The notes under the pieces are model-generated. The model was given only the letters and a program-made list of their open reading frames with translations, was not told the DNA's origin and did no database searches. From an uncultured Lachnospiraceae bacterium (GTDB lineage: Bacteria > Bacillota > Clostridia > Lachnospirales > Lachnospiraceae): DNA of 64,000 nt. Shown piece by piece: positions 1-64,000 of the stretch. The stretch spans positions 1-64,000 of the forward strand of contig CANPTH010000008.1 in the NCBI GenBank assembly GCA_947576945.1, given 5' to 3'. How positions within the stretch are numbered: position 1 is the stretch's first letter; each line of letters begins with the position of its first letter. The position numbers were made by a program, and so were the translations under genes.

Positions 1-2
1 CC

Positions 3-245
3 TGGGTAGAGATTGTCCTGCTGTCTCAAAAGGGCAGGCTGTCCCTGCGGGTGTCTAACCCTTACACCGGGACTATCGACCCGGATAAAATCTGGATCGA
101 GGGCTTTTCCACCAAGGGAGAGGGCCGGGGATTGGGACTGTCCGGCTGCCAGCGGATTTTGGCGGGCTATCCCAATGCGGCCACGTCCACCGCCTGGGCT
201 GGAGGCGTGTTTGTCCAGGAACTGACGGTGGAGGAAAAAGCATGA
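3..245 (+). CDS. C-terminal fragment of GHKL-type sensor histidine kinase (truncated by window start)
   Basis: Open frame from base 3: WVEIVLLSQKGRLSLRVSNPYTG...FSTKGEGRGLGLSGCQRILAGYPNA; typical GHKL ATPase C-terminus (STKGEGRGLGL). Confidence 0.8.
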   Translation, partial: WVEIVLLSQKGRLSLRVSNPYTGTIDPDKIWIEGFSTKGEGRGLGLSGCQRILAGYPNAATSTAWAGGVFVQELTVEEKA

Positions 246-308
246 TTCATCCGTCTGGATTTCGTGGGCAGCTTGCACGGGCTGGAAAAGCAGAATTGCA
301 AAAGAAAT

Positions 309-344
309 GGAGAGGGAGCTTTTAAAGCTCCCTCTCTTTTTTTG
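309..344 (+). terminator. Rho-independent terminator
   Basis: GAGAGGGAGCTTTTAAAGCTCCCTCTC followed by T7 run. Confidence 0.9.
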
Positions 345-604
345 ACATTCAGGAACGATTTATGCGGTCCGGGAAGATTTGCCTGCTGCCGGATCCCACT
401 GTGGTATGCTTCTGTCTGCGGGATGATCGTACTGCCTGCTGCCGAAGGCAAGCTCATCATCACCCTGTGAGGTAATCCGTTCCGGCGAATGCAGTATAAC
501 AGTACGCGGATTCAGTCAACCGGATTGAGGAATGGCAGCGGAAATCGGGCAGGCGATAGACGCATTTCAAGAAACAGACAAACAGCAATTTGGAGGAATT
601 AAGT

Positions 605-1228
605 GTGGATAAGGACAAAAACGAATTAACAGAAAAAGAATTGAAACGTAAAAATGACTTTGAAAAATTAAGCTCTGAAATGCGGCAAAAAGGATACAAA
701 ATGAAGAATGTGGTTGTCAATACGAAAAAAGCAAAATATTTAGCTTTTTTAGTCATGTTTCCGTTTATGGCTTTAACATTTTGGCTCTACAAGCATGTGA
801 ATGGTTTTAATTTAGATGGGATTTCCTGGGGAGATGCTGTGGCGTTGCCTCTGCTTAGTCTATGCCTGATTATCGTGCATGAGTTAATACATGGAATTAC
901 CTGGGCGATTTTTGTAAAAAATCATTTTCATGCGATTGGTTTCGGAATCGTCTGGAGTACTTTAACTCCATACTGTGCTTGCTTTGAACCGTTGAAAAAG
1001 TGGCAATATCTGTTAGGAACCGCTATGCCCACATTGGTTTTAGGAGGTGGGGGTGCAGTAGCTGCGGTGATGACAAATCAGTTACTGCTGTTTTTTGCGG
1101 CGGAATGCATGATTTTTTCAGGCGGCGGAGATTTTCAGATTATACTGAGAACTATATTATCTGATAAGCGAGAAAGTGTGTATTGCTCCCATCCTTACGA
1201 ATGTAGTCTTATAGCTTTTGAGAAATGA
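605..1228 (+). CDS. DUF3267-like membrane metalloprotease (HExxH)
   Basis: GTG start after GGAGG (592-596); TM segments, HELIHGITWAIF, FGIVWSTLTPYC; ORF track extends start to 590. Confidence 0.75.
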   Translation: MDKDKNELTEKELKRKNDFEKLSSEMRQKGYKMKNVVVNTKKAKYLAFLVMFPFMALTFWLYKHVNGFNLDGISWGDAVALPLLSLCLIIVHELIHGITWAIFVKNHFHAIGFGIVWSTLTPYCACFEPLKKWQYLLGTAMPTLVLGGGGAVAAVMTNQLLLFFAAECMIFSGGGDFQIILRTILSDKRESVYCSHPYECSLIAFEK

Positions 1229-1503
1229 GAAGCAATATTACGGCATACGGAATATGAGCGATAAGCTGTGCCGGGAAAATGGCCTGTCAGCCATCGCTCC
1301 CCGGCAAGGCTTATCATAGTGATTGGGTCAGATCTGTTATTTATGACATTCAGCATTATTTGGATGAAGCATCACAAAAAGCATTCATTTTGACTGGCAG
1401 GCTGTTTTTTGCCGGACTGCAACCTTTTCCTTCCCTGAAAGGTATTACAGACAGGAACAATAATTTTGTTGGAGTATCGCGACTTTTCGGAGGAGGAAAA
1501 TTT

Positions 1504-3465
1504 ATGAGAAAAAAGGATGTGCGGACGAAAAAGTATGGGGCAGGAGTGGCGGTGGTCTGTCTGACAGGAGTGATCCTGCTGGCCGGCTGCGGCAGCGGCG
1601 GTGAGGCAGCATACACGCCGGGTGGTGTGGACATTAATGGAGAAGCAACGGATAGGCCGGGTGGTGTGGACATTAACGGAGAGAAAGCGGATACGTCAGA
1701 CGATTCCGGCGATACAGGAGAGGCAGCAGGGGAGTCAGGTAATCCGGATGTCGCGGGAGAGGACGCGGCAAAGTATGAAGCGGGGCGGGAAGATGACGGA
1801 ACAAGCGACGGTCTGTCCGGGTCGCTGCAGGAGGAACCGTCTGCAACGGAAAATGCCCGGTCAGCGGAGCAGGAAGATATTGCGGAGAAATCAGAGTTCT
1901 CCGCGGCCGACGGAGGTGAGTTCTCTGCCGACATGGAAGAGAAAAGAGCGATGACGGGCGGCTATCTGGAATCCTGTTATTCTTATGAGTGGGAGCCGGG
2001 GCAGTATTCTGCAGAGGAATACAGCCAGTGGGAGGAGACGGGCTTTGTCTCCGTCATGGCGGAACCGTTGTCTACGTTTGCGGCGGATGTAGACACGGCT
2101 TCCTATAGTAACCTGCGGCGGCTGATCCGGGAAGGCTATACGCTGGAAGGCATTCCGGAGGGGGCGGTGCGCATCGAAGAGCTGCTTAATTATTTTGATT
2201 ACAATTATAAGGATCCGTCTAAGGAGGAGCCGTTTGGTGTGACGACGCAGATTGGCAGATGCCCCTGGAATGAGAATGCGGATCTTCTGATGATCGGGTT
2301 AAAAACGCAGGAGATTGATTATTCGCAGGCGCCGCCTTCTAATCTGGTATTTTTGCTGGATGTGTCGGGGTCTATGGATTCTTATGATAAGCTGCCGCTT
2401 TTGCAGGAGGCCTTCGGACTTCTGGCGGAGCATCTGACAGCCAGGGACAGGATCTCTGTCGTGACTTACGCCGAGGATACCCGGACAGTGCTGGACGGGG
2501 TGCGGGGCAGTGAGACACAGAAGATTGTGACGACGCTGAACGCTCTGTCGGCGAACGGCGGCACTTACGGGAGCAAGGGGATAGAGACGGCGTATGCGCT
2601 GGCGGAGCAGCATTTTATACAGGGCGGCAATAATCGTATTATCCTGGCTACGGACGGCGACCTGAATATCGGGATGACCAGCGAGAAGGAGCTGGAAGAT
2701 CTGATCACGGCCAAAAAGAAATCCGGTATTTTCCTGTCGGTGCTCGGATTCGGAACGGGAAATGTCAAGGATAATAAAATGGAAATCCTGGCGGATAAAG
2801 GTAACGGTAATTATGCCTATATAGATAATCTGCAGGAGGCACGGAAGGTGCTGGTAGAAGAGATGGCCGCAACGCTGCTTACCGTGTGCAAGGATGTGAA
2901 ATTTCAGGTGGAGTTTAACCCGGCCGTGGTAGAAAGCTATCGTCTGCTGGGGTATGAGAACCGCGCTCTGGCATCAGAAGATTTTCACGACGACACAAAA
3001 GACGCGGGAGAAATTGGGGCAGGGCACAGCGTGACGGCGCTCTATGAGATCATCCGGAAGGGTGCCGGCAATCACGCCAAATTGGAGAAAGGGATAGAAG
3101 ATCTGAAGTATGGCAGGGAATACAAAGAAGCGTTGGCGGCTGACAGGACTGCCGCCGGGCAGTATCCGTCTGCTTCGATGAAAGAATGGCTGACACTCAG
3201 CATCCGCTACAAGCGTCCGGCGGAAAAATGCAGTTCGATTCTGGAATATCCGGTGGGATATGAGAGTTATACATCCACACCGGATGAGGATTTTGTCTTT
3301 GCGGCGGCGGTAGCGGAGTTTGGTCTGCTGACATCCCACAGCAGATATCCGGAGAATGCGTCGCTGGATCATGTCGATAAGGTGCTGCGGTCTCTGGAGC
3401 TGACGGATGCGTATAGGAAAGAGTTTGCGGAACTGGCGAATACCCTTTATAGTACGGTCAGATGA
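1504..3465 (+). CDS. VWA-domain lipoprotein (YfbK-like)
   Basis: ATG 1504 preceded by GGAGGAGG; lipobox LLAGC; MIDAS motif DVSGS; low-complexity linker; YfbK-like arrangement. Confidence 0.85.
   Translation: MRKKDVRTKKYGAGVAVVCLTGVILLAGCGSGGEAAYTPGGVDINGEATDRPGGVDINGEKADTSDDSGDTGEAAGESGNPDVAGEDAAKYEAGREDDGTSDGLSGSLQEEPSATENARSAEQEDIAEKSEFSAADGGEFSADMEEKRAMTGGYLESCYSYEWEPGQYSAEEYSQWEETGFVSVMAEPLSTFAADVDTASYSNLRRLIREGYTLEGIPEGAVRIEELLNYFDYNYKDPSKEEPFGVTTQIGRCPWNENADLLMIGLKTQEIDYSQAPPSNLVFLLDVSGSMDSYDKLPLLQEAFGLLAEHLTARDRISVVTYAEDTRTVLDGVRGSETQKIVTTLNALSANGGTYGSKGIETAYALAEQHFIQGGNNRIILATDGDLNIGMTSEKELEDLITAKKKSGIFLSVLGFGTGNVKDNKMEILADKGNGNYAYIDNLQEARKVLVEEMAATLLTVCKDVKFQVEFNPAVVESYRLLGYENRALASEDFHDDTKDAGEIGAGHSVTALYEIIRKGAGNHAKLEKGIEDLKYGREYKEALAADRTAAGQYPSASMKEWLTLSIRYKRPAEKCSSILEYPVGYESYTSTPDEDFVFAAAVAEFGLLTSHSRYPENASLDHVDKVLRSLELTDAYRKEFAELANTLYSTVR
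1618..1695 (+). repeat. Two 39-bp tandem units in lipoprotein linker
   Basis: CCGGGTGGTGTGGACATTAA(T/C)GGAGA starts at 1618 and 1657 (PGGVDINGE twice). Confidence 0.85.
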
Positions 3466-3477
3466 TTGGATCAGAAA

Positions 3478-3939
3478 CTACTTCACTTCAATCTTCTTCA
3501 CTTCTTCCTTCGCGGCAATCTCCTTCTTCGGGAACCTCACTTCCAGAATACCGTTGTTGTAGGAAGCGTCGATATCGCCGGGCTCCACGTCGTTCACGCG
3601 GAAACTTCTGGAATACGAGCTGTAATAACGCTCCCGGCGGATATACTTGCTCTTATCCTCTTCGTTCTTCTCTTCCTTGTGGGAAGCGGAGATGGTGAGC
3701 AGGCTGTCCTTCAAGTCAATGTTGATATCGGATTTGTCGAAGCCGGGCAGCTCCGCCTGCAGCAGGTAGCTGTCGCCCTGGTCGATTACGTCCGTCTTGA
3801 AGGCGTCGAAGGTTGCCAGTTCGTTGTTGCCCCAGAAATTCTTGAAGGCGTTGTCAAACATCTGATCGAAGGAATCATCAAAAAACATGGGTTTATAGGT
3901 ACGATTGTTGAATAATGCTGGTCTTAACATAAAAGTCAC
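3478..3939 (-). CDS. Hsp20/alpha-crystallin family small heat shock protein
   Basis: LPGFDKSDINIDLKDSLLTISASHKEEK ... SFRVNDVEPGDIDASYNNGILEVRFPK. Confidence 0.95.
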   Translation of the reverse strand: MTFMLRPALFNNRTYKPMFFDDSFDQMFDNAFKNFWGNNELATFDAFKTDVIDQGDSYLLQAELPGFDKSDINIDLKDSLLTISASHKEEKNEEDKSKYIRRERYYSSYSRSFRVNDVEPGDIDASYNNGILEVRFPKKEIAAKEEVKKIEVK

Positions 3940-4307
3940 TCCTCTTTTCTTATACTATGCGGCCTGCGCTCTGGCGGTGTGCCGCATGCTGCCGGTTTAT
4001 TTGTTTGTAAATGATGTTGTAACAGCCAGAATATATGGTCTGTTAACAGTTACCTGTTATCAGTATGACCGGATTTCAGGTTCCGATGCATGTCTGATAA
4101 CCTGTTTGCTGTTTATAATTGTTATACAACATATATAACATAAAATCAATTATGGAAATCTAAAGCATTTCTTAATAAAAAATAAAACAGGATCTGTAAA
4201 AATTATATGGGAAGCAGACTGAGAATGTGGTAGCATAGAGGAAGAAACGAAGAGCCTCGCATGGGGGAAATAAAACGAGCGCAAGGCAGCGCAGAAAAGA
4301 GGGATTC

Positions 4308-5186
4308 ATGAGACTGGGAGCATTGGAAGCGGGCGGTACCAAAATGGTATGCGCTGTAGGAAACGAAACAGGGGAAATCTTCGAGCAGATCTCCATTCCC
4401 ACAGAAACGCCGGAGATTACCATGCCGAAGCTGATCGCTTATTTTAAGGATAAGCAGGTAGACGCTTTGGGGATCGGGTGTTTCGGGCCGGTGGAACTGG
4501 ACCGGCAGTCGCCGGAGTATGGGCATATTACCACTACGCCGAAGCTGGCATGGCGGAATTATGATATTGTCGGCGCTTTTCGGGAAGCGCTTGGCTGTCC
4601 GGTGGGTTTTGACACGGACGTGAACGGGTCTGTGCTGGGGGAAGTGACCTTCGGGCAGGCCAAAGGAAAGAAATGCGTGATCTACCTGACCATCGGCACC
4701 GGTGTTGGCGGCGGCATATACATAGACGGAAAGTTGCTGCACGGTATGCTGCATCCGGAGGCAGGGCATGTGCTGATCCGGAAGAGAAGCGATGACGCAT
4801 ACGAAGGCAAGTGTCCTTATCATAAGACCTGTCTGGAAGGCCTTGCGGCGGGCCCGGCCATTGAAGCGCGCTGGGGACAGAAGGCGGTGGAGCTGAAAGA
4901 CCAACCGGAGGTTTGGGATCTGGAGGCGGACTACATCGCGCAGGCGCTGGTGGGTTATATCCTGACGCTCTCACCGGAGATGATCATTTTAGGCGGCGGC
5001 GTGATGCATCAGGAACAGCTTTTCCCATTGATCCGAAAAAAAGTGACTCAGATGCTGGGCGGCTATATCCAGACGGAAGAGCTGGCGGATATGGAGCACT
5101 ATATCGTGCCCGCAAGCCTGCACGATGATCAGGGAATCATGGGTTGTCTGGAGCTGGCAAGAAGAGAGAAAGCAGGCTGCGCGTGA
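4308..5186 (+). CDS. ROK-family fructokinase
   Basis: LGALEAGGTKMVCAVG, GTGVGGGIYIDGKLLHG, HPEAGH, zinc-motif cysteines, LSPEMIILGGGVM. Confidence 0.9.
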   Translation: MRLGALEAGGTKMVCAVGNETGEIFEQISIPTETPEITMPKLIAYFKDKQVDALGIGCFGPVELDRQSPEYGHITTTPKLAWRNYDIVGAFREALGCPVGFDTDVNGSVLGEVTFGQAKGKKCVIYLTIGTGVGGGIYIDGKLLHGMLHPEAGHVLIRKRSDDAYEGKCPYHKTCLEGLAAGPAIEARWGQKAVELKDQPEVWDLEADYIAQALVGYILTLSPEMIILGGGVMHQEQLFPLIRKKVTQMLGGYIQTEELADMEHYIVPASLHDDQGIMGCLELARREKAGCA

Positions 5187-5337
5187 GTCTTCACTGATGA
5201 GAGAAATTAAGACCGGCAAGAACAGGAACAGAGCAGAATAAGCGAACAGAAGGAAAACGAAAGAAAGCAAAATAAATAGAATAAGGGAAAGCGAAGTAAA
5301 GAAAATAAATCAAAGTAAGCAAAAGCAAATCGGGCAG

Positions 5338-5397
5338 AACAAAGTCAGATGAAACAAAGTCGGACAAAACAAAGCCAGACAAAATAAAGAGCGACAA
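5338..5397 (+). repeat. Degenerate 15-bp tandem repeat x4 in purine-rich intergenic tract
   Basis: AACAAAGTCAGATGA|AACAAAGTCGGACAA|AACAAAGCCAGACAA|AATAAAGAGCGACAA. Confidence 0.8.
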
Positions 5398-5419
5398 CGC
5401 GACAGGAGATGACGGAATT

Positions 5420-5908
5420 ATGAGTATGATCGGATATTACTACAAGGCGAATGATTTTTTTGTAAAAAGGCTGCAGAAAGGAAGCGCTGAGGAGATTCTG
5501 TTTGAGGAAGATGTGGAGAAGGATCTTATGTGCGTCGATAAGGCGTGGCATGCGATTCACTTTGTGCTGACGGGGCGCGTATGGGATATGCCGGAGGACA
5601 ATGTTCTGGGACAGATGGTGCTTGGCGGGGAGCCGGTCAGCGATGAAGACTTAGGGTATGGGCCGGCGAGGCTGCTCTCCAAAGAAACCACAGCGCAGAT
5701 CGCAGAGGCTCTTAAGACATGGGACGAAGCCGCTTTCCGGGACGGATTTAACATGGAAGATCTGGCTGCCAATGAGGTATATCCGGTAATGGATGGTGAG
5801 GACGAAGGGGTCTTTTTTACTTATGTCTGGGAAACCTTTGACACTTTAAAGAAATATTTCGAAGAAGCGGCAGAGGAAGGCGCTGGTATGGTCACATTTC
5901 TTGCATAG
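5420..5908 (+). CDS. DUF1877 (YfbM-like) family protein
   Basis: MSMIGYYYKAN..., CVDKAWHAIHFVLTG, GPARLLSKETTAQIAEAL. Confidence 0.85.
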   Translation: MSMIGYYYKANDFFVKRLQKGSAEEILFEEDVEKDLMCVDKAWHAIHFVLTGRVWDMPEDNVLGQMVLGGEPVSDEDLGYGPARLLSKETTAQIAEALKTWDEAAFRDGFNMEDLAANEVYPVMDGEDEGVFFTYVWETFDTLKKYFEEAAEEGAGMVTFLA

Positions 5909-5946
5909 CGTGTGAGGCGCCTTATTCAGTGTAGATTCTTTCAATG

Positions 5947-6013
5947 AGGCTGTTGTTGAACCCGGCAATTTTCCGACAGGAGGCCGCGGGCAGCAACAGC
6001 CTTATTGTTTTTT
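5947..6013 (+). terminator. Probable terminator (large-loop hairpin plus T-run)
   Basis: AGGCTGTTGTT ... AGCAACAGCCTTATTGTTTTTT. Confidence 0.5.
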
Positions 6014-6041
6014 CATCTAAACAGGAAGTGTCTTTGCCTGT

Positions 6042-6098
6042 GGGCGCATTGCAATCCGGTGCAGAAAATGCAGTCATGAGTTTATCAGGGAGATCTGA
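6042..6098 (+). pseudogene. 18-codon remnant of the zinc-ribbon gene found intact at 15184-15576
   Basis: GRIAIRCRKCSHEFIREI* versus GRIAIRCRKCNHEFIRKS* at the end of the 15184 CDS; DNA also closely similar. Confidence 0.7.
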
Positions 6099-6190
6099 TC
6101 ATCAATCTGTATCATGTAATGGACTTTAGCTGTGCGCAGTCTTTTTGAAGAGAGTTCAGTAGTTGAGGCGCTTTGTGTCTGCGGAATGTC

Positions 6191-6937
6191 TCATGCTCCG
6201 GTATACAGATAACGCAGATAATCCAGAGCGGAATCTATGCGCGGACAGTTTGCGACAATACCCAGATAGACCGGGTCGCTGAATCCGGCCTGCCGGATCA
6301 GTTTCGTGCGGGATAGGTCGATCCCGTAAAAAGCTTCTCTGGTTTTCGCACTGTAGGTGAGAGAATCGTCAAACAGCATATCCATGGCATTATCTTCCAA
6401 AATCACAATATTCTTTTCCAGTTGAGATGATACAAGATCATACAGGTCTGGATCTTCTCTGCACAGTAATTCTTTCAGATCGTAGAGATAGCCGCTTTGT
6501 GAGAAAGCGTCGAAGGCTTCCCTGTTCATCAGAACCACATCCATCAGTTCGCCGTCAATGGCGGCCTGGATTTTCATGCGGGAAGCATAAGTATATTCGT
6601 GGTACTGATTCGTCTCGTCGTCCGTGAGATAAAGTCCCGTATACAGCCCCAGCTTGTTTTTGGAAGGATTCAGGTTCAGGTAATCCAGAAAATCTCCGGT
6701 AAGTTCCTGCGTCAGATCCTCCCCTGCGGCCACATTGACAAGAGCGGCGTACAACACGGCGTCTTTATGAGTAATGCGGCCGTAGAGCATATAGCCGGCG
6801 GCATACAATACGATACAGAGGACTGCCAGCGGCAGTTTATAGTAATCCCAGATATATTGTACTTTCTTCCTGCCGTGCAGCGTCCGCAGATTTTCGTCCC
6901 TGAGAAATGCCGCCGGATTAAATGAAGCGTGTTTCAT
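6191..6937 (-). CDS. Hypothetical membrane-anchored protein (one N-terminal TM)
   Basis: TM segment LPLAVLCIVLYAAGYMLYG; stop/start overlap with the downstream-coordinate yesL-like gene (operon). Confidence 0.7.
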   Translation of the reverse strand: MKHASFNPAAFLRDENLRTLHGRKKVQYIWDYYKLPLAVLCIVLYAAGYMLYGRITHKDAVLYAALVNVAAGEDLTQELTGDFLDYLNLNPSKNKLGLYTGLYLTDDETNQYHEYTYASRMKIQAAIDGELMDVVLMNREAFDAFSQSGYLYDLKELLCREDPDLYDLVSSQLEKNIVILEDNAMDMLFDDSLTYSAKTREAFYGIDLSRTKLIRQAGFSDPVYLGIVANCPRIDSALDYLRYLYTGA

Positions 6938-7698
6938 AAGCTGCCTCCAGGGATTTTTGTCGTCGGCCGCTCCGGCGTTTCTGCAGCGTCCGCGGTATGG
7001 TCTGTTTCTGTAAGGCCTGCCACGGCATTGCCCGTTACTATACAGTCCGGATCCTGGACATCTGCTCCGGCATCTGGAAGCTCCTCCGTCTTACCCTGGC
7101 ATATCAGCAGAATATTGGAAAGCAGGTAGGAGCAGAGCAGCGCGCACAATCCCTCCCCGAAAATAATGGCCGGTGTGAAAATGTTAATCACAACAAAGGC
7201 CATGGCAAAGTAAATAACAGCCATGAGAGCGGTGCACAGAAGGAAACGCATGCCGATCATGATCGCGTTTTTGAACATGGCAAAGGTCGTATTGTCGAAC
7301 CTTGCGAGCAGCGGGAAGATGTACATGAGGATGATGGCGTAGGCGACGAGAGCGACGAAGAAAACCGCTGTGCCGATGGTCCAGAGTACATTTTCAAAAC
7401 GCATGTGGTAGAATACGTATCCGTCAAGCGCCAAGGCGATTCCCAATGTCAGAAGGATCAGCCAGATTTTGGTCGCCTGTTTGAAATTTGTCTGAAAGGA
7501 ATGGAAAAAGGCTCTGGTCAGGCTGCCTTCTTCATTCTTCGCTACCTTTAAAGTTACATAGAAAAGAGCGGTTGTGGATGCGCCGATCGTAACGACAGGC
7601 AGACAGCAGATAAACCATAAAACATTCAGGTAAGCGCTGTAGGACAGTTTGGTAAGAAATGACATCAGCGGCCCCTCCGGGCTCAGTAGATTGCGCAT
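6934..7698 (-). CDS. YesL/DUF624 family membrane protein
   Basis: Internal ATG at 7698 has AAGGAGG upstream; MRNLLSPEGPLMSFLTKLSYSAYLNVLWFICCLPVVTIGASTTALFYV. Confidence 0.85.
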   Translation of the reverse strand: MRNLLSPEGPLMSFLTKLSYSAYLNVLWFICCLPVVTIGASTTALFYVTLKVAKNEEGSLTRAFFHSFQTNFKQATKIWLILLTLGIALALDGYVFYHMRFENVLWTIGTAVFFVALVAYAIILMYIFPLLARFDNTTFAMFKNAIMIGMRFLLCTALMAVIYFAMAFVVINIFTPAIIFGEGLCALLCSYLLSNILLICQGKTEELPDAGADVQDPDCIVTGNAVAGLTETDHTADAAETPERPTTKIPGGSL

Positions 7699-7730
7699 GG
7701 CGGCGTTCCTCCTTATTTCTGTACGGTTCC

Positions 7731-8801
7731 TTAGTCTTCGGTGGATTCCCTGTAGATCAGGCGTGTTTCCGTATGAACCGTGCGGAAATTGAGGGACGGT
7801 TCCTTGATCCGGGACATCAGCAGATTCACCGCGGAAAATCCCATGATCTGACTGTGGATGTGGATCGTGGTCAGAGTGGGCGACATGATCCTGGATTCCG
7901 GGGAGTCGTCGAAGCCGCACAGGTAGACGTCGCTGGGAACGGAAATCCCCAGTTTCTTAAATACCTGCAGAGTGTCTATGGCGATAAAGTCGTTCGCACA
8001 GATAAATACGTCCGGCAGAGTATCCAGATTCCGGAGTTGTTCCATTAAGTAATCCTGATAAGACGACCCCTCAAAAGTCTTCTGCCCGGGATTGTCGCCT
8101 GTAATGCAGTATTCGTCAGGACAGGGAAGACCGGACAGATACATGGCATTCCGGTAGCCCATATACCGCTCAAAAAAGGACTGGCAATGCGTCGTTTTTC
8201 CTATGAATCCGATTCGTGTCTTCCCGCGCCGCACCATTTCCTTCACAAAAACATGGATGTTGGACTGGTTATCCATAATAAGGCGATCCGCGCCCAACGG
8301 TTTATCCAGCCCGGTCACCGGTGAATCTACGAGAAGAAGGGGAATATCCAGTCCGCAGAGCATGGAACAGTATGCGAGGTCGAACATTTCAATACACATG
8401 ATCCCGGCAGTTTTTTCCTTATTATAAGCGGCCGGCATCTGCAGATTCTTTATCTCGGTATCCTGAAGCCGGTGCATGGTGAAGCTATAGCCCAGTGTGG
8501 AGAGCTCCCGCTGGAATTTATCCAGCATGGTGGAAGCAAAATGTGAATTCCCGATAAAGTTGGAAGTAAACAGGGAGATCTCCATCCTGGACGATCTGTC
8601 TGCCGCAGCAGGCTCCGATTTCTCAAAATGGGAGATATTTACATAGGAGAATTGTTTGTATCCCATTTCTATAGCTTTTTTCAGGACCTTCTGTCTGGTG
8701 GATTCGGCAAGGAGGCCGGTGTTGTTGATCGCCTTGGAAACTGTATTGCGGGAAACGCCGAGTTCGTCGGCGATATCCTGAATGGTAATTCGTTCTGCCA
8801 T
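7731..8801 (-). CDS. LacI-family transcriptional regulator
   Basis: MAERITIQDIADELGVSRNTVSKAINNTGLLAESTRQKV HTH; LacI effector-domain pattern. Confidence 0.95.
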   Translation of the reverse strand: MAERITIQDIADELGVSRNTVSKAINNTGLLAESTRQKVLKKAIEMGYKQFSYVNISHFEKSEPAAADRSSRMEISLFTSNFIGNSHFASTMLDKFQRELSTLGYSFTMHRLQDTEIKNLQMPAAYNKEKTAGIMCIEMFDLAYCSMLCGLDIPLLLVDSPVTGLDKPLGADRLIMDNQSNIHVFVKEMVRRGKTRIGFIGKTTHCQSFFERYMGYRNAMYLSGLPCPDEYCITGDNPGQKTFEGSSYQDYLMEQLRNLDTLPDVFICANDFIAIDTLQVFKKLGISVPSDVYLCGFDDSPESRIMSPTLTTIHIHSQIMGFSAVNLLMSRIKEPSLNFRTVHTETRLIYRESTED

Positions 8802-8836
8802 ATCATATCACTTCCTTTTCCTGTACTGCAATTTTT

Positions 8837-9031
8837 CCACCTGTGCGGTTGCAATCCAATGACCAGTCTGCATGCCATTTATGGCAATGCAGGCAAGGCA
8901 TTGGATTAGCAACCCACTTCCAAATGAGCAAAATGCGGATGCGCAAGCAGACGCAAAAGCGCGTAAGCGCGGGTTTTGTGAATGTGGAAGTCGGGTTGGA
9001 TGCTCCTTGGAGCGTCCAACCGCACAGGTGG
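8837..9031. repeat. MITE-like 195-bp structured element, copy A
   Basis: Ends CCACCTGTGCGGTTG ... CAACCGCACAGGTGG; near-identical inverted copy at 13060-13254. Confidence 0.9.
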
Positions 9032-9225
9032 CAATTTTTGTATAATATATTGATACACATATAGTGATTTTATTATAATGCACAAGTTTGGATGTGTCAA
9101 ATGTAAAATACCTAAAAATAATCAAATTGTCAAAGGCGTTTAGAAAGTTTGTTTCTATTTTGGGCAATATTTTTTGCAAATGTAAAAATTAAGGGAAAAA
9201 TATTGTACAAATAACATATTATTGG

Positions 9226-9254
9226 TTGACATTATGTAAAAATGCTGATATGCT
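9226..9254 (+). promoter_or_regulatory. Sigma-A-like promoter for sugar ABC operon
   Basis: TTGACA-17 nt-TATGCT. Confidence 0.6.
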
Positions 9255-9389
9255 TTAGTTACAAAATAAAACTTGGACTTTTACAAATGCACAATTATAA
9301 TTCCACTGTAGTCGTGAGAGAGGATAGTAAATGTAAAAATGTAAAAAGACAAGATCAAGATGATGAAAAAAGAGAAAGGAGAAAAAGCA

Positions 9390-10316
9390 ATGAGCACAAG
9401 CACTAAAAAGAAAGACGCGGGATTACACAATTCGCTGGTCTATATCGTGCAGCACTGGCAGTTGTATGTGATTTTCCTGCTGCCGGCCCTGGCGCTGACG
9501 ATCATCTTCCGGTATATTCCCATGGGCGGTATCCTGATCGCTTTCGAGAAGTATAATCCCATCCGGGGTATCCTTGGGAGTGAGTGGGTAGGATTCAAAC
9601 ATTTCTCGCGTTTTCTGTCCTCCCCGGATTTCCTGAGTTATCTGGGCAACACATTGAAATTGAGCGTATTCGGTATGCTGTGGGGTTTTCCGGTTCCGAT
9701 TCTGCTGGCATTCCTGCTGAACCGGATCGAGAGCAAGGGCATTAAGAAGAAAATACAGCTCTGCCTCTACATGCCGAACTTTATTTCAGTCATTGTACTC
9801 TGCGGTATCGTCCGTATTTTCCTGTCGGTTACGGGACCTGTAAACCTGCTCCTCGGCACGCAGATAAACTTTATGACCATGCCGGAGGCGTTCCGTACGA
9901 TCTACATAGCCAGCGGCATCTGGCAGGGTGCAGGATGGGGATCCATCATTTATACTGCGGCGTTGTCCAACGCAAGCACGGAGCTGAAGGAAGCGGCGGT
10001 CATCGACGGAGCGAATATCTTCCAGCAGATCAAGGCGGTTGAGTGGCCGGCGATCAAAGCGACCGTGATCATTCAGTTCATCATGCAGGCAGGTAATATC
10101 ATGAGCATCGGATTCGAGAAAGCTTACGCCCTGCAGACTGATCTGAATATGGCATCTTCGGAGATCATAGCGACCTATGTATATAAGAAAGGTCTTTTAG
10201 ACGGCGATTACAGTTTCTCGACGGCGGTAGGTTTGTTCAATACGGTGATCAATGTGATTCTTCTGGTTGCGGTCAACAAGATCGTTGCGAAGATGAACGA
10301 TGGCCAGGGACTGTAA
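9390..10316 (+). CDS. Sugar ABC transporter permease (LplB/YtcP-type)
   Basis: ATG 9390 after AAAGGAG; permease EAA motif ELKEAAVIDGANIFQQIKAVEWP. Confidence 0.92.
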   Translation: MSTSTKKKDAGLHNSLVYIVQHWQLYVIFLLPALALTIIFRYIPMGGILIAFEKYNPIRGILGSEWVGFKHFSRFLSSPDFLSYLGNTLKLSVFGMLWGFPVPILLAFLLNRIESKGIKKKIQLCLYMPNFISVIVLCGIVRIFLSVTGPVNLLLGTQINFMTMPEAFRTIYIASGIWQGAGWGSIIYTAALSNASTELKEAAVIDGANIFQQIKAVEWPAIKATVIIQFIMQAGNIMSIGFEKAYALQTDLNMASSEIIATYVYKKGLLDGDYSFSTAVGLFNTVINVILLVAVNKIVAKMNDGQGL

Positions 10317-10330
10317 AGGAGGAGAGCAAG

Positions 10331-11230
10331 ATGAAAAAGAAAAGTAGATTTGCCAGATATTCCTTCCAGGACAAGGCGCTTTTGGTGGTTGGTTATATTC
10401 TGCTGGGACTGTTTGTTGTCGCAATCGTGATTCCGATGATCTATATTATCGTAGCATCCTTTATCGACCCTGTTACGCTGCAGAATAAAGGAATTACGTT
10501 TGACTTCAGTAAATGGACGCTGACGGCATACGAACGTGTCCTTTCCAACGCGCAGATCTGGATCGGTTTCAAGAATGCAGTGATCTATTCCGTTGTATTT
10601 ACGTTTGTTTCCGTCCTGATCACCATGCTGGCGGCTTATCCGATGTCCAGAGCGGATTTCAGGGGAAGGAAGTTCTTCAACGTTATCTTCGTGATCACGA
10701 TGTTCTTCGGCGGCGGACTGATCCCGACATATTTGCTGATCAGTAACCTGAAGTTGTTGGACAGCATGTGGGCGATCATCCTGCCGGGCGCTTTCAGTGT
10801 CTGGAATATGATCATAGCCCGAACCTATTATCAGGGCATTCCGGGTGAACTGAGAGAAGCGGCTGACGTGGACGGCGCGAACGAAATGGTATTCTTCTTC
10901 AGGATTCTCCTGCCGGTATGTACGCCGATCATCGCGACCTTGTCTTTGTGGCAGTTCGTAGGAATGTGGAACAGCTACTTTGATGCCATGATCTACCTGA
11001 ACGATTCGGCGAAACAGCCCCTGCAGCTTGTGCTCCGTTCCATCCTGATCCAGAACCAGCCGGAGTCCGGAATGATCTCGGATATGCAGAGTACGGCGGA
11101 ACGTGCGCAGCTGGCGGAGCTTTTGAAGTATGCGACGATCATTATTTCCAGCCTTCCGCTGCTCGTTATGTATCCGTTCTTCCAGAAATATTTTGACAGC
11201 GGCGTTATGGCAGGCTCCGTAAAGGGTTAA
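10331..11230 (+). CDS. Carbohydrate ABC transporter permease
   Basis: RBS GGAGGAG; EAA motif ELREAADVDGANEMVFFFRILLP. Confidence 0.93.
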   Translation: MKKKSRFARYSFQDKALLVVGYILLGLFVVAIVIPMIYIIVASFIDPVTLQNKGITFDFSKWTLTAYERVLSNAQIWIGFKNAVIYSVVFTFVSVLITMLAAYPMSRADFRGRKFFNVIFVITMFFGGGLIPTYLLISNLKLLDSMWAIILPGAFSVWNMIIARTYYQGIPGELREAADVDGANEMVFFFRILLPVCTPIIATLSLWQFVGMWNSYFDAMIYLNDSAKQPLQLVLRSILIQNQPESGMISDMQSTAERAQLAELLKYATIIISSLPLLVMYPFFQKYFDSGVMAGSVKG

Positions 11231-11304
11231 GCCGCCAGGAAACGGCAGTATATCGTATTACAGAAAAATATTAATAAATATCAATAAAGAAAAGGAGAGG
11301 AAGT

Positions 11305-12977
11305 ATGAAAAACAAGTTAGTAAAACGCTTAATTACCGCGGCTCTGGCAGCAGGCATGGTATTTTCCCTTACGGCGTGCGGGGGGGGTCCGATGTGGAAC
11401 TGAACACCGGAGAATTACAGGAAGTGGATGCGTCGGAATTGGAATTTCCGCTTGCTGAGAAAGCGACGCTGACCGGGATGATCAGCTATCCGGCGAACAC
11501 AGAGTCCAACCCGAATAACCGTACGATCTTCAAACGTCTGCAGGAAGAGACGAATGTCGAGATCGAGTGGACGGCGATTCAGGGCGATCAGTGGGGTGAT
11601 AAGATCACACTGGCCATGGCGAATCTGGATACATTGACGGATTTCATCTTTACGGCAGGATTTGGCGATAATGATCTGCTCAGATATGCGGATCAGGGCG
11701 TTATCATTCCGTTAGAAGAGTATATCGATACTTATATGCCGAATCTGAAAGCGGTATTTGACAAATTTCCTGAATATCGGAAAATGAGTACCGATTCGGA
11801 GGGTCATATTTGGGCGCTTCCCTGGATTGAGCAGCTTGGCTCCGAGAAGACAGCGATCCAGACGGTCGGCGATATGAGTTTTATCAATAAGAAATGGCTG
11901 GATTTTCTTGGTCTGGAGGTGCCGACTACGGTAGATGAGTTTGAGCAGACGCTGATCGCATTCCGGGATCATGCCTCCGAACTGCAGGCAGAGTTTAACA
12001 TTGACGGAAGCATTATTCCGATGGCATGTATCGTAAATGACGGCAACCAGGATCCGGCTTTGCTGATCAACGGGTTTGGAGAAGGTTACGGAGACTGTGA
12101 TCAGGGAAGACATATTGCGGTTACGGATGAGAAGCAGGTGATCTGTACCGCGACGCAGCAGGGATTTAAGGACGGTATCGCATGGCTGCATTCTCTGTAT
12201 GAAGAGGGACTGATCGATGCGGAAGCGTTTACGCAGGAATGGTCGACCTATGTGTCAAAGGGCAAATCAGGCCGTTACGGTGTATGTTTTAGCTGGGATG
12301 TGGCAAATATTGTTGATGATTTTGCGGGATGGGTTCCGCTTCCGGCATTGACGGCGGACACCAGAAACATTACGCCGGAGAATGGTTCCTTTACAAGCGG
12401 ATATGACCGCGGTCGCTGTGTGGTAACGGCAGTGGCACAGAATCCGGCTCTTGTATGCGCCTGGTTGGATAAGATGTACGATCCGTTCCAGTCTCCGCAG
12501 AATAACTGGGGTACTTACGGGGAAGACGACGATTTTGATATCTTTGAACTGGGAGAGAACGCTCAGGGTGAGAAGATGTTAAAGCATGCGCCTTTGGGAG
12601 ACGCTTCACCGGTAGAAGTAAGAGAGGCGGAGAGTGTAAACGGGCCGCTGGCGATTCTGGATGAATACTATGACGTCTATGTTACGTGCCCTGATGATGC
12701 GCAGTATCGTCTGGACTGGATCGAGGAATACTATACACCGGATATGAATACAAAGTATGTTTACCCCAATGTATTTATGACCCAGGAGGATACGGAAGAT
12801 CTGGCTAATCTCCAGACCGATATTACAAAGACGATCAACGCTACAAGATCAGACTGGATCATGAACGGGTTTACGGATGCTGACTGGGACGAGTATTTAA
12901 AGAATCTTGATGCATATGGCCTGAATGATATGCTTGAGATATTCCAGAAATATCTGGATGCTTATTACGCAGAATAG
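11305..12977 (+). CDS. Extracellular sugar-binding lipoprotein; frame broken at G8 tract 11380-11387
   Basis: ATG 11305 after GGAGAGG encodes MKNKLVKRLITAALAAGMVFSLTACGGGPMWN*; mature domain is in the +1-G frame (SDVELNTGELQ...). Confidence 0.85.
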
Positions 12978-13010
12978 AAAACAGGAGATTGTCGAAGAGC
13001 AGTCTGAAGT

Positions 13011-13044
13011 AAGGAGCCAGACGAAGAGTCGGCTCCTTCTTTCT
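13011..13044 (+). terminator. Intercistronic terminator/attenuator between SBP and GH32
   Basis: AAGGAGCCAGACGAAGAGTCGGCTCCTTCTTTCTT. Confidence 0.7.
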
Positions 13045-13059
13045 TATGATAAAATTTTT

Positions 13060-13254
13060 CCACCTGTGCGGTTGGACGCTCCAAGGAGCATCCAACCCGA
13101 CTTCCACATTCACAAAACCCGCGCTTACGCGCTTTTGCGTCTGCTTGCGCATCCGTATTTTGCTCATTTGGAAGTGGGTTGCTAATCCAATGCCTTGCCT
13201 GCATTGCAATAAATGGCATGCAGACTGGTCATTGGATTGCAACCGCACAGGTGG
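13060..13254. repeat. MITE-like 195-bp structured element, copy B (inverted relative to copy A)
   Basis: Same 195-bp core as reverse complement of 8837-9031, about two substitutions by eye. Confidence 0.9.
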
Positions 13255-13347
13255 AAATTTTTTTATCTGTAACGGTTCGGCTCGGGACTTTGCTTTGGCA
13301 AAATCCGCGAGAACATGCAAGTATAAGGAAAGGGTAGGGTAGTGATA

Positions 13348-14841
13348 ATGACAAGTCAGACATTGAGAGAAGCCCGTAAATATGAGGAGGCTTCGGCTAA
13401 GATGATAGCAAAGGAGGAAAGGCCGGATTTTCATCTGTCCGTGCGCACGGGCTGGATGAATGATCCCAATGGATTTTCGTATTACGGCGGAAAATATCAT
13501 ATGTTTTATCAGTATAATCCGTATAATGCCCAATGGGGACCGATGCACTGGGGACACGCGGTGAGCGACGATCTTCTGCACTGGGAATATCTTCCGGCGG
13601 CGCTGGCTCCGGATGAAGCTTATGACAGGGACGGCTGCTTCTCCGGCAGTGCGGTCACGATGGATGACGGCAGTCAGTTGCTGATGTATACCGGCGTGTT
13701 GAGAGAACGGCAAAGAGACGGCGGTTTTCGCGAAGTACAGACGCAGTGTCTGGCGGTCGGTGACGGAACGGACTACGAGAAGTATGAGAAGAATCCGGTT
13801 CTTGACGAGAAGGATCTGCCGGAAGGGTGCAGCAGGAATGACTTCCGGGATCCGAAGATGTGGAGAAAAAGCGATGGAACTTACTGCTGTGCGATTGGCA
13901 GCAGACCGGCGGACGGCAGCGGGCAGATCCTTCTGTATACCAGCGAGGACGGTTTTACATGGAAGTATAAGAAGGTGCTGGCGGCAAACAATAACCGGTT
14001 CGGTAAGATGTGGGAGTGTCCCGACTTTTTTCGGCTGGATGGCAAGGGTGTCCTGCTTGTAAGTCCGCAGGATATGCTTCCGTCGGGATTTGAATACCAC
14101 AACGGCAACGGGACACTGTGTCTGATCGGTGCGTATGACGAAGAGACGGATACTTTTACAGAACAGTATGACCAGTCGATCGATTACGGTATCGATTTCT
14201 ATGCGCCGCAGACGGTATTGACGCCCGACGGACGAAGAGTCATGATCGGATGGATGCAGAACTGGGACACCTGCAGCATCCGGTCGCAGGATGTGCGCTG
14301 GTTCGGACAGATGAGTCTGCCCCGGGAACTGTCCGTGAGGAACGGAAGACTGTATCAGAATCCCATAAGAGAACTGGAACAGATGCGCTGTAACAAAGTG
14401 GTTTATCAGAATATCTCCGTGGCGGGAAGCGTCAGCCTGGAAGGGATCAAAGGCCGGAGAATTGACATGGAACTGATCATCAGTCCGGAGGAAGGGCAGG
14501 ATCTTTATCACAAGTTTGCGGTACGTTTTGCGCAGGATGACCAGTTTCGGACTTCTGTCAGCTTTCGCCCGAAAGACTCCGTTCTGAAGATCGACAGGAA
14601 ATTTTCCGGATCAAGACGGGCGATCATACACCAGAGACGGAGCCTGATAAGCGGCGGCGACGGCAGATTAAAGCTGCGAATCATCCTTGACCGGTTCAGC
14701 GCGGAAGTGTTCGTGAACGACGGGGAGCAGGTGGTGACAGCGACGATCTATACGGATCAGACGGCGGACGGGATCTCCTTCTTTGCAGACGGCGCCGCGC
14801 GGATCGACGTGGTGAAATATGATCTGGAAGCAGGCGTATAG
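13348..14841 (+). CDS. Glycoside hydrolase family 32 (sucrose-6-P hydrolase / fructosidase)
   Basis: GWMNDPNGFSYYGGKYHMFYQYNP, FRDPKMW, WECPDFF; GH32 catalytic motifs. Confidence 0.95.
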   Translation: MTSQTLREARKYEEASAKMIAKEERPDFHLSVRTGWMNDPNGFSYYGGKYHMFYQYNPYNAQWGPMHWGHAVSDDLLHWEYLPAALAPDEAYDRDGCFSGSAVTMDDGSQLLMYTGVLRERQRDGGFREVQTQCLAVGDGTDYEKYEKNPVLDEKDLPEGCSRNDFRDPKMWRKSDGTYCCAIGSRPADGSGQILLYTSEDGFTWKYKKVLAANNNRFGKMWECPDFFRLDGKGVLLVSPQDMLPSGFEYHNGNGTLCLIGAYDEETDTFTEQYDQSIDYGIDFYAPQTVLTPDGRRVMIGWMQNWDTCSIRSQDVRWFGQMSLPRELSVRNGRLYQNPIRELEQMRCNKVVYQNISVAGSVSLEGIKGRRIDMELIISPEEGQDLYHKFAVRFAQDDQFRTSVSFRPKDSVLKIDRKFSGSRRAIIHQRRSLISGGDGRLKLRIILDRFSAEVFVNDGEQVVTATIYTDQTADGISFFADGAARIDVVKYDLEAGV

Positions 14842-14886
14842 GAGCATCCGGACTCCTGAAATCGCCAGGAAATATACAGTACAACA

Positions 14887-14930
14887 ACAGAGCATACAGG
14901 ACCAAAAGTCCATATGCTCTGTTTTGGTTT
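14887..14930 (+). terminator. Terminator after GH32
   Basis: ACAGAGCATA...TATGCTCTGTTTTGGTTT. Confidence 0.65.
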
Positions 14931-15048
14931 GCGCGCCATGGGCGTGCTCTAACGGGTGAAAAGGTGGCTGAAGTGTTTTTGCCTGTTTTTTCATATTTTT
15001 TAATAGTAATTTAATTGTACTATAGGCGGAAATGGAATAAGATACGTA

Positions 15049-15131
15049 TAGTAAACTTACATCATGCTCAGCCTGCCGTCGGGCGGGCCGCATGGCCATC
15101 CATGCTATGAAAGTCGAAGACTTTCATAGTA
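15049..15131. repeat. Dispersed ~83-bp hairpin repeat, copy 1
   Basis: TAGTAAACTTACATCATGCTCAGCCTGCCGTCGGGCGGGCCGCATGGCCATCCATGCTATGAAAGTCGAAGACTTTCATAGTAA; also at 57906-57989. Confidence 0.85.
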
Positions 15132-15183
15132 ACGATATAACAGGATATGAGGAATGCAGTACGGAGAAAGGTGTGACTATAAA

Positions 15184-15576
15184 ATGAGAGAAAAAATACA
15201 ACGTTTTATGTGGGGACGTTACGGGAGCGATCGTTTCAGTCAGGTATTGATGGTGTGTGCCCTTGTGTTGATGGTTCTTTCTTTTCCGATAGGAAGCAGC
15301 TTCTATCTGCCGGCGCTGGCGTTGATGGGATATGTGTATTTCCGCATGTTTTCCCGTAATATCGCGAAGCGGTCGGCGGAGAATCAGTGGTATCTCGCCA
15401 GAGAGATGAAAGTCAGAAGATGGTTTCAGAACCGGAAAAGGGATTTCGCCGGGCGTAAAGAGTATAAGATCTTTAAATGCCCGGATTGTGGTCAGAGGCT
15501 TCGCGTGCCCAGAGGAAAAGGGCGTATTGCGATCCGGTGCAGGAAATGCAATCATGAGTTTATCAGGAAGAGCTGA
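15184..15576 (+). CDS. Membrane protein with C-terminal zinc ribbon
   Basis: TM segments; CPDCGQRLRVPRGKGRIAIRCRKC. Confidence 0.75.
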   Translation: MREKIQRFMWGRYGSDRFSQVLMVCALVLMVLSFPIGSSFYLPALALMGYVYFRMFSRNIAKRSAENQWYLAREMKVRRWFQNRKRDFAGRKEYKIFKCPDCGQRLRVPRGKGRIAIRCRKCNHEFIRKS

Positions 15577-15599
15577 GTGCAGGAAAGGATTGACAGACT

Positions 15600-16472
15600 A
15601 TGTTCGGGTATATCAGGATCAATAAGGCGGAGATGAAGTTCAGGGAATTTGATGTCTATCAGTCCTATTACTGCGGAATCTGCCGTGACCTGAAACGCAA
15701 ATACGGCGCGGCGGGGCAGTTTTCCTTAAGCTATGATATGACCTTTGTGGCCATGCTTCTGACGGGACTGTATGAACCGGAGACGAGCACGGGAACCTGC
15801 AGGTGTATGGTGCACCCTCTGGAAAAGCATGAGACAAGGAATAATATTTATACCGAATATGCGGCGGATATGAATGCGCTGTTTGCCTGTTATAAGTGCC
15901 GGGACGACTGGAAGGATGAGAAGAAACTGCATCAGTTATTCTATGGCAGGGTTCTGGAGGGCAGAAGCAGGCGTCTGCAGGAAACCTACGGTGAGAAACT
16001 GCGGAGGATCGAACGTCTGATGCAGGATTTTGAGGAGACGGAGCAGCAGAAGCCGCAGACCGGGCCGGGAGCACAGGACTCCGGGTATTCCCGGCTGGAT
16101 ACGCTGGCCGGCCTGTTCGGTAAAGTGATGGCGGAGATCGTGACGGTGCGGGAGGATGAATGGGCGGATCACCTGAGACGTTTCGGCTTTTTCCTGGGAA
16201 AGTTTATCTATCTTATGGACGCCTATGAGGATGTAGAGACGGATATCAGGAACGGAACGCCCAATCCTCTGAAAGGAAGATACGGTTCGCCGGACTTCGA
16301 GGAAGCGTGCAGGACCATGCTCACGATGATGATGTCGGAGTGCTGCAGCGCTTTTGAGATACTGCCCATACTGGATAATGTGGAGATACTGCGCAATGTG
16401 CTGTATTCCGGCGTCTGGTGCAGATACGAAGCCATCCATGAGAAAAGGCGGAAGAAGGAGCAGGACGGATGA
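15600..16472 (+). CDS. DUF5685 family protein
   Basis: [36 protein letters not shown]; cysteine-rich N-terminus, next to J-domain gene. Confidence 0.75.
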
Positions 16473-17176
16473 CAGATCCATACAGTATATTGGGAGTGGC
16501 GAGAGGCGCTTCCGAGGAAGAAATCAAGAAAGCATACAAAGCATTGAGTCGGAAATATCATCCGGATGCCAATATCAACAATCCCAACCGGGATCAGGCC
16601 GAGGAGCGGTTTAAAGAGATTCAGGCGGCGTATCAGCAGATCATGAAGGAGAAGACTTCCGGTTACGGTGGGCATGACTACAGCGGCGGGACGGATTCGC
16701 AGGGCAGCTACGGCGGCTTTGGCTATGGGCCGTTCTGGTCCTTTGGTTATGGCGGTTTCGGGCAGAGCCAGGAAACGGGCTATGAAGAGGAGGCTCATCT
16801 GCGGGCGGCAGGCAACTATATCCGGAACGGCTATTACAGGGAGGCGCGCACGACGCTGGACAATATGGCGGAGCAGGAGAGGAACGCCAGATGGTACTAT
16901 TACAGCGCGGTGGCTCACTCCGGTCTTGGCAGCAACGTGGCGGCGCTGGAACATGCGAGAAGGGCGGCGGCGCTGGAGCCGGATAATATCAGTTACCGCA
17001 GTCTGGTACAGCAGCTGGAGAGCGGCGGCAGCTGGTACAGACAAAGGCAGGCTTCCTACGGGTATCCGACTTTTGGCGGCGGGGATCTGTGTATGAAGCT
17101 TTGCTGTCTGGAAATGATGTGCAATCTGTGCTGTTGCGGCGGCGGATACGGCGTGCGGGGGATGGTCTGCTGCTGA
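16469..17176 (+). CDS. J-domain (DnaJ-like) protein
   Basis: [35 protein letters not shown] overlap with preceding gene. Confidence 0.9.
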
Positions 17177-17249
17177 CCGTGTAAAGGCTGCATAAATCGG
17201 AACGGATCGGAAATCCTTATTCTATAAAAATAGAAAAGGAGAGAGAACG

Positions 17250-17570
17250 ATGAAAGAAGACAGATCGATTGGACCGGAACTGGCCATGAGCGCACTTGAC
17301 GAGATTCCCGAAGCAAAAAGCGACGCCAGGGATATTGTGGGGCTGGTGAAAAGCAGCGGCCGCATTACCGGGTATCAGCTTTCAGACGGTAACACCGTCT
17401 CGAAAGAGGATGGCGTGGCGATGGCTAAAAATGGCGAGATCAAGGGCGTCGGCATCGCCCACCGCAATGACAGTGAATATTTGAAGTCCCTTCCCGACGG
17501 GGACGAAGGGAATAATTTAAGTAACCTGCCTTCTGTGAGTCAGGGGCGCGTTGACAAGGATCTTATGTAA
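17250..17570 (+). CDS. DUF3892 domain protein
   Basis: DIVGLVKSSGRITGYQLSDGNTVSKEDGVAMAKNGEIKGVGIAHRNDSEYLKSLPDG. Confidence 0.75.
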   Translation: MKEDRSIGPELAMSALDEIPEAKSDARDIVGLVKSSGRITGYQLSDGNTVSKEDGVAMAKNGEIKGVGIAHRNDSEYLKSLPDGDEGNNLSNLPSVSQGRVDKDLM

Positions 17571-17731
17571 CTATATTGCGATATCAAGTTTATATTATTA
17601 GTAGATTCATTTATTAAGATTGATATTATTGAGATAAATATCGAATCACCTGCTGCATTGGATCCTTTTTTGATCCGGCATGATTCCGCCTGGCAGAGCA
17701 GAGAAATTGGCTTGTTGAAGCTTCAATAACC

Positions 17732-17880
17732 AATATGCGGATGAGTGGATCACGGATCCTTTGGCAGTTGTGATGCTCAAAGATATTGACCGATCAGAGG
17801 TGATGGGGATGTATTCGATTGAAAGGATGGAGCCATATTTACAGGCAGTCATGAACGTGATGGAAGGCGTGGAAAATTGA
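17732..17880 (+). pseudogene. C-terminal remnant of an unidentified gene
   Basis: Open frame without start: QYADEWITDPLAVVMLKDIDRSEVMGMYSIERMEPYLQAVMNVMEGVEN*. Confidence 0.4.
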
Positions 17881-17901
17881 GGCGGGAGGAGATGCGACAG
17901 T

Positions 17902-19650
17902 ATGGCAAGGACGATAGGTATCGGTAACCAGGATTTTGAGACGATCAGACGGGAAGGCTATTTCTATATTGACAAGACCGATCTGATACGCCAGTGGTGG
18001 GAAAGAGGGGACGGCGTGACGTTGATCACCAGACCGAGAAGGTTTGGAAAGACCTTGAATATGAGTATGCTGGAGAAATTCTTTTCTGTGGATTATAAGG
18101 ACAGAGGGGATCTGTTTTGTGGTCTTAAGATCTGGGAAAGTGAGAAATACATAGACCTGCAGGGCACTTATCCGGTGATCTTTCTCAGTTTTGCCGGTGT
18201 CAAAGAGAGCACTTATGCGGATGCAAGGGAAAGCATGTGCAGGACCATCGAGGAGCAGTATAATAAATATGACCGTCTGCTTAACGGAGATCTGCTCAAT
18301 GAGAGAGAAAAAGCGTTCTGCCGGAGCATTTCTGCGAATATGTCAGACAGCATGGCGGCGGCATCGCTGAGGGCGCTTTCTGATTTTCTCGGCAGATATT
18401 ATGGAAAGAAAACGATCATCCTTCTGGATGAATATGATACACCCATGCAGGAGGCGTATGTCAATGGGTATTGGGTGGAGATGGCCGCTTTTACCAGGAG
18501 CCTGTTTAACGCGACATTTAAGACGAATCCGTATCTGGAGCGCGCTGTTATGACAGGGATCACGAGGGTCAGCAAAGAGTCGATCTTTTCTGATCTGAAC
18601 AATCTTGAGGTAGTGACTACAACCTCAGAGAAGTATTCCGATTGTTTCGGGTTTACAGAGAATGAGGTTTTTGCAGTATTAGAGGAATACGGTCTGTCTG
18701 ATCAGAAGCAGAAGGTAAAGGACTGGTATGACGGATTCTCTTTTGGAAAAAGAAAGGATATCTACAATCCGTGGTCTATCATTAATTTTGTTGATAAGAA
18801 GAGAGTCGGTGCGTACTGGGCCAATACCAGCGCCAATCGTCTGGTGGAAAAACTGATCAGAGAGAGTAAACCGAAAGTCAAGCAGGCTTTTGAAGATCTG
18901 CTTGACGGTGGAACGCTTCATATGGAAATAGATGAACAGATCGTTTATGACCAGTTATCGGCGAAGAAGAATGCGGTCTGGAGCCTTTTTCTTGCCAGTG
19001 GTTATCTGAAAGTAGCCGGCACTGTGTTTGAGGAAAGAACAGGGCGCATGTATTATGACCTGACGCTGACTAATAAAGAAGTGCATATCATGTTTGCCAA
19101 TATGGTTCAGGACTGGTTTGCGTGGAATGATGATTACAATGATTTCATCAAGGCATTGCTGCTTGGAGATGTGAAAGCGATGAATCTGTATATGAACCGT
19201 GTGACAACGGAAATGTTCAGCTTCTTTGATACGGGCAAAAGCCCGCAGGGAGAGCCGGAACGCTTCTACCATGGGTTTGTGTTGGGACTGATGGTGGAAC
19301 TGGAGGACAGGTATGTGATCACGTCCAACAGGGAAAGCGGTTTCGGCAGATATGATGTGATGTTAGAACCCAGAAGCCTGGCAGCAGCGGAGGCATTGCA
19401 GGGAAAAGACGCTGCGCCGCACAAGGACATTCCGTTGGATGCCATTATCATAGAGTTTAAGGTACAGGACACGGAGGAGACAGAACTGACTGAAACAGTA
19501 CGCAGTGCCTTAAAACAGATCGAGGAGCGGGACTATCAGGCGTCCCTGATCGCCAGAGGGATTCCGGAAGAACGGATCAGGAAGTATGGTTTTGCTTTCT
19601 GTGGCAAGAGAGTGCTGATAGCGCAACAGGGTTCGGTGTGTCTCCAGTAA
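17902..19650 (+). CDS. AAA-ATPase-like / PD-(D/E)XK nuclease superfamily protein
   Basis: DFETIRREGYFYIDKTDLIRQWW..LITRPRRFGKTLNMSML (Walker A); LLDEYDTPM; C-terminal GRYDVMLEP...IIIEFKV nuclease-like motif. Confidence 0.9.
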   Translation: MARTIGIGNQDFETIRREGYFYIDKTDLIRQWWERGDGVTLITRPRRFGKTLNMSMLEKFFSVDYKDRGDLFCGLKIWESEKYIDLQGTYPVIFLSFAGVKESTYADARESMCRTIEEQYNKYDRLLNGDLLNEREKAFCRSISANMSDSMAAASLRALSDFLGRYYGKKTIILLDEYDTPMQEAYVNGYWVEMAAFTRSLFNATFKTNPYLERAVMTGITRVSKESIFSDLNNLEVVTTTSEKYSDCFGFTENEVFAVLEEYGLSDQKQKVKDWYDGFSFGKRKDIYNPWSIINFVDKKRVGAYWANTSANRLVEKLIRESKPKVKQAFEDLLDGGTLHMEIDEQIVYDQLSAKKNAVWSLFLASGYLKVAGTVFEERTGRMYYDLTLTNKEVHIMFANMVQDWFAWNDDYNDFIKALLLGDVKAMNLYMNRVTTEMFSFFDTGKSPQGEPERFYHGFVLGLMVELEDRYVITSNRESGFGRYDVMLEPRSLAAAEALQGKDAAPHKDIPLDAIIIEFKVQDTEETELTETVRSALKQIEERDYQASLIARGIPEERIRKYGFAFCGKRVLIAQQGSVCLQ

Positions 19651-19811
19651 TACATAAGATACGCTTCGTCTAAGAGATTTCCACACAATGGATGGCGGGA
19701 TCGTCTACCAGTTTGACGGCTGATGTTGTCTGTTCAATACCGAGATCATGAAGAAGGCACTGCAAATCATGCAGTGCTTTTGCGGCCGTTTGGAACTAAT
19801 CCTGCATATTT

Positions 19812-20040
19812 TCAGAGGCTTACCGCAAATCTGTTTACCAGCAGTTCCTTTTTCAGGCCGATGATATCCGATCCATAATAATCGCATAGACACTGGCCGT
19901 ACTCATGCGCGATAATTGTACCAGTGAAAATAGAGATCGAGTCGGTACTGAGCATTTTCGGCTTCAAATATCTGAATAAAGGCGGCCTGCTGTTTTCCTG
20001 TACCCTTTTCTAATTGTCCGGTAGTGATTGTATAGATCAT
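19812..20040 (-). pseudogene. Possible ImmA/IrrE-like metallopeptidase remnant, frameshifted
   Basis: MIYTITTGQLEKGTGKQQAAFIQIFEAENAQ... then shifted frame TGTIIAHEYGQCLCDYYGSDIIGLKKELLVNRFAVSL*; RBS-like GTGAGGAG upstream. Confidence 0.35.
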
Positions 20041-20165
20041 TGCTTTCCACTCCTCACTTCCACAAATAATATATGATAAAAAAGTTTCTCAATGATGGGA
20101 CAGGGTTTTGCTTTATCTATATTTTAATCCGGCAATTTGAGACGATCAATCAAAAGTTATCTCCA

Positions 20166-20233
20166 ACCATGCTCAGCTTGCCGTATAGTCATCAATGCAT
20201 CCATGCTGTGAAAGCCAGAGATTTTCATAGTAA
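20166..20233. repeat. Dispersed hairpin repeat, degenerate copy 2
   Basis: ACCATGCTCAGCTTGCCG...CATCCATGCTGTGAAAGCCAGAGATTTTCATAGTAA. Confidence 0.65.
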
Positions 20234-20481
20234 ATAATGAAGCAGGTTTGACTTTCGTATTGAAAGATATGACAAAACTTTATCGATTTCTATGTAAATA
20301 ATCAGAAGCCAGTAGAGTTTCTTGTCTGAAAAGATATTTGAAACGTAAAGTAAAAATTGCGTTTTGTGGAATAAATATAGAAATAAATGGATAAAAATAA
20401 AACAATACGAAAAGAAATATTGCGTTATAAAGGAAAAGATGATATGGTATGAATACACTACAAAAGGAAAGGTGCTACGGT

Positions 20482-21771
20482 ATGAAAATTCAGGCGGTTT
20501 TGATTGATGGATTCAAAAATCTGTCAAATGTTAAAATTGGTTTCGATAACATTACAGCTTTAGTGGCGTTAAACAATTTTGGCAAATCGAATGTACTTGC
20601 TGCTATCGATTTTGGTTTGACATTTATGAAAGCTACAATGGAAGATAAAGCTGATATGATGGCTAATTCGAATTTAATACCAATGAACAGCTATATGGTT
20701 AACAGAAATTACAAATTTCAAATGGAGATTTTAACTGAACTGGATGATATTGAATATCGTGTACTTTATGGATATGAATTTGCCTGGAAGTGTGATGAGA
20801 GTATCGAACCATATATTGTGTCCGAATATTTGAAGATCAGGCCGGAAGACAGGGGGCAGAAATATACTCAGCTGATCAATAGAGAGGGGCAGACAGCATT
20901 ATATAAAAGTTCTGAAACGGGCAGATGCTCATCCCAAATAAATGTTGAATCAGCGGAACTTGTTGTAAATAAGCTCCGAGCATACGATGAACTGTTTTAT
21001 GCTGTAATTATTAAAAAAATGAATAGTATGAGATTCTATATGGAGAATAATCTGGATGCAAAAAGTTTTTATCAGCCAGATCCATTTATTCGCAAAGGCT
21101 TAGAAGACATGGCTGTCGATGCAGAAAGCCTTCCACGTGTAATATATCAATTACAGGAGAAAAATCCGGATAAATTTGCCTTGTTGAAAGAAGTATATAA
21201 AAATTTATTTCCTGATGTTGAGGACATTGTTGTTAAGCAATACAAGTTTAATGGTGGAGACAATGATAGATTACCTGCCGATTCTCCGTTTGTAATAGCA
21301 AATGCCATATACGTCTTATTTGTGAAAGATAAGAATTTAATATACCCCATTGATTTTGCGATGATGTCAGATGGTGCAAAAAGAGTGTTTATGATTCTGG
21401 CGAGGATCATATTGGCCAATGAAGGAAATATTTCTCTGATTGCAATCGAAGAACCGGAGAATTCGGTGCATCCAAGTTTGTTTCGGGCTTATGTGCAAAT
21501 AATCAGTCAGTTGTTGGATGATTGTAAGATAATTGTAACCAGTCACTCGCCTTACGTTGTGAGTTATTTTGAGCCTTCATGGATACATGTAGGCATAAAC
21601 AGACAACCGGGGGTCGCTGGGTTTTATAAATTCAAAAAATCGGGTCAGCGATTATTACAACAGGATGCTGCGGATTTTAAGATGAGTATAGGAGATTACC
21701 TGTTTTCGATGCTGGCGGATGATGAATGTGATTGGGAAGACTATCTGGAGTGTGATATAATACATGAGTAA
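20482..21771 (+). CDS. OLD/ABC-like AAA ATPase (candidate defence ATPase)
   Basis: ATG 20482 (MKIQAVLIDGFKNLSNVKIGF); Walker A-like NNFGKSNVL; SDGAKRVFMILAR; IAIEEPENSVHPSL; VTSHSPYVV. Confidence 0.88.
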   Translation: MKIQAVLIDGFKNLSNVKIGFDNITALVALNNFGKSNVLAAIDFGLTFMKATMEDKADMMANSNLIPMNSYMVNRNYKFQMEILTELDDIEYRVLYGYEFAWKCDESIEPYIVSEYLKIRPEDRGQKYTQLINREGQTALYKSSETGRCSSQINVESAELVVNKLRAYDELFYAVIIKKMNSMRFYMENNLDAKSFYQPDPFIRKGLEDMAVDAESLPRVIYQLQEKNPDKFALLKEVYKNLFPDVEDIVVKQYKFNGGDNDRLPADSPFVIANAIYVLFVKDKNLIYPIDFAMMSDGAKRVFMILARIILANEGNISLIAIEEPENSVHPSLFRAYVQIISQLLDDCKIIVTSHSPYVVSYFEPSWIHVGINRQPGVAGFYKFKKSGQRLLQQDAADFKMSIGDYLFSMLADDECDWEDYLECDIIHE

Positions 21772-22348
21772 ATGCCTTGTACTATTTGTTGAGGGAGATA
21801 CAGAAGTTGAGTTTTATAAACGTGTAATATCAAATGCCAGGCAGAAGAGGGCAGATGGAAGATTTGATATTAACATTGAATGTAAAAACGTCAAAGGTGT
21901 CGGAGGATTTAAAAATATTGCTCTACGTAAGTTTATAAAGGAAATAAAGCCCAAATATGGAGAGGAATGTGAGTTTAATGTCGCTTTATGTAGAGACACA
22001 GATGTTTTTGAACTCTCTCCTAAACCTCCGATAAATTGGAATGAAGTGGAAGCTGCTTTTAAGGAGAATGGAGTCCGAAACGTTATCCACATAAGAGCGG
22101 AACGTTCTATTGAAGACTGGTTTTTACTTGATGTGGACGGAATAATATCATTTCTTCATTTGTCAAGGAAAACGAAAGTATCCGGAGGCAATGGATATGA
22201 TAAATTGAAAAAACTTTTTAAACAGGCAAACAAGATGTATTATAAGGGAATGAAAAGTAATGGTATGGTTGAACGACTGGATATTGATAGAATAGTGCAG
22301 AGCGTTTATATGCAGTTAGAACCTTTATACAAGGTGCTGGGAATATAA
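21764..22348 (+). CDS. TOPRIM-like protein partnered with the preceding ATPase
   Basis: CLVLFVEGDTEVEFYKRVI (acidic TOPRIM-like motif), CRDTDVF, RAERSIEDWFLLD; start overlaps ATPase stop by 8 nt. Confidence 0.65.
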   Translation: MSKCLVLFVEGDTEVEFYKRVISNARQKRADGRFDINIECKNVKGVGGFKNIALRKFIKEIKPKYGEECEFNVALCRDTDVFELSPKPPINWNEVEAAFKENGVRNVIHIRAERSIEDWFLLDVDGIISFLHLSRKTKVSGGNGYDKLKKLFKQANKMYYKGMKSNGMVERLDIDRIVQSVYMQLEPLYKVLGI

Positions 22349-22560
22349 TGAATTATGATAATAATTTGAAAAAGCCTTTGGCTGGAAAAGCAGAGAATGG
22401 TTTTCTTTTTCCATTGTAGGTATGACTCTTAAGAAAACTATTACTAAAGATAATGGGTGTATTAGAATTAAAGATTGTGATGTGGTTATCGTAATCTGTA
22501 TTAATGCATAATGGTAGCTTTATTAAAAAGATATTATGAGAAACGAAGGAGAACTATTTT

Positions 22561-23145
22561 ATGATTACAAGGGTAAAACTTCAAAGGTTTAAGAAATTTA
22601 ATGATAACGAGGTAATATTAAAGCCTTTTTCTGTCTTAATGGGGGAAAATAACATAAGCAAAGATGATTTATTTAGAAGTCATGGAGACACAGGATATTT
22701 TACCAGAAATACAAAGGACATTAAAAAGTCTACAATCTGATATGTTGCAGAAAGAAAATGTTAGTGAATTAGAAGAATATAAAGATGAGCTTGAAGGATT
22801 AGAATTTATTATGGATGAAGATACCCTCAGTGAACAAAGGTACACACGGTCGGTAAAGAATCAATTTCATCCCCTGCTGCGTTGCTTTCATTCCGTGTAC
22901 GTCCAGTACACGTCAATCAAGCGCCTTGCAGGGATTGAAATTGCCTTCTTTCCGACTCTTCGACCCTGACCATGGATATTTGAGTGATTTCCAAGGCGGA
23001 CGATTGAGGCGTACCGGACGTACGCCGATTGAGGACAACGCAGAAAACCGCTCAAATATCATGGTTCAGGGCGTGTATTCCTTTGTTCACTGAGGGTAAT
23101 GTTTTAGATGAAATATTACAATTGTCATTGCCACTTGGAAAATAA
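22561..23145 (+). pseudogene. Decayed ATPase-like gene, frameshifted and interrupted by a TA-flanked element
   Basis: MITRVKLQRFKKFNDNEVILKPFSVLMGENNISK (ATPase N-terminus with broken Walker A); second frame MIYLEVMETQ...EGLEFIMDED resumes after 23098 as NVLDEILQLSLPLGK*. Confidence 0.7.
22822..23098. mobile_element. ~277-bp MITE with terminal inverted repeats and TA flanks
   Basis: TA-CCCTCAGTGAACAAAGG ... CCTTTGTTCACTGAGGG-TA; no transposase ORF; two internal hairpins. Confidence 0.85.
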
Positions 23146-23410
23146 ATTTTTATTTTCTAATCAAAATATATTAGGTGTACTATATTTAGTAGTTGCAACA
23201 TTTAAGCACTGGAAAAGCACTAAGCCATAATAAATGATGTAATTGAAGTGAAAACAAGGGGTATTTGTATAATAACTTAAATAAAGACAGTTAACAATAA
23301 TAAAGGACACGTCGAATTCGTATCAGCATTGCTTCTCTTGATATTTTAGATCATAACGGTTAGGAATCGTTCTGAAATCACTTATCATTATAATATAAAA
23401 AGCATTACAC

Positions 23411-23456
23411 GAAAGAGCTGTCAATTTGCTGCTTATGCAAAAGGACAGCTCTTTTA
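23411..23456. terminator. Hairpin terminator
   Basis: AAGAGCTGTC ... GGACAGCTCTTTTA. Confidence 0.7.
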
Positions 23457-23556
23457 TGGTTCTATAAGAAATTGTTCCGGATTATGCAAGGCCGTGCAGC
23501 AGACTCGAAAATAATTCATGTCCGTTTTTCGATTAACTTCATTTTATTTCTGCCGC

Positions 23557-25674
23557 TTAAAGGAATATGCCCAGCTTCTGTCTGATCCCGGCAACGGTAA
23601 CCCGGTAAACTCCGTAGATCAGTATGCTAAGCGCCGCCTCGATTCCCAGGCACGCCCCCAGCGACACGATCTCGCTGTATACGAGCTGCCCGTCATTGCC
23701 ATACAGCAGCAGGATAAAAAACAGGTAGACAGCGATCAGCGCCACCACAGCCGGCACCCTGAAGACACTGCCGCACTGGCTTCTCACTTCCCTGTCCAGG
23801 AAGCCGGGAGATGCTCCCAGTTTCTTTAGATCGTCGAAGATGTAGCGGTTGTTTAAGGCGATGGTCTGACAGCGGGTATAACAGATGATCAGAACCGTCA
23901 GGATGCATACGATGAAAATAAACAGGAACATCATCAAAAATACGGACGTGGACAGCAGGAAATCGTTCATGCTTAAAATACGGAACCGGGGAATATATTC
24001 CCAGTTCTGGCGAAAAGTGAGGGAATCTGCTTCGGCCGGGTCAATACGCATCATGGGATCGGGTGCCTGCCAGTCTGCGATACCCTGTTCTTCGGCCCTG
24101 ATGGAGGTGATCCGATTGTGGTACACGGCAGTAAAGCAATTTTCATCAAAGCACGAAACCATGTGGTGAAAAAGGGCGTCGGCAAAGGGATAGCTGTCTT
24201 TGCCGTCCACGTTAAAGGATACGATCCTGCCTTTCCAGTCATCGGTCAGGCCTTCCGAGAGCAGTGCGTAGTCCGCATTGTCCACTACACAATAGCCGCG
24301 CGCGTCTGTCATCAGGTCGTAATGGAGAAGTCCCGCATATTGGGTGGAGATCTGTGTGCGTGTGACCATATTGGTGATGTGTTTCGTGCTGTTGATCATG
24401 GAGTAGGCTGTTTCCTCCTGATTGGTGATACACAGGTAAGTGCCGGGAAGGACATCTATATTCTCGCCGGTGAGCGTGTTCCACGTGTCTTCGGAGATGA
24501 CTCTTTTTTCTATGCATATGGGGACGTATTCATCATGCCAGTGTTTGCCGTCTTCCTCCATTATGCTGGTGAGGGCTCCGAACGCCAGCGTGATATAGTC
24601 GAATTCGCCCCAGTCTTTTAAGGACAGGCCGTATTCTGCGGCGAGCGTTTCTATGGACTCCCTGTCCGGCAGGGTCTGGTCGGCCCGGTAGTGATAGAAA
24701 TAATCGTAGGGCTGGGCATGATATCCCATGATCGTGCCGATGGATATGATGGGGATATAGAAGATGCCGAAACAGGCGCTGGCAATCAGCAGCGTAACAA
24801 CGATCATATTGTTTACGGTCTGTTTTCCCTGAAATTTCATCATGCTTCGGGCAATAATATTCTTGTAGGGAGCATGTTTACGGCGTCCAAACCCGTGGAC
24901 CACGGCATGGAGCATGATCATATAAAGCCCTGCAAATGCCGGCGCATAGAGGAGGTTCATCCAGACAGGCGGCAGAGCTTGAACCTCATGAAAATAGAAA
25001 ATGGGCGTGCAGTATCCCAGAAGAACCCCGGCGGCAAGAAGGATACAACCCGCCGGCGCGCACCATTTTCCAGGCTCCTTTACGGGTTCGTTGATGTGTT
25101 CTTCCCGTATGACCTCCATGATATTGGTCCTGCGCAGATAGTGCCAGGCGAGGAGGCAGGAAAATGCGGCCACCGCCAGCAGGAATGCAAAGGAGATCAG
25201 CAGGCATACGGGATCAAAGGAAAGTCTCATATCCGAGCTGTCAATGAGGAGCAGCCGGAAGAGCGACCAGATAATCCAGATAAAAGGAAATCCGGCCAGA
25301 ATGCCCGCCGTGCAGGAGAAGCCGCTTAAGAACAGGACTTCCCGGAATAAGCCCGGCATCAGCCTCTTCCTGGAAGCGCCCAGCGCCATCAGGATGCCCA
25401 GCTGTCTTGATTTATGCCGGAAAAAGAGGCCGGCGGCATAGATGGTAAACACAACGCAGCCGATCAATGTCAGTATAAAGATGGCATTCATCTGCTTGCG
25501 GCTGTCCCCGCCCGGCGGAAAAGTGGTCTGTACCGTCGGCGACAGCATCATGCCCGAGTAGGCGGAAATGATCATCAATGCGGTAAAATTACAGAACAGA
25601 TACAGATGCGCGTGCTTCCGGTCCGCCCGCTGCAGCCTCTGCTCCATTTTTTTCATGGTTAAAGTCTGTGACAT
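23557..25674 (-). CDS. FtsX-like ABC transporter permease (BceB-like)
   Basis: Ten-TM-type pattern with FRHKSRQLGILMALGASRKRL and LKKLGASPGFLDREVRSQ. Confidence 0.85.
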   Translation of the reverse strand: MSQTLTMKKMEQRLQRADRKHAHLYLFCNFTALMIISAYSGMMLSPTVQTTFPPGGDSRKQMNAIFILTLIGCVVFTIYAAGLFFRHKSRQLGILMALGASRKRLMPGLFREVLFLSGFSCTAGILAGFPFIWIIWSLFRLLLIDSSDMRLSFDPVCLLISFAFLLAVAAFSCLLAWHYLRRTNIMEVIREEHINEPVKEPGKWCAPAGCILLAAGVLLGYCTPIFYFHEVQALPPVWMNLLYAPAFAGLYMIMLHAVVHGFGRRKHAPYKNIIARSMMKFQGKQTVNNMIVVTLLIASACFGIFYIPIISIGTIMGYHAQPYDYFYHYRADQTLPDRESIETLAAEYGLSLKDWGEFDYITLAFGALTSIMEEDGKHWHDEYVPICIEKRVISEDTWNTLTGENIDVLPGTYLCITNQEETAYSMINSTKHITNMVTRTQISTQYAGLLHYDLMTDARGYCVVDNADYALLSEGLTDDWKGRIVSFNVDGKDSYPFADALFHHMVSCFDENCFTAVYHNRITSIRAEEQGIADWQAPDPMMRIDPAEADSLTFRQNWEYIPRFRILSMNDFLLSTSVFLMMFLFIFIVCILTVLIICYTRCQTIALNNRYIFDDLKKLGASPGFLDREVRSQCGSVFRVPAVVALIAVYLFFILLLYGNDGQLVYSEIVSLGACLGIEAALSILIYGVYRVTVAGIRQKLGIFL

Positions 25675-25689
25675 ATCAATACCTCCGAA

Positions 25690-26427
25690 TTATTCAGTCA
25701 TCTCTTTGATCGCAATAAGCAGCTGGTCCTGAAATTGTCCGCGCTCACCCTGCCGCTCCAGCTGGCGGTAGATGGAACCGTCTTTTAAAAGGATCACGCG
25801 GTCGCAGAAGGAAGCGGCAAAGCTGTCGTGGGTTACCATAAAGATCGTAGCGTCCATGCGTTTCTTTACCTCTCCGAAGCTCTCGATCACGGCGCGGCTG
25901 GACTTGGAATCCAGATTGCCGGTAGGTTCGTCCGCAAGGATGATCAGGGGATTGTTGATCAGGCTGCGCGCCACGGCCGCCCGTTGCTTCTCGCCGCCGG
26001 AGATTTCGGCCGGGTATTTGGCTGCGATATGCTGGATGCCGAAAAGAGCCGTCAGCCGGTCGGCAAGTTCCTCCGCCTCCCCGGACACTTCGCCCTGTAC
26101 GATCCGTGGCACCAGAATATTTTCACGGATGGTCAGCCCGTCTAAGAGCATGAAATCCTGAAAGACGAAACCGAGCTGCGTATTCCGAAAGTGCGCCAGT
26201 CCGGCATCGTCAAGGCCCGCCAGATCGGTACCGCCGATGGTGATTTCTCCCTTATCGAAGGGAATATAGCAGGAAATACAGTTGAGAAGAGTGGTCTTTC
26301 CCGAGCCGGAAGGTCCCATGACAGCCACGAATTCCCCCTTTTCCACACAGAAATCGACACCGTTTAACACTTGATATTTGTTCTTTCCCGTCTGATAGGA
26401 TTTGTATAGATTCTTGACATATAACAT
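25690..26427 (-). CDS. ABC transporter ATP-binding protein (BceA/MacB-like)
   Basis: GPSGSGKTTLL, SGGEKQRAAVARSL, LADEPTGNLD. Confidence 0.95.
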   Translation of the reverse strand: MLYVKNLYKSYQTGKNKYQVLNGVDFCVEKGEFVAVMGPSGSGKTTLLNCISCYIPFDKGEITIGGTDLAGLDDAGLAHFRNTQLGFVFQDFMLLDGLTIRENILVPRIVQGEVSGEAEELADRLTALFGIQHIAAKYPAEISGGEKQRAAVARSLINNPLIILADEPTGNLDSKSSRAVIESFGEVKKRMDATIFMVTHDSFAASFCDRVILLKDGSIYRQLERQGERGQFQDQLLIAIKEMTE

Positions 26428-26548
26428 ATAGATACCTCGCTTTCCCTGTAATCTGTTAAAAGAATATCACGCGGCATACCGGTCCGGTCTGCAGGGTGTC
26501 AAAAACGGCGGGCCTGATTGTCATTTTTGGAGAGCGGAAGCAGGTTTT

Positions 26549-26581
26549 GTAAAGTTTGGCGGTATTCTCCGTAAAGTTTGG
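26549..26581 (+). promoter_or_regulatory. Putative LytTR response-regulator binding site (two direct repeats)
   Basis: GTAAAGTTTGG-11-GTAAAGTTTGG; AAAGTTTGG fits the [TA][AC][CA]GTTN[AG][TG] pattern, 22-bp period. Confidence 0.65.
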
Positions 26582-26769
26582 AGCAGAGGAAAAGAGTGGA
26601 CGTGTACTTTGGGGATTGGGTTATGGTAAGATGTAGACACGGGAAATGGTTCCCCGGGTGATGCTATATGACGTGACGGGAACAGGGACTTGCCTGGACG
26701 TGGCAAATCCCGGATTGTTACAGAACGATATGACTGACCGGATCTTCATGGAAGAGGGAGGAGAATTGC

Positions 26770-27480
26770 ATGTTACGGATCGCGATATGTGACGATGAGG
26801 CGGATGCGAGAGACGCGCTGCGTTTTCAGCTGGAAAAGGCACTTATGGAGAAGTCGGAAGAGATCGTATATGAGTTTTCCGCCGGAAGTAATGCCGTATC
26901 GTGGCTTGGAAAGCATCCGGGAGAGGTGGATTTACTTTTTCTGGATATTGAGATGAAAGGTTTAAACGGCATGGAGACGGCAAAGCAGATCAGGACATTT
27001 GATGAGCAGATTATGATCGTTTTTCTGACGGGCTACAGCGAGTTTGTATTTGAGGGCTACAGTGTGGGTGCGCTGGATTACATGCTCAAACCGGTCACGG
27101 CGCAGAAGCTGATGGAAGTGCTTTGCCGGGTGCGGACGCGATTGGAGCAGGAGGAAGATAAGGCTTTTTCTTTCAAAAATGCGGATGGAACGTGGCGGTT
27201 TTTGCTGCAGGATATCCTCTGTTTCTGTTCCGACAAACGTATAGTCACGCTGGTAACAGAGCAGGGGGAATATTATTTCTATGCGAAGCTGGACGAGATC
27301 GAAGCGCGGCTGGGCGGCCGGTTTGTGCGGATCCATCAACGCTATCTGGTGAATCCGGCCCGGGTGGATCATCTGGGCAGTGATGCGGTCATGGTGGGCG
27401 GCCGGCAGCTGCCGTGCAGCAGAAACCACAGGGAAGAGGCCATGAAGAAGATTGCCAGATCCATGCTGGGTGGCTGTTAG
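26770..27480 (+). CDS. LytTR-family response regulator
   Basis: MLRIAICDDEADARDAL...LLFLDIEMKGLNGMETA; C-terminal LytTR domain (RFVRIHQRYLVNPARVDHL). Confidence 0.95.
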   Translation: MLRIAICDDEADARDALRFQLEKALMEKSEEIVYEFSAGSNAVSWLGKHPGEVDLLFLDIEMKGLNGMETAKQIRTFDEQIMIVFLTGYSEFVFEGYSVGALDYMLKPVTAQKLMEVLCRVRTRLEQEEDKAFSFKNADGTWRFLLQDILCFCSDKRIVTLVTEQGEYYFYAKLDEIEARLGGRFVRIHQRYLVNPARVDHLGSDAVMVGGRQLPCSRNHREEAMKKIARSMLGGC

Positions 27481-27518
27481 GACAGCACATAGAGAGGAAT
27501 GGACAGAAGGAACGGGAA

Positions 27519-28889
27519 ATGATTATAAATTGTTTTTTTATCATAATAAATGGAGCGGCGGCTTATCTGTTGCTGCAGGGAATGAAGAAATTGATCGCCG
27601 TATCGGAAAAGCGGTGGAAGCAGGCTGTCCTGTGGGGAAGCTGCTTGCTGCTGTTGGCGATGATTATTTATTTGGGGGACTGGGCAAATATTCTGCCGAC
27701 AGTTCTTTTCTTTCTGCTTGTGATCAGGGCTGTCTGTGAGGGAAGTATCTGGAAGAAAGCGGCCATCGGGCTGATGTATTCCAGTACCATTCTGTCTTTT
27801 AATGTGCTGCGGGATAATTTTGTCTTAACGACTGACGTCAGGTGGAATCATCCGACAGCATGTATGATCATCGAAGGGCTTTTGTCGCTGTCTGTTGCCC
27901 TGTGTCTGTATCTGGCGATCGGAAAATATGCGCCGGACAGAGAGTATCATCTTTCCGACAGTCTGTGGAAACTGATTTTGCTGCTGAATGCTACACCTTT
28001 TGGGATTGTTCTCAGTGTGGTTCTGCTGACGACGACGGAGGAGGAGAGGATTTGGATGAAGATGCCGGATGGTTTTAAAGGGTATAATATTCTTGTGCTG
28101 CTCCTGTTGTCACTGTTGTCTTTCATCGGTCTGTTCCAGGCGGTCATCGTGCTGGCGCGGCAGCAGCAGCTGGAAGAGCAGAATATGATGGCAGAGGTGA
28201 ACCAAAGTTATTATGAGGCCATGGAACAGCAGCATTTTGCCATACGGCGGCTGAAACATGATCTGGCCAATCATCTGGCGGTGGCGGTCACGCTGCCGGA
28301 AGCGCAGCGGGAAGATTATATCAAAAGTCTGATGGGGGACAGCGCATTTGGCTGTTCCCTGCGGTACTGTGCGGATCCGATCGTCAATGCGGTGCTCACG
28401 GTCAAGGAAGAGCAGATGAGCCGCTATGGGATCCGGCTGGAGGCCAGGATTGATATTCCGAAAGAGCTTCCCTTTGAGAAGACGGATATCTGTGCGCTTT
28501 TTTCCAATGCGCTGGACAATGCAGCGGAAGCCTGCAGACGTCTTCCTGAGGCACAGAGGTATGCCCGCGTGAAGAGCCGGGCAAGGAAGGGGCTGTTTTG
28601 TCTGGAAGTCACGAACCCGGTGGAAGTTGTGGAGAACCGCCAAAGCCAGCAGACAGGAACGGCAGGCATTCGTGATGATAATGGAGAAGCTTTTGTCGGA
28701 GACAGGGAAGGGGGAAGGTTGGAGAGAGGGAAAGACAGACTGCCGCCGACTACCAAAGCGGACAAGGAAAATCATGGTTTTGGCCTGAGGAGCATGAAGG
28801 AGGTCGTGGAGCGGAATCACGGAACGATGGAGATCAGGGCAGAAAGGGAGCGGTTTGAGGTGTTTCTGTATATGCCGCTGGAGATTTGA
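27519..28889 (+). CDS. GHKL-domain sensor histidine kinase
   Basis: N-terminal TM segments; AIRRLKHDLANHL; FSNALDNAAEAC; GFGLRSMKEVVERNHG. Confidence 0.92.
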   Translation: MIINCFFIIINGAAAYLLLQGMKKLIAVSEKRWKQAVLWGSCLLLLAMIIYLGDWANILPTVLFFLLVIRAVCEGSIWKKAAIGLMYSSTILSFNVLRDNFVLTTDVRWNHPTACMIIEGLLSLSVALCLYLAIGKYAPDREYHLSDSLWKLILLLNATPFGIVLSVVLLTTTEEERIWMKMPDGFKGYNILVLLLLSLLSFIGLFQAVIVLARQQQLEEQNMMAEVNQSYYEAMEQQHFAIRRLKHDLANHLAVAVTLPEAQREDYIKSLMGDSAFGCSLRYCADPIVNAVLTVKEEQMSRYGIRLEARIDIPKELPFEKTDICALFSNALDNAAEACRRLPEAQRYARVKSRARKGLFCLEVTNPVEVVENRQSQQTGTAGIRDDNGEAFVGDREGGRLERGKDRLPPTTKADKENHGFGLRSMKEVVERNHGTMEIRAERERFEVFLYMPLEI

Positions 28890-28908
28890 GAAATATTATA
28901 TCCATTTA

Positions 28909-29103
28909 TCACATCTGGGCGTATTGATAAGTTGAAATATTATTAAGTTCATCCATGATCTGCATTTTCGTATTTCTGATATCAATATCATCCTGAAGAT
29001 CAAGAAAATATCTGTCAGATACGCCAAAAAATTTTGCAAGCCTTATTGATGTATCTGCTTTACGTAAAGCAATCTTATACAGCATGATATTCTCCCAGGA
29101 CAA
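28909..29103 (-). pseudogene. Truncated HigA-like antitoxin
   Basis: ADTSIRLAKFFGVSDRYFLDLQDDIDIRNTK matches HigA C-terminal pattern but lacks the HTH N-terminus. Confidence 0.55.
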
Positions 29104-29117
29104 GCCGGCAGGAAACG

Positions 29118-29201
29118 ATGGGGATAAAACAGCGTCCTGGAATTGCGCAGGCTATTGTGGAAGAGCAGGAAATTCTTATTTTGGATGAAAGTCTGATATA
29201 A
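29118..29201 (+). pseudogene. ABC-transporter ATPase remnant
   Basis: MGIKQRPGIAQAIVEEQEILILDESLI* resembles (LSGGM)KQRLGIAQAI..ILILDEP. Confidence 0.55.
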
Positions 29202-29258
29202 ATGAGGACAGGCTCAAGGCCTGTCCTCTGATCGTAATACACCTGGCGGCGTATTCTT

Positions 29259-29432
29259 TTAGTTGAAGTTGTCGATGCAGGGCTGGAACATATCCTTGGT
29301 TACGCCGCAAAGAGGGCAGCACCAGTCAGCCGGCAGATCTTCGAATGCTGTGCCGGGCTTAATGCCATGCTCCGGATCACCTTTTTCAGGATCATATGTA
29401 TAGCCGCAGGGATTGCAGAAATATTTTTTCAT
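29259..29432 (-). CDS. Rubredoxin (57 aa; below ORF-track cutoff)
   Basis: [57 protein letters not shown]. Confidence 0.95.
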
Positions 29433-29603
29433 GAGTAGTATCCTCCATTTTATGTTGTAGTTTGTGTATATCTGTCTGTAATTTTGTCAATGTAACTGCG
29501 CATCTGATCATTCGGTCAAACTCAAATGGCAGTTATGTAGAAGTGAGCAGACAGTCATTGAGACTTACCGGAACAATAACTGCCTGCCGTTCCTGCCTGA
29601 TGA

Positions 29604-30143
29604 TTAGCCGAAATATCTCTTTAAGAGACCTGCAAAAGCCTTACCGTGGCGAGCCTCGTCGCGTGCCATCTCATGAACTGTGTCATGGATCGCATCAAGG
29701 TTAGCAGCTTTAGCGCGCTTAGCCAGATCGAACTTACCTGCAGTAGCGCCGTTCTCTGCTTCTACTCTCATCTCCAGATTCTTCCTGGTGGAATCTGTCA
29801 CAACTTCACCGAGCAGCTCTGCAAACTTGGCAGCGTGCTCAGCCTCTTCCCATGCAGCCTTCTCCCAGTACAGACCGATCTCAGGGTAGCCTTCTCTGTG
29901 TGCAACTCTTGCCATTGCAAGATACATACCTACCTCTGTGCACTCGCCGTTAAAGTTAGCGCGAAGGTCAGCCATGATGTCTTCGCTGACACCCTTGGCA
30001 ACGCCTACAACGTGCTCAGCAGCCCATTCCATCTCGCCGCCCTGTGCCGTGAACTTCTCGGCAGGTGCATTACATACCGGACATTTCTCCGGAGCAGCGT
30101 CTCCCTCGTGTACATAGCCACATACCTGACATACAAATTTCAT
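29604..30143 (-). CDS. Rubrerythrin (N-terminal rubredoxin-like, reverse type)
   Basis: [31 protein letters not shown] then four-helix domain with [28 protein letters not shown]. Confidence 0.93.
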
Positions 30144-30277
30144 AATCATGTTCTCCTTTTCTTTTTGAAATATATTGTAAGACATTACATAGAAAATATG
30201 CCTGTCTTAGTTCGCAATCTTATAATTTGTAATACGACCTGGCAGGAGGTTAGCCATAAGTCATTTTGCCCTGCAAA

Positions 30278-30661
30278 TTAACTTTCCCTGCAGTCACCGC
30301 AGATTCCGTGGAAATAAGTGACATGCCCCCGGATCTCTCCGTCAAAACTTCGGCCTGCCAGATCCATGATATGATCCAGGCTGTCCATTTTCAAGTCAAT
30401 GATCCGTCCGCACCGGGTGCAGACAAAATGGTAATGCGCGGAAGTATCCGCATCAAAATGATCAACACCGTCGTCAAAACGCAGACGCTGTATCTCACCG
30501 ATATCCGCAAGTAAAGAAAGGTTGCGGTATACGGTGCCAAGGCTGATATTAGGATATTCATTTCGGACATTCATATACACCGTATCGGCAGTCGGATGAT
30601 CTTTGCGAGTCATCAGGAAGTCCTTGATCACTTGTCTTTGTCTGCTGTATTTGAGTGCCAT
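30278..30661 (-). CDS. Fur-family regulator (PerR-like)
   Basis: KYSRQRQVIKDFLMTRKDHPTADTVYMNVRNEYPNISLGTVYRNLSLLADIGEI; CxxC motifs. Confidence 0.9.
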   Translation of the reverse strand: MALKYSRQRQVIKDFLMTRKDHPTADTVYMNVRNEYPNISLGTVYRNLSLLADIGEIQRLRFDDGVDHFDADTSAHYHFVCTRCGRIIDLKMDSLDHIMDLAGRSFDGEIRGHVTYFHGICGDCRES

Positions 30662-30981
30662 TTTAACTCCTTAAAAATAGGAATCATTACTATTATGGGA
30701 TAAATATATCAAATATGGAAGAATCTGTCAACTCTCAATTTTACTGTTCACATATTCTTAGAAAGACTGTTAAATAAATTTTTTCACAATGGAAACTGCG
30801 GATCCGGCTCATATTTTATAAATTTTTTATAAGATTATAGGATATGTTTTATTCCTATCCGCAGAAAATATGGTATATTATTTATTAAGTGTATAAAGTA
30901 CACCTGTGGCAACAGCTCTGCGTCCTGATGCGCCGGAAATGAGCGGGACGACAATGGTAAATAGAAAAGAGGGACATTGCG

Positions 30982-32460
30982 TTGAAGTTTAAAACAAGAC
31001 TTATGGTCACATCGGTGGTTATCGTGCTGCTGCCGCTTATGCTGACGTGTGCCGCCTTTCTTCTGGTGGGCAGCCATATCGAGGATGCAGAAGGGGAGTT
31101 GGGGCTTTTGGATATGAATAAGGTTCCTTTTACCTATACGATCGAGAATTACAGCCGGATCTCGGAGGAGCTGCTGCATGAGGTGAAGGAACAGATCGCC
31201 AGCAATCCTGTCAGGCTCGAAGATCAAAACTATCTTGATGAGATCAGTGCACATCTGAACAGCAAATTTTCCTATATTATTGTGAGAAAAGAGGACGGCA
31301 TCTACTATACGAGTAATCTCAATGCCGCAAAGAAGATTTTCGATACGCTTCCCGAATATGGAATCGAGATGCCGGATATGGAGACAGGCTATTATTATAA
31401 CGATATGAAGAAACTTGTCAAACAGGCCGACTTTACTTTTGCGGACGGCGGCCGGGGCAGCTTCTTTATCGTGTCGGGTGTGAGTTCCCTGATTTCCAGG
31501 AAGGTACTGCGGAATATGATCATTGCCTTTATTCTGGTACTTGTTTTTACCAGTCTGGTTTTGACGCAGTGGATTCAGAAAGGGATCTTTACGCCGATCA
31601 ACCAGCTGGATATCGCGATGCAGAATATCGCCGAAGGCAATCTGGAATATATGCTGACGACGGAGGAGAAGGGCGAGATCGGCGAGCTTTACCGCAACTA
31701 TGAGGACATGCGGCTGCGCCTGAAGGAATCAACGGACGAGAAGTTTGAGCACGAGCAGAAGAACAAGGAGCTTGTCAGCAATATCTCCCATGACTTGAAG
31801 ACGCCGATCACGGCGATCAAGGGTTACGTGGAGGGTATCATGGACGGCGTGGCGGATACGCCGGAGAAGATGAACAAATATATCAGGACGATCTACGATA
31901 AAGCCAATGACATGGACCGGCTGATCAATGAGCTGACCACGTACTCCGGCATTGACAATAACAGGATCCCGTATACGTTCCGCAGGATCAACGTGGCGGA
32001 TTATTTCGGGGACTGTGTGGAGGAAGTGGGATTGGATCTGGAATCCAAGAACATTCAGCTTAATTATGATGATCTGGTGGAACCTTCCACTCAGATCATT
32101 GCGGATCCGGAGCAGCTTAAGCGGGTCATCAATAATATCATCGGCAACAGTGTAAAGTATATGGATAAGGAACAGGGCGTTATCGACATCCGTATTCTGG
32201 ACGAGGTTGATTCCATCCGGGTGGAGATTGAGGATAACGGCATGGGGATCGCTGCCAAGGATCTGCCCAGCGTGTTTGAACGGTTTTACCGGACGGATGC
32301 TTCGCGTAATTCTTCCAAGGGCGGAAGCGGCATAGGTTTATCCATTGTAAAGAAGATCATAGAGGATCACGGCGGGTATATCTGGGCCACCAGCAAGGAG
32401 AAGGAGGGCACCTGCATGCACTTCGTGATCCGAAAGTACCAGGCTCCGCCGGAACAGTAA
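30982..32460 (+). CDS. HAMP-domain sensor histidine kinase
   Basis: TTG start; HAMP; LVSNISHDLKTPITAIKGYVEGI; GGSGIGLSIVKKI. Confidence 0.95.
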   Translation: MKFKTRLMVTSVVIVLLPLMLTCAAFLLVGSHIEDAEGELGLLDMNKVPFTYTIENYSRISEELLHEVKEQIASNPVRLEDQNYLDEISAHLNSKFSYIIVRKEDGIYYTSNLNAAKKIFDTLPEYGIEMPDMETGYYYNDMKKLVKQADFTFADGGRGSFFIVSGVSSLISRKVLRNMIIAFILVLVFTSLVLTQWIQKGIFTPINQLDIAMQNIAEGNLEYMLTTEEKGEIGELYRNYEDMRLRLKESTDEKFEHEQKNKELVSNISHDLKTPITAIKGYVEGIMDGVADTPEKMNKYIRTIYDKANDMDRLINELTTYSGIDNNRIPYTFRRINVADYFGDCVEEVGLDLESKNIQLNYDDLVEPSTQIIADPEQLKRVINNIIGNSVKYMDKEQGVIDIRILDEVDSIRVEIEDNGMGIAAKDLPSVFERFYRTDASRNSSKGGSGIGLSIVKKIIEDHGGYIWATSKEKEGTCMHFVIRKYQAPPEQ

Positions 32461-32596
32461 ACGCAGGGCGCCGGCAGTATGAGGCTTGTAGAGCGGAGAT
32501 GTGAAAAAGTATGCATCATGCAGAAATATGACGGGAAATGTGCAGAATGAAAACGAGATGAAAACAGAAAGAATAAACGGAGAAAGGGTGAAAGTC

Positions 32597-33286
32597 ATGA
32601 GTAAAATTTTAATCGTGGAGGACGAGGAAGCAATCGCTGATCTGGAGAAAGATTATCTTGAGTTGAGTGATTTCGAAGTCACGATCGAAAATACCGGTGA
32701 TAAAGGGCTGGAGACGGCGATGGCTGGAGAGTTCGATCTGGTGATCCTGGATCTGATGCTGCCCGGTATGGACGGATTCGAGGTATGCAGGAAAATACGC
32801 GAGGAGAAGAATATTCCGATCATCATGGTGTCTGCCAAAAAGGACGATATCGACAAGATCAGGGGGCTGGGACTCGGCGCTGACGATTACATGACGAAAC
32901 CTTTCAGCCCTTCGGAGCTTGTGGCCAGGGTTAAGGCCCATATGGCGCGTTATGACAGGCTGGTGGGCAGCAGCCAGAAGGTCAACGACATCATTGAGAT
33001 CAGGGGCCTTAAGATTGATAAGACGGCCAGACGGGTTTACGTGGACGGCGAGGAGCGGATCTTTACCACGAAGGAATTTGATCTGCTGACATTCCTTGCG
33101 GAGAATCCCAATCATGTGTACTCCAAGGAAGAACTGTTCCGGGAGATCTGGGATATGGATTCCATCGGCGATATCGCCACGGTGACGGTGCATATTAAGA
33201 AGATAAGGGAAAAGATTGAATTTGAGACCGCCAAACCTCAGTATATCGAGACCATCTGGGGCGTCGGCTATCGGTTTAAGGTTTGA
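32597..33286 (+). CDS. OmpR-family response regulator
   Basis: ATG 32597 with upstream GAAAGGGTG; KILIVEDEEAIADL; C-terminal winged helix. Confidence 0.95.
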   Translation: MSKILIVEDEEAIADLEKDYLELSDFEVTIENTGDKGLETAMAGEFDLVILDLMLPGMDGFEVCRKIREEKNIPIIMVSAKKDDIDKIRGLGLGADDYMTKPFSPSELVARVKAHMARYDRLVGSSQKVNDIIEIRGLKIDKTARRVYVDGEERIFTTKEFDLLTFLAENPNHVYSKEELFREIWDMDSIGDIATVTVHIKKIREKIEFETAKPQYIETIWGVGYRFKV

Positions 33287-33358
33287 TTTATGGCGGTAAA
33301 CCGCGGGGCATGAACAGAAAACCTTCAGAATGTGGGGAAGCAGGAAAGCAGAGATCAT

Positions 33359-34216
33359 ATGAATCATAAGAGGATTCTGTACGAGGATCAGGATATTATA
33401 GTGTGTCACAAGGCGGCCGGAATTGCCACGCAGACTGCCAGGATCGGACAGGCGGACATGGTGAGTGAGATCGCCAATTATCTGTCGCGGGCAGGGAAGA
33501 ATGCTGCGCGAAGTCTGCATGGCAGCAGGGGATCGCAGCCCTACGTCGGGGTTATCCATCGTCTTGACCAGCCTGTGGAAGGGGTGCTGGTTCTGGCGAA
33601 GCATAAGAAAGCCGCTGCCAGGCTGAGCAGACAGATTGCGGAGGATGAGACGGAGAAATATTACTACGCCATAGTCTGCGGCCAGGGATATGAGAAGCAG
33701 GGCGATCTGGAAGACTACCTTTTGAAAGACGGCAGAACCAATACTTCGTCTGTGGTGTCACCGGAAGTAAAGGATGCGCGGCTGGCACGGCTGCATTATG
33801 AGATCCTGGCTGAGCAGGACGCTCCAGCAGCTGCAGGGGCTGCGGAAGACGGTGAAGGATACCATGAAGGGCATGGAAGCGGAGACGGCGTTGAAGGATC
33901 TGAAGAAAGCGAAACCGGAGGGAGGAAGCTGGCGCTTGCCAGGATCCGTCTGTATAGCGGCAGACATCATCAGATCCGTGTGCAGATGCGCCATGCGGGT
34001 ATGAGTCTGTTAGGGGACTATAAATATGCCGATGCGCAGACGATCAGAATTTCAAAGCAGCTGCAGGTGAAAGAAGTGGCGCTGTGCGCCTGCCGGCTTT
34101 CTTTTTTGCATCCGGAGAGCGGAAGAAGGATGGATTTTCGGATCAGGCCGGAAGGGAAGAGCTTTCAGGCGGAAGAATTTCTACGGGAAATTCAGAAAGA
34201 AATAAATGATGCCTGA
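33359..34216 (+). CDS. RluA-family pseudouridine synthase
   Basis: VIHRLDQPVEGVLVLAKHKKAA; HHQIRVQMRHAGMSLLGDYKY. Confidence 0.92.
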   Translation: MNHKRILYEDQDIIVCHKAAGIATQTARIGQADMVSEIANYLSRAGKNAARSLHGSRGSQPYVGVIHRLDQPVEGVLVLAKHKKAAARLSRQIAEDETEKYYYAIVCGQGYEKQGDLEDYLLKDGRTNTSSVVSPEVKDARLARLHYEILAEQDAPAAAGAAEDGEGYHEGHGSGDGVEGSEESETGGRKLALARIRLYSGRHHQIRVQMRHAGMSLLGDYKYADAQTIRISKQLQVKEVALCACRLSFLHPESGRRMDFRIRPEGKSFQAEEFLREIQKEINDA

Positions 34217-34341
34217 AACCAATTCTATTCGTATAATGCCCGCAAAATGAAACATAATAAAAGAAAGAAAACTATAAGATCAGGAGAAGCAGAGACAGTA
34301 AATTTCTGCTTCTTTTTCAATGCGTTCAATATTGAAAATGG

Positions 34342-35400
34342 GTGTTGAGAAAGGTACATGGCTGGATGATAGAGAAGAGCAATACATTTTGGGACAATAA
34401 GCTGATCCGGATGAGTGTGGTCTGTGTCGGCGTGTGGTTTTTCTTTCGTTTTCTTTTTACGCTGGTGGCGCCTTTTATCCTGGCCTTTCTGCTGATCACG
34501 TTATGCTATCCGCTGCTGGAACGTATCCAGAGACGGATTCCTGTCAAAAAGAAATTTCTTGCGCTTGGGATTATCCTTCCGCTTTTTCTGCTGGTAGTGG
34601 CTGCTCTGTGGATTGTGGCGCTGTTGGGCGGCAGGCAGCTGGAAGGGCTTCCGGCTTTCTGCACGCAGGTGGGACAGCAGCTGGAGTTCTTCTTTCACAG
34701 ATGCTGCGGTGGACTGGACGGGAAGTTCGGCTGGGACGGACAGCAGATTGAGACGTATCTGATTGAGCAGATGACGGTGGTCATGGAAAACGTGCAGATA
34801 CAGGTGGTGCCGCAGATCCTGTCCTCCTCCTACAGCTGCTTCAAGGGAATCTTTGCAGCGGTGGGATTTCTGGCGATCACGTGTATCGCGGTGTTTTTGA
34901 TGGAAAAGGAATATGCGGGACTGGTGGATCAGCTCAAGAGATCTACGGAACTGAGTCTTGTCTGGTCCGTGGTGGAGGGGGTCTTATCTTATATCATAAC
35001 CTTTATCAGGGCGCAGGGAGTGATCCTGCTTATTATCAGCATTCTGTGCGCTACAGCGTTGGGCATCGCCGGAATTCCCGGGGGCATTCTGTTCGGGCTG
35101 CTGGCAGGTTTCCTGGATATGCTGCCCTTTATCGGTACGGGAATCGTGCTGGTGCCGCTGTCTGCCTGGCAGCTGTTGAACGGAGAATATGTGCGGATGA
35201 CGGTATGCCTGATTCTGTACGGAGTGTGTATCGTGACCAGAGAACTGCTGGAGCCGAAGCTGATCGGTAAGAGGATCGGCATCGCACCGGTTTTCATGCT
35301 GCTTGCCGTCTATGCCGGAGTGAAGCTGTTTGGTGTGGGCGGGATTGTCAAAGGACCGCTGGCGCTGATCGTAATCTATGAAATATGGAAGCGGGAATAA
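34342..35400 (+). CDS. AI-2E family transporter/permease (YtvI-like); start may be 34366
   Basis: GIPGGILFGLLAGFLDMLPFIGTGIVLVP; multiple TM segments. Confidence 0.85.
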   Translation: MLRKVHGWMIEKSNTFWDNKLIRMSVVCVGVWFFFRFLFTLVAPFILAFLLITLCYPLLERIQRRIPVKKKFLALGIILPLFLLVVAALWIVALLGGRQLEGLPAFCTQVGQQLEFFFHRCCGGLDGKFGWDGQQIETYLIEQMTVVMENVQIQVVPQILSSSYSCFKGIFAAVGFLAITCIAVFLMEKEYAGLVDQLKRSTELSLVWSVVEGVLSYIITFIRAQGVILLIISILCATALGIAGIPGGILFGLLAGFLDMLPFIGTGIVLVPLSAWQLLNGEYVRMTVCLILYGVCIVTRELLEPKLIGKRIGIAPVFMLLAVYAGVKLFGVGGIVKGPLALIVIYEIWKRE

Positions 35401-35472
35401 CGTTTGACGAAGAAGAGGCAATAGATTATGATAAAATATAGATTCAGATTGTAGAGAGAATGGTATGGTAAA

Positions 35473-37134
35473 TTGAAAGATAAAATCTGCAGGAGTATTC
35501 TTACAGCGTACTTTTTTATAATGGCAGTCGTGTATCCTTTGTATGCACCGGGAGGATATTTGCAGATTGGGGAGGTTAAGTACTATTTCTTCCGGAATGT
35601 GACGCTGGTTACGTTGGCGGCCCTGTGCGTGGTTGTCGTGCCTGCTGCTCTGGCGGGCCGGGACAGAAACCGGATTGTCAGGCTGTACCGTCAGATGTCA
35701 GTTACAGACTGGTGCGTGTACGGGTACTGTCTGGCGGTGATGCTGTCTTATCTGTGTTGTGCCTATAAGGAAACTGCACTGTGGGGAGCAGAGGGCTGGT
35801 ATATGGGTGTTGTGAGCCAGCTTATGTTTGTGCTTCTCTATTTTTTCTTCTCGCGCTGGTTTTGTTGTAAAGACAGTGCCTTTGCGGCGGGCGGATACGG
35901 GAAAACAGGAGCCGGTATTGTGGAAGCTGGAGATGGGGCGGCAGATGGCAGCGCTGAAGCGGGAAGATGGGTGGGACTCTGGCTGTTTACTTCAGCGATA
36001 GTCTTCCTTCTGGGGATAAGCAATCGTTACTCTGTCTATCCGATCGCGATGGAAGGGCAGACCGAAACTTTTATCTCTACTCTGGGAAATATTAACTGGT
36101 TTTGCGGATACTGGTCGGTGACGGCGCCCATCGGGATCACTCTTTATTGGTGCGGCAGAAGAGGTTTGATCCGGGCGCTGCTGGGGGCATACAGTTTTCT
36201 GGCAATGTTATCAGGCATCACGCAGGGGAGTAACAGCGCATATCTTGTTTATCTGTTTATGGTTACCGCATTCTTTGTTTTCTCATGGCGGGACAGGAAG
36301 AAGCTGTACCGTTTTCTGGAACTGGGCATGCTTTTCGGGTCAGCCTGTCAGGTTGGGAGGCTTCTGCAGAAACTGCCGGGGTTTACCTATAATTATTGGA
36401 ATGGCCAGCCAGAGGAAAATCGCGGGATTACGGGTATATTGATCGGTAACAATACCGGGGCAGGCATTCTGTTTCTGCTGGCAGGCTGTTATATAGCGGT
36501 TCGCATGCTGGATAAGAGCGGCAGGCTCAGGCCTGACGGAGGGAGGCGGCTGCGGGGTATCCTGATTGCAGCGGCGATTGGCGGTTGTCTTGGAAGCTTC
36601 CTTCTGCTGACCAATGACGGGGTCGTGTCTTTTTGGAAAATGGGAGTTTCCATGGAAAGTGACGGTTATCTGAAAGTGATTCCGGATGACGATTGGGGGA
36701 ATGGCAGAGGCGCCGCATGGAACTGCGGTGTGAATGCCTACAGAGAAATGGATTCTTTGCATAAGATTGTCGGCGCAGGGCCGGACTGCTTTGCGGATTA
36801 CATCTATGATGTGCCGAAACTGGCGGAAAGAATGGGGGATGAATTTGCAAATCAAAGGCTGACCAATGCCCATAACGAGTGGCTGACGGTTTTGATCAAT
36901 ACAGGAGCGCTGGGGCTTTTGTGTTATGTGGGGATTTATGCGACGGCCATTATGCGATTTGCGAAACGGGCAGGAAGGAAGCCTCTTTTATGCGCATGTG
37001 CAATGGCATTGTCAGCGTATATAGTACATAATATGGTCAGTTTTCAACAGATTTTAAGTACACCTTATATTTTCATTGTGTTGGGGATCGGCGAGGGACT
37101 GGTCAGAGAAGACGGAGACATCACAGGTGAGTAA
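35473..37134 (+). CDS. O-antigen ligase-like polytopic membrane protein 1
   Basis: VGAGPDCFADY...NAHNEWLTVLINTGALGLLCYVG. Confidence 0.8.
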   Translation: MKDKICRSILTAYFFIMAVVYPLYAPGGYLQIGEVKYYFFRNVTLVTLAALCVVVVPAALAGRDRNRIVRLYRQMSVTDWCVYGYCLAVMLSYLCCAYKETALWGAEGWYMGVVSQLMFVLLYFFFSRWFCCKDSAFAAGGYGKTGAGIVEAGDGAADGSAEAGRWVGLWLFTSAIVFLLGISNRYSVYPIAMEGQTETFISTLGNINWFCGYWSVTAPIGITLYWCGRRGLIRALLGAYSFLAMLSGITQGSNSAYLVYLFMVTAFFVFSWRDRKKLYRFLELGMLFGSACQVGRLLQKLPGFTYNYWNGQPEENRGITGILIGNNTGAGILFLLAGCYIAVRMLDKSGRLRPDGGRRLRGILIAAAIGGCLGSFLLLTNDGVVSFWKMGVSMESDGYLKVIPDDDWGNGRGAAWNCGVNAYREMDSLHKIVGAGPDCFADYIYDVPKLAERMGDEFANQRLTNAHNEWLTVLINTGALGLLCYVGIYATAIMRFAKRAGRKPLLCACAMALSAYIVHNMVSFQQILSTPYIFIVLGIGEGLVREDGDITGE

Positions 37135-38767
37135 TAAATTAAGTAAAAAAGCCGGAAAAAAGCGTGAACGAACGAAAACGGACGTTTTACATAGGGAAGC
37201 CATGAAGAAGATCATGGAATATGTGCTGGCGGCGGCGATGCTGGTTCTATGTATTGTGGTACCGTTGTACGCCAGGGATGGGTATCACAGGATCGGGAAT
37301 GCAAAGTTTGAGGCGTATCGCAGGATCATGATTGGCAGTTTCAGTGTGCTTCTGATTTTGGCGGCAGTGTATCTTATTTATTGTATGATTACAGGTCTTT
37401 TCCATGGCCTGCAGGATATGGAGAAGGGTACAGGCCAATCTGTCTGCCGACAGCTGTCTGTCACGGATATTTTTGTGCTTGCTTATCTGGTATTGACGGG
37501 AATTTCTGTGATCTCCGGCGGATTCTACGAGGATGCGCTTTGGGGATCCGCCGGATGGAACATGGGATTTGCGTCACAGCTTAGTTTTGTTCTGTTGTAT
37601 CTGTTCCTCTCCCGATTTGGAAAATATTATCGTGTGGTTCTCAGCGTGCTTTGTATAGTGGCGGCAGCAGTATTCTGCATTGGTATTCTGCACAGGCTGA
37701 TGATTGATCCTGTCGGATTCTATGATGGGCTGACGTATGAGCAGAAAGCGCAGTTTCTGTCTACGCTGGGCCAGGCGACGTGGTATGCGTCCTTTCTGAT
37801 TGTGCTGCTGCCGGTAGGGATGGGAGTATTTCTTTTTACGGAATATAGAAAGTGGAGAACTGTCTTCGGCATCTATATGCTGATTGGGTTTTGTACACTG
37901 GTGACGCAGAACAGCGACAGCGCTTATTTTGCGCTGGTGGGTATGTTTCTCGTCTTTTTTATGGTATCCTGTGAAAGGAGAGAGACATTGCGCCGTTTTA
38001 TGGCAGCATTGGCGATGTTTTTTGCAGCGGGGAAAGTTATGGGGCTGCTTATGCGGATAAGGCCAAATCCGGAGCTGGAACCGGACTTTGTCACGGAACT
38101 GATGTGGCATTCCGGATTGACATGGGGGCTGCTGGCAATCTGTCTGCTGGTCATTTTGGCTCTGTCCAGGCCCGGCCGGTATCCTGTGTCTGTGATCTGC
38201 CGGGTTCGCTGGGGAGTGGCGGCTGTGCTGGCGGGGTTGATCATAATGGCAGTGGCGGTTATTTATCTGCAGAGCCAGGGAATGCTGCCGGAAGCAGTTT
38301 CCGGTGCGGCTGCAGAGATTTCCTATCTGAATTGGAACAGCGAATGGGGTAACGGCAGAGGGAGAATCTGGAAGTTTGCCTGTAAAGTAATCTCGGAAGA
38401 GAGCCTGCGCCACAGGATCTTCGGAGTAGGACCTGATTGCTTTAACAGCTATGTGACAGCGCACCACGGTGAGGAAGTGACTCTTCTGTGGGGAGAAAAA
38501 CTGCTCACCAATGCACACAATGAATGGCTGAATATGCTGATCAACGGCGGGCTGTTCGGAGCGGCAGCGTACCTGGGGATTTTTGTGTCGGCTGTCTGCA
38601 GATTTCTGCGGGACAGAAATAAAAATTATATGCTGACAGGGATTTCTGCAGCAGCGGCGGCTTATATGTGTTATAATTTTTTCTGTTATCAGCAGGTGTT
38701 GTGTACACCTTTTATATTTATTCTGATGGGAATAGGCGAGTATATTGTAAGAGAACGACAAGCGTAA
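37127..38767 (+). CDS. O-antigen ligase-like polytopic membrane protein 2 (tandem paralogue)
   Basis: GTG 37127 overlaps preceding stop (or ATG 37202); GVGPDCFNSY...NAHNEWLNMLINGGLFGAAAYLG. Confidence 0.8.
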   Translation: MSNKLSKKAGKKRERTKTDVLHREAMKKIMEYVLAAAMLVLCIVVPLYARDGYHRIGNAKFEAYRRIMIGSFSVLLILAAVYLIYCMITGLFHGLQDMEKGTGQSVCRQLSVTDIFVLAYLVLTGISVISGGFYEDALWGSAGWNMGFASQLSFVLLYLFLSRFGKYYRVVLSVLCIVAAAVFCIGILHRLMIDPVGFYDGLTYEQKAQFLSTLGQATWYASFLIVLLPVGMGVFLFTEYRKWRTVFGIYMLIGFCTLVTQNSDSAYFALVGMFLVFFMVSCERRETLRRFMAALAMFFAAGKVMGLLMRIRPNPELEPDFVTELMWHSGLTWGLLAICLLVILALSRPGRYPVSVICRVRWGVAAVLAGLIIMAVAVIYLQSQGMLPEAVSGAAAEISYLNWNSEWGNGRGRIWKFACKVISEESLRHRIFGVGPDCFNSYVTAHHGEEVTLLWGEKLLTNAHNEWLNMLINGGLFGAAAYLGIFVSAVCRFLRDRNKNYMLTGISAAAAAYMCYNFFCYQQVLCTPFIFILMGIGEYIVRERQA

Positions 38768-38827
38768 TGAAGTATCGACTGTTCGAAAAGAGACAGTTAA
38801 AAAGTTGACAGAGGAGGTAACAGGTAA

Positions 38828-39910
38828 ATGGAGGCAGTGATCAGAGAGGTTTTGCAGAAATTTTTTCCGGGGGAGGAGATCGTATCTGTCGGGCCGCACG
38901 GAAGCGGGCATATCAATCATACTTTTGCCGTGGAGACAGAGGCCGGGAAGAAATACGTTCTGCAGAAGATTAACACCGACATCTTCAAGGATGTGGAGGG
39001 GCTGATGGAGAACGTCGTGAATGTGACAGACTATCTGCGCGGACAGATCGCACAGGAGGGCGGAGATCCGGAGAGAGGGACGATGCGGGCGCTTCCGACT
39101 GTTGACGGAAAGTACTATTATAAGGATGTGGAAGGCGGCTGCTGGCGGGTTTATCTGCTGATCGATAATGTGATCTCTTTGGATCAGGCAGAGAATGAAG
39201 AGGCATTGTATGCCAGTGGACTGGCATTTGGCCGGTTTCAGGCGCAGCTGGCGGATTATCCGGCACAGACGCTGCATGAAACGATTCCTGATTTCCACAA
39301 TACGCCGAAGCGCTATCAGACATTTGAGAAGGCGGTGGAAGAAGATTGCTGTCAGAGAGCGGCATCGGCCGCCGGAGAGATCGCATTTATCAGGGCACGC
39401 AAAGTGGAAACGGAGATACTTACTGACCTGCTTAAGGCGGGAGAGCTGCCGCTGCGGCTTACCCACAATGACACGAAGCTGAATAATGTCCTTCTGGATC
39501 CTGAAACCTACGAGGCAGTCTGTATTGTAGATTTTGACACGATTATGCCGGGGCTTACGGCATATGACTTCGGGGATGCGATTCGTTTCGGCGCCAATAC
39601 GGCTGTGGAAGACGAACCGGACACAAGCCGGGTTTCCCTGTCGCTGCCGTTATATAGAGCTTATGTAAAAGGTTTTGTGGAAGGCTGCGGCGGACGTCTG
39701 ACTCCTAAGGAGATAGAGACGCTGCCTGTGGGGGCGAAAACCATTACTTTAGAGCAGGGGATCAGATTCCTCACGGATTATCTGCAGGGAGACACTTATT
39801 ACCAGACATCCAGAGAAGGACAGAATCTGGACCGCTGCCGTACACAGCTGGCGCTTGTCGCGGATATGGAGCGGAAATGGGAGCAGATGCAGATTGAAGC
39901 ACCTCACTGA
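38828..39910 (+). CDS. APH-family kinase, N-acetylhexosamine 1-kinase-like
   Basis: GSGHINHTFAVETEAGKKYVLQKIN; LTHNDTKLNNVLLD; VDFDTIMPGLTAYDFGDAIRFGAN. Confidence 0.8.
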   Translation: MEAVIREVLQKFFPGEEIVSVGPHGSGHINHTFAVETEAGKKYVLQKINTDIFKDVEGLMENVVNVTDYLRGQIAQEGGDPERGTMRALPTVDGKYYYKDVEGGCWRVYLLIDNVISLDQAENEEALYASGLAFGRFQAQLADYPAQTLHETIPDFHNTPKRYQTFEKAVEEDCCQRAASAAGEIAFIRARKVETEILTDLLKAGELPLRLTHNDTKLNNVLLDPETYEAVCIVDFDTIMPGLTAYDFGDAIRFGANTAVEDEPDTSRVSLSLPLYRAYVKGFVEGCGGRLTPKEIETLPVGAKTITLEQGIRFLTDYLQGDTYYQTSREGQNLDRCRTQLALVADMERKWEQMQIEAPH

Positions 39911-39968
39911 AAGCGGTATCCCTGGGCTGAACTGTTACTGAGTTTCATCTGATCTGTGTATTTGGCGG

Positions 39969-39997
39969 TTGACAAAAAACGGTTCTACGGCTAGAAT
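39969..39997 (+). promoter_or_regulatory. Sigma-A promoter upstream of T-box/proS
   Basis: TTGACA-17-TAGAAT. Confidence 0.75.
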
Positions 39998-40084
39998 GAA
40001 TAAAAACAGTTACAACAGTGACTTTTATACAGCCGATACCTTTGTTTGTTTTTATACGGGCGTTTGTGTCAGGGCAGACAGGGG

Positions 40085-40323
40085 TGCGGGCTGGATCAGA
40101 CGTGACGAAGAAGAGAATAGTACGGACAAGGAGCGTGGCAGAGAGAGGATCAATGGTGGAAGGTTCTTACGTGAGATGTTCGGAACCGGCCTCGGAGTCC
40201 TGTGTGAGGAGCACAGCGCAGCACCGGCGATAACGGTAAGAGAAGATGAGCGCATAGGCGTTAATTAGGGTGGTACCGCCGAGATTTCGGTCCCTTACGG
40301 GATGGAAAGCCCGGCGTTTTTTA
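40085..40323 (+). promoter_or_regulatory. T-box leader of proS
   Basis: T-box sequence AGGGTGGTACCGCC (40267-40280), terminator ending CCCGGCGTTTTTT, upstream AGAGAG...GGTGGAAG stem I-like features. Confidence 0.85.
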
Positions 40324-40373
40324 TTTCATTTTCAATCAGGAATTTGTGCCGAAGCGTCACAAATTCTGTTGAC

Positions 40374-40455
40374 CGCAGAGCAGAATCGGAGTATTCTTTC
40401 GGAAAACTTCTGAATTCTGTCCGCAGCGTCAGTGTAAAACGCTTCGGAATGGAGG
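40374..40455 (+). repeat. Dispersed repeat R, copy 1 (immediately upstream of proS)
   Basis: CGCAGAGCAGAAT...GAATTCTGTCCGCAGCGTCAGTGTAAAACGCTTCGGAATGGAGG; related copy 54614-54673. Confidence 0.75.
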
Positions 40456-40460
40456 AAAAA

Positions 40461-41891
40461 ATGGCTGACAGGAAATTAGTTGAAGCGATCACTTCCATGG
40501 AAGATGATTTCGCGCAGTGGTACACAGACGTGGTCAAGAAGGCGGAGCTTCTGGACTATACGAGCATTAAAGGATGCATGGTGTTTAAGCCGGCGGGATA
40601 TGCGATCTGGGAATTGATTCAGAAGCAGATGGATGATATGTTTAAGGCGACGGGAGTGCAGAACGTCTATCTGCCCATGTTTATCTCGGAAAGCCTCTTG
40701 AACAAGGAGAAAGATCATGTGGAAGGATTTGCGCCGGAAGTGGCATGGGTGACGCATGGCGGTACTCGGCCTCTTCAGGAACGGCTTTGCGTGAGACCTA
40801 CGTCCGAGACGCTTTTCTGTGATTATTATAAGAATGTGGTGCAGTCCTACCGTGATCTGCCCCAGGTGTGCAACCAGTGGTGCTCCGTTGTGCGCTGGGA
40901 GAAGGAGACGAGACCTTTCCTGCGCAGCCGTGAGTTCTTATGGCAGGAGGGTCATACCGCGCATGCTACGGCCGGGGAAGCGGAGGAAAGGACAGTGCAG
41001 ATGCTGAATGTCTACGCTGATTTCTGTGAGCAGGTGCTGGCAATCCCCGTGATCAAGGGACAGAAGACGGAGAAGGAGAAATTTGCCGGCGCTGCGGCAA
41101 CTTATACCATTGAAGCCCTGATGCATGACGGTAAGGCGCTGCAGTCCGGTACCAGCCATAACTTTGGTGACGGTTTCGCCAGGGCATTCGGTATTCAGTT
41201 TACGGATAAGGACAATACGTTAAAATATGTGCATCAGACTTCCTGGGGCGCTTCTACCCGCCTGATCGGTGCGCTTATCATGGTACATGGTGACAACTCC
41301 GGCCTGGTGCTGCCTCCCAGAATCGCACCTGTACAGATCATGATCATTCCCATCCAGCAGAAGAAGGAAGGCGTGCTGGATAAGGCGTATGAACTGCGAG
41401 ACAGGCTGAACGGTTTCCGTGTAAAAGTGGACGATGCGGACAAGAGTCCCGGCTGGAAGTTCTCGGAGCAGGAGATGCGCGGAATTCCGATCCGTGTGGA
41501 GATCGGGCCTAAAGATATCGAGGCGAACAAGTGCGTGATCTGCCGTCGTGATACGAGGGAGAAGATTGAGGTATCTCTGGATGAGCTTGAGACGAAAGCC
41601 GGAGAGATCCTGGAGAAGATGCAGACGGAAATGCTCGAGCGCGCCCGGGCGCACAGGGATGCCCATACCTATACGGCAGAGAATATGGAAGAGTTCCGCA
41701 GACTGTTTACGGAGAAGTCCGGATTCGTGAAGGCGATGTGGTGCGGGGATCAGGCATGTGAGGATAAGATCAAGGAAGAACTTGCAGTTACCAGCCGGTG
41801 TATGCCTTTTGAGCAGGAGACGATCGCGGATGTGTGTGTCTGCTGCGGCAAGCCTGCCAAGAAGATGGTTTATTGGGGAAGAGCATACTAA
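40461..41891 (+). CDS. proS: Prolyl-tRNA synthetase
   Basis: [14 protein letters not shown]-type N-terminus, [30 protein letters not shown] 40461 after GGAGG. Confidence 0.95.
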
Positions 41892-41978
41892 GCGTTTGTA
41901 TTTTTGTACGGATTGGATTAAAATGATATAAACTGCATGTTTTTGTATAAAATATAAAGTAAAGGGGTGGAAGTTGAA

Positions 41979-43172
41979 ATGAATGTTTTGGTGATTAACT
42001 GCGGTTCTTCTTCCTTGAAGTATCAGCTGATCAACAGCGATTCGGAAGAGGTGCTGGCAAAAGGGTTATGCGAGAGGATCGGGATTGACGGCAGCGCGAT
42101 CGTACATCAGCCTGCAGGCGGTGAGAAGGTTAAGAGTGAGATAGATATGCCGAATCATACGAAGGCGGTACAGCTGGTGATTGAGAAGCTGACAGATCCT
42201 CAGGTGGGCGTGATCTCTTCCCTGGATGAGATCGACGCGGTGGGACATCGTATCGTACATGGCGGTGAGAAATTTGCCACTTCGGTGGTGTTGGATGATG
42301 AGGTTCTGGCCGCCATCGAACAGTGTAACGATCTGGCGCCGCTCCACAATCCGGCCAATCTGATCGGGATCAATTCCTGTAAGGAGATCATGCCGAATGT
42401 GCCGATGGTGGGCGTATTCGACACGGCGTTTCATCAGACGATGCCGAAGAAGGCATATCTGTATGGCCTGCCGTTGGACTATTATGAGAAGTATAAGGTA
42501 CGCCGCTATGGTTTCCATGGCACCAGCCACGATTTTGTTTCCAGGCGGGCTGCAGAACTGCTCGGTAAAGATATCAGGGATCTGAAGATCATCGTATGCC
42601 ATCTGGGCAACGGCGCTTCCGTATCAGCAGTGCAGTACGGCAAATCCGTGGATACTTCCATGGGCCTGACGCCGCTTGAGGGATTGATTATGGGTACGCG
42701 GTCCGGCGATCTGGACCCGGCGATCGTTACTTTTATCGCGCAGAAGGAAGGCGTCAGCGCAGAAGAAGTGATCAATACCTGCAATAAGAAGTCCGGCGTG
42801 CTGGGATTGTCCGGCGGTGTTTCCAGTGATTTCCGTGATCTGGGCGATGCGGCGCAGGCAGGCAATGAAGCGGCTAAGACGGCATTGGAGACTTACGGTT
42901 ACCGCGTCGGGAAATATATCGGCGCTTATGCGGCGGCCATGAATGGTGTTGATGCGATCGTGTTTACAGCCGGTGTGGGAGAGAATAACGCCATGGCGAG
43001 AGCAGAGGTCGGAAAATATATCGGCTATCTGGGAACCAATATCGATCCTGAGAAGAATAAACTGCGCGGAGAAGAGGTGATTCTGTCCGATGAAGGGGCC
43101 AGGGTTACCGTGATGGTGATTCCCACCAATGAAGAACTTGCAATTGCAAGAGAGACCGTGCGTCTGGTGTAA
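41979..43172 (+). CDS. ackA: Acetate kinase
   Basis: [40 protein letters not shown]. Confidence 0.97.
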
Positions 43173-43207
43173 TCATAAGATGTGCGGCCCGCTGAGCGGC
43201 AGATTGC

Positions 43208-43266
43208 GAGACTTTCACAGCATGGATGGCCATGCGGCAGGTTGCGCATGATGGTGGTTTACTATA
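43208..43266. repeat. Dispersed hairpin repeat, degenerate inverted copy 3
   Basis: Reverse complement TATAGTAAACCACCATCATGCGCAACCTGCCGCATGGCCATCCATGCTGTGAAAGTC matches 15049-15131 family. Confidence 0.65.
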
Positions 43267-43277
43267 AGGGGACCTTT

Positions 43278-43739
43278 ATGAGAGAACGGAAAAGAAAAAA
43301 GAAAGGTACGGGAAAAATTGTTTTTCTCAGCTTTTTCATATTAATATGCCTGATCGTTCTGGTCGTTTTGGTAAAGGGATCTTTTTCGGCAGACAAAATA
43401 ACGGACGGAATAAAATCTGCGGTGACCAGGAAAGTGACGGAAACGGTCATGGAGCAGGCTGTTCAGAAGGCATTGGAAAGTTCCGGTGATTCCCAGGCAG
43501 CCGAGAAGGCAAAGGAAATTGTGGGAAATATGGATGAATCGGATAAGAAAGAGGCGGAAGCGATTATTGAGAAGTATGCCGACAGCGAGACTTTATCCGA
43601 TTGTCTGGAGATTATGGGAGACGGTATCGACAGTGAGTCTGTTGCGGAAGTTAAGCAGTATCTTGAACAGAGCGTTTCCGACGAGGATATTCAGAAACTG
43701 CAGGAGTTGTATGAGAAATACGGCGGAGCGACGCCGTAG
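43278..43739 (+). CDS. Hypothetical protein with one N-terminal TM
   Basis: MRERKRKKKGTGKIVFLSFFILICLIVLVVLVKG; acidic helical remainder. Confidence 0.65.
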   Translation: MRERKRKKKGTGKIVFLSFFILICLIVLVVLVKGSFSADKITDGIKSAVTRKVTETVMEQAVQKALESSGDSQAAEKAKEIVGNMDESDKKEAEAIIEKYADSETLSDCLEIMGDGIDSESVAEVKQYLEQSVSDEDIQKLQELYEKYGGATP

Positions 43740-43930
43740 GGATGGTTTCTGCAGCAGATAATGCAGCGATTCGTAAAAATAATAAATATGGCCCGAAATG
43801 ACCGGACAGCAAGAGGAGCTGCCGCAAATGATGCGGCGCTCCTTTTGTTGTCTGCAGGAAATGAATCTGTTTATATAAGGTTATGAAATGTGATGCGCTG
43901 CCGTGTTTATCCAGGGTTTGCAATAAAAGG

Positions 43931-43959
43931 TTGACAGACGTATACCTTTGCGGTAATAT
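43931..43959 (+). promoter_or_regulatory. Consensus sigma-A promoter of blaI/M56 operon
   Basis: TTGACA-17-TAATAT, flanked by TACCTTT...AAAGGTA dyad. Confidence 0.75.
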
Positions 43960-44030
43960 GTGTTTGAAAGGTAAACGATTGTATACCAAAATTTGGCAGG
44001 AATGGCAGTATTTTCAGAAGGGAGGATAGG

Positions 44031-44402
44031 ATGGTCAGTTTATCGGACGGAGAATGGAAGATTATGAACAGGTTGTGGGAGAGCGGAGGGAGTACGATTA
44101 CCGGGCTGACGACCGATTTAGAGAAAGAGACGGGGTGGGATAAGCATATTATCATTACCATGCTGGGACGGATGGAGAAGAAGGAGGCTGTTGCGCACAG
44201 GCAGGGCGGCAGGGCTAAGGTCTTCTATCCGCTGGTATCCCGTGAGGAAGTTTCCATGCAGGAGACACGCGGTTTTCTGCAGAAGGTGTACCGGGGCAGC
44301 CTGGGTATGATGGTGAATGCCATGGTGACGGATCAGGCCTTGTCTGAGCAGGAGATTCAGGAACTGTACGATATTCTGGAGCAGGCAAGGAAGAGAGAAT
44401 GA
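44031..44402 (+). CDS. BlaI/MecI/CopY-family repressor
   Basis: LSDGEWKIMNRLWESGGSTITGLTTDLEKETGWDKHIIITMLGRMEKKEAV. Confidence 0.93.
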   Translation: MVSLSDGEWKIMNRLWESGGSTITGLTTDLEKETGWDKHIIITMLGRMEKKEAVAHRQGGRAKVFYPLVSREEVSMQETRGFLQKVYRGSLGMMVNAMVTDQALSEQEIQELYDILEQARKRE

Positions 44403-44493
44403 GGGTATACAGTATCTGTTTAAAGGAGAACAGGGTATACGGGTATGAGCCGCTTATAAAGTTGAAAACAGGCAGAATAAAGAGGGATATGTT

Positions 44494-46938
44494 ATGAAGG
44501 AGATTGTGATTACAGTTTCATTTTTAATTCTATGCATTATGCTGATCAGACATTTATTCAGGGGCAGGATCAGCAACAGGCTGCAGTATGCGCTGTGGCT
44601 GCTGGTGGCAGTACGGCTGATAGTTCCGATATCTGCGCAGATTTATCTTTCACTTGGAGAAATAGATGAATTTCGTATTATGGATCTGGTGAAAAGGCTG
44701 GAGGGAGATTACGGCGATATCACGGAACATCTGGAGCAGCCGTTGAGCTTCACGATGAATCTGGATTCCATGGGCGGTGCATGGATTGCAGAGAAAATGC
44801 TGGGAGAAGAAATATCGTATTTGGATGAAGCGGATGGCCCGACGAGTATATTCCTCGCCGGATCCGTCGGATTCACGTGGCTGGATCTTCTGCGGTGGAT
44901 CTGGTTTGGCGGTATGGGCGTGATGGCGGTGTGGATGGCGGCCGTTAATCTGCGGTTTTGCCGTAAGCTGCACAGGGAGCGGCGGAAATTTCTGCTGCCG
45001 GAAGGAGTGACGGGCAGGCTGCATTCGAAAGTCCTGGCAAGTCTGCGCAGAGGCAGGGTTTATACGTTGGAGGAACTGGTGTCTCCGTGCCTGTACGGAG
45101 TACCAGGGCTGGAAGCTGTCTACCTGCCGGAGGCTGTTACGCAGGAGGAAGACAGACTGTGCCACGTGCTTACCCACGAGATCTGCCATAAACGGCACGG
45201 CGATGGATTCTGGTCGCTGCTGCGCAATGCCCTTTTGGTATGTTATTGGTTCCATCCGTTGGTGTGGGTCGCGGCAGTGTTGTCCAGGAGAGACTGTGAA
45301 CTTGCCTGTGACGAGGGAGCGCTGCTGTTGCTGGGAGAGCAGGAGAGAATCAGTTATGGGAAGACTTTACTTTCTATTATAGCCGGCAGGGGAAAGCTTT
45401 CTGATTTTGCCTGTACGGCCACTACCATGACCGGATCAGGCAGAAGCGTGAAGGAACGGATCCGCTGTATTGCCGAGAAACCCAGAGTACTTGGTGCGGC
45501 GGCAGCAGCAGTGCTTATTCTGATTACGGCAGCGTCGCTGCTTGTCTTTACGAAGAGTCCGCAGTTTACCGGCGGTATATGGGACAGCGGAACGATCTAT
45601 GTAATGACGGAGGATAAGCGGATCATGCTGCCCGATTCCATAGCCGGGATCAGCGGATATACGGGGGAGGAGGGTAATCATAAGAATCTGATTGTTTATC
45701 AGGTTGCTTCCGACCAGGAGGTGGGCAGGTTCTGTACGGTTTCTTTCGAAGAAGCGGCAGCGCTGGTGGATGCAGGCCGGTCGGTGGTACCGCTTGGAAC
45801 CTACGGGAAGAACGGACAGCTTCGGGAGTATATGGGGCTTGCGGCCCAACAGGTGACGCAGCATGGGTATTTCCCGTCGGAAGAAGATGCGGTAGATACA
45901 GAGGATGGGGCGCCGCAAACAGAAACGAAACGTGAAAGCAGCATAAAACGCAGTGAGAAGGATCCCTTCGCTTTTGACGGCAGGACGGAGTGGGAAGAAG
46001 ACGAATCCTACGAGAGTGCGAAAAAGCCTTTTGCTTTTGATGGGAAAAATGAATGGGGTATAGAAGAACCGCAGCAGGTTGAGCAGGAAGCGGAACATGC
46101 ACAAAGCAGCGTAGCAGGAACGGACAGTAATATCGAGGAATCGACAACTTATATCATATCGGATGAAATGGCTGATCCGGACACGGCGGGCGAAGAGGCG
46201 GCGACTTATCTGCCGGAGGCGTCAAACCCTGAGGCGGACGGTTCCACGGTTTACCTGCCGGAGGAGCCGGGTACCGAAACAGACGGTTCCACGGTTTATC
46301 TGCCGGAGGAGACGATTACAACGACATACTATCCGTATAACACAGGTCTCACGGACTGTTATATTTATCTGACGGCCGATCATTCCAGGGTAAAAGATAG
46401 GGATCTGGAAGAAATGCGCTATATTGACGACGAGCTTAAAGCAGCTGCCGCAGCCGTGATTGTAACCGATATCAACCGGGATATCACGGAGAAGACTTTC
46501 GAGTCGCTGGCAGAACGGAAGACACAGTATCTGGGCGATGCTTCGGCAGTGGTAGCGTTGGTGAATACGCTGCCTTTCCCGGAAGGAATTTCCTATAAAG
46601 GAACGGAGCTTACCACCGCTGCATCCCGGAAGAAGTCCCTGCGTATTTTGTGTGACCTGACGGCATCGGAACAGGATATGCTGTATGTGAATCATGATGT
46701 GCTGCGTTTTGACGGGGTAATGCTTTTTGCTACGATAGAGAATCTGGAAGAATGTGTTTTCGCAGTGATGGGTGAGGATGGTTCTTTGCTGGAAGAGATG
46801 GTATATGACAGAGCGGAGCTGACAGAGTGGATCGGTGTGGAAAGTCTGTGGCAGGATCTGGAGGGGGAGAAGCTGCAGACGTGGCTTAAGGATCTGCACC
46901 AGCGTGTGCTCAAGAGCCTGTATTGGACTCTCGATTAA
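44494..46938 (+). CDS. M56 family (BlaR1-like) membrane metallopeptidase with long C-terminal extension
   Basis: HVLTHEICHKRHGDGFWSLLRN; YWFHPLVWVAAVLSRRDCELACDEGAL; downstream of BlaI. Confidence 0.9.
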   Translation: MKEIVITVSFLILCIMLIRHLFRGRISNRLQYALWLLVAVRLIVPISAQIYLSLGEIDEFRIMDLVKRLEGDYGDITEHLEQPLSFTMNLDSMGGAWIAEKMLGEEISYLDEADGPTSIFLAGSVGFTWLDLLRWIWFGGMGVMAVWMAAVNLRFCRKLHRERRKFLLPEGVTGRLHSKVLASLRRGRVYTLEELVSPCLYGVPGLEAVYLPEAVTQEEDRLCHVLTHEICHKRHGDGFWSLLRNALLVCYWFHPLVWVAAVLSRRDCELACDEGALLLLGEQERISYGKTLLSIIAGRGKLSDFACTATTMTGSGRSVKERIRCIAEKPRVLGAAAAAVLILITAASLLVFTKSPQFTGGIWDSGTIYVMTEDKRIMLPDSIAGISGYTGEEGNHKNLIVYQVASDQEVGRFCTVSFEEAAALVDAGRSVVPLGTYGKNGQLREYMGLAAQQVTQHGYFPSEEDAVDTEDGAPQTETKRESSIKRSEKDPFAFDGRTEWEEDESYESAKKPFAFDGKNEWGIEEPQQVEQEAEHAQSSVAGTDSNIEESTTYIISDEMADPDTAGEEAATYLPEASNPEADGSTVYLPEEPGTETDGSTVYLPEETITTTYYPYNTGLTDCYIYLTADHSRVKDRDLEEMRYIDDELKAAAAAVIVTDINRDITEKTFESLAERKTQYLGDASAVVALVNTLPFPEGISYKGTELTTAASRKKSLRILCDLTASEQDMLYVNHDVLRFDGVMLFATIENLEECVFAVMGEDGSLLEEMVYDRAELTEWIGVESLWQDLEGEKLQTWLKDLHQRVLKSLYWTLD
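46233..46312 (+). repeat. 48-bp near-tandem units in M56 extension
   Basis: GACGGTTCCACGGTTTA(C/T)CTGCCGGAGGAG twice (DGSTVYLPEE). Confidence 0.75.
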
Positions 46939-47238
46939 AAAATAAAGAAATTTTAAGAATTATGAAACTTTTTCTTAACCTGAGGACTCTAATATATAAG
47001 AATGAACACGTTCAGTTAGAATTTGCGGTGCAATGTAAGATATCTCTTTTAGAGAAGTTTTAAAGATTTCTCTGATATGATAAGATAGACTTCCATTTCT
47101 ATAGTATACTGACATGGTACCTTCAGTTGGCAGGAGAATCCATGTGTATGCCTTCATTAAAGAAAGGTAACCGGAGATTCAGGGAAGCGGAAGCTTGAGA
47201 GTTGGAACGTAAAATGAGGCACAAAAGAGGGGAAACAA

Positions 47239-48492
47239 GTGGGACAGGTGCAGAGCAGACGACAGCAGGAGATTGAACTTTGGGAATTGTACCAGGGAGA
47301 AGGCAGGGGCGCTGAGAGAGGCAGGCACAAGCGAAATGCCGGCAGAGGCAGCCGGAACGGTGAATATGGAGGATCCGGGCGGAAAGCAGAGGCCGATAGA
47401 AACGACAGAAGGGCAAGCCAGAGAAGGGAAGCGGCCGGAAGCGGCAGAGAGGCAGGCCGGAGAAGGGAAGCAGCCGGAAGCGGCAGAGAGGCAGGCCGGA
47501 GAAGGGAAGCAGCCGGAAGCGGCCGGAGGCGGTCCGGAGAGAGCGGAAGGCGGGCGCAGACCGGAGAAGGCGGCAGCATAAGGTTGTATGAGATGGAGCG
47601 GAACGGATCGAAGCCAGGCAGCCGGACAGTCAGAACTGTGGACAGACACGCGGCCGGTACTATGCGGCAGTCTGGAAATGCCGCCAGAGCACAGCGTATG
47701 GGCCGGGCAAAAGATGTCTCCGGGATCAGTTATATTGGGGCTTCTCCGTATCGGGGCAATGCCCGTCCGGTACAGTCCATTAAGCGGCGGCGGGCACGGC
47801 GCAGAAGAGAGATTCTGAGTAAGTTAGTGATCGCTGTGCTTATGGTGACGTGTCTTGTTATGATTTATTATATAACCGGCGGGATCTACCGGATGACGCA
47901 CAAGAATAAAGAAGAAAAGCCGCTTCCCGTAACAGCGGAGCAGGCCTTCATTGATGACAGCAGCGATACCGGGATATCTCCGCCTGAAGTGATACAGGAT
48001 TTACTGGAAATTAATGAGTATTCCAGGCCGGGAGACAAGATGGGCAGGATCAGCAATATATTTGTCCACTATACGGCTAACCCTGGTACTTCAGCTGCGC
48101 AGAACAGAAGTTATTTTGCAAATCTGGCTGAGACACATGAACGGTCAGCCAGTGCGCACCTGATCATCGGTTATGACGGGGAGCTGATACAATGTATTCC
48201 CTTTGACGAACAGGCTTATGCAGTGATGACGAGGAATGAAGATTCCATATCGATCGAGTGCTGTTACCTGTCTGACGACGGCTCTTTTACTCAGGAAACA
48301 TATGATACATTGATACATACACTGGCATGGCTGGTGGACAAATTTGATCTGTCTGCAGAAGATATCTTAAGACATTATGACTGCGGCGGGAAGCTTTGTC
48401 CCCTGTATTATGCGGAAAATGAAAGTGCGTGGAACCAGCTGCGGCAGGATGTAGAGGCATATCTGGAACAGGCGAGGCAGGAGAAAGCATAA
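47239..48492 (+). CDS. N-acetylmuramoyl-L-alanine amidase (PGRP/Amidase_2-like) with Arg-rich repetitive cytoplasmic N-terminus
   Basis: TM segment LVIAVLMVTCLVMIYYITGG; IFVHYTANPGTSAAQNRSYF, SAHLIIGYDGELIQCIP, DILRHYDCGGKLCP. Confidence 0.88.
   Translation: MGQVQSRRQQEIELWELYQGEGRGAERGRHKRNAGRGSRNGEYGGSGRKAEADRNDRRASQRREAAGSGREAGRRREAAGSGREAGRRREAAGSGRRRSGESGRRAQTGEGGSIRLYEMERNGSKPGSRTVRTVDRHAAGTMRQSGNAARAQRMGRAKDVSGISYIGASPYRGNARPVQSIKRRRARRRREILSKLVIAVLMVTCLVMIYYITGGIYRMTHKNKEEKPLPVTAEQAFIDDSSDTGISPPEVIQDLLEINEYSRPGDKMGRISNIFVHYTANPGTSAAQNRSYFANLAETHERSASAHLIIGYDGELIQCIPFDEQAYAVMTRNEDSISIECCYLSDDGSFTQETYDTLIHTLAWLVDKFDLSAEDILRHYDCGGKLCPLYYAENESAWNQLRQDVEAYLEQARQEKA
47425..47545 (+). repeat. 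39-bp tandem repeat x~3 in amidase N-terminus
   Basis: REAAGSGREAGRR units; DNA GGAAGC(A/G)GCCGGAAGCGGCAGAGAGGCAGGCCGGAGAA. Confidence 0.85.
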
Positions 48493-48517
48493 AATATTGA
48501 CGGAAACATCTCAGATT

Positions 48518-48557
48518 GCAGACAATCAACCTTTGCGGCTGGTTGTCTGTTTTTTGG
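48518..48557 (+). terminator. Terminator after amidase
   Basis: CAGACAATCAACC...GGTTGTCTGTTTTTT. Confidence 0.8.
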
Positions 48558-48639
48558 AGCGTTAGTTTACTTATCTCAAAATCAGAGCAATAAAAATCGA
48601 GAAGCCCCGTAAAACGACAGCTTCCCGACAAAAATAAAA

Positions 48640-48710
48640 AGCGGGTGATGGGAATCGAACCCACGTATCCAGCTTGGAAGGCTGGTGTTCTACCATTGAA
48701 CTACACCCGC
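48640..48710 (-). tRNA. tRNA-Gly (TCC)
   Basis: Reverse complement GCGGGTGTAGTTCAATGGTAGAACACCAGCCTTCCAAGCTGGATACGTGGGTTCGATTCCCATCACCCGCT folds as cloverleaf, anticodon TCC. Confidence 0.95.
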
Positions 48711-48906
48711 ATGCTCATATATTTCTTACGAACAATTAACATATTAACACAGGAATTCGGAAAAGTCAATTCATGAAAAGTAACTAAATTTAACCAAATA
48801 TATCGCAAAATTTGAAAAAAACATAGAAAGACAGACATTACAATGATACAATATAAACAGCAGACAGGCCAGATACACATAACTGGGAAAGGGTGGTGCA
48901 GGGAAT

Positions 48907-49299
48907 ATGGATGTTGGGGGACAACAGACCACAGCGGATAGAAAGCACATTCTGATCGTAGATGATGATCCGGTTGCGCTTAAGACACTTCGGTATTTTT
49001 TACAGGAAAATTATAAGGTGACGCTGATCAGTTCCGGGAAGTCAGCGGTGGATTTTCTGACGAAATATACGCCGGATCTGATCCTGCTGGATTATTTGAT
49101 GCCTGTGCACAATGGCGCAGCCGTTCTGAAAGAGATTCAGAGTAAGGTAGAGACGAAGAATATTCCGGTTTTCTTCCTGACAGGGCAGACGGATGCAGAT
49201 ACGATCAGCGAGTGTCTTGCGCTGCATCCGGCAGGCTATCTTGTAAAGCCGGTGGCGAAAGCGGCTCTGCTTGCCAAGATGGAGGAAGTGCTGGGATGA
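48907..49299 (+). CDS. Stand-alone receiver-domain protein
   Basis: HILIVDDDPVALKTL; PDLILLDYLMP; FLTGQTD; KPV. Confidence 0.9.
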   Translation: MDVGGQQTTADRKHILIVDDDPVALKTLRYFLQENYKVTLISSGKSAVDFLTKYTPDLILLDYLMPVHNGAAVLKEIQSKVETKNIPVFFLTGQTDADTISECLALHPAGYLVKPVAKAALLAKMEEVLG

Positions 49300-49898
49300 A
49301 GGGGATTGACATATCTGTGGGTTTGGAATATGCCGGGGATGATGAAGCGTTGTACCGGGAGATCCTGACAGAATATGCGGACTGTATCGAGGAACAGGCG
49401 CAGGCAATAGAACGTGCCGTGGCGGCAGAAGACATTGAGCGTTTTACGATAGAAGCCCATTCTTTGAAAAGCACTTCCAGAACCATTGGGGCGCAGGGAG
49501 TGTCCGAACAGGCGAGAGAACTGGAGGAATATGGAAAAAGATGTGAGTGGGCGAAGATCCGTGCCGGAATGCCGCAACTGCTGGCATCCTACAGAGGATT
49601 ACGTTCCGTGATCGTATCATATTGTGCGGATGAGCGGAACGAGGAGCAGGAGAAGCGTCCTCTGGATCGTGAGGCGGTGGAAGAACTTCTGGCGCAGCTT
49701 GCGGACAGTCTGGAAGCCTGGGATTCTGTCCGGGCGGAGGAGATCATTGCGGAACTTGCGCGGTATGATCTGGAAGAGGAGTCTGACCTGTACCGGAAGA
49801 ATCTGACTTTGGCAATGGGAAAGTTTGATTATGAGGGGTGCAGGGCCATTGTGATACAATGGCGTGCAGCCACACGTGTTATGAATAAGAAGGCATAG
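49296..49898 (+). CDS. HPt (histidine phosphotransfer) domain protein
   Basis: ATGA overlap; EDIERFTIEAHSLKSTSRTIGAQGVSEQARELEE. Confidence 0.85.
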   Translation: MKGIDISVGLEYAGDDEALYREILTEYADCIEEQAQAIERAVAAEDIERFTIEAHSLKSTSRTIGAQGVSEQARELEEYGKRCEWAKIRAGMPQLLASYRGLRSVIVSYCADERNEEQEKRPLDREAVEELLAQLADSLEAWDSVRAEEIIAELARYDLEEESDLYRKNLTLAMGKFDYEGCRAIVIQWRAATRVMNKKA

Positions 49899-49903
49899 AA
49901 TTT

Positions 49904-50803
49904 ATGGAGAAGGCATATAAACTGGAATTTGCCGGAGAGCGGACAGGCAGCCTGTATGTGAACTGCTGCGGGCTTTCCCGAACGGAAGGCCTGCACAGCT
50001 TTGGACCGGCACTAAAACCTCATTATCTGGTTCATTATATATTGAGCGGCAAGGGAAGATTCTCTATCGGGGGTAAGGAATATCCATTGGAAGCTGGATA
50101 TGGATTTCTGATCACACCCGATGAGCTGGCATTCTATCAGGCAGACGAAAATGATCCGTGGACATATGTGTGGGTGGGTTTCAGCGGCACGCAGGCGGCG
50201 GAATATGTGAATAATATCGGGTTGTCTGTGAGACAGCCCGTTTTTCGGTCGGAGGATTCACAGCAGCTGTATCAGATCGTAAAGGATATGATGGAGCACA
50301 ACACTTTCGGGCTTTCCAATGATCTGCGCCGTAACGGGCAGCTGAGTATCTTTTTGTCCGTTATAGCGGAGGGGACAAGAGTGGAGGAAAAGAATGAAAC
50401 AGACCGGGCCAACACTTACGTCCGCAAGGCAATCTCTTTTATCCAGAGTAATTACTGCAATTCCATCAAGGTGACGGACGTGGCCAGGTATGTCTGTATC
50501 AACAGAAGCTATCTGTATACGCTTTTCCAGAATTCCATGGGGATGTCGCCGCAGCAGTTTTTGACGGCGTTTCGAATCACCAAGGCTACGGAACTGTTGC
50601 AGCTGACTTCACTTCCGATTGAGAGTATTGCACTGTCATGTGGTTATCATGATCCGCTGGTATTTACCAAGGCCTTCCGGCAGATGAAGAAGATGACGCC
50701 CACGGCCTATCGCAGGGAAATGCAGAAGGGGGAGACGAGACGCAATAAGGCGTATCTGAAAGAGGTGGAGGATTTTATCAATCAGATCAACAGCTTAAGA
50801 TAG
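49904..50803 (+). CDS. AraC-family regulator
   Basis: N-terminal cupin-like; C-terminal AraC HTH (INRSYLYTLFQNSMGMSPQQFLTAFRITKATELLQ). Confidence 0.92.
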   Translation: MEKAYKLEFAGERTGSLYVNCCGLSRTEGLHSFGPALKPHYLVHYILSGKGRFSIGGKEYPLEAGYGFLITPDELAFYQADENDPWTYVWVGFSGTQAAEYVNNIGLSVRQPVFRSEDSQQLYQIVKDMMEHNTFGLSNDLRRNGQLSIFLSVIAEGTRVEEKNETDRANTYVRKAISFIQSNYCNSIKVTDVARYVCINRSYLYTLFQNSMGMSPQQFLTAFRITKATELLQLTSLPIESIALSCGYHDPLVFTKAFRQMKKMTPTAYRREMQKGETRRNKAYLKEVEDFINQINSLR

Positions 50804-51083
50804 TATTCACGAAAAAGGCAGATCGCATTTGTGCGGCGAAACCTTTGCAACATTTTGACAGGTTTGTGTAACAATGAGATATTTAAGTTATGCCGGCTTT
50901 TTTATATGATAACAATACCTTCAATTAACAAAGACATATATACTTTAAAGCGGGATAATTTCAGTATTTTCCTGTTCACTGAGGGTATAGTAAACGACAT
51001 AACATATTTGCAGTAGTTGAGAACAGTGGAAGCCGAAGACGGGAAGACTGTGGGACAGTGAATAAGAGAAGGAGGACATCTGA

Positions 51084-52247
51084 ATGAAAGAAGCAGTATT
51101 GAAGAAGTTTGGGGAACTTTATGGGGATACGCAGGGCGTCAATGTTTATTTTGCGCCGGGCCGTGTGAATCTTATCGGAGAACATACGGATTACAATGGG
51201 GGACACGTTTTTCCCTGTGCACTGACCATTGGCACTTATGTTGCAGCCCGGAAGAGAGCAGATAGAAAGTTAACATTCTATTCCATGAATTTTGACAGGC
51301 TGGGGGTTGTTGAAGGCAGTCTGGATGATCTGACACCGGCTAAGGAAGCAGAATGGACGAATTATCCGAAGGGAGTTATGTGGGCCTTTGCGGGAAGAGG
51401 CATGGAGATGGACTGTGGACTGGATATCGTGCTGTACGGCAATATTCCCAATGGTTCCGGCTTATCGTCTTCCGCATCTTTGGAAGTAGTGACAGGTTAT
51501 GTATTGAAGGATCTGTATGGATTCGATGTGACGAATGTGGATCTGGCGAAGATCGGGCAGTATTCGGAGAATAATTTCAACGGTATGAACTGTGGCATCA
51601 TGGATCAGTTTGCATCTGCCATGGGTAAGAAGGATAACGCTATTTTCCTGGATACGGCGGATTTGTCTTATGAGTATGCACCGCTTGTGCTGGACGGCGC
51701 AAAGATTGTGGTGACCAACAGTAATGTTAAGCATTCGTTGGTAAATTCGGCTTACAATGAGAGAAGAAGCGAATGCGAGAAGGCATTGGAAGAACTGCAG
51801 ACGGTGGTCGATATTAAGGGGCTGGGCGATCTGACCGAGGAACAGTTCGAGGCTCACAAGGAGGCAATTAAGAGTGAGGTGCGCGTGAAGAGAGCGAAGC
51901 ATGCGGTCTATGAAAACCAGAGGACGATCCGTGCGGTGGCTGCATTGAAGAACAATGATTTAAAGCTTTTTGGTGAGCTGATGAATGCTTCCCACGTGTC
52001 CCTGCGCGACGACTATGCGGTATCCTGTGAGGAGATTGATGTGCTGGTGGAAGAAGCGTGGAAGGTGGACGGTGTGATCGGATCCCGCATTACAGGCGGC
52101 GGTTTCGGCGGCTGCACAGTGAGCATTGTTCGTGATGAGGCTGTGGATGCTTTTCAGGAGAAGGTCGGAGCGGCGTACAAAGAACGTGTGGGCAGGACGG
52201 CTGACTTCTATGTGGTAGAGATTGGAGACGGGCCGCGCAAATTATAA
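51084..52247 (+). CDS. galK: Galactokinase
   Basis: APGRVNLIGEHTDYNGGHVFPCAL; GNIPNGSGLSSSASLEV; GGGFGGCTVSIV. Confidence 0.97.
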   Translation: MKEAVLKKFGELYGDTQGVNVYFAPGRVNLIGEHTDYNGGHVFPCALTIGTYVAARKRADRKLTFYSMNFDRLGVVEGSLDDLTPAKEAEWTNYPKGVMWAFAGRGMEMDCGLDIVLYGNIPNGSGLSSSASLEVVTGYVLKDLYGFDVTNVDLAKIGQYSENNFNGMNCGIMDQFASAMGKKDNAIFLDTADLSYEYAPLVLDGAKIVVTNSNVKHSLVNSAYNERRSECEKALEELQTVVDIKGLGDLTEEQFEAHKEAIKSEVRVKRAKHAVYENQRTIRAVAALKNNDLKLFGELMNASHVSLRDDYAVSCEEIDVLVEEAWKVDGVIGSRITGGGFGGCTVSIVRDEAVDAFQEKVGAAYKERVGRTADFYVVEIGDGPRKL

Positions 52248-52341
52248 AGTGCAGAGCAGTGACAGCAAGGTTATTGTTCACTGAGGGTAAGCAGATTTCA
52301 AATAGAGTGACTGAGAACAGTGCGCAGAAACGAGGAGAGCT

Positions 52342-53847
52342 ATGATTCAGAAAAATATTAGAAAACTGGTGCGGTATGGGCTGCAGACAGGCCTGATCAC
52401 AGAAGAGGATAAGATTTATACGACCAACAGGCTATTGGAGCTGTTTCAGCTGGATGAGCTGGAAGAGAGCAGCGATGATGTCAGTATGAGCGTGGAGGAA
52501 CTGGAAGGGGTACTGGCACAGATGATGGACTACGCGTACGAGCAGGGCATCATGACGGAGAACAGTATCGTATATCGGGATCTGTTTGACACGAAGATCA
52601 TGAGTATGCTGGCGCCAAGACCCAGTGAGGTGATTGCCGGATTCGAATCCAGATATGAGAAAAGCCCGGCGGAGGCGACGGAGTATTTCTACAAGCTGAG
52701 CCAGGATACGGATTATATCAGAAGATACCGGATCAAGAAGGATCAGAAATGGATCGCGCCTACAAAGTATGGAGATCTGGATATCACTATCAACCTGTCC
52801 AAACCGGAGAAGGACCCCAAGGCTATCGCGGCGGCCAAGACTGCGAAGCAGAGCGGTTATCCGAAATGTCTGCTCTGCATGGAAAATGAAGGTTATGCGG
52901 GCCGTGTGAACCATCCGGCAAGGCAGAATCACAGAGTGATTCCGGTGGTAATCAACGGCAACCGCTGGGGATTCCAGTATTCCCCTTATGTATATTATAA
53001 TGAGCACTGTATCGTGTTCAACTCACAGCATATTCCGATGAAAATTGAGCATGATACGTTCTGCAAGCTGTTTGATTTCGTGAAGCAGTTCCCGCATTAT
53101 TTCGTGGGTTCCAACGCGGATCTGCCGATCGTGGGCGGTTCCATATTAAGCCACGATCATTTCCAGGGCGGTCATTATGAGTTTGCCATGGCAAGGGCGC
53201 AGGTAGAGAGGACCTTTACGATCAGAGGGTTTGAGGATGTGGAGACTGGAATCGTGAACTGGCCTATGTCTGTGATCCGTATCTCGGCTGAGGATTCCGA
53301 CAGGCTGGTGGCGCTGGCGGACGTGATCCTGAATGCGTGGAGAGGCTATAGCGACGAGGCGGCATTTATCTTTGCCGAGACCGACGGGGAACCTCACAAT
53401 ACGATTACGCCCATTGCCAGAAAAAGAGGGGATAAGTTCGAGCTGGATCTGGTGCTGCGCAACAACATTACGACTGCGGAGCATCCGCTGGGTGTCTATC
53501 ATCCCCATGCGAATCTGCATCACATTAAGAAGGAAAATATCGGCCTGATCGAAGTGATGGGTCTGGCGGTACTGCCTGCCAGATTGAAGGATGAGATGGA
53601 GAAGCTGGCTGAAGCAATTCTTGCCGGTGCAGATCTGCGAAAGGATGAATTGCTGGAGAAACACGCTGACTGGGTGGAGGAGTTCCTGCCGGGATATTCA
53701 CAGGTCAACAAGGATACGGTGATGGATATTATTCATAAGGAGATTGGCAACGTGTTCATGCAGGTGCTGGAGGATTCCGGTGTTTACAAGAGGAATGAGG
53801 AAGGCCGGGCGGCGTTTGACAGATTTATGAAGTCTCTCAATCGATAG
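52342..53847 (+). CDS. galT: UDP-glucose--hexose-1-phosphate uridylyltransferase (Gram-positive type)
   Basis: YPKCLLCMENEGYAGR; ILSHDHFQGGHYEFAM; follows galK. Confidence 0.95.
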   Translation: MIQKNIRKLVRYGLQTGLITEEDKIYTTNRLLELFQLDELEESSDDVSMSVEELEGVLAQMMDYAYEQGIMTENSIVYRDLFDTKIMSMLAPRPSEVIAGFESRYEKSPAEATEYFYKLSQDTDYIRRYRIKKDQKWIAPTKYGDLDITINLSKPEKDPKAIAAAKTAKQSGYPKCLLCMENEGYAGRVNHPARQNHRVIPVVINGNRWGFQYSPYVYYNEHCIVFNSQHIPMKIEHDTFCKLFDFVKQFPHYFVGSNADLPIVGGSILSHDHFQGGHYEFAMARAQVERTFTIRGFEDVETGIVNWPMSVIRISAEDSDRLVALADVILNAWRGYSDEAAFIFAETDGEPHNTITPIARKRGDKFELDLVLRNNITTAEHPLGVYHPHANLHHIKKENIGLIEVMGLAVLPARLKDEMEKLAEAILAGADLRKDELLEKHADWVEEFLPGYSQVNKDTVMDIIHKEIGNVFMQVLEDSGVYKRNEEGRAAFDRFMKSLNR

Positions 53848-53902
53848 AAATGATCTGACCTTATGGCAGTTCGCAGGAAACGACGTTGGAAAATAGAAAT
53901 GA

Positions 53903-53930
53903 GGCGGGATCTTTGGATCCCGCCTTTTAG
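53903..53930 (+). terminator. Terminator after galT
   Basis: GGCGGGATCTTTGGATCCCGCCTTTT. Confidence 0.8.
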
Positions 53931-54081
53931 ACACGCGGCATAACTGCCGGTGCGTAGATCAGTCTTGGCAGAAAAGAAGGTGGTACTTTTCCGGTTTATG
54001 GGGATTGCTCTGCCAATCTGATAGAAATGCGTTTTTCTAAGCAAAATGCGTTTTTGTAATATTGTAAATGTGTTGATAAAA

Positions 54082-54429
54082 TCAAAGCTGTATGTCCATA
54101 CCCAGCATATTTTGTACAAAGCTGTCACATGCCCTCTGCTGCCAGGGATTCAGCTGTTGGTACATAGACATATGATTTTGATATTTTTGCAGGTGGAACT
54201 TATCGTTTGCCAGCAGCAGATCTGCGTTAAGACGTTCTTCGGCAAGATACAAAACATAGTCTGTAGAGACATGAAAGAAACGTGAAAGATCACATATAAG
54301 AGAGGCATCCGGCGTGGATATCCCACATTCGATCTTACTCAGCGTGGATTGGTTCAGGTTTAAATCCTTTGCCAAGGCCTGTTGCGATAATTTTTTTTCT
54401 AAGCGTAATTTTTTAATTCGTGTTTTCAT
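54082..54429 (-). CDS. XRE-family HTH regulator
   Basis: IKKLRLEKKLSQQALAKDLNLNQSTLSKIECGISTPDASLICDLSRFFHVSTDYVL. Confidence 0.9.
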   Translation of the reverse strand: MKTRIKKLRLEKKLSQQALAKDLNLNQSTLSKIECGISTPDASLICDLSRFFHVSTDYVLYLAEERLNADLLLANDKFHLQKYQNHMSMYQQLNPWQQRACDSFVQNMLGMDIQL

Positions 54430-54613
54430 TCTCTTTACCCTTCTATTATTGTAGGTTAATTTGCCGCAAGAAATATTCCAATTTACAATAAGGGTATTAT
54501 GTAAAGAATATTTTAGAGGAAGAAATCACGAATGGTAGTAGAAAGAGAAATACAGGTATTATATATTGTAGAAAGAACCGTATTACTCGACAAAACAGGC
54601 AAGGGGGTAAGGT

Positions 54614-54673
54614 CGCAGAGCAGAATTTGAAATTCTGCTCGCGGCCTCAGCGTAAAACGCTTCGGAATGGGGG
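54614..54673 (+). repeat. Dispersed repeat R, copy 2 (immediately upstream of exonuclease gene)
   Basis: CGCAGAGCAGAATTTGAAATTCTGCTCGCGGCCTCAGCGTAAAACGCTTCGGAATGGGGG. Confidence 0.75.
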
Positions 54674-54678
54674 TAATT

Positions 54679-55395
54679 ATGACAGAATCATATGTGTGTA
54701 TAGATCTGGAGACTACAGGGCTGAATCCCAGGAGAGACAAAATTATTGAGATTGGGGCAGTGAAAGTAGAAAATAACAGGATTGTTGAGAAATGGGAGAC
54801 TTTTATAAATCCGAATCGAAGACTTGAGGAGCGTATTAGCGCGCTTACCGGAATCTGCGATGAGCAGTTGTCAAAGGCGCCTGTGATAGAAGAAGCGCTG
54901 CCAAAGCTGCTGGCATTGACAGAGAATAACATACTTCTGGGACACAGGGTGTTGTTTGATTACTCTTTTATCAAAAAGGCGGCTGTCGATGGGAAGCTGT
55001 CCTTTGAGAGAAATGGGATTGATACGTTGAAGATAGCGCGAAAATATCTGATAAATTTAGAAAGCCGCAGTTTGGGTTATCTTTGCAGTTACTATAATAT
55101 CAGTCATAATGCGCACCGGGCGTTGGGGGATGCGGAAGCTACCGTAGAGCTGTATCAAAGATTGGCGGAAGAATTTTACGAGCAGGAGAAGGCGGAAGGA
55201 AACCGAAGCCTTTTTGTGCCGAAGGCACTGACGTATCATGTAAAAAGGGATACGCCGATTACGGTATCCCAGAAAGAACAGTTATATAAATTGAGAGACA
55301 GGCATAAACTGATAATAGACTATGATATCGAGAGGCTATCCCGCAGTGAGGCTAGTCGGCGGATTGATCTGCTTCTTGCAGAATTCGGACGATAG
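54679..55395 (+). CDS. 3'-5' exonuclease (DnaQ/PolC-type)
   Basis: YVCIDLETTGLNPRRDKIIEIGAVK; LGHRVLFDYSFI; HRALGDAEAT. Confidence 0.92.
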   Translation: MTESYVCIDLETTGLNPRRDKIIEIGAVKVENNRIVEKWETFINPNRRLEERISALTGICDEQLSKAPVIEEALPKLLALTENNILLGHRVLFDYSFIKKAAVDGKLSFERNGIDTLKIARKYLINLESRSLGYLCSYYNISHNAHRALGDAEATVELYQRLAEEFYEQEKAEGNRSLFVPKALTYHVKRDTPITVSQKEQLYKLRDRHKLIIDYDIERLSRSEASRRIDLLLAEFGR

Positions 55396-55969
55396 ATTTC
55401 TGCATGGCAGAATTCAGGACTTCTGCGATCGGATAGAGATGCCCGATCTTCTCGGGCGTATGCTGCTCCTTATAGATCTGACACAGCAGACGATAGGTGC
55501 TGCTGATATCCGTTCCTGTGGATACGGCGAATTCCAGCATCTGACAGGCCTCGTCAATATGGCCTGCATCATAAAGAGCCTGCGCCCATTGCTGCAGGGT
55601 GCGGACAAGAAGCGTATAATTCTGGTCGTATTGTGTCAGCAGGTCAATATTGGGCGCTCCGTAACGAAGCTTTAATTCTGTGTTACTGATGCCGGTAAAA
55701 TTGACAACAGGCAGGTCTTTTAATGTCATAACAATCTGCCTGTAATCGTCGATCTTTGGAACGTCGGGCAGCAGTGACATGGGAAACTGTTCCACGGGAA
55801 TATGGATATAATCCAAATCGTCCAGGGATTTGCGTCTGGTGCTGTTGGCTTCCCGCTCTCTTGTCCAGAAATCCTGTTCTATGGCTTCCTGTGTCTTCTT
55901 ATTCCTGCGGATATTGACGGCAATGGCGATGGAGAGTGTGGCAACACTTGCAAAAAACACTAAATTCAT
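55352..55969 (-). CDS. Hypothetical membrane-anchored protein, possibly TPR-like
   Basis: N-terminal TM, ALYDAGHIDEACQMLEFAVSTG...; tail-to-tail overlap of ~44 nt with exonuclease gene. Confidence 0.6.
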   Translation of the reverse strand: MNLVFFASVATLSIAIAVNIRRNKKTQEAIEQDFWTREREANSTRRKSLDDLDYIHIPVEQFPMSLLPDVPKIDDYRQIVMTLKDLPVVNFTGISNTELKLRYGAPNIDLLTQYDQNYTLLVRTLQQWAQALYDAGHIDEACQMLEFAVSTGTDISSTYRLLCQIYKEQHTPEKIGHLYPIAEVLNSAMQKSIVRILQEADQSAD

Positions 55970-56028
55970 ATATAATATCCTTTCAGTAAACTTTTAATAT
56001 GCGATAATTGTCGAAAGAGGGGCGTCTT

Positions 56029-56130
56029 ATGTTTAACATGAAAAAGAAAACAAAGAAGATCATTTCCTCCATAATTATAGTCATTCTTGTATTGTCAATG
56101 GTTATGCCGCTTATTGCGACAACTTTGTAA
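56029..56130 (+). CDS. 33-aa single-TM small protein
   Basis: MFNMKKKTKKIISSIIIVILVLSMVMPLIATTL* with AGAGGGG RBS 7-8 nt upstream. Confidence 0.65.
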   Translation: MFNMKKKTKKIISSIIIVILVLSMVMPLIATTL

Positions 56131-56341
56131 TTTTGTGAAACACATAACAGAGGAACAGATTGTCAGGCTGTTATATTTGATACGATTATATTCTAACATA
56201 TATTTGACAGCAGAGCAATTTGTGGTTTTTCGGGTAATATCGGGATTATTGCGGCGCATATTGCGATGAGCGGTTGCAGGGCCGTGTATAATAACTATTT
56301 TGATGCAGGATGAGGGCGCATAGAAAGAAAGGCAGGTTTAT

Positions 56342-57910
56342 ATGAAAAAATGGTCTGTGGCATTGGCGGTGACAATGACAGTAATGTATACTGCTGCCAT
56401 GCCGGTGCATGCCAAAGGGGATAAAATCGAATCAGGTATTTATGTCAATGACATAAATCTGGCTGGTATGACTGTTGATGAGGCCAGACAGGCGATAGAA
56501 TCTTATGTGGAATCTTATGGGGATGCGCAGATCACTCTGCATGCCGTTGATGAGGGGACGATTGTTACGACGGCAGCCGAACTGGGACTGAAGTGGGGCA
56601 ATGAAGAGATCCTGGAGGAGGCGGCCAGATTCGGACGGGATGGTGACATATTACAATGTTATAAGGAATTGAAGGATTTAGAATACCAGAACAGGATATA
56701 TGAAGTCGGCTTTGATTTTGATAAGAATAAGATCAGGACTCTCATCGAAGAAAATGCCGAACAGTATGATCAGGAGGCGGTGAATGCGTCTCTGACTAAA
56801 ACAGAGACCGGTTTTCAGGTTACGGAGGGACAGCCGGGTATTATAGTTGATACAACGGCGTCCACGGATGCGGTCTACGAATATCTGCTCAGTGAGTGGA
56901 ACGGTGCAGCGTGTGACATTGATCTGGCAGTTACGGTGGCTGAACCGATGGGGACTGCGGAAGAGCTGTCGAAGGTAAAAGATGTGCTCGGTACCTTTAC
57001 CACCAGCTACTCATCTTCCGGCGGAGCCAGGAGTGCGAATGTGACAAATGGCTGTACCCTGATCAACGGGACTACTTTATATCCGGGAGAAGAATTTTCG
57101 TGCTATGAGGCGGTGGCTCCCTTTTCGGAGGCGAACGGGTACTATATGGCGGCATCGTATCTGAGCGGCCAGGTGGTAGACAGTCTGGGCGGCGGCATCT
57201 GTCAGGTGTCCACTACCTTATATAATGCGGTTCTGCTGTCTGAACTGGAGGTGACGGAGCGGTACAATCATTCGATGATCGTTACCTACGTGGATCCTTC
57301 TGCCGACGCGGCGATCGCAGAGTCTTCAGGTAAGGATTTTAAATTTAAAAATAATACGGATCATCCTGTTTATATAGAGGGAATTACGACGCCGGATAAG
57401 CAGATCACTTTTACGATCTATGGCGTGGAGACGAGGGCCAGCGGCCGTGAAGTGGTGTATGAGAGCGTTGTTCTGGAAAGAATCCCTCCGGATACAGAGG
57501 TAATCTACACAGATGCATCCCGCCCTGTGGGCTACTGTTCCGTACAGTCGGCACATATTGGATACAGAGCGCAGCTGTGGAAGGTAGTGCGTGAGAACGG
57601 TGTGGAAGTGAGCAGAGAGCAGGTCAACAGCAGTTCTTATATGAAGGCGCCGAGAAGCGCGACGGTGGGGATCGCCACCGAGGACGAAGGGGCGTATAAT
57701 GCCATTATGGCAGCGGTGGCCACTAACAGCATTGATCAGGTAAAGGCAGTGGCGGGAGCCTATAAGGCGGCAGCCGATGCCGCGGCGGCGGAAGCTGCTG
57801 CAGCAGAGGGACAGGGACAGCCGCCCGCTCCGGCAGATGCGGGAGCGCCGCCCCCGGCGGAAGGGCAGGCACAGCCGCCTCAGCCGCAGGAAGGGGCGCC
57901 TGCACAGTAA
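56342..57910 (+). CDS. VanW-family protein with Pro/Gln/Ala-rich C-terminus
   Basis: Signal peptide; FSCYEAVAPFSEANGYYMAASYLSGQVVDSLGGGICQVSTTLYNAVLLSELEVTERYNHSM. Confidence 0.92.
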   Translation: MKKWSVALAVTMTVMYTAAMPVHAKGDKIESGIYVNDINLAGMTVDEARQAIESYVESYGDAQITLHAVDEGTIVTTAAELGLKWGNEEILEEAARFGRDGDILQCYKELKDLEYQNRIYEVGFDFDKNKIRTLIEENAEQYDQEAVNASLTKTETGFQVTEGQPGIIVDTTASTDAVYEYLLSEWNGAACDIDLAVTVAEPMGTAEELSKVKDVLGTFTTSYSSSGGARSANVTNGCTLINGTTLYPGEEFSCYEAVAPFSEANGYYMAASYLSGQVVDSLGGGICQVSTTLYNAVLLSELEVTERYNHSMIVTYVDPSADAAIAESSGKDFKFKNNTDHPVYIEGITTPDKQITFTIYGVETRASGREVVYESVVLERIPPDTEVIYTDASRPVGYCSVQSAHIGYRAQLWKVVRENGVEVSREQVNSSSYMKAPRSATVGIATEDEGAYNAIMAAVATNSIDQVKAVAGAYKAAADAAAAEAAAAEGQGQPPAPADAGAPPPAEGQAQPPQPQEGAPAQ

Positions 57911-57989
57911 ACTTACATCATGCTTAGCCTGCCGTCGGGCGGGCCGCATGGCCATCCAAGCTGTGAAAGTCGAAGACTTTCATAGTAGA
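57906..57989. repeat. Dispersed hairpin repeat, copy 4; supplies stop codon of VanW gene
   Basis: AGTAAACTTACATCATGCTTAGCCTGCCGTCGGGCGGGCCGCATGGCCATCCAAGCTGTGAAAGTCGAAGACTTTCATAGTAG. Confidence 0.85.
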
Positions 57990-58050
57990 CAACAAAATAT
58001 GCAGGTTATGATAAATCGGAGGCAGGCAGGATACAGCCGGGCGTGAAGAG

Positions 58051-59073
58051 ATGAGATGTGGAAAAGTTTCGGAGAACGTATTGAAACGTTCTGTCCTGAA
58101 GTATATAAAGACGCATAGAGAAGAAGTGGTAAGTGGCGCAGCTCTGGGGGAGGACTGCGCCGTTTTATCGTTTGGCGAAGGATATGAGACTGTGCTTTCC
58201 ACGACGCCGGTTATGGCTGCGGCGGAGCGGATCAGTACATATGCCATTCCTATGGCGCTCAACAATGTAGCCGCGGCAGGGGCGGAGCCGGTGGGCGTGA
58301 TGCTGGCGGTTCTTTTGCCGGAGGAGACGGAAGAGAGCGGGCTGCAGCTGATGATGGGGCAGGCGGAAGAGGTGTGCCGTGGGTGCGGCACGCAGATTCT
58401 GGGCGGACATACGGAAGTAACGCCTGCCGTCGACCGGCCGTTGATGACTGTGACCGGCGTGGGAAAACGGGAGGCCGCACGAGCCGGTTCCCTGCGGGGA
58501 ATCAGGGAAGAACAGGATATTGTGGTCAGTAAATGGATCGGGCTGGAAGGTACGGCGCGGCTGGCGTCGCGGTACAGGCAGCAGCTGTGCACCAGATATC
58601 CGGTCCGCATGATCGACGAGGCGGCAGCTTACGACAGATATCTGTCCGTGATACCGGAGGCCGCCACCGCCGTGAAGTCCGGCGTTTGCGGGATGCATGA
58701 TGTTTCCAGAGGAGGGATCTTCGGAGCCTTATGGGAACTGGCACAGCGGGCAGGCGTTGGACTGGAGATCGACCTGAAGAAAATACCCTTGAAGCAGGAG
58801 ACGGTGGAGATCTGTGAATTTCTGGAGCTGAATCCTTATGAGTTGTTGTCGGGCGGCTGTCTGCTGATGGTGACGGATAACGGGCAGGCGCTCACGGATG
58901 CGCTGGCGCGGGAAGGAATCCCGGCGGCAGTCATCGGCAGGACGACGGCCGGAAAAGACCGGGTGATCTATAACGAAGACGAGAAACGGTATCTGGATAA
59001 GCCAAAGGCAGACCAGATCTATGCGCTGGCCCAAAGGGATAGAGACAGACAGGAAGTTTCATCTATTTTATGA
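58051..59073 (+). CDS. AIR synthase-related (HypE/ThiL-like) protein
   Basis: GEDCAVLSFGEGYETVLSTTPV; ILGGHTEVTPAVDRPLMTVTGVG; HDVSRGGIFGALWELA. Confidence 0.85.
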   Translation: MRCGKVSENVLKRSVLKYIKTHREEVVSGAALGEDCAVLSFGEGYETVLSTTPVMAAAERISTYAIPMALNNVAAAGAEPVGVMLAVLLPEETEESGLQLMMGQAEEVCRGCGTQILGGHTEVTPAVDRPLMTVTGVGKREAARAGSLRGIREEQDIVVSKWIGLEGTARLASRYRQQLCTRYPVRMIDEAAAYDRYLSVIPEAATAVKSGVCGMHDVSRGGIFGALWELAQRAGVGLEIDLKKIPLKQETVEICEFLELNPYELLSGGCLLMVTDNGQALTDALAREGIPAAVIGRTTAGKDRVIYNEDEKRYLDKPKADQIYALAQRDRDRQEVSSIL

Positions 59074-59090
59074 TATTGCATGGGAACAGG

Positions 59091-59144
59091 AAGAATAGTA
59101 AAGACAGCAAGAATAGTAAGAACAGTAAGAATAGTAAGGACAGG
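59091..59144 (+). repeat. 18-bp tandem repeat x3
   Basis: AAGAATAGTAAAGACAGC|AAGAATAGTAAGAACAGT|AAGAATAGTAAGGACAGG. Confidence 0.9.
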
Positions 59145-59163
59145 ATGGAGGAAAAGAAAGAGT

Positions 59164-59646
59164 ATGAGAGAAGAATTATTGGCGATCGTGGAAAGGAACA
59201 GCCGTATTGATTTAAGAGAGCTGGCTGTCATTCTGGGTGTGGAAGAGATCGATGTGGTAAATGAACTGGCGGCTTTGGAAGCTGAGGGGATCATCTGCGG
59301 CTATCATACGATGATCGACTGGGAGAAGACTTCCATAGAGAAGGTGTCGGCGCTGATTGAGGTGCGCGTGACACCGCAGCGCGGGCAGGGTTTTGACAAG
59401 ATTGCGGAGCGGATCTATAAGTATCCGGAAGTGAATTCCGTGTACCTGATCTCGGGCGGCTATGACCTGCTGGTGACTCTGGAGGGGAAATCCCTGAAAC
59501 AGATCTCCGGTTTTGTGTCGGATAAGCTGTCCACGCTCGAATCGGTGCTCAGTACGGCAACGCATTTTATCCTGAAAAAGTATAAGGATCACGGTACGGT
59601 CCTGACGAAAAAATACGAGGATACGAGAGAGAAGGTGACACCGTGA
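59164..59646 (+). CDS. Lrp/AsnC-family regulator
   Basis: MREELLAIVERNSRIDLRELAVILGVEEIDVVNELAALEAEGIICGYHTMIDW. Confidence 0.9.
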   Translation: MREELLAIVERNSRIDLRELAVILGVEEIDVVNELAALEAEGIICGYHTMIDWEKTSIEKVSALIEVRVTPQRGQGFDKIAERIYKYPEVNSVYLISGGYDLLVTLEGKSLKQISGFVSDKLSTLESVLSTATHFILKKYKDHGTVLTKKYEDTREKVTP

Positions 59647-60812
59647 GAAATCCGTTAGCTGATAAAGTAGTAGAGATCAAACCGTCCGGGATCCGCAAAT
59701 TCTTCGATATCGTGACGGAGATGAAGGATGCCATTTCCCTGGGCGTCGGGGAACCGGACTTCGATACGCCGTGGCATATCCGGGACGAAGGTATTTATTC
59801 GCTGGAAAAGGGGCGGACTTTCTACACGTCAAATTCCGGCTTGAAGGAACTGAAAGAAGAAATCTGTCATTATACGAAGAGAAAACAGGGTGTTACATAC
59901 GATCCGAACCATGAAGTGCTGGTCACGGTGGGCGGTTCGGAGGCCATCGACATCGGCCTGCGCGCGATGCTCAACCCGGGGGATGAAGTGCTGATCCCGC
60001 AGCCCAGTTATGTTTCCTATGAGCCCTGTGCTGTGCTGGCTGGCGGCGTGCCGGTGATCATCGAGTTAAAAGGGGAGAACGAGTTCCGTCTGACGGCGCA
60101 GGAGCTGGAAGACGCCATCACCGACAAGACGAAAGTGCTGATCCTGCCTTTCCCGAACAACCCCACGGGGGCGATCATGGAGCGGAAGGATCTGGAGGCG
60201 ATCGCGGAGGTGATCCGCAGGCATGATATCTTTGTCATGTCCGACGAGATCTACGCAGAACTTACCTACAAAGAGAAGCATGTTTCGATCGTGGAAATTG
60301 AAGGTATGCAGGAGCGGACAATTCTGATCAACGGTTTCTCGAAGGCGTTTGCCATGACCGGATGGAGGCTGGGCTATGCCTGCGGACCGCGGGAGATCGT
60401 GGAGCAGATGACGAAGATCCATCAGTTTGCCATCATGTGTGCTCCCACAACAAGCCAGTATGCGGCAGTGGAAGCGCTGCGCAACGGGGACGATGATGTG
60501 AAGGAGATGCGGATGGCCTATAACCAGAGAAGGCGCTATCTGCTGAATGCCTTTCAGGAGATGGGACTGGAATGCTTTGAACCCTTCGGGGCTTTCTACG
60601 TGTTCCCGTGTATTAAAGAGTTTGGCATGACCAGCGACGAGTTTGCCAGCAGATTCCTGGCGGAAGAAAAGGTGGCTGTGGTGCCGGGAACGGCTTTTGG
60701 CAACTGCGGGGAAGGGTATCTGAGAATTTCCTACGCTTATTCTCTGGACAATCTGAAAGTTGCGATCGGGAAGCTGGCGGCTTTTGTGGAAAGGCTGCGG
60801 GCAGAGAAATAA
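59643..60812 (+). CDS. PLP-dependent class I/II aminotransferase
   Basis: ISLGVGEPDFDTPWHI; LPFPNNPTGAIM; SDEIYAEL; INGFSKAFAMTGWRLGY. Confidence 0.95.
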   Translation: MRNPLADKVVEIKPSGIRKFFDIVTEMKDAISLGVGEPDFDTPWHIRDEGIYSLEKGRTFYTSNSGLKELKEEICHYTKRKQGVTYDPNHEVLVTVGGSEAIDIGLRAMLNPGDEVLIPQPSYVSYEPCAVLAGGVPVIIELKGENEFRLTAQELEDAITDKTKVLILPFPNNPTGAIMERKDLEAIAEVIRRHDIFVMSDEIYAELTYKEKHVSIVEIEGMQERTILINGFSKAFAMTGWRLGYACGPREIVEQMTKIHQFAIMCAPTTSQYAAVEALRNGDDDVKEMRMAYNQRRRYLLNAFQEMGLECFEPFGAFYVFPCIKEFGMTSDEFASRFLAEEKVAVVPGTAFGNCGEGYLRISYAYSLDNLKVAIGKLAAFVERLRAEK

Positions 60813-60814
60813 TT

Positions 60815-61306
60815 ATGCATATCATATTACATCAGCCGGAGATTCCGGCAAATACGGGGAATATCGGCCGTACCTGTGCAGCAACAGGTACGAGCCTTCA
60901 CCTCATTGAACCGCTGGGATTTCGGTTGGATGAGAAGTCGATCAGGCGGGCCGGCATGGATTACTGGGAACATCTGGATGTCACCCGCTATATGAATTAC
61001 GAAGAATTTAAGCGGATGCATCCGCAGGCCAGAATCTGGATGGCGACAACCAAAGCCAGACAGGTCTATTCGGACGTTGCTTTTGCGCCGGATGACTTTA
61101 TCATGTTCGGCAAGGAGAGCGCCGGCATTCCGGAGGAAATTCTGGTGGAGAACGAGGAGATGTGCATCCGGATTCCCATGCTGGAGCAGATCAGGTCGTT
61201 GAACCTCTCCAATTCTGCGGCCATTGTGCTGTATGAGGCGCTGCGGCAGAACCGCTTTCGGGAGATGCAGACGCAGGGGGAGCTGCACCGGCTGCAGTGG
61301 AGCTAA
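60815..61306 (+). CDS. trmL: tRNA (cytidine(34)-2'-O)-methyltransferase (SPOUT)
   Basis: MHIILHQPEIPANTGNIGRTCAATGTSLHLIEPLGF; NLSNSAAIVLYEALRQ. Confidence 0.93.
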   Translation: MHIILHQPEIPANTGNIGRTCAATGTSLHLIEPLGFRLDEKSIRRAGMDYWEHLDVTRYMNYEEFKRMHPQARIWMATTKARQVYSDVAFAPDDFIMFGKESAGIPEEILVENEEMCIRIPMLEQIRSLNLSNSAAIVLYEALRQNRFREMQTQGELHRLQWS

Positions 61307-62940
61307 AATTCCTTCGGAGTGACGCCGTAATATTTCTTGAATACGGTATTAAAATGTTTTACGGATACAAATCCGGTCTGTTCTGCCACGGTGTAAACCC
61401 GGATATTCGGGTTTTGCCGCAGCAGTCTGGCAGCCTGCTCCATTCTGATGCGGAGCAGGTATTTCGTGTAGGATTCCTTTAACGTCTTATGAAATAGATC
61501 GCTTAGATAGCTGCTGTTTATCCCGCAGTATGCGGCCACATCGGAGAGGGAAATATTTTCCTGATAGTGCGACAGGATATATTCTTTGGCCTTTGTGACG
61601 ATCTCACCCGGTTCTGCGGCAGGCGCTTTGGAAGAGGGAATGAGTGTGCAGATGGTATTGGACAGCAGCAGGGTACAGGCGGCCTCGTCCGGCATCCCTG
61701 AGGGCAGGTGGAGGTCGATCTGATGGAAAAGCTCTGTATATGCGCTCCTGCGATAAGCAGGATTTATTTTTGCGCGCTTGCAGATGATCTGGATCAGGTA
61801 GGAGCCAAGGCGCAGTAAGGCGGCAAAATTTTCCTGGGCAGGACAGTCCCGGTTCTGGTCTATTGAAGAAGAACCGGTGGATAAGCCCGGGGATGTATGA
61901 AAAAAGAGAGAGAGCATTTTGCCGATATCCAGATATATCCTGTCCGGAGAGCCTGTGAGGTAATCGGTATAGAACTGTTCTTCCAGAGCGTGCATGGACC
62001 TGATAAAATCATCGTAGCCGGCGGTATCAAAGGAAAGATAAAGGGTACCGCTTCTGAGCAGGGAAAGAGGCGCCATGTGGTTGACTTCCTGCAGGGCATA
62101 AGGAAGCTCCATGATATCCTTTACGCACGGGCTTCCGTAGACAAGGTTTTTGGGCATATTTTCGGCAGAGGTTCTTCGGCACAGCTCCTTATGAAGTTCA
62201 TGGATGTTCTGTGTAAGGGCCGGGAGATCGGAAGCTGTCAGCAGGATATAAGTAGCTCCGTCGGTATTATAAAGCGTCGTATAGCCGAAGTCTGCGCAGA
62301 TGTCCTGCAGAAGCTGGTTCAGGCGCAGATGATCTGTTGTCACATCAAATGCCGTGCGGTTCTTTAACAGCAGTTCAAGGGTATCCGGCAGGCATTTCAA
62401 CAGTATATGGTGGCTGGACGGACAGTAGAGTCCGCAGGATTCCAGTCTTTGGAAAAGGTCATAGGTCAGAGCGGTATTGCCTTCCAGAATAGAGCTGAAG
62501 AGGGCTTTTTTCAGTTCCTGTTCTGTGGAAACGGACTCACCGGAGAGGAACGCGGAGGCCGGCTGTTTCTCCAGACGCCTGGCGATAGACTCCAGCAGGA
62601 GGATCAGATTCTGGTCAACAAGGGGCTTCAACAGATAATCAGTCACCCGGTACTGAATGGCAGATCGGGCATACTCGAAATCATTATAGCCGGATATGAT
62701 AATGACAATGATGTCCGGGAAATTATCGGCAATATATTTAGCAAGACTTAAGCCATCTACTTCCGGCATCTTAATATCGGTAATGACTACCTCAAAGTGC
62801 TGCTTCTTTAACAGTTCGATCGCTTCCAATCCGTCTTTGGCGATACCGTTCACCTGGAATTTGTCAGTGAAGGAAGGAATACTGTTGGCAAGGTAGGTGC
62901 GCATCAGTTTTTCGTCATCGACAACTAATATATGGTACAT
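61303..62940 (-). CDS. AraC-type response regulator (YesN-like)
   Basis: MYHILVVDDEKLMRTYL; VVITDIKMPEVDG; C-terminal AraC HTH. Confidence 0.93.
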   Translation of the reverse strand: MYHILVVDDEKLMRTYLANSIPSFTDKFQVNGIAKDGLEAIELLKKQHFEVVITDIKMPEVDGLSLAKYIADNFPDIIVIIISGYNDFEYARSAIQYRVTDYLLKPLVDQNLILLLESIARRLEKQPASAFLSGESVSTEQELKKALFSSILEGNTALTYDLFQRLESCGLYCPSSHHILLKCLPDTLELLLKNRTAFDVTTDHLRLNQLLQDICADFGYTTLYNTDGATYILLTASDLPALTQNIHELHKELCRRTSAENMPKNLVYGSPCVKDIMELPYALQEVNHMAPLSLLRSGTLYLSFDTAGYDDFIRSMHALEEQFYTDYLTGSPDRIYLDIGKMLSLFFHTSPGLSTGSSSIDQNRDCPAQENFAALLRLGSYLIQIICKRAKINPAYRRSAYTELFHQIDLHLPSGMPDEAACTLLLSNTICTLIPSSKAPAAEPGEIVTKAKEYILSHYQENISLSDVAAYCGINSSYLSDLFHKTLKESYTKYLLRIRMEQAARLLRQNPNIRVYTVAEQTGFVSVKHFNTVFKKYYGVTPKEF

Positions 62941-62944
62941 AGTC

Positions 62945-64000
62945 TTAACCTCCAATCTGTTTATCGGGAATGTGCAGGATAACGGTGGTTCCTCTGCCAC
63001 AGTCAGAAGCAATGTTGATCCGGGTGTCTTCTCCGAATTTCAACAGCAGCCTTTTACAGATGTTGATCAGGCCGATGCTGCCCTGTGGTGGGGTGGAATC
63101 TTCGGCATTGTGTCTGTCATGGGCAGGATTTTTCGGCAGCGCGCTTACCGTACAGATCTGTTCGTTGATCTGTCGGAGCTTTTCGGGCAGAATGCCCGGG
63201 CCGTTATCGGTTACCTGAATCAGATATCCTGCGGATTCCGGACGGGCCAGAATCTCAATATGAGCGGCATTTCTGGACTTCTCGCAGCCATGTTTTATGG
63301 CATTCTCAACAAGGGGCTGTACGGAAAGAGAAGGGATCTGACAGTGGTACAGCGTCGGGTCGATTTCCATATGATAGGTCAGTTTGTCCTCATAGCGCAG
63401 CTGCATGATGGAGAGATAGTCCAGGCAGATCTGTATTTCGTTTTGCAGAGAGATTTCTTTGTCAACATTCATGATACCGCCCAGATAGGAGGAAAAAGCC
63501 TCGATGGCGCGGACAGCGCTTTGGCTTTCACCACATTTGACAAGCAGGCTTATGGTATTTAAAGTGTTGTACATAAAATGCGGTTTAATCTGACTGCAAA
63601 GGGCGTTGTATTGGGATTCTTTGTATAGATACCGGGTCTCGTAAACCTCCTTGACCAGCTGGGTATTTTTGAGGACGAACCGGCGCAGATTATTGACCAT
63701 CCGGTTAAAGGACAGGGTCAGATAACCGATTTCGTCCTGTGTCTGTACGGGCGCCTGCACAGACAGGTCTCCATCTTCCACCTTGCGCATCAGCTGTACG
63801 ATGGTGGTGAGCGGGGATAGAAATCTTCTGATAAAAAAGGTAAAAAATGCAATGGATACCATCACGCAGGCCGTGGTCAGCAGTATGGTTTTCTGCATAT
63901 TTTCCCGCATCGGTTTCATGAGTTCCCCGTAAGAGTTCAGGGCAATGATCTTAAGTCCCGAAGAGGCGATGGTGTAATGATTCCAAATATATTTCTCACC
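62945..64000 (-). CDS. YesM-like sensor histidine kinase (truncated by window end)
   Basis: HAMP; ALCSQIKPHFMYNTLNTISLLVKCGE; PLVENAIKHGCEK; frame stays open to base 64000. Confidence 0.93.
   Translation of the reverse strand, partial: GEKYIWNHYTIASSGLKIIALNSYGELMKPMRENMQKTILLTTACVMVSIAFFTFFIRRFLSPLTTIVQLMRKVEDGDLSVQAPVQTQDEIGYLTLSFNRMVNNLRRFVLKNTQLVKEVYETRYLYKESQYNALCSQIKPHFMYNTLNTISLLVKCGESQSAVRAIEAFSSYLGGIMNVDKEISLQNEIQICLDYLSIMQLRYEDKLTYHMEIDPTLYHCQIPSLSVQPLVENAIKHGCEKSRNAAHIEILARPESAGYLIQVTDNGPGILPEKLRQINEQICTVSALPKNPAHDRHNAEDSTPPQGSIGLINICKRLLLKFGEDTRINIASDCGRGTTVILHIPDKQIGG

Follow-up and report, generated by a model that had tools for sequence, protein, structure and literature searches.

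The 64,000-nucleotide stretch of an uncultured Lachnospiraceae genome analysed in this study (the window) carries a 273-bp MITE whose interior is formed by two inverted copies of one conserved hairpin. The most probable reading, to which we assign a probability of about 0.65, is a non-autonomous MITE that depends on a TA-specific transposase acting in trans, for which the IS630/Tc1-mariner group is the most likely source, and that carries a retained cis-acting hairpin core. The family is mobile and duplicates TA, it has amplified recently, its twin-hairpin structure is conserved, and its core is common to several end types. MITEs are an already known class of element, and the novelty lies in the modular build with a conserved hairpin core.

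Structurally, the element occupies positions 22824-23096, or 22822-23098 (277 bp) when the TA dinucleotides on its left (22822-22823) and right (23097-23098) are included, and the longer span reads TA CCCTCAGTGAACAAAGG ... CCTTTGTTCACTGAGGG TA. Its termini are inverted repeats complementary at 17 of 17 positions. The left repeat, CCCTCAGTGAACAAAGG, lies on the forward strand at 22824-22840 (22822-22840 with its TA), and the exact reverse complement is located at 23080-23096 on the reverse strand (23080-23098 with its TA). With up to three mismatches, this 17-mer end has three matches in the 64-kb window compared to 0.14 expected. Inside the repeats, a closing arm at 22844-22848 pairs with a second arm at 23072-23076. 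Hairpin A follows at 22849-22956 on the forward strand and consists of a variable, covarying stem and a conserved core (22874-22931), whereas hairpin B (22964-23071, core at 22989-23046) is inverted relative to A and thus lies on the reverse strand. The hairpin tips are CGTGTACGTCCAGTACACG at 22894-22912 and GGCGTACCGGACGTACGCC at 23008-23026. As a single strand, the element has a predicted folding energy of −79 kcal/mol versus −33.9 kcal/mol in shuffled sequences (z = −13.0). A preliminary description of this DNA had proposed a TA-bounded insert of about 277 bp that forms two long hairpins, and the length and the tips it gave proved correct. The 273 bp contain no transposase gene, and the internal ORFs are short.

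The genome contains 11 full-length copies of the element, the window copy among them, and many truncated ones. Ten of the 11 are identical over 275 bp and the eleventh has a single difference. The 15-mer end TACCCTCAGTGAACA is present at 93 genome sites with at most one mismatch, compared to one site for a reversed control. Direct reading of the ten identical copies revealed flanks that are unrelated outside the TA and a TA on both sides, and the eleventh copy is likewise flanked by TA. To search for empty sites, the flanks of eight copies were joined with one TA kept and compared with 78 congeneric genomes. Three of the eight yielded a clean empty site with a single TA: copy L004 (G009:C43, 98% identity over 441 bp, ...CTCCATAGATATGATTTCC...), copy L002 (G009:C202, ...TTATGTAAAGATAATTTCC...), and copy L005 (G506:C1, 87% identity). 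In G009, another contig (C152) breaks off 53 bp inside the element. These sites demonstrate insertion with a 2-bp TA duplication for the MITE family, and the dinucleotides that border the window copy are accordingly annotated as copies of the target. The family is therefore real, recently active, and TA-duplicating. Furthermore, the ten identical copies are suggestive of recent amplification and of movement that is recent or perhaps ongoing. The preliminary description had called the insert a TA-flanked MITE and expected other copies with the same ends, and both points are upheld by the 11 full-length copies, the approximately 90 end sequences in the genome, the TA at all full-length ends, and the three empty sites. 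No copy of the element was found in phage or plasmid records, and an exact text search of papers for the end and tip sequences returned no matches.

The insertion lies in a short ORF whose 5′ part spans 22664-22822 on the forward strand. Joining the flanks with one TA retained produces GAA GAT AAT GTT ... AAA TAA, which encodes EDNVLDEILQLSLPLGK* and reaches the TAA stop 17 codons on. The preliminary description had stressed that excision restores a reading frame exactly. This is true of the letters but uninformative, since removal of any insert joins some frame and at least 17 open codons follow the joint in about 20% of shuffles of the local sequence (30% GC). Moreover, excision of the Tc1/mariner type, as described for ISY100, cuts two bases inside the 5′ ends (PMC2170065), so the exact frame would correspond to the state before insertion rather than to the expected excision product.

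We therefore consider it very improbable that the MITE interrupted a functional gene at 22664 that excision would restore. Apart from the open joined frame, such a gene could claim only a weak PADLOC match to LmuA (E 0.0016), which appears solely when the joined tail is present and is not relied on here. The left part of the ORF has no homologue in the genus genomes, and the joined ORF has no matches in phages or plasmids beyond chance similarity of composition. Apparent homologues of the 68-amino-acid joined ORF in 397 family genomes were rejected as chance alignments to long coiled-coil ORFs and to an MnmE-like GTPase. The surrounding locus is defence-like. Upstream, at 20449-22348, are adjacent AAA ATPase and DUF4276/TOPRIM-like genes that resemble HEC-01/AriA-type anti-phage pairs (PADLOC). 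Immediately upstream of the MITE, positions 22561-22740 hold what looks by eye like the cut-off beginning of another AAA ATPase-like gene (MITRVKLQRFKKFNDNEVILKPFSVLMGEN...), which has no Pfam match. This fragment suggests a deletion at the locus and places the MITE in a stretch that was already decayed, which further argues against interruption of a functional gene. No empty allele of the window copy, which the preliminary description had proposed to look for, was found in the 78 congeneric genomes.

The interior of the element is conserved well beyond this genome. A search for the end in 397 family genomes gave matches in ten, including the source genome, and two genomes (G155 and G476) contain homologues of the element of 277 and 275 bp, respectively. 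In the three-way alignment, both sides have changed in 20 of 102 base pairs. A scan of a species-genome collection with the end pattern, from which A at the variable base was excluded to keep out the source genome, recovered 77 loci, mostly in Lachnospiraceae and some in Oscillospiraceae such as Dysosmobacter. Eighteen double-hairpin elements can be aligned with few gaps, and they retain both the length and the two hairpins. When the structure of the window copy is imposed on this alignment, 90.1% of cells are paired (100% in helix 3, the inner closing arms), and both sides have changed in 43 of 102 pairs. Covariation reaches 0.334, compared to 0.153 in shuffles and at most 0.127 when partners are slid. 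Terminal-repeat covariation was set aside when pairing was assessed, because a single protein that reads both ends would in any case require them to match. In these 18 elements, the outer stems drift, but the GCGT/CCTT mismatches, the loop, and the TC and C bulges hardly vary. The preliminary description had recognized the two hairpins but missed that they form a conserved module. No Rfam family matches at its gathering score, and the sole loose match is to an unrelated miRNA model.

A covariance model (R1) was made of the approximately 58-nucleotide hairpin core. The ten-sequence core count and the three-sequence element count agree. R1 finds exactly two sites in the window, which are the cores of hairpin A (81.3 bits, E 2.8e-21) and hairpin B (78.8 bits, E 1.5e-20). 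Their starts are offset by 115 bp, and in a scan of 120 family genomes this offset is common to the source genome (G000) and four others (G155, G126, G101, and G223). Twenty of the 120 genomes have R1 matches. Other matches are located in elements with quite different ends, namely CTAGTACAGCG..., CTAGTGCACTGACACG..., and GGAACTGTCC... (L072, L075, and L077). The CTAGTACAGCG and CTAGTGCACTGACACG types are flanked by TA, which is a less clean fit for the GGAACTGTCC type. A diverged core that can still be recognized is present in Dysosmobacter, with scores of 24-37 bits.

The number of hairpins also tracks element size. The lengths of distinct elements fall into classes of 42-56 bp (both ends and no hairpin), 144-160 bp (one hairpin), and 267-279 bp (two hairpins), with few elements between. 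We tentatively propose, at less than even odds, that the asymmetric hairpin of about 58 nucleotides is a transferable cis-acting MITE module recognized by a transposase or host factor. It would be combined with at least three unrelated TA-flanked end sets in Lachnospiraceae and, as a diverged version, in Oscillospiraceae, and the number of copies per element (zero, one, or two) would set the size classes.

An unlikely alternative is that the hairpins are functionless palindromes created by inverted duplication and kept paired by replication template switching, which imitates compensatory change. Hairpins with apparent compensatory substitutions are reported to arise and be maintained through template switching, so that paired changes can appear without selection (PMC8794818). 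One locus of the source genome (L012 1135-1310, in G000:C102) carries an apparent event of this kind, in which the right arm has changed from GTCAATCAAGCG to GGAATGAAAGCG and the core has become a perfect palindrome, the product expected of a template switch. In addition, the many copies reduced to 42-56 bp indicate that hairpins are not needed for persistence. However, template-switch repair should erase precisely those GCGT versus CCTT mismatches and TC/C bulges that, with the loop, are nearly invariant in the 18 elements, and the fact that they persist would point to selection on the core. The same asymmetric core is also present in MITEs that are otherwise unrelated in sequence, and total length and the 115-bp core offset are held in the five genomes of the 120-genome scan.

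Our preferred mechanism is one in which a cut-and-paste transposase specific for TA, and in all likelihood a member of the IS630/Tc1-mariner group, would recognize the CCCTCAGTGNACAARGG ends in trans and duplicate the TA. Between the ends lie the two copies of the conserved asymmetric hairpin in opposite orientation. Owing to this inversion, each strand, whether as transcript or as single-stranded DNA, would present one core in the same sense. The core itself would be a retained cis-acting module and not leftover transposase sequence, given that its mismatches, loop, and spacing are kept while the stems drift with compensation, and that differently ended MITEs carry it as well. What the core does is something we infer, whether a transposase or a host protein recognizes it or it has a role at the RNA level. 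Judged from sequence comparison, a cis-acting mobility module appears to be the best reading, with RNA-level roles and mutational upkeep as its rivals.

With respect to RNA, the element might act mainly after transcription in the manner of the Correia/NEMIS repeats, such that hairpins in read-through transcripts are processed or terminate transcription, alter the expression of nearby genes, and are kept for that reason. Most copies are intergenic, the covariation is as consistent with pairing in RNA as with pairing in DNA, and NEMIS transcripts have been proposed as RNase III substrates (PMC2229807). Nevertheless, we regard this possibility as slimmer than that of template switching, in view of the lack of an Rfam match at gathering score. 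In addition, the inversion of the two cores and the presence of insertions in either orientation fit a strand-independent DNA role equally well.

Candidate transposases were sought through the ends of the element. None of the 77 public species-genome loci and none of the loci examined in the source genome has a transposase gene between CCCTCAGTG ends, so the full-length transposon with the same terminal repeat that the preliminary description had proposed to seek did not emerge. Two candidates were rejected. In L204, the one pair of ends approximately 1 kb apart is not a transposon but brackets a gene that by eye is aroE, with a truncated MITE beside it. In L013, a MITE end seemingly joined to a transposase is truncated by what its translation, judged by eye, indicates to be an OrfA-like fragment of the IS3 type. 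The DDE_3 domain (PF13358) is present in seven of 21 carrier genomes and absent from the source genome, a draft in 133 contigs from which multi-copy insertion sequences may be missing.

IS630 elements insert at TA and duplicate it (PMC2170065), and those in three of the genomes (G126, G510, and G515) have ends of type TAGTGTACTGACCTGTTGATATTTA. Core-carrying MITEs with TAGTG...CTGAC ends (L131, L127, and L146) match these IS630 ends at 22-23 of 30 positions, versus a mean of about 12 and a maximum of 18 in shuffles, which ties at least one core-carrying end type to IS630. The end of the window MITE matches the IS630 ends found at 12 of 30 positions at best, as in shuffles. A search of the IS630 loci with R1 detected no core, and thus the core is not a relic of those elements. 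The IS630/Tc1-mariner type named in the preliminary description therefore stands as plausible, given the TA duplication and the sibling hairpin MITEs with IS630-like ends, but not as something confirmed by a same-ended transposon or by DDE_3 in the genome. Since its ends are not shared with an autonomous IS630 element, we file the window element as a TA-duplicating MITE whose probable IS630 assignment draws on TA duplication and on kinship of the core.

A mobilizer that is not IS630-like, whether from another TA-duplicating family (e.g. the IS427 group of IS5) or of unknown class, seems to us improbable to the same degree as functionless hairpins. It would account for the absence of DDE_3 from the source genome and from 14 of the 21 carrier genomes searched, as well as for window MITE ends that are unlike the IS630 ends found. 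Weighing against it, TA duplication is a hallmark of IS630/Tc1-mariner elements, MITEs with the same hairpin core have IS630-matching ends, and a multi-copy insertion sequence can collapse out of a draft assembly.

Many members of the family are fragments. The source genome contains numerous solo ends and end pairs of 42-69 bp, and two solo TACCCTCAGTGAACA ends are located in the window on the reverse strand (50973-50987 and 52275-52289). Solo ends of 15-19 bp without a partner, which may be remnants or may have a regulatory role, are numerous in the source genome immediately before gene starts or downstream of gene ends (e.g. L036, L044, L046, L047, and L066). End-to-end palindromes of 42-56 bp that consist of the two terminal repeats only are common in several genomes (e.g. 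L108 1501-1543). In L019 and L020, deletions between short repeats inside a hairpin jump from CATTCCG to CTTTCCG, and the breaks in L015 and L204 are in the hairpin loop; such deletions and breaks would fit palindrome instability. The window also holds other repeats. A second palindromic repeat of about 206 bp with CCACCTGTGCGGTTG/CAACCGCACAGGTGG ends is present as two inverted copies that are 98% alike (8834-9039 and 13052-13257) and bracket an apparent sugar ABC-transporter operon. A dispersed repeat (AGTAAACTTACATCATGCTCAGCCTGCCGTCGGGCGGGCC...) has copies at 15050-15131 and 57906-57987 that are 96% identical and a partial inverted copy at 43210-43238, and a 39-bp repeat occurs in three tandem copies at 47399-47515.

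Several known systems share features with this element. The BOX elements of Streptococcus pneumoniae are modular repeats with a variable number of internal units, as is the window MITE, whose module differs in being an inverted hairpin pair within perfect inverted ends and whose copies are TA-flanked. The BOX family is named in PMC3049150. RUP, the repeat unit of pneumococcus, is a 107-bp element with ends proposed to be recognized by an IS630-family transposase, and it is similarly short, non-coding, present in many copies, and bounded by TA at both ends (PMC2229807). However, its partner IS630-Spn1 shares the RUP ends, whereas no same-ended partner was found for the window MITE, the interior of which is a conserved twin-hairpin module that steps between zero, one, and two copies. 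The Correia/NEMIS elements of Neisseria are also short and TA-flanked with inverted ends, have size classes of approximately 107 and 155 bp that differ by internal sequence, and give rise to transcripts that form stem-loops (PMC2229807). They belong to another phylum and have other ends and another sequence, and the window MITE differs further in its two inverted copies of one asymmetric core common to differently ended MITEs. Elements of the IS630/Tc1-mariner group such as ISY100, which moves by cut-and-paste and for which 24-bp inverted ends are the likely minimal requirement (PMC2170065), share the TA target and its duplication. In contrast, the window MITE encodes no transposase, and its ends are unlike those of the IS630 elements found here.

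The usual view of a bacterial MITE is of two transposon ends plus filler. In this family, only the ends are more constrained than the filler, in which mismatches, spacing, and length are all kept and which is common to MITEs whose ends are unrelated. Should the core be a cis-acting hairpin, this would explain why some elements that encode no protein amplify well, and it would provide a concrete candidate binding site. The series of elements with zero, one, and two hairpins constitutes a natural deletion set for the module.
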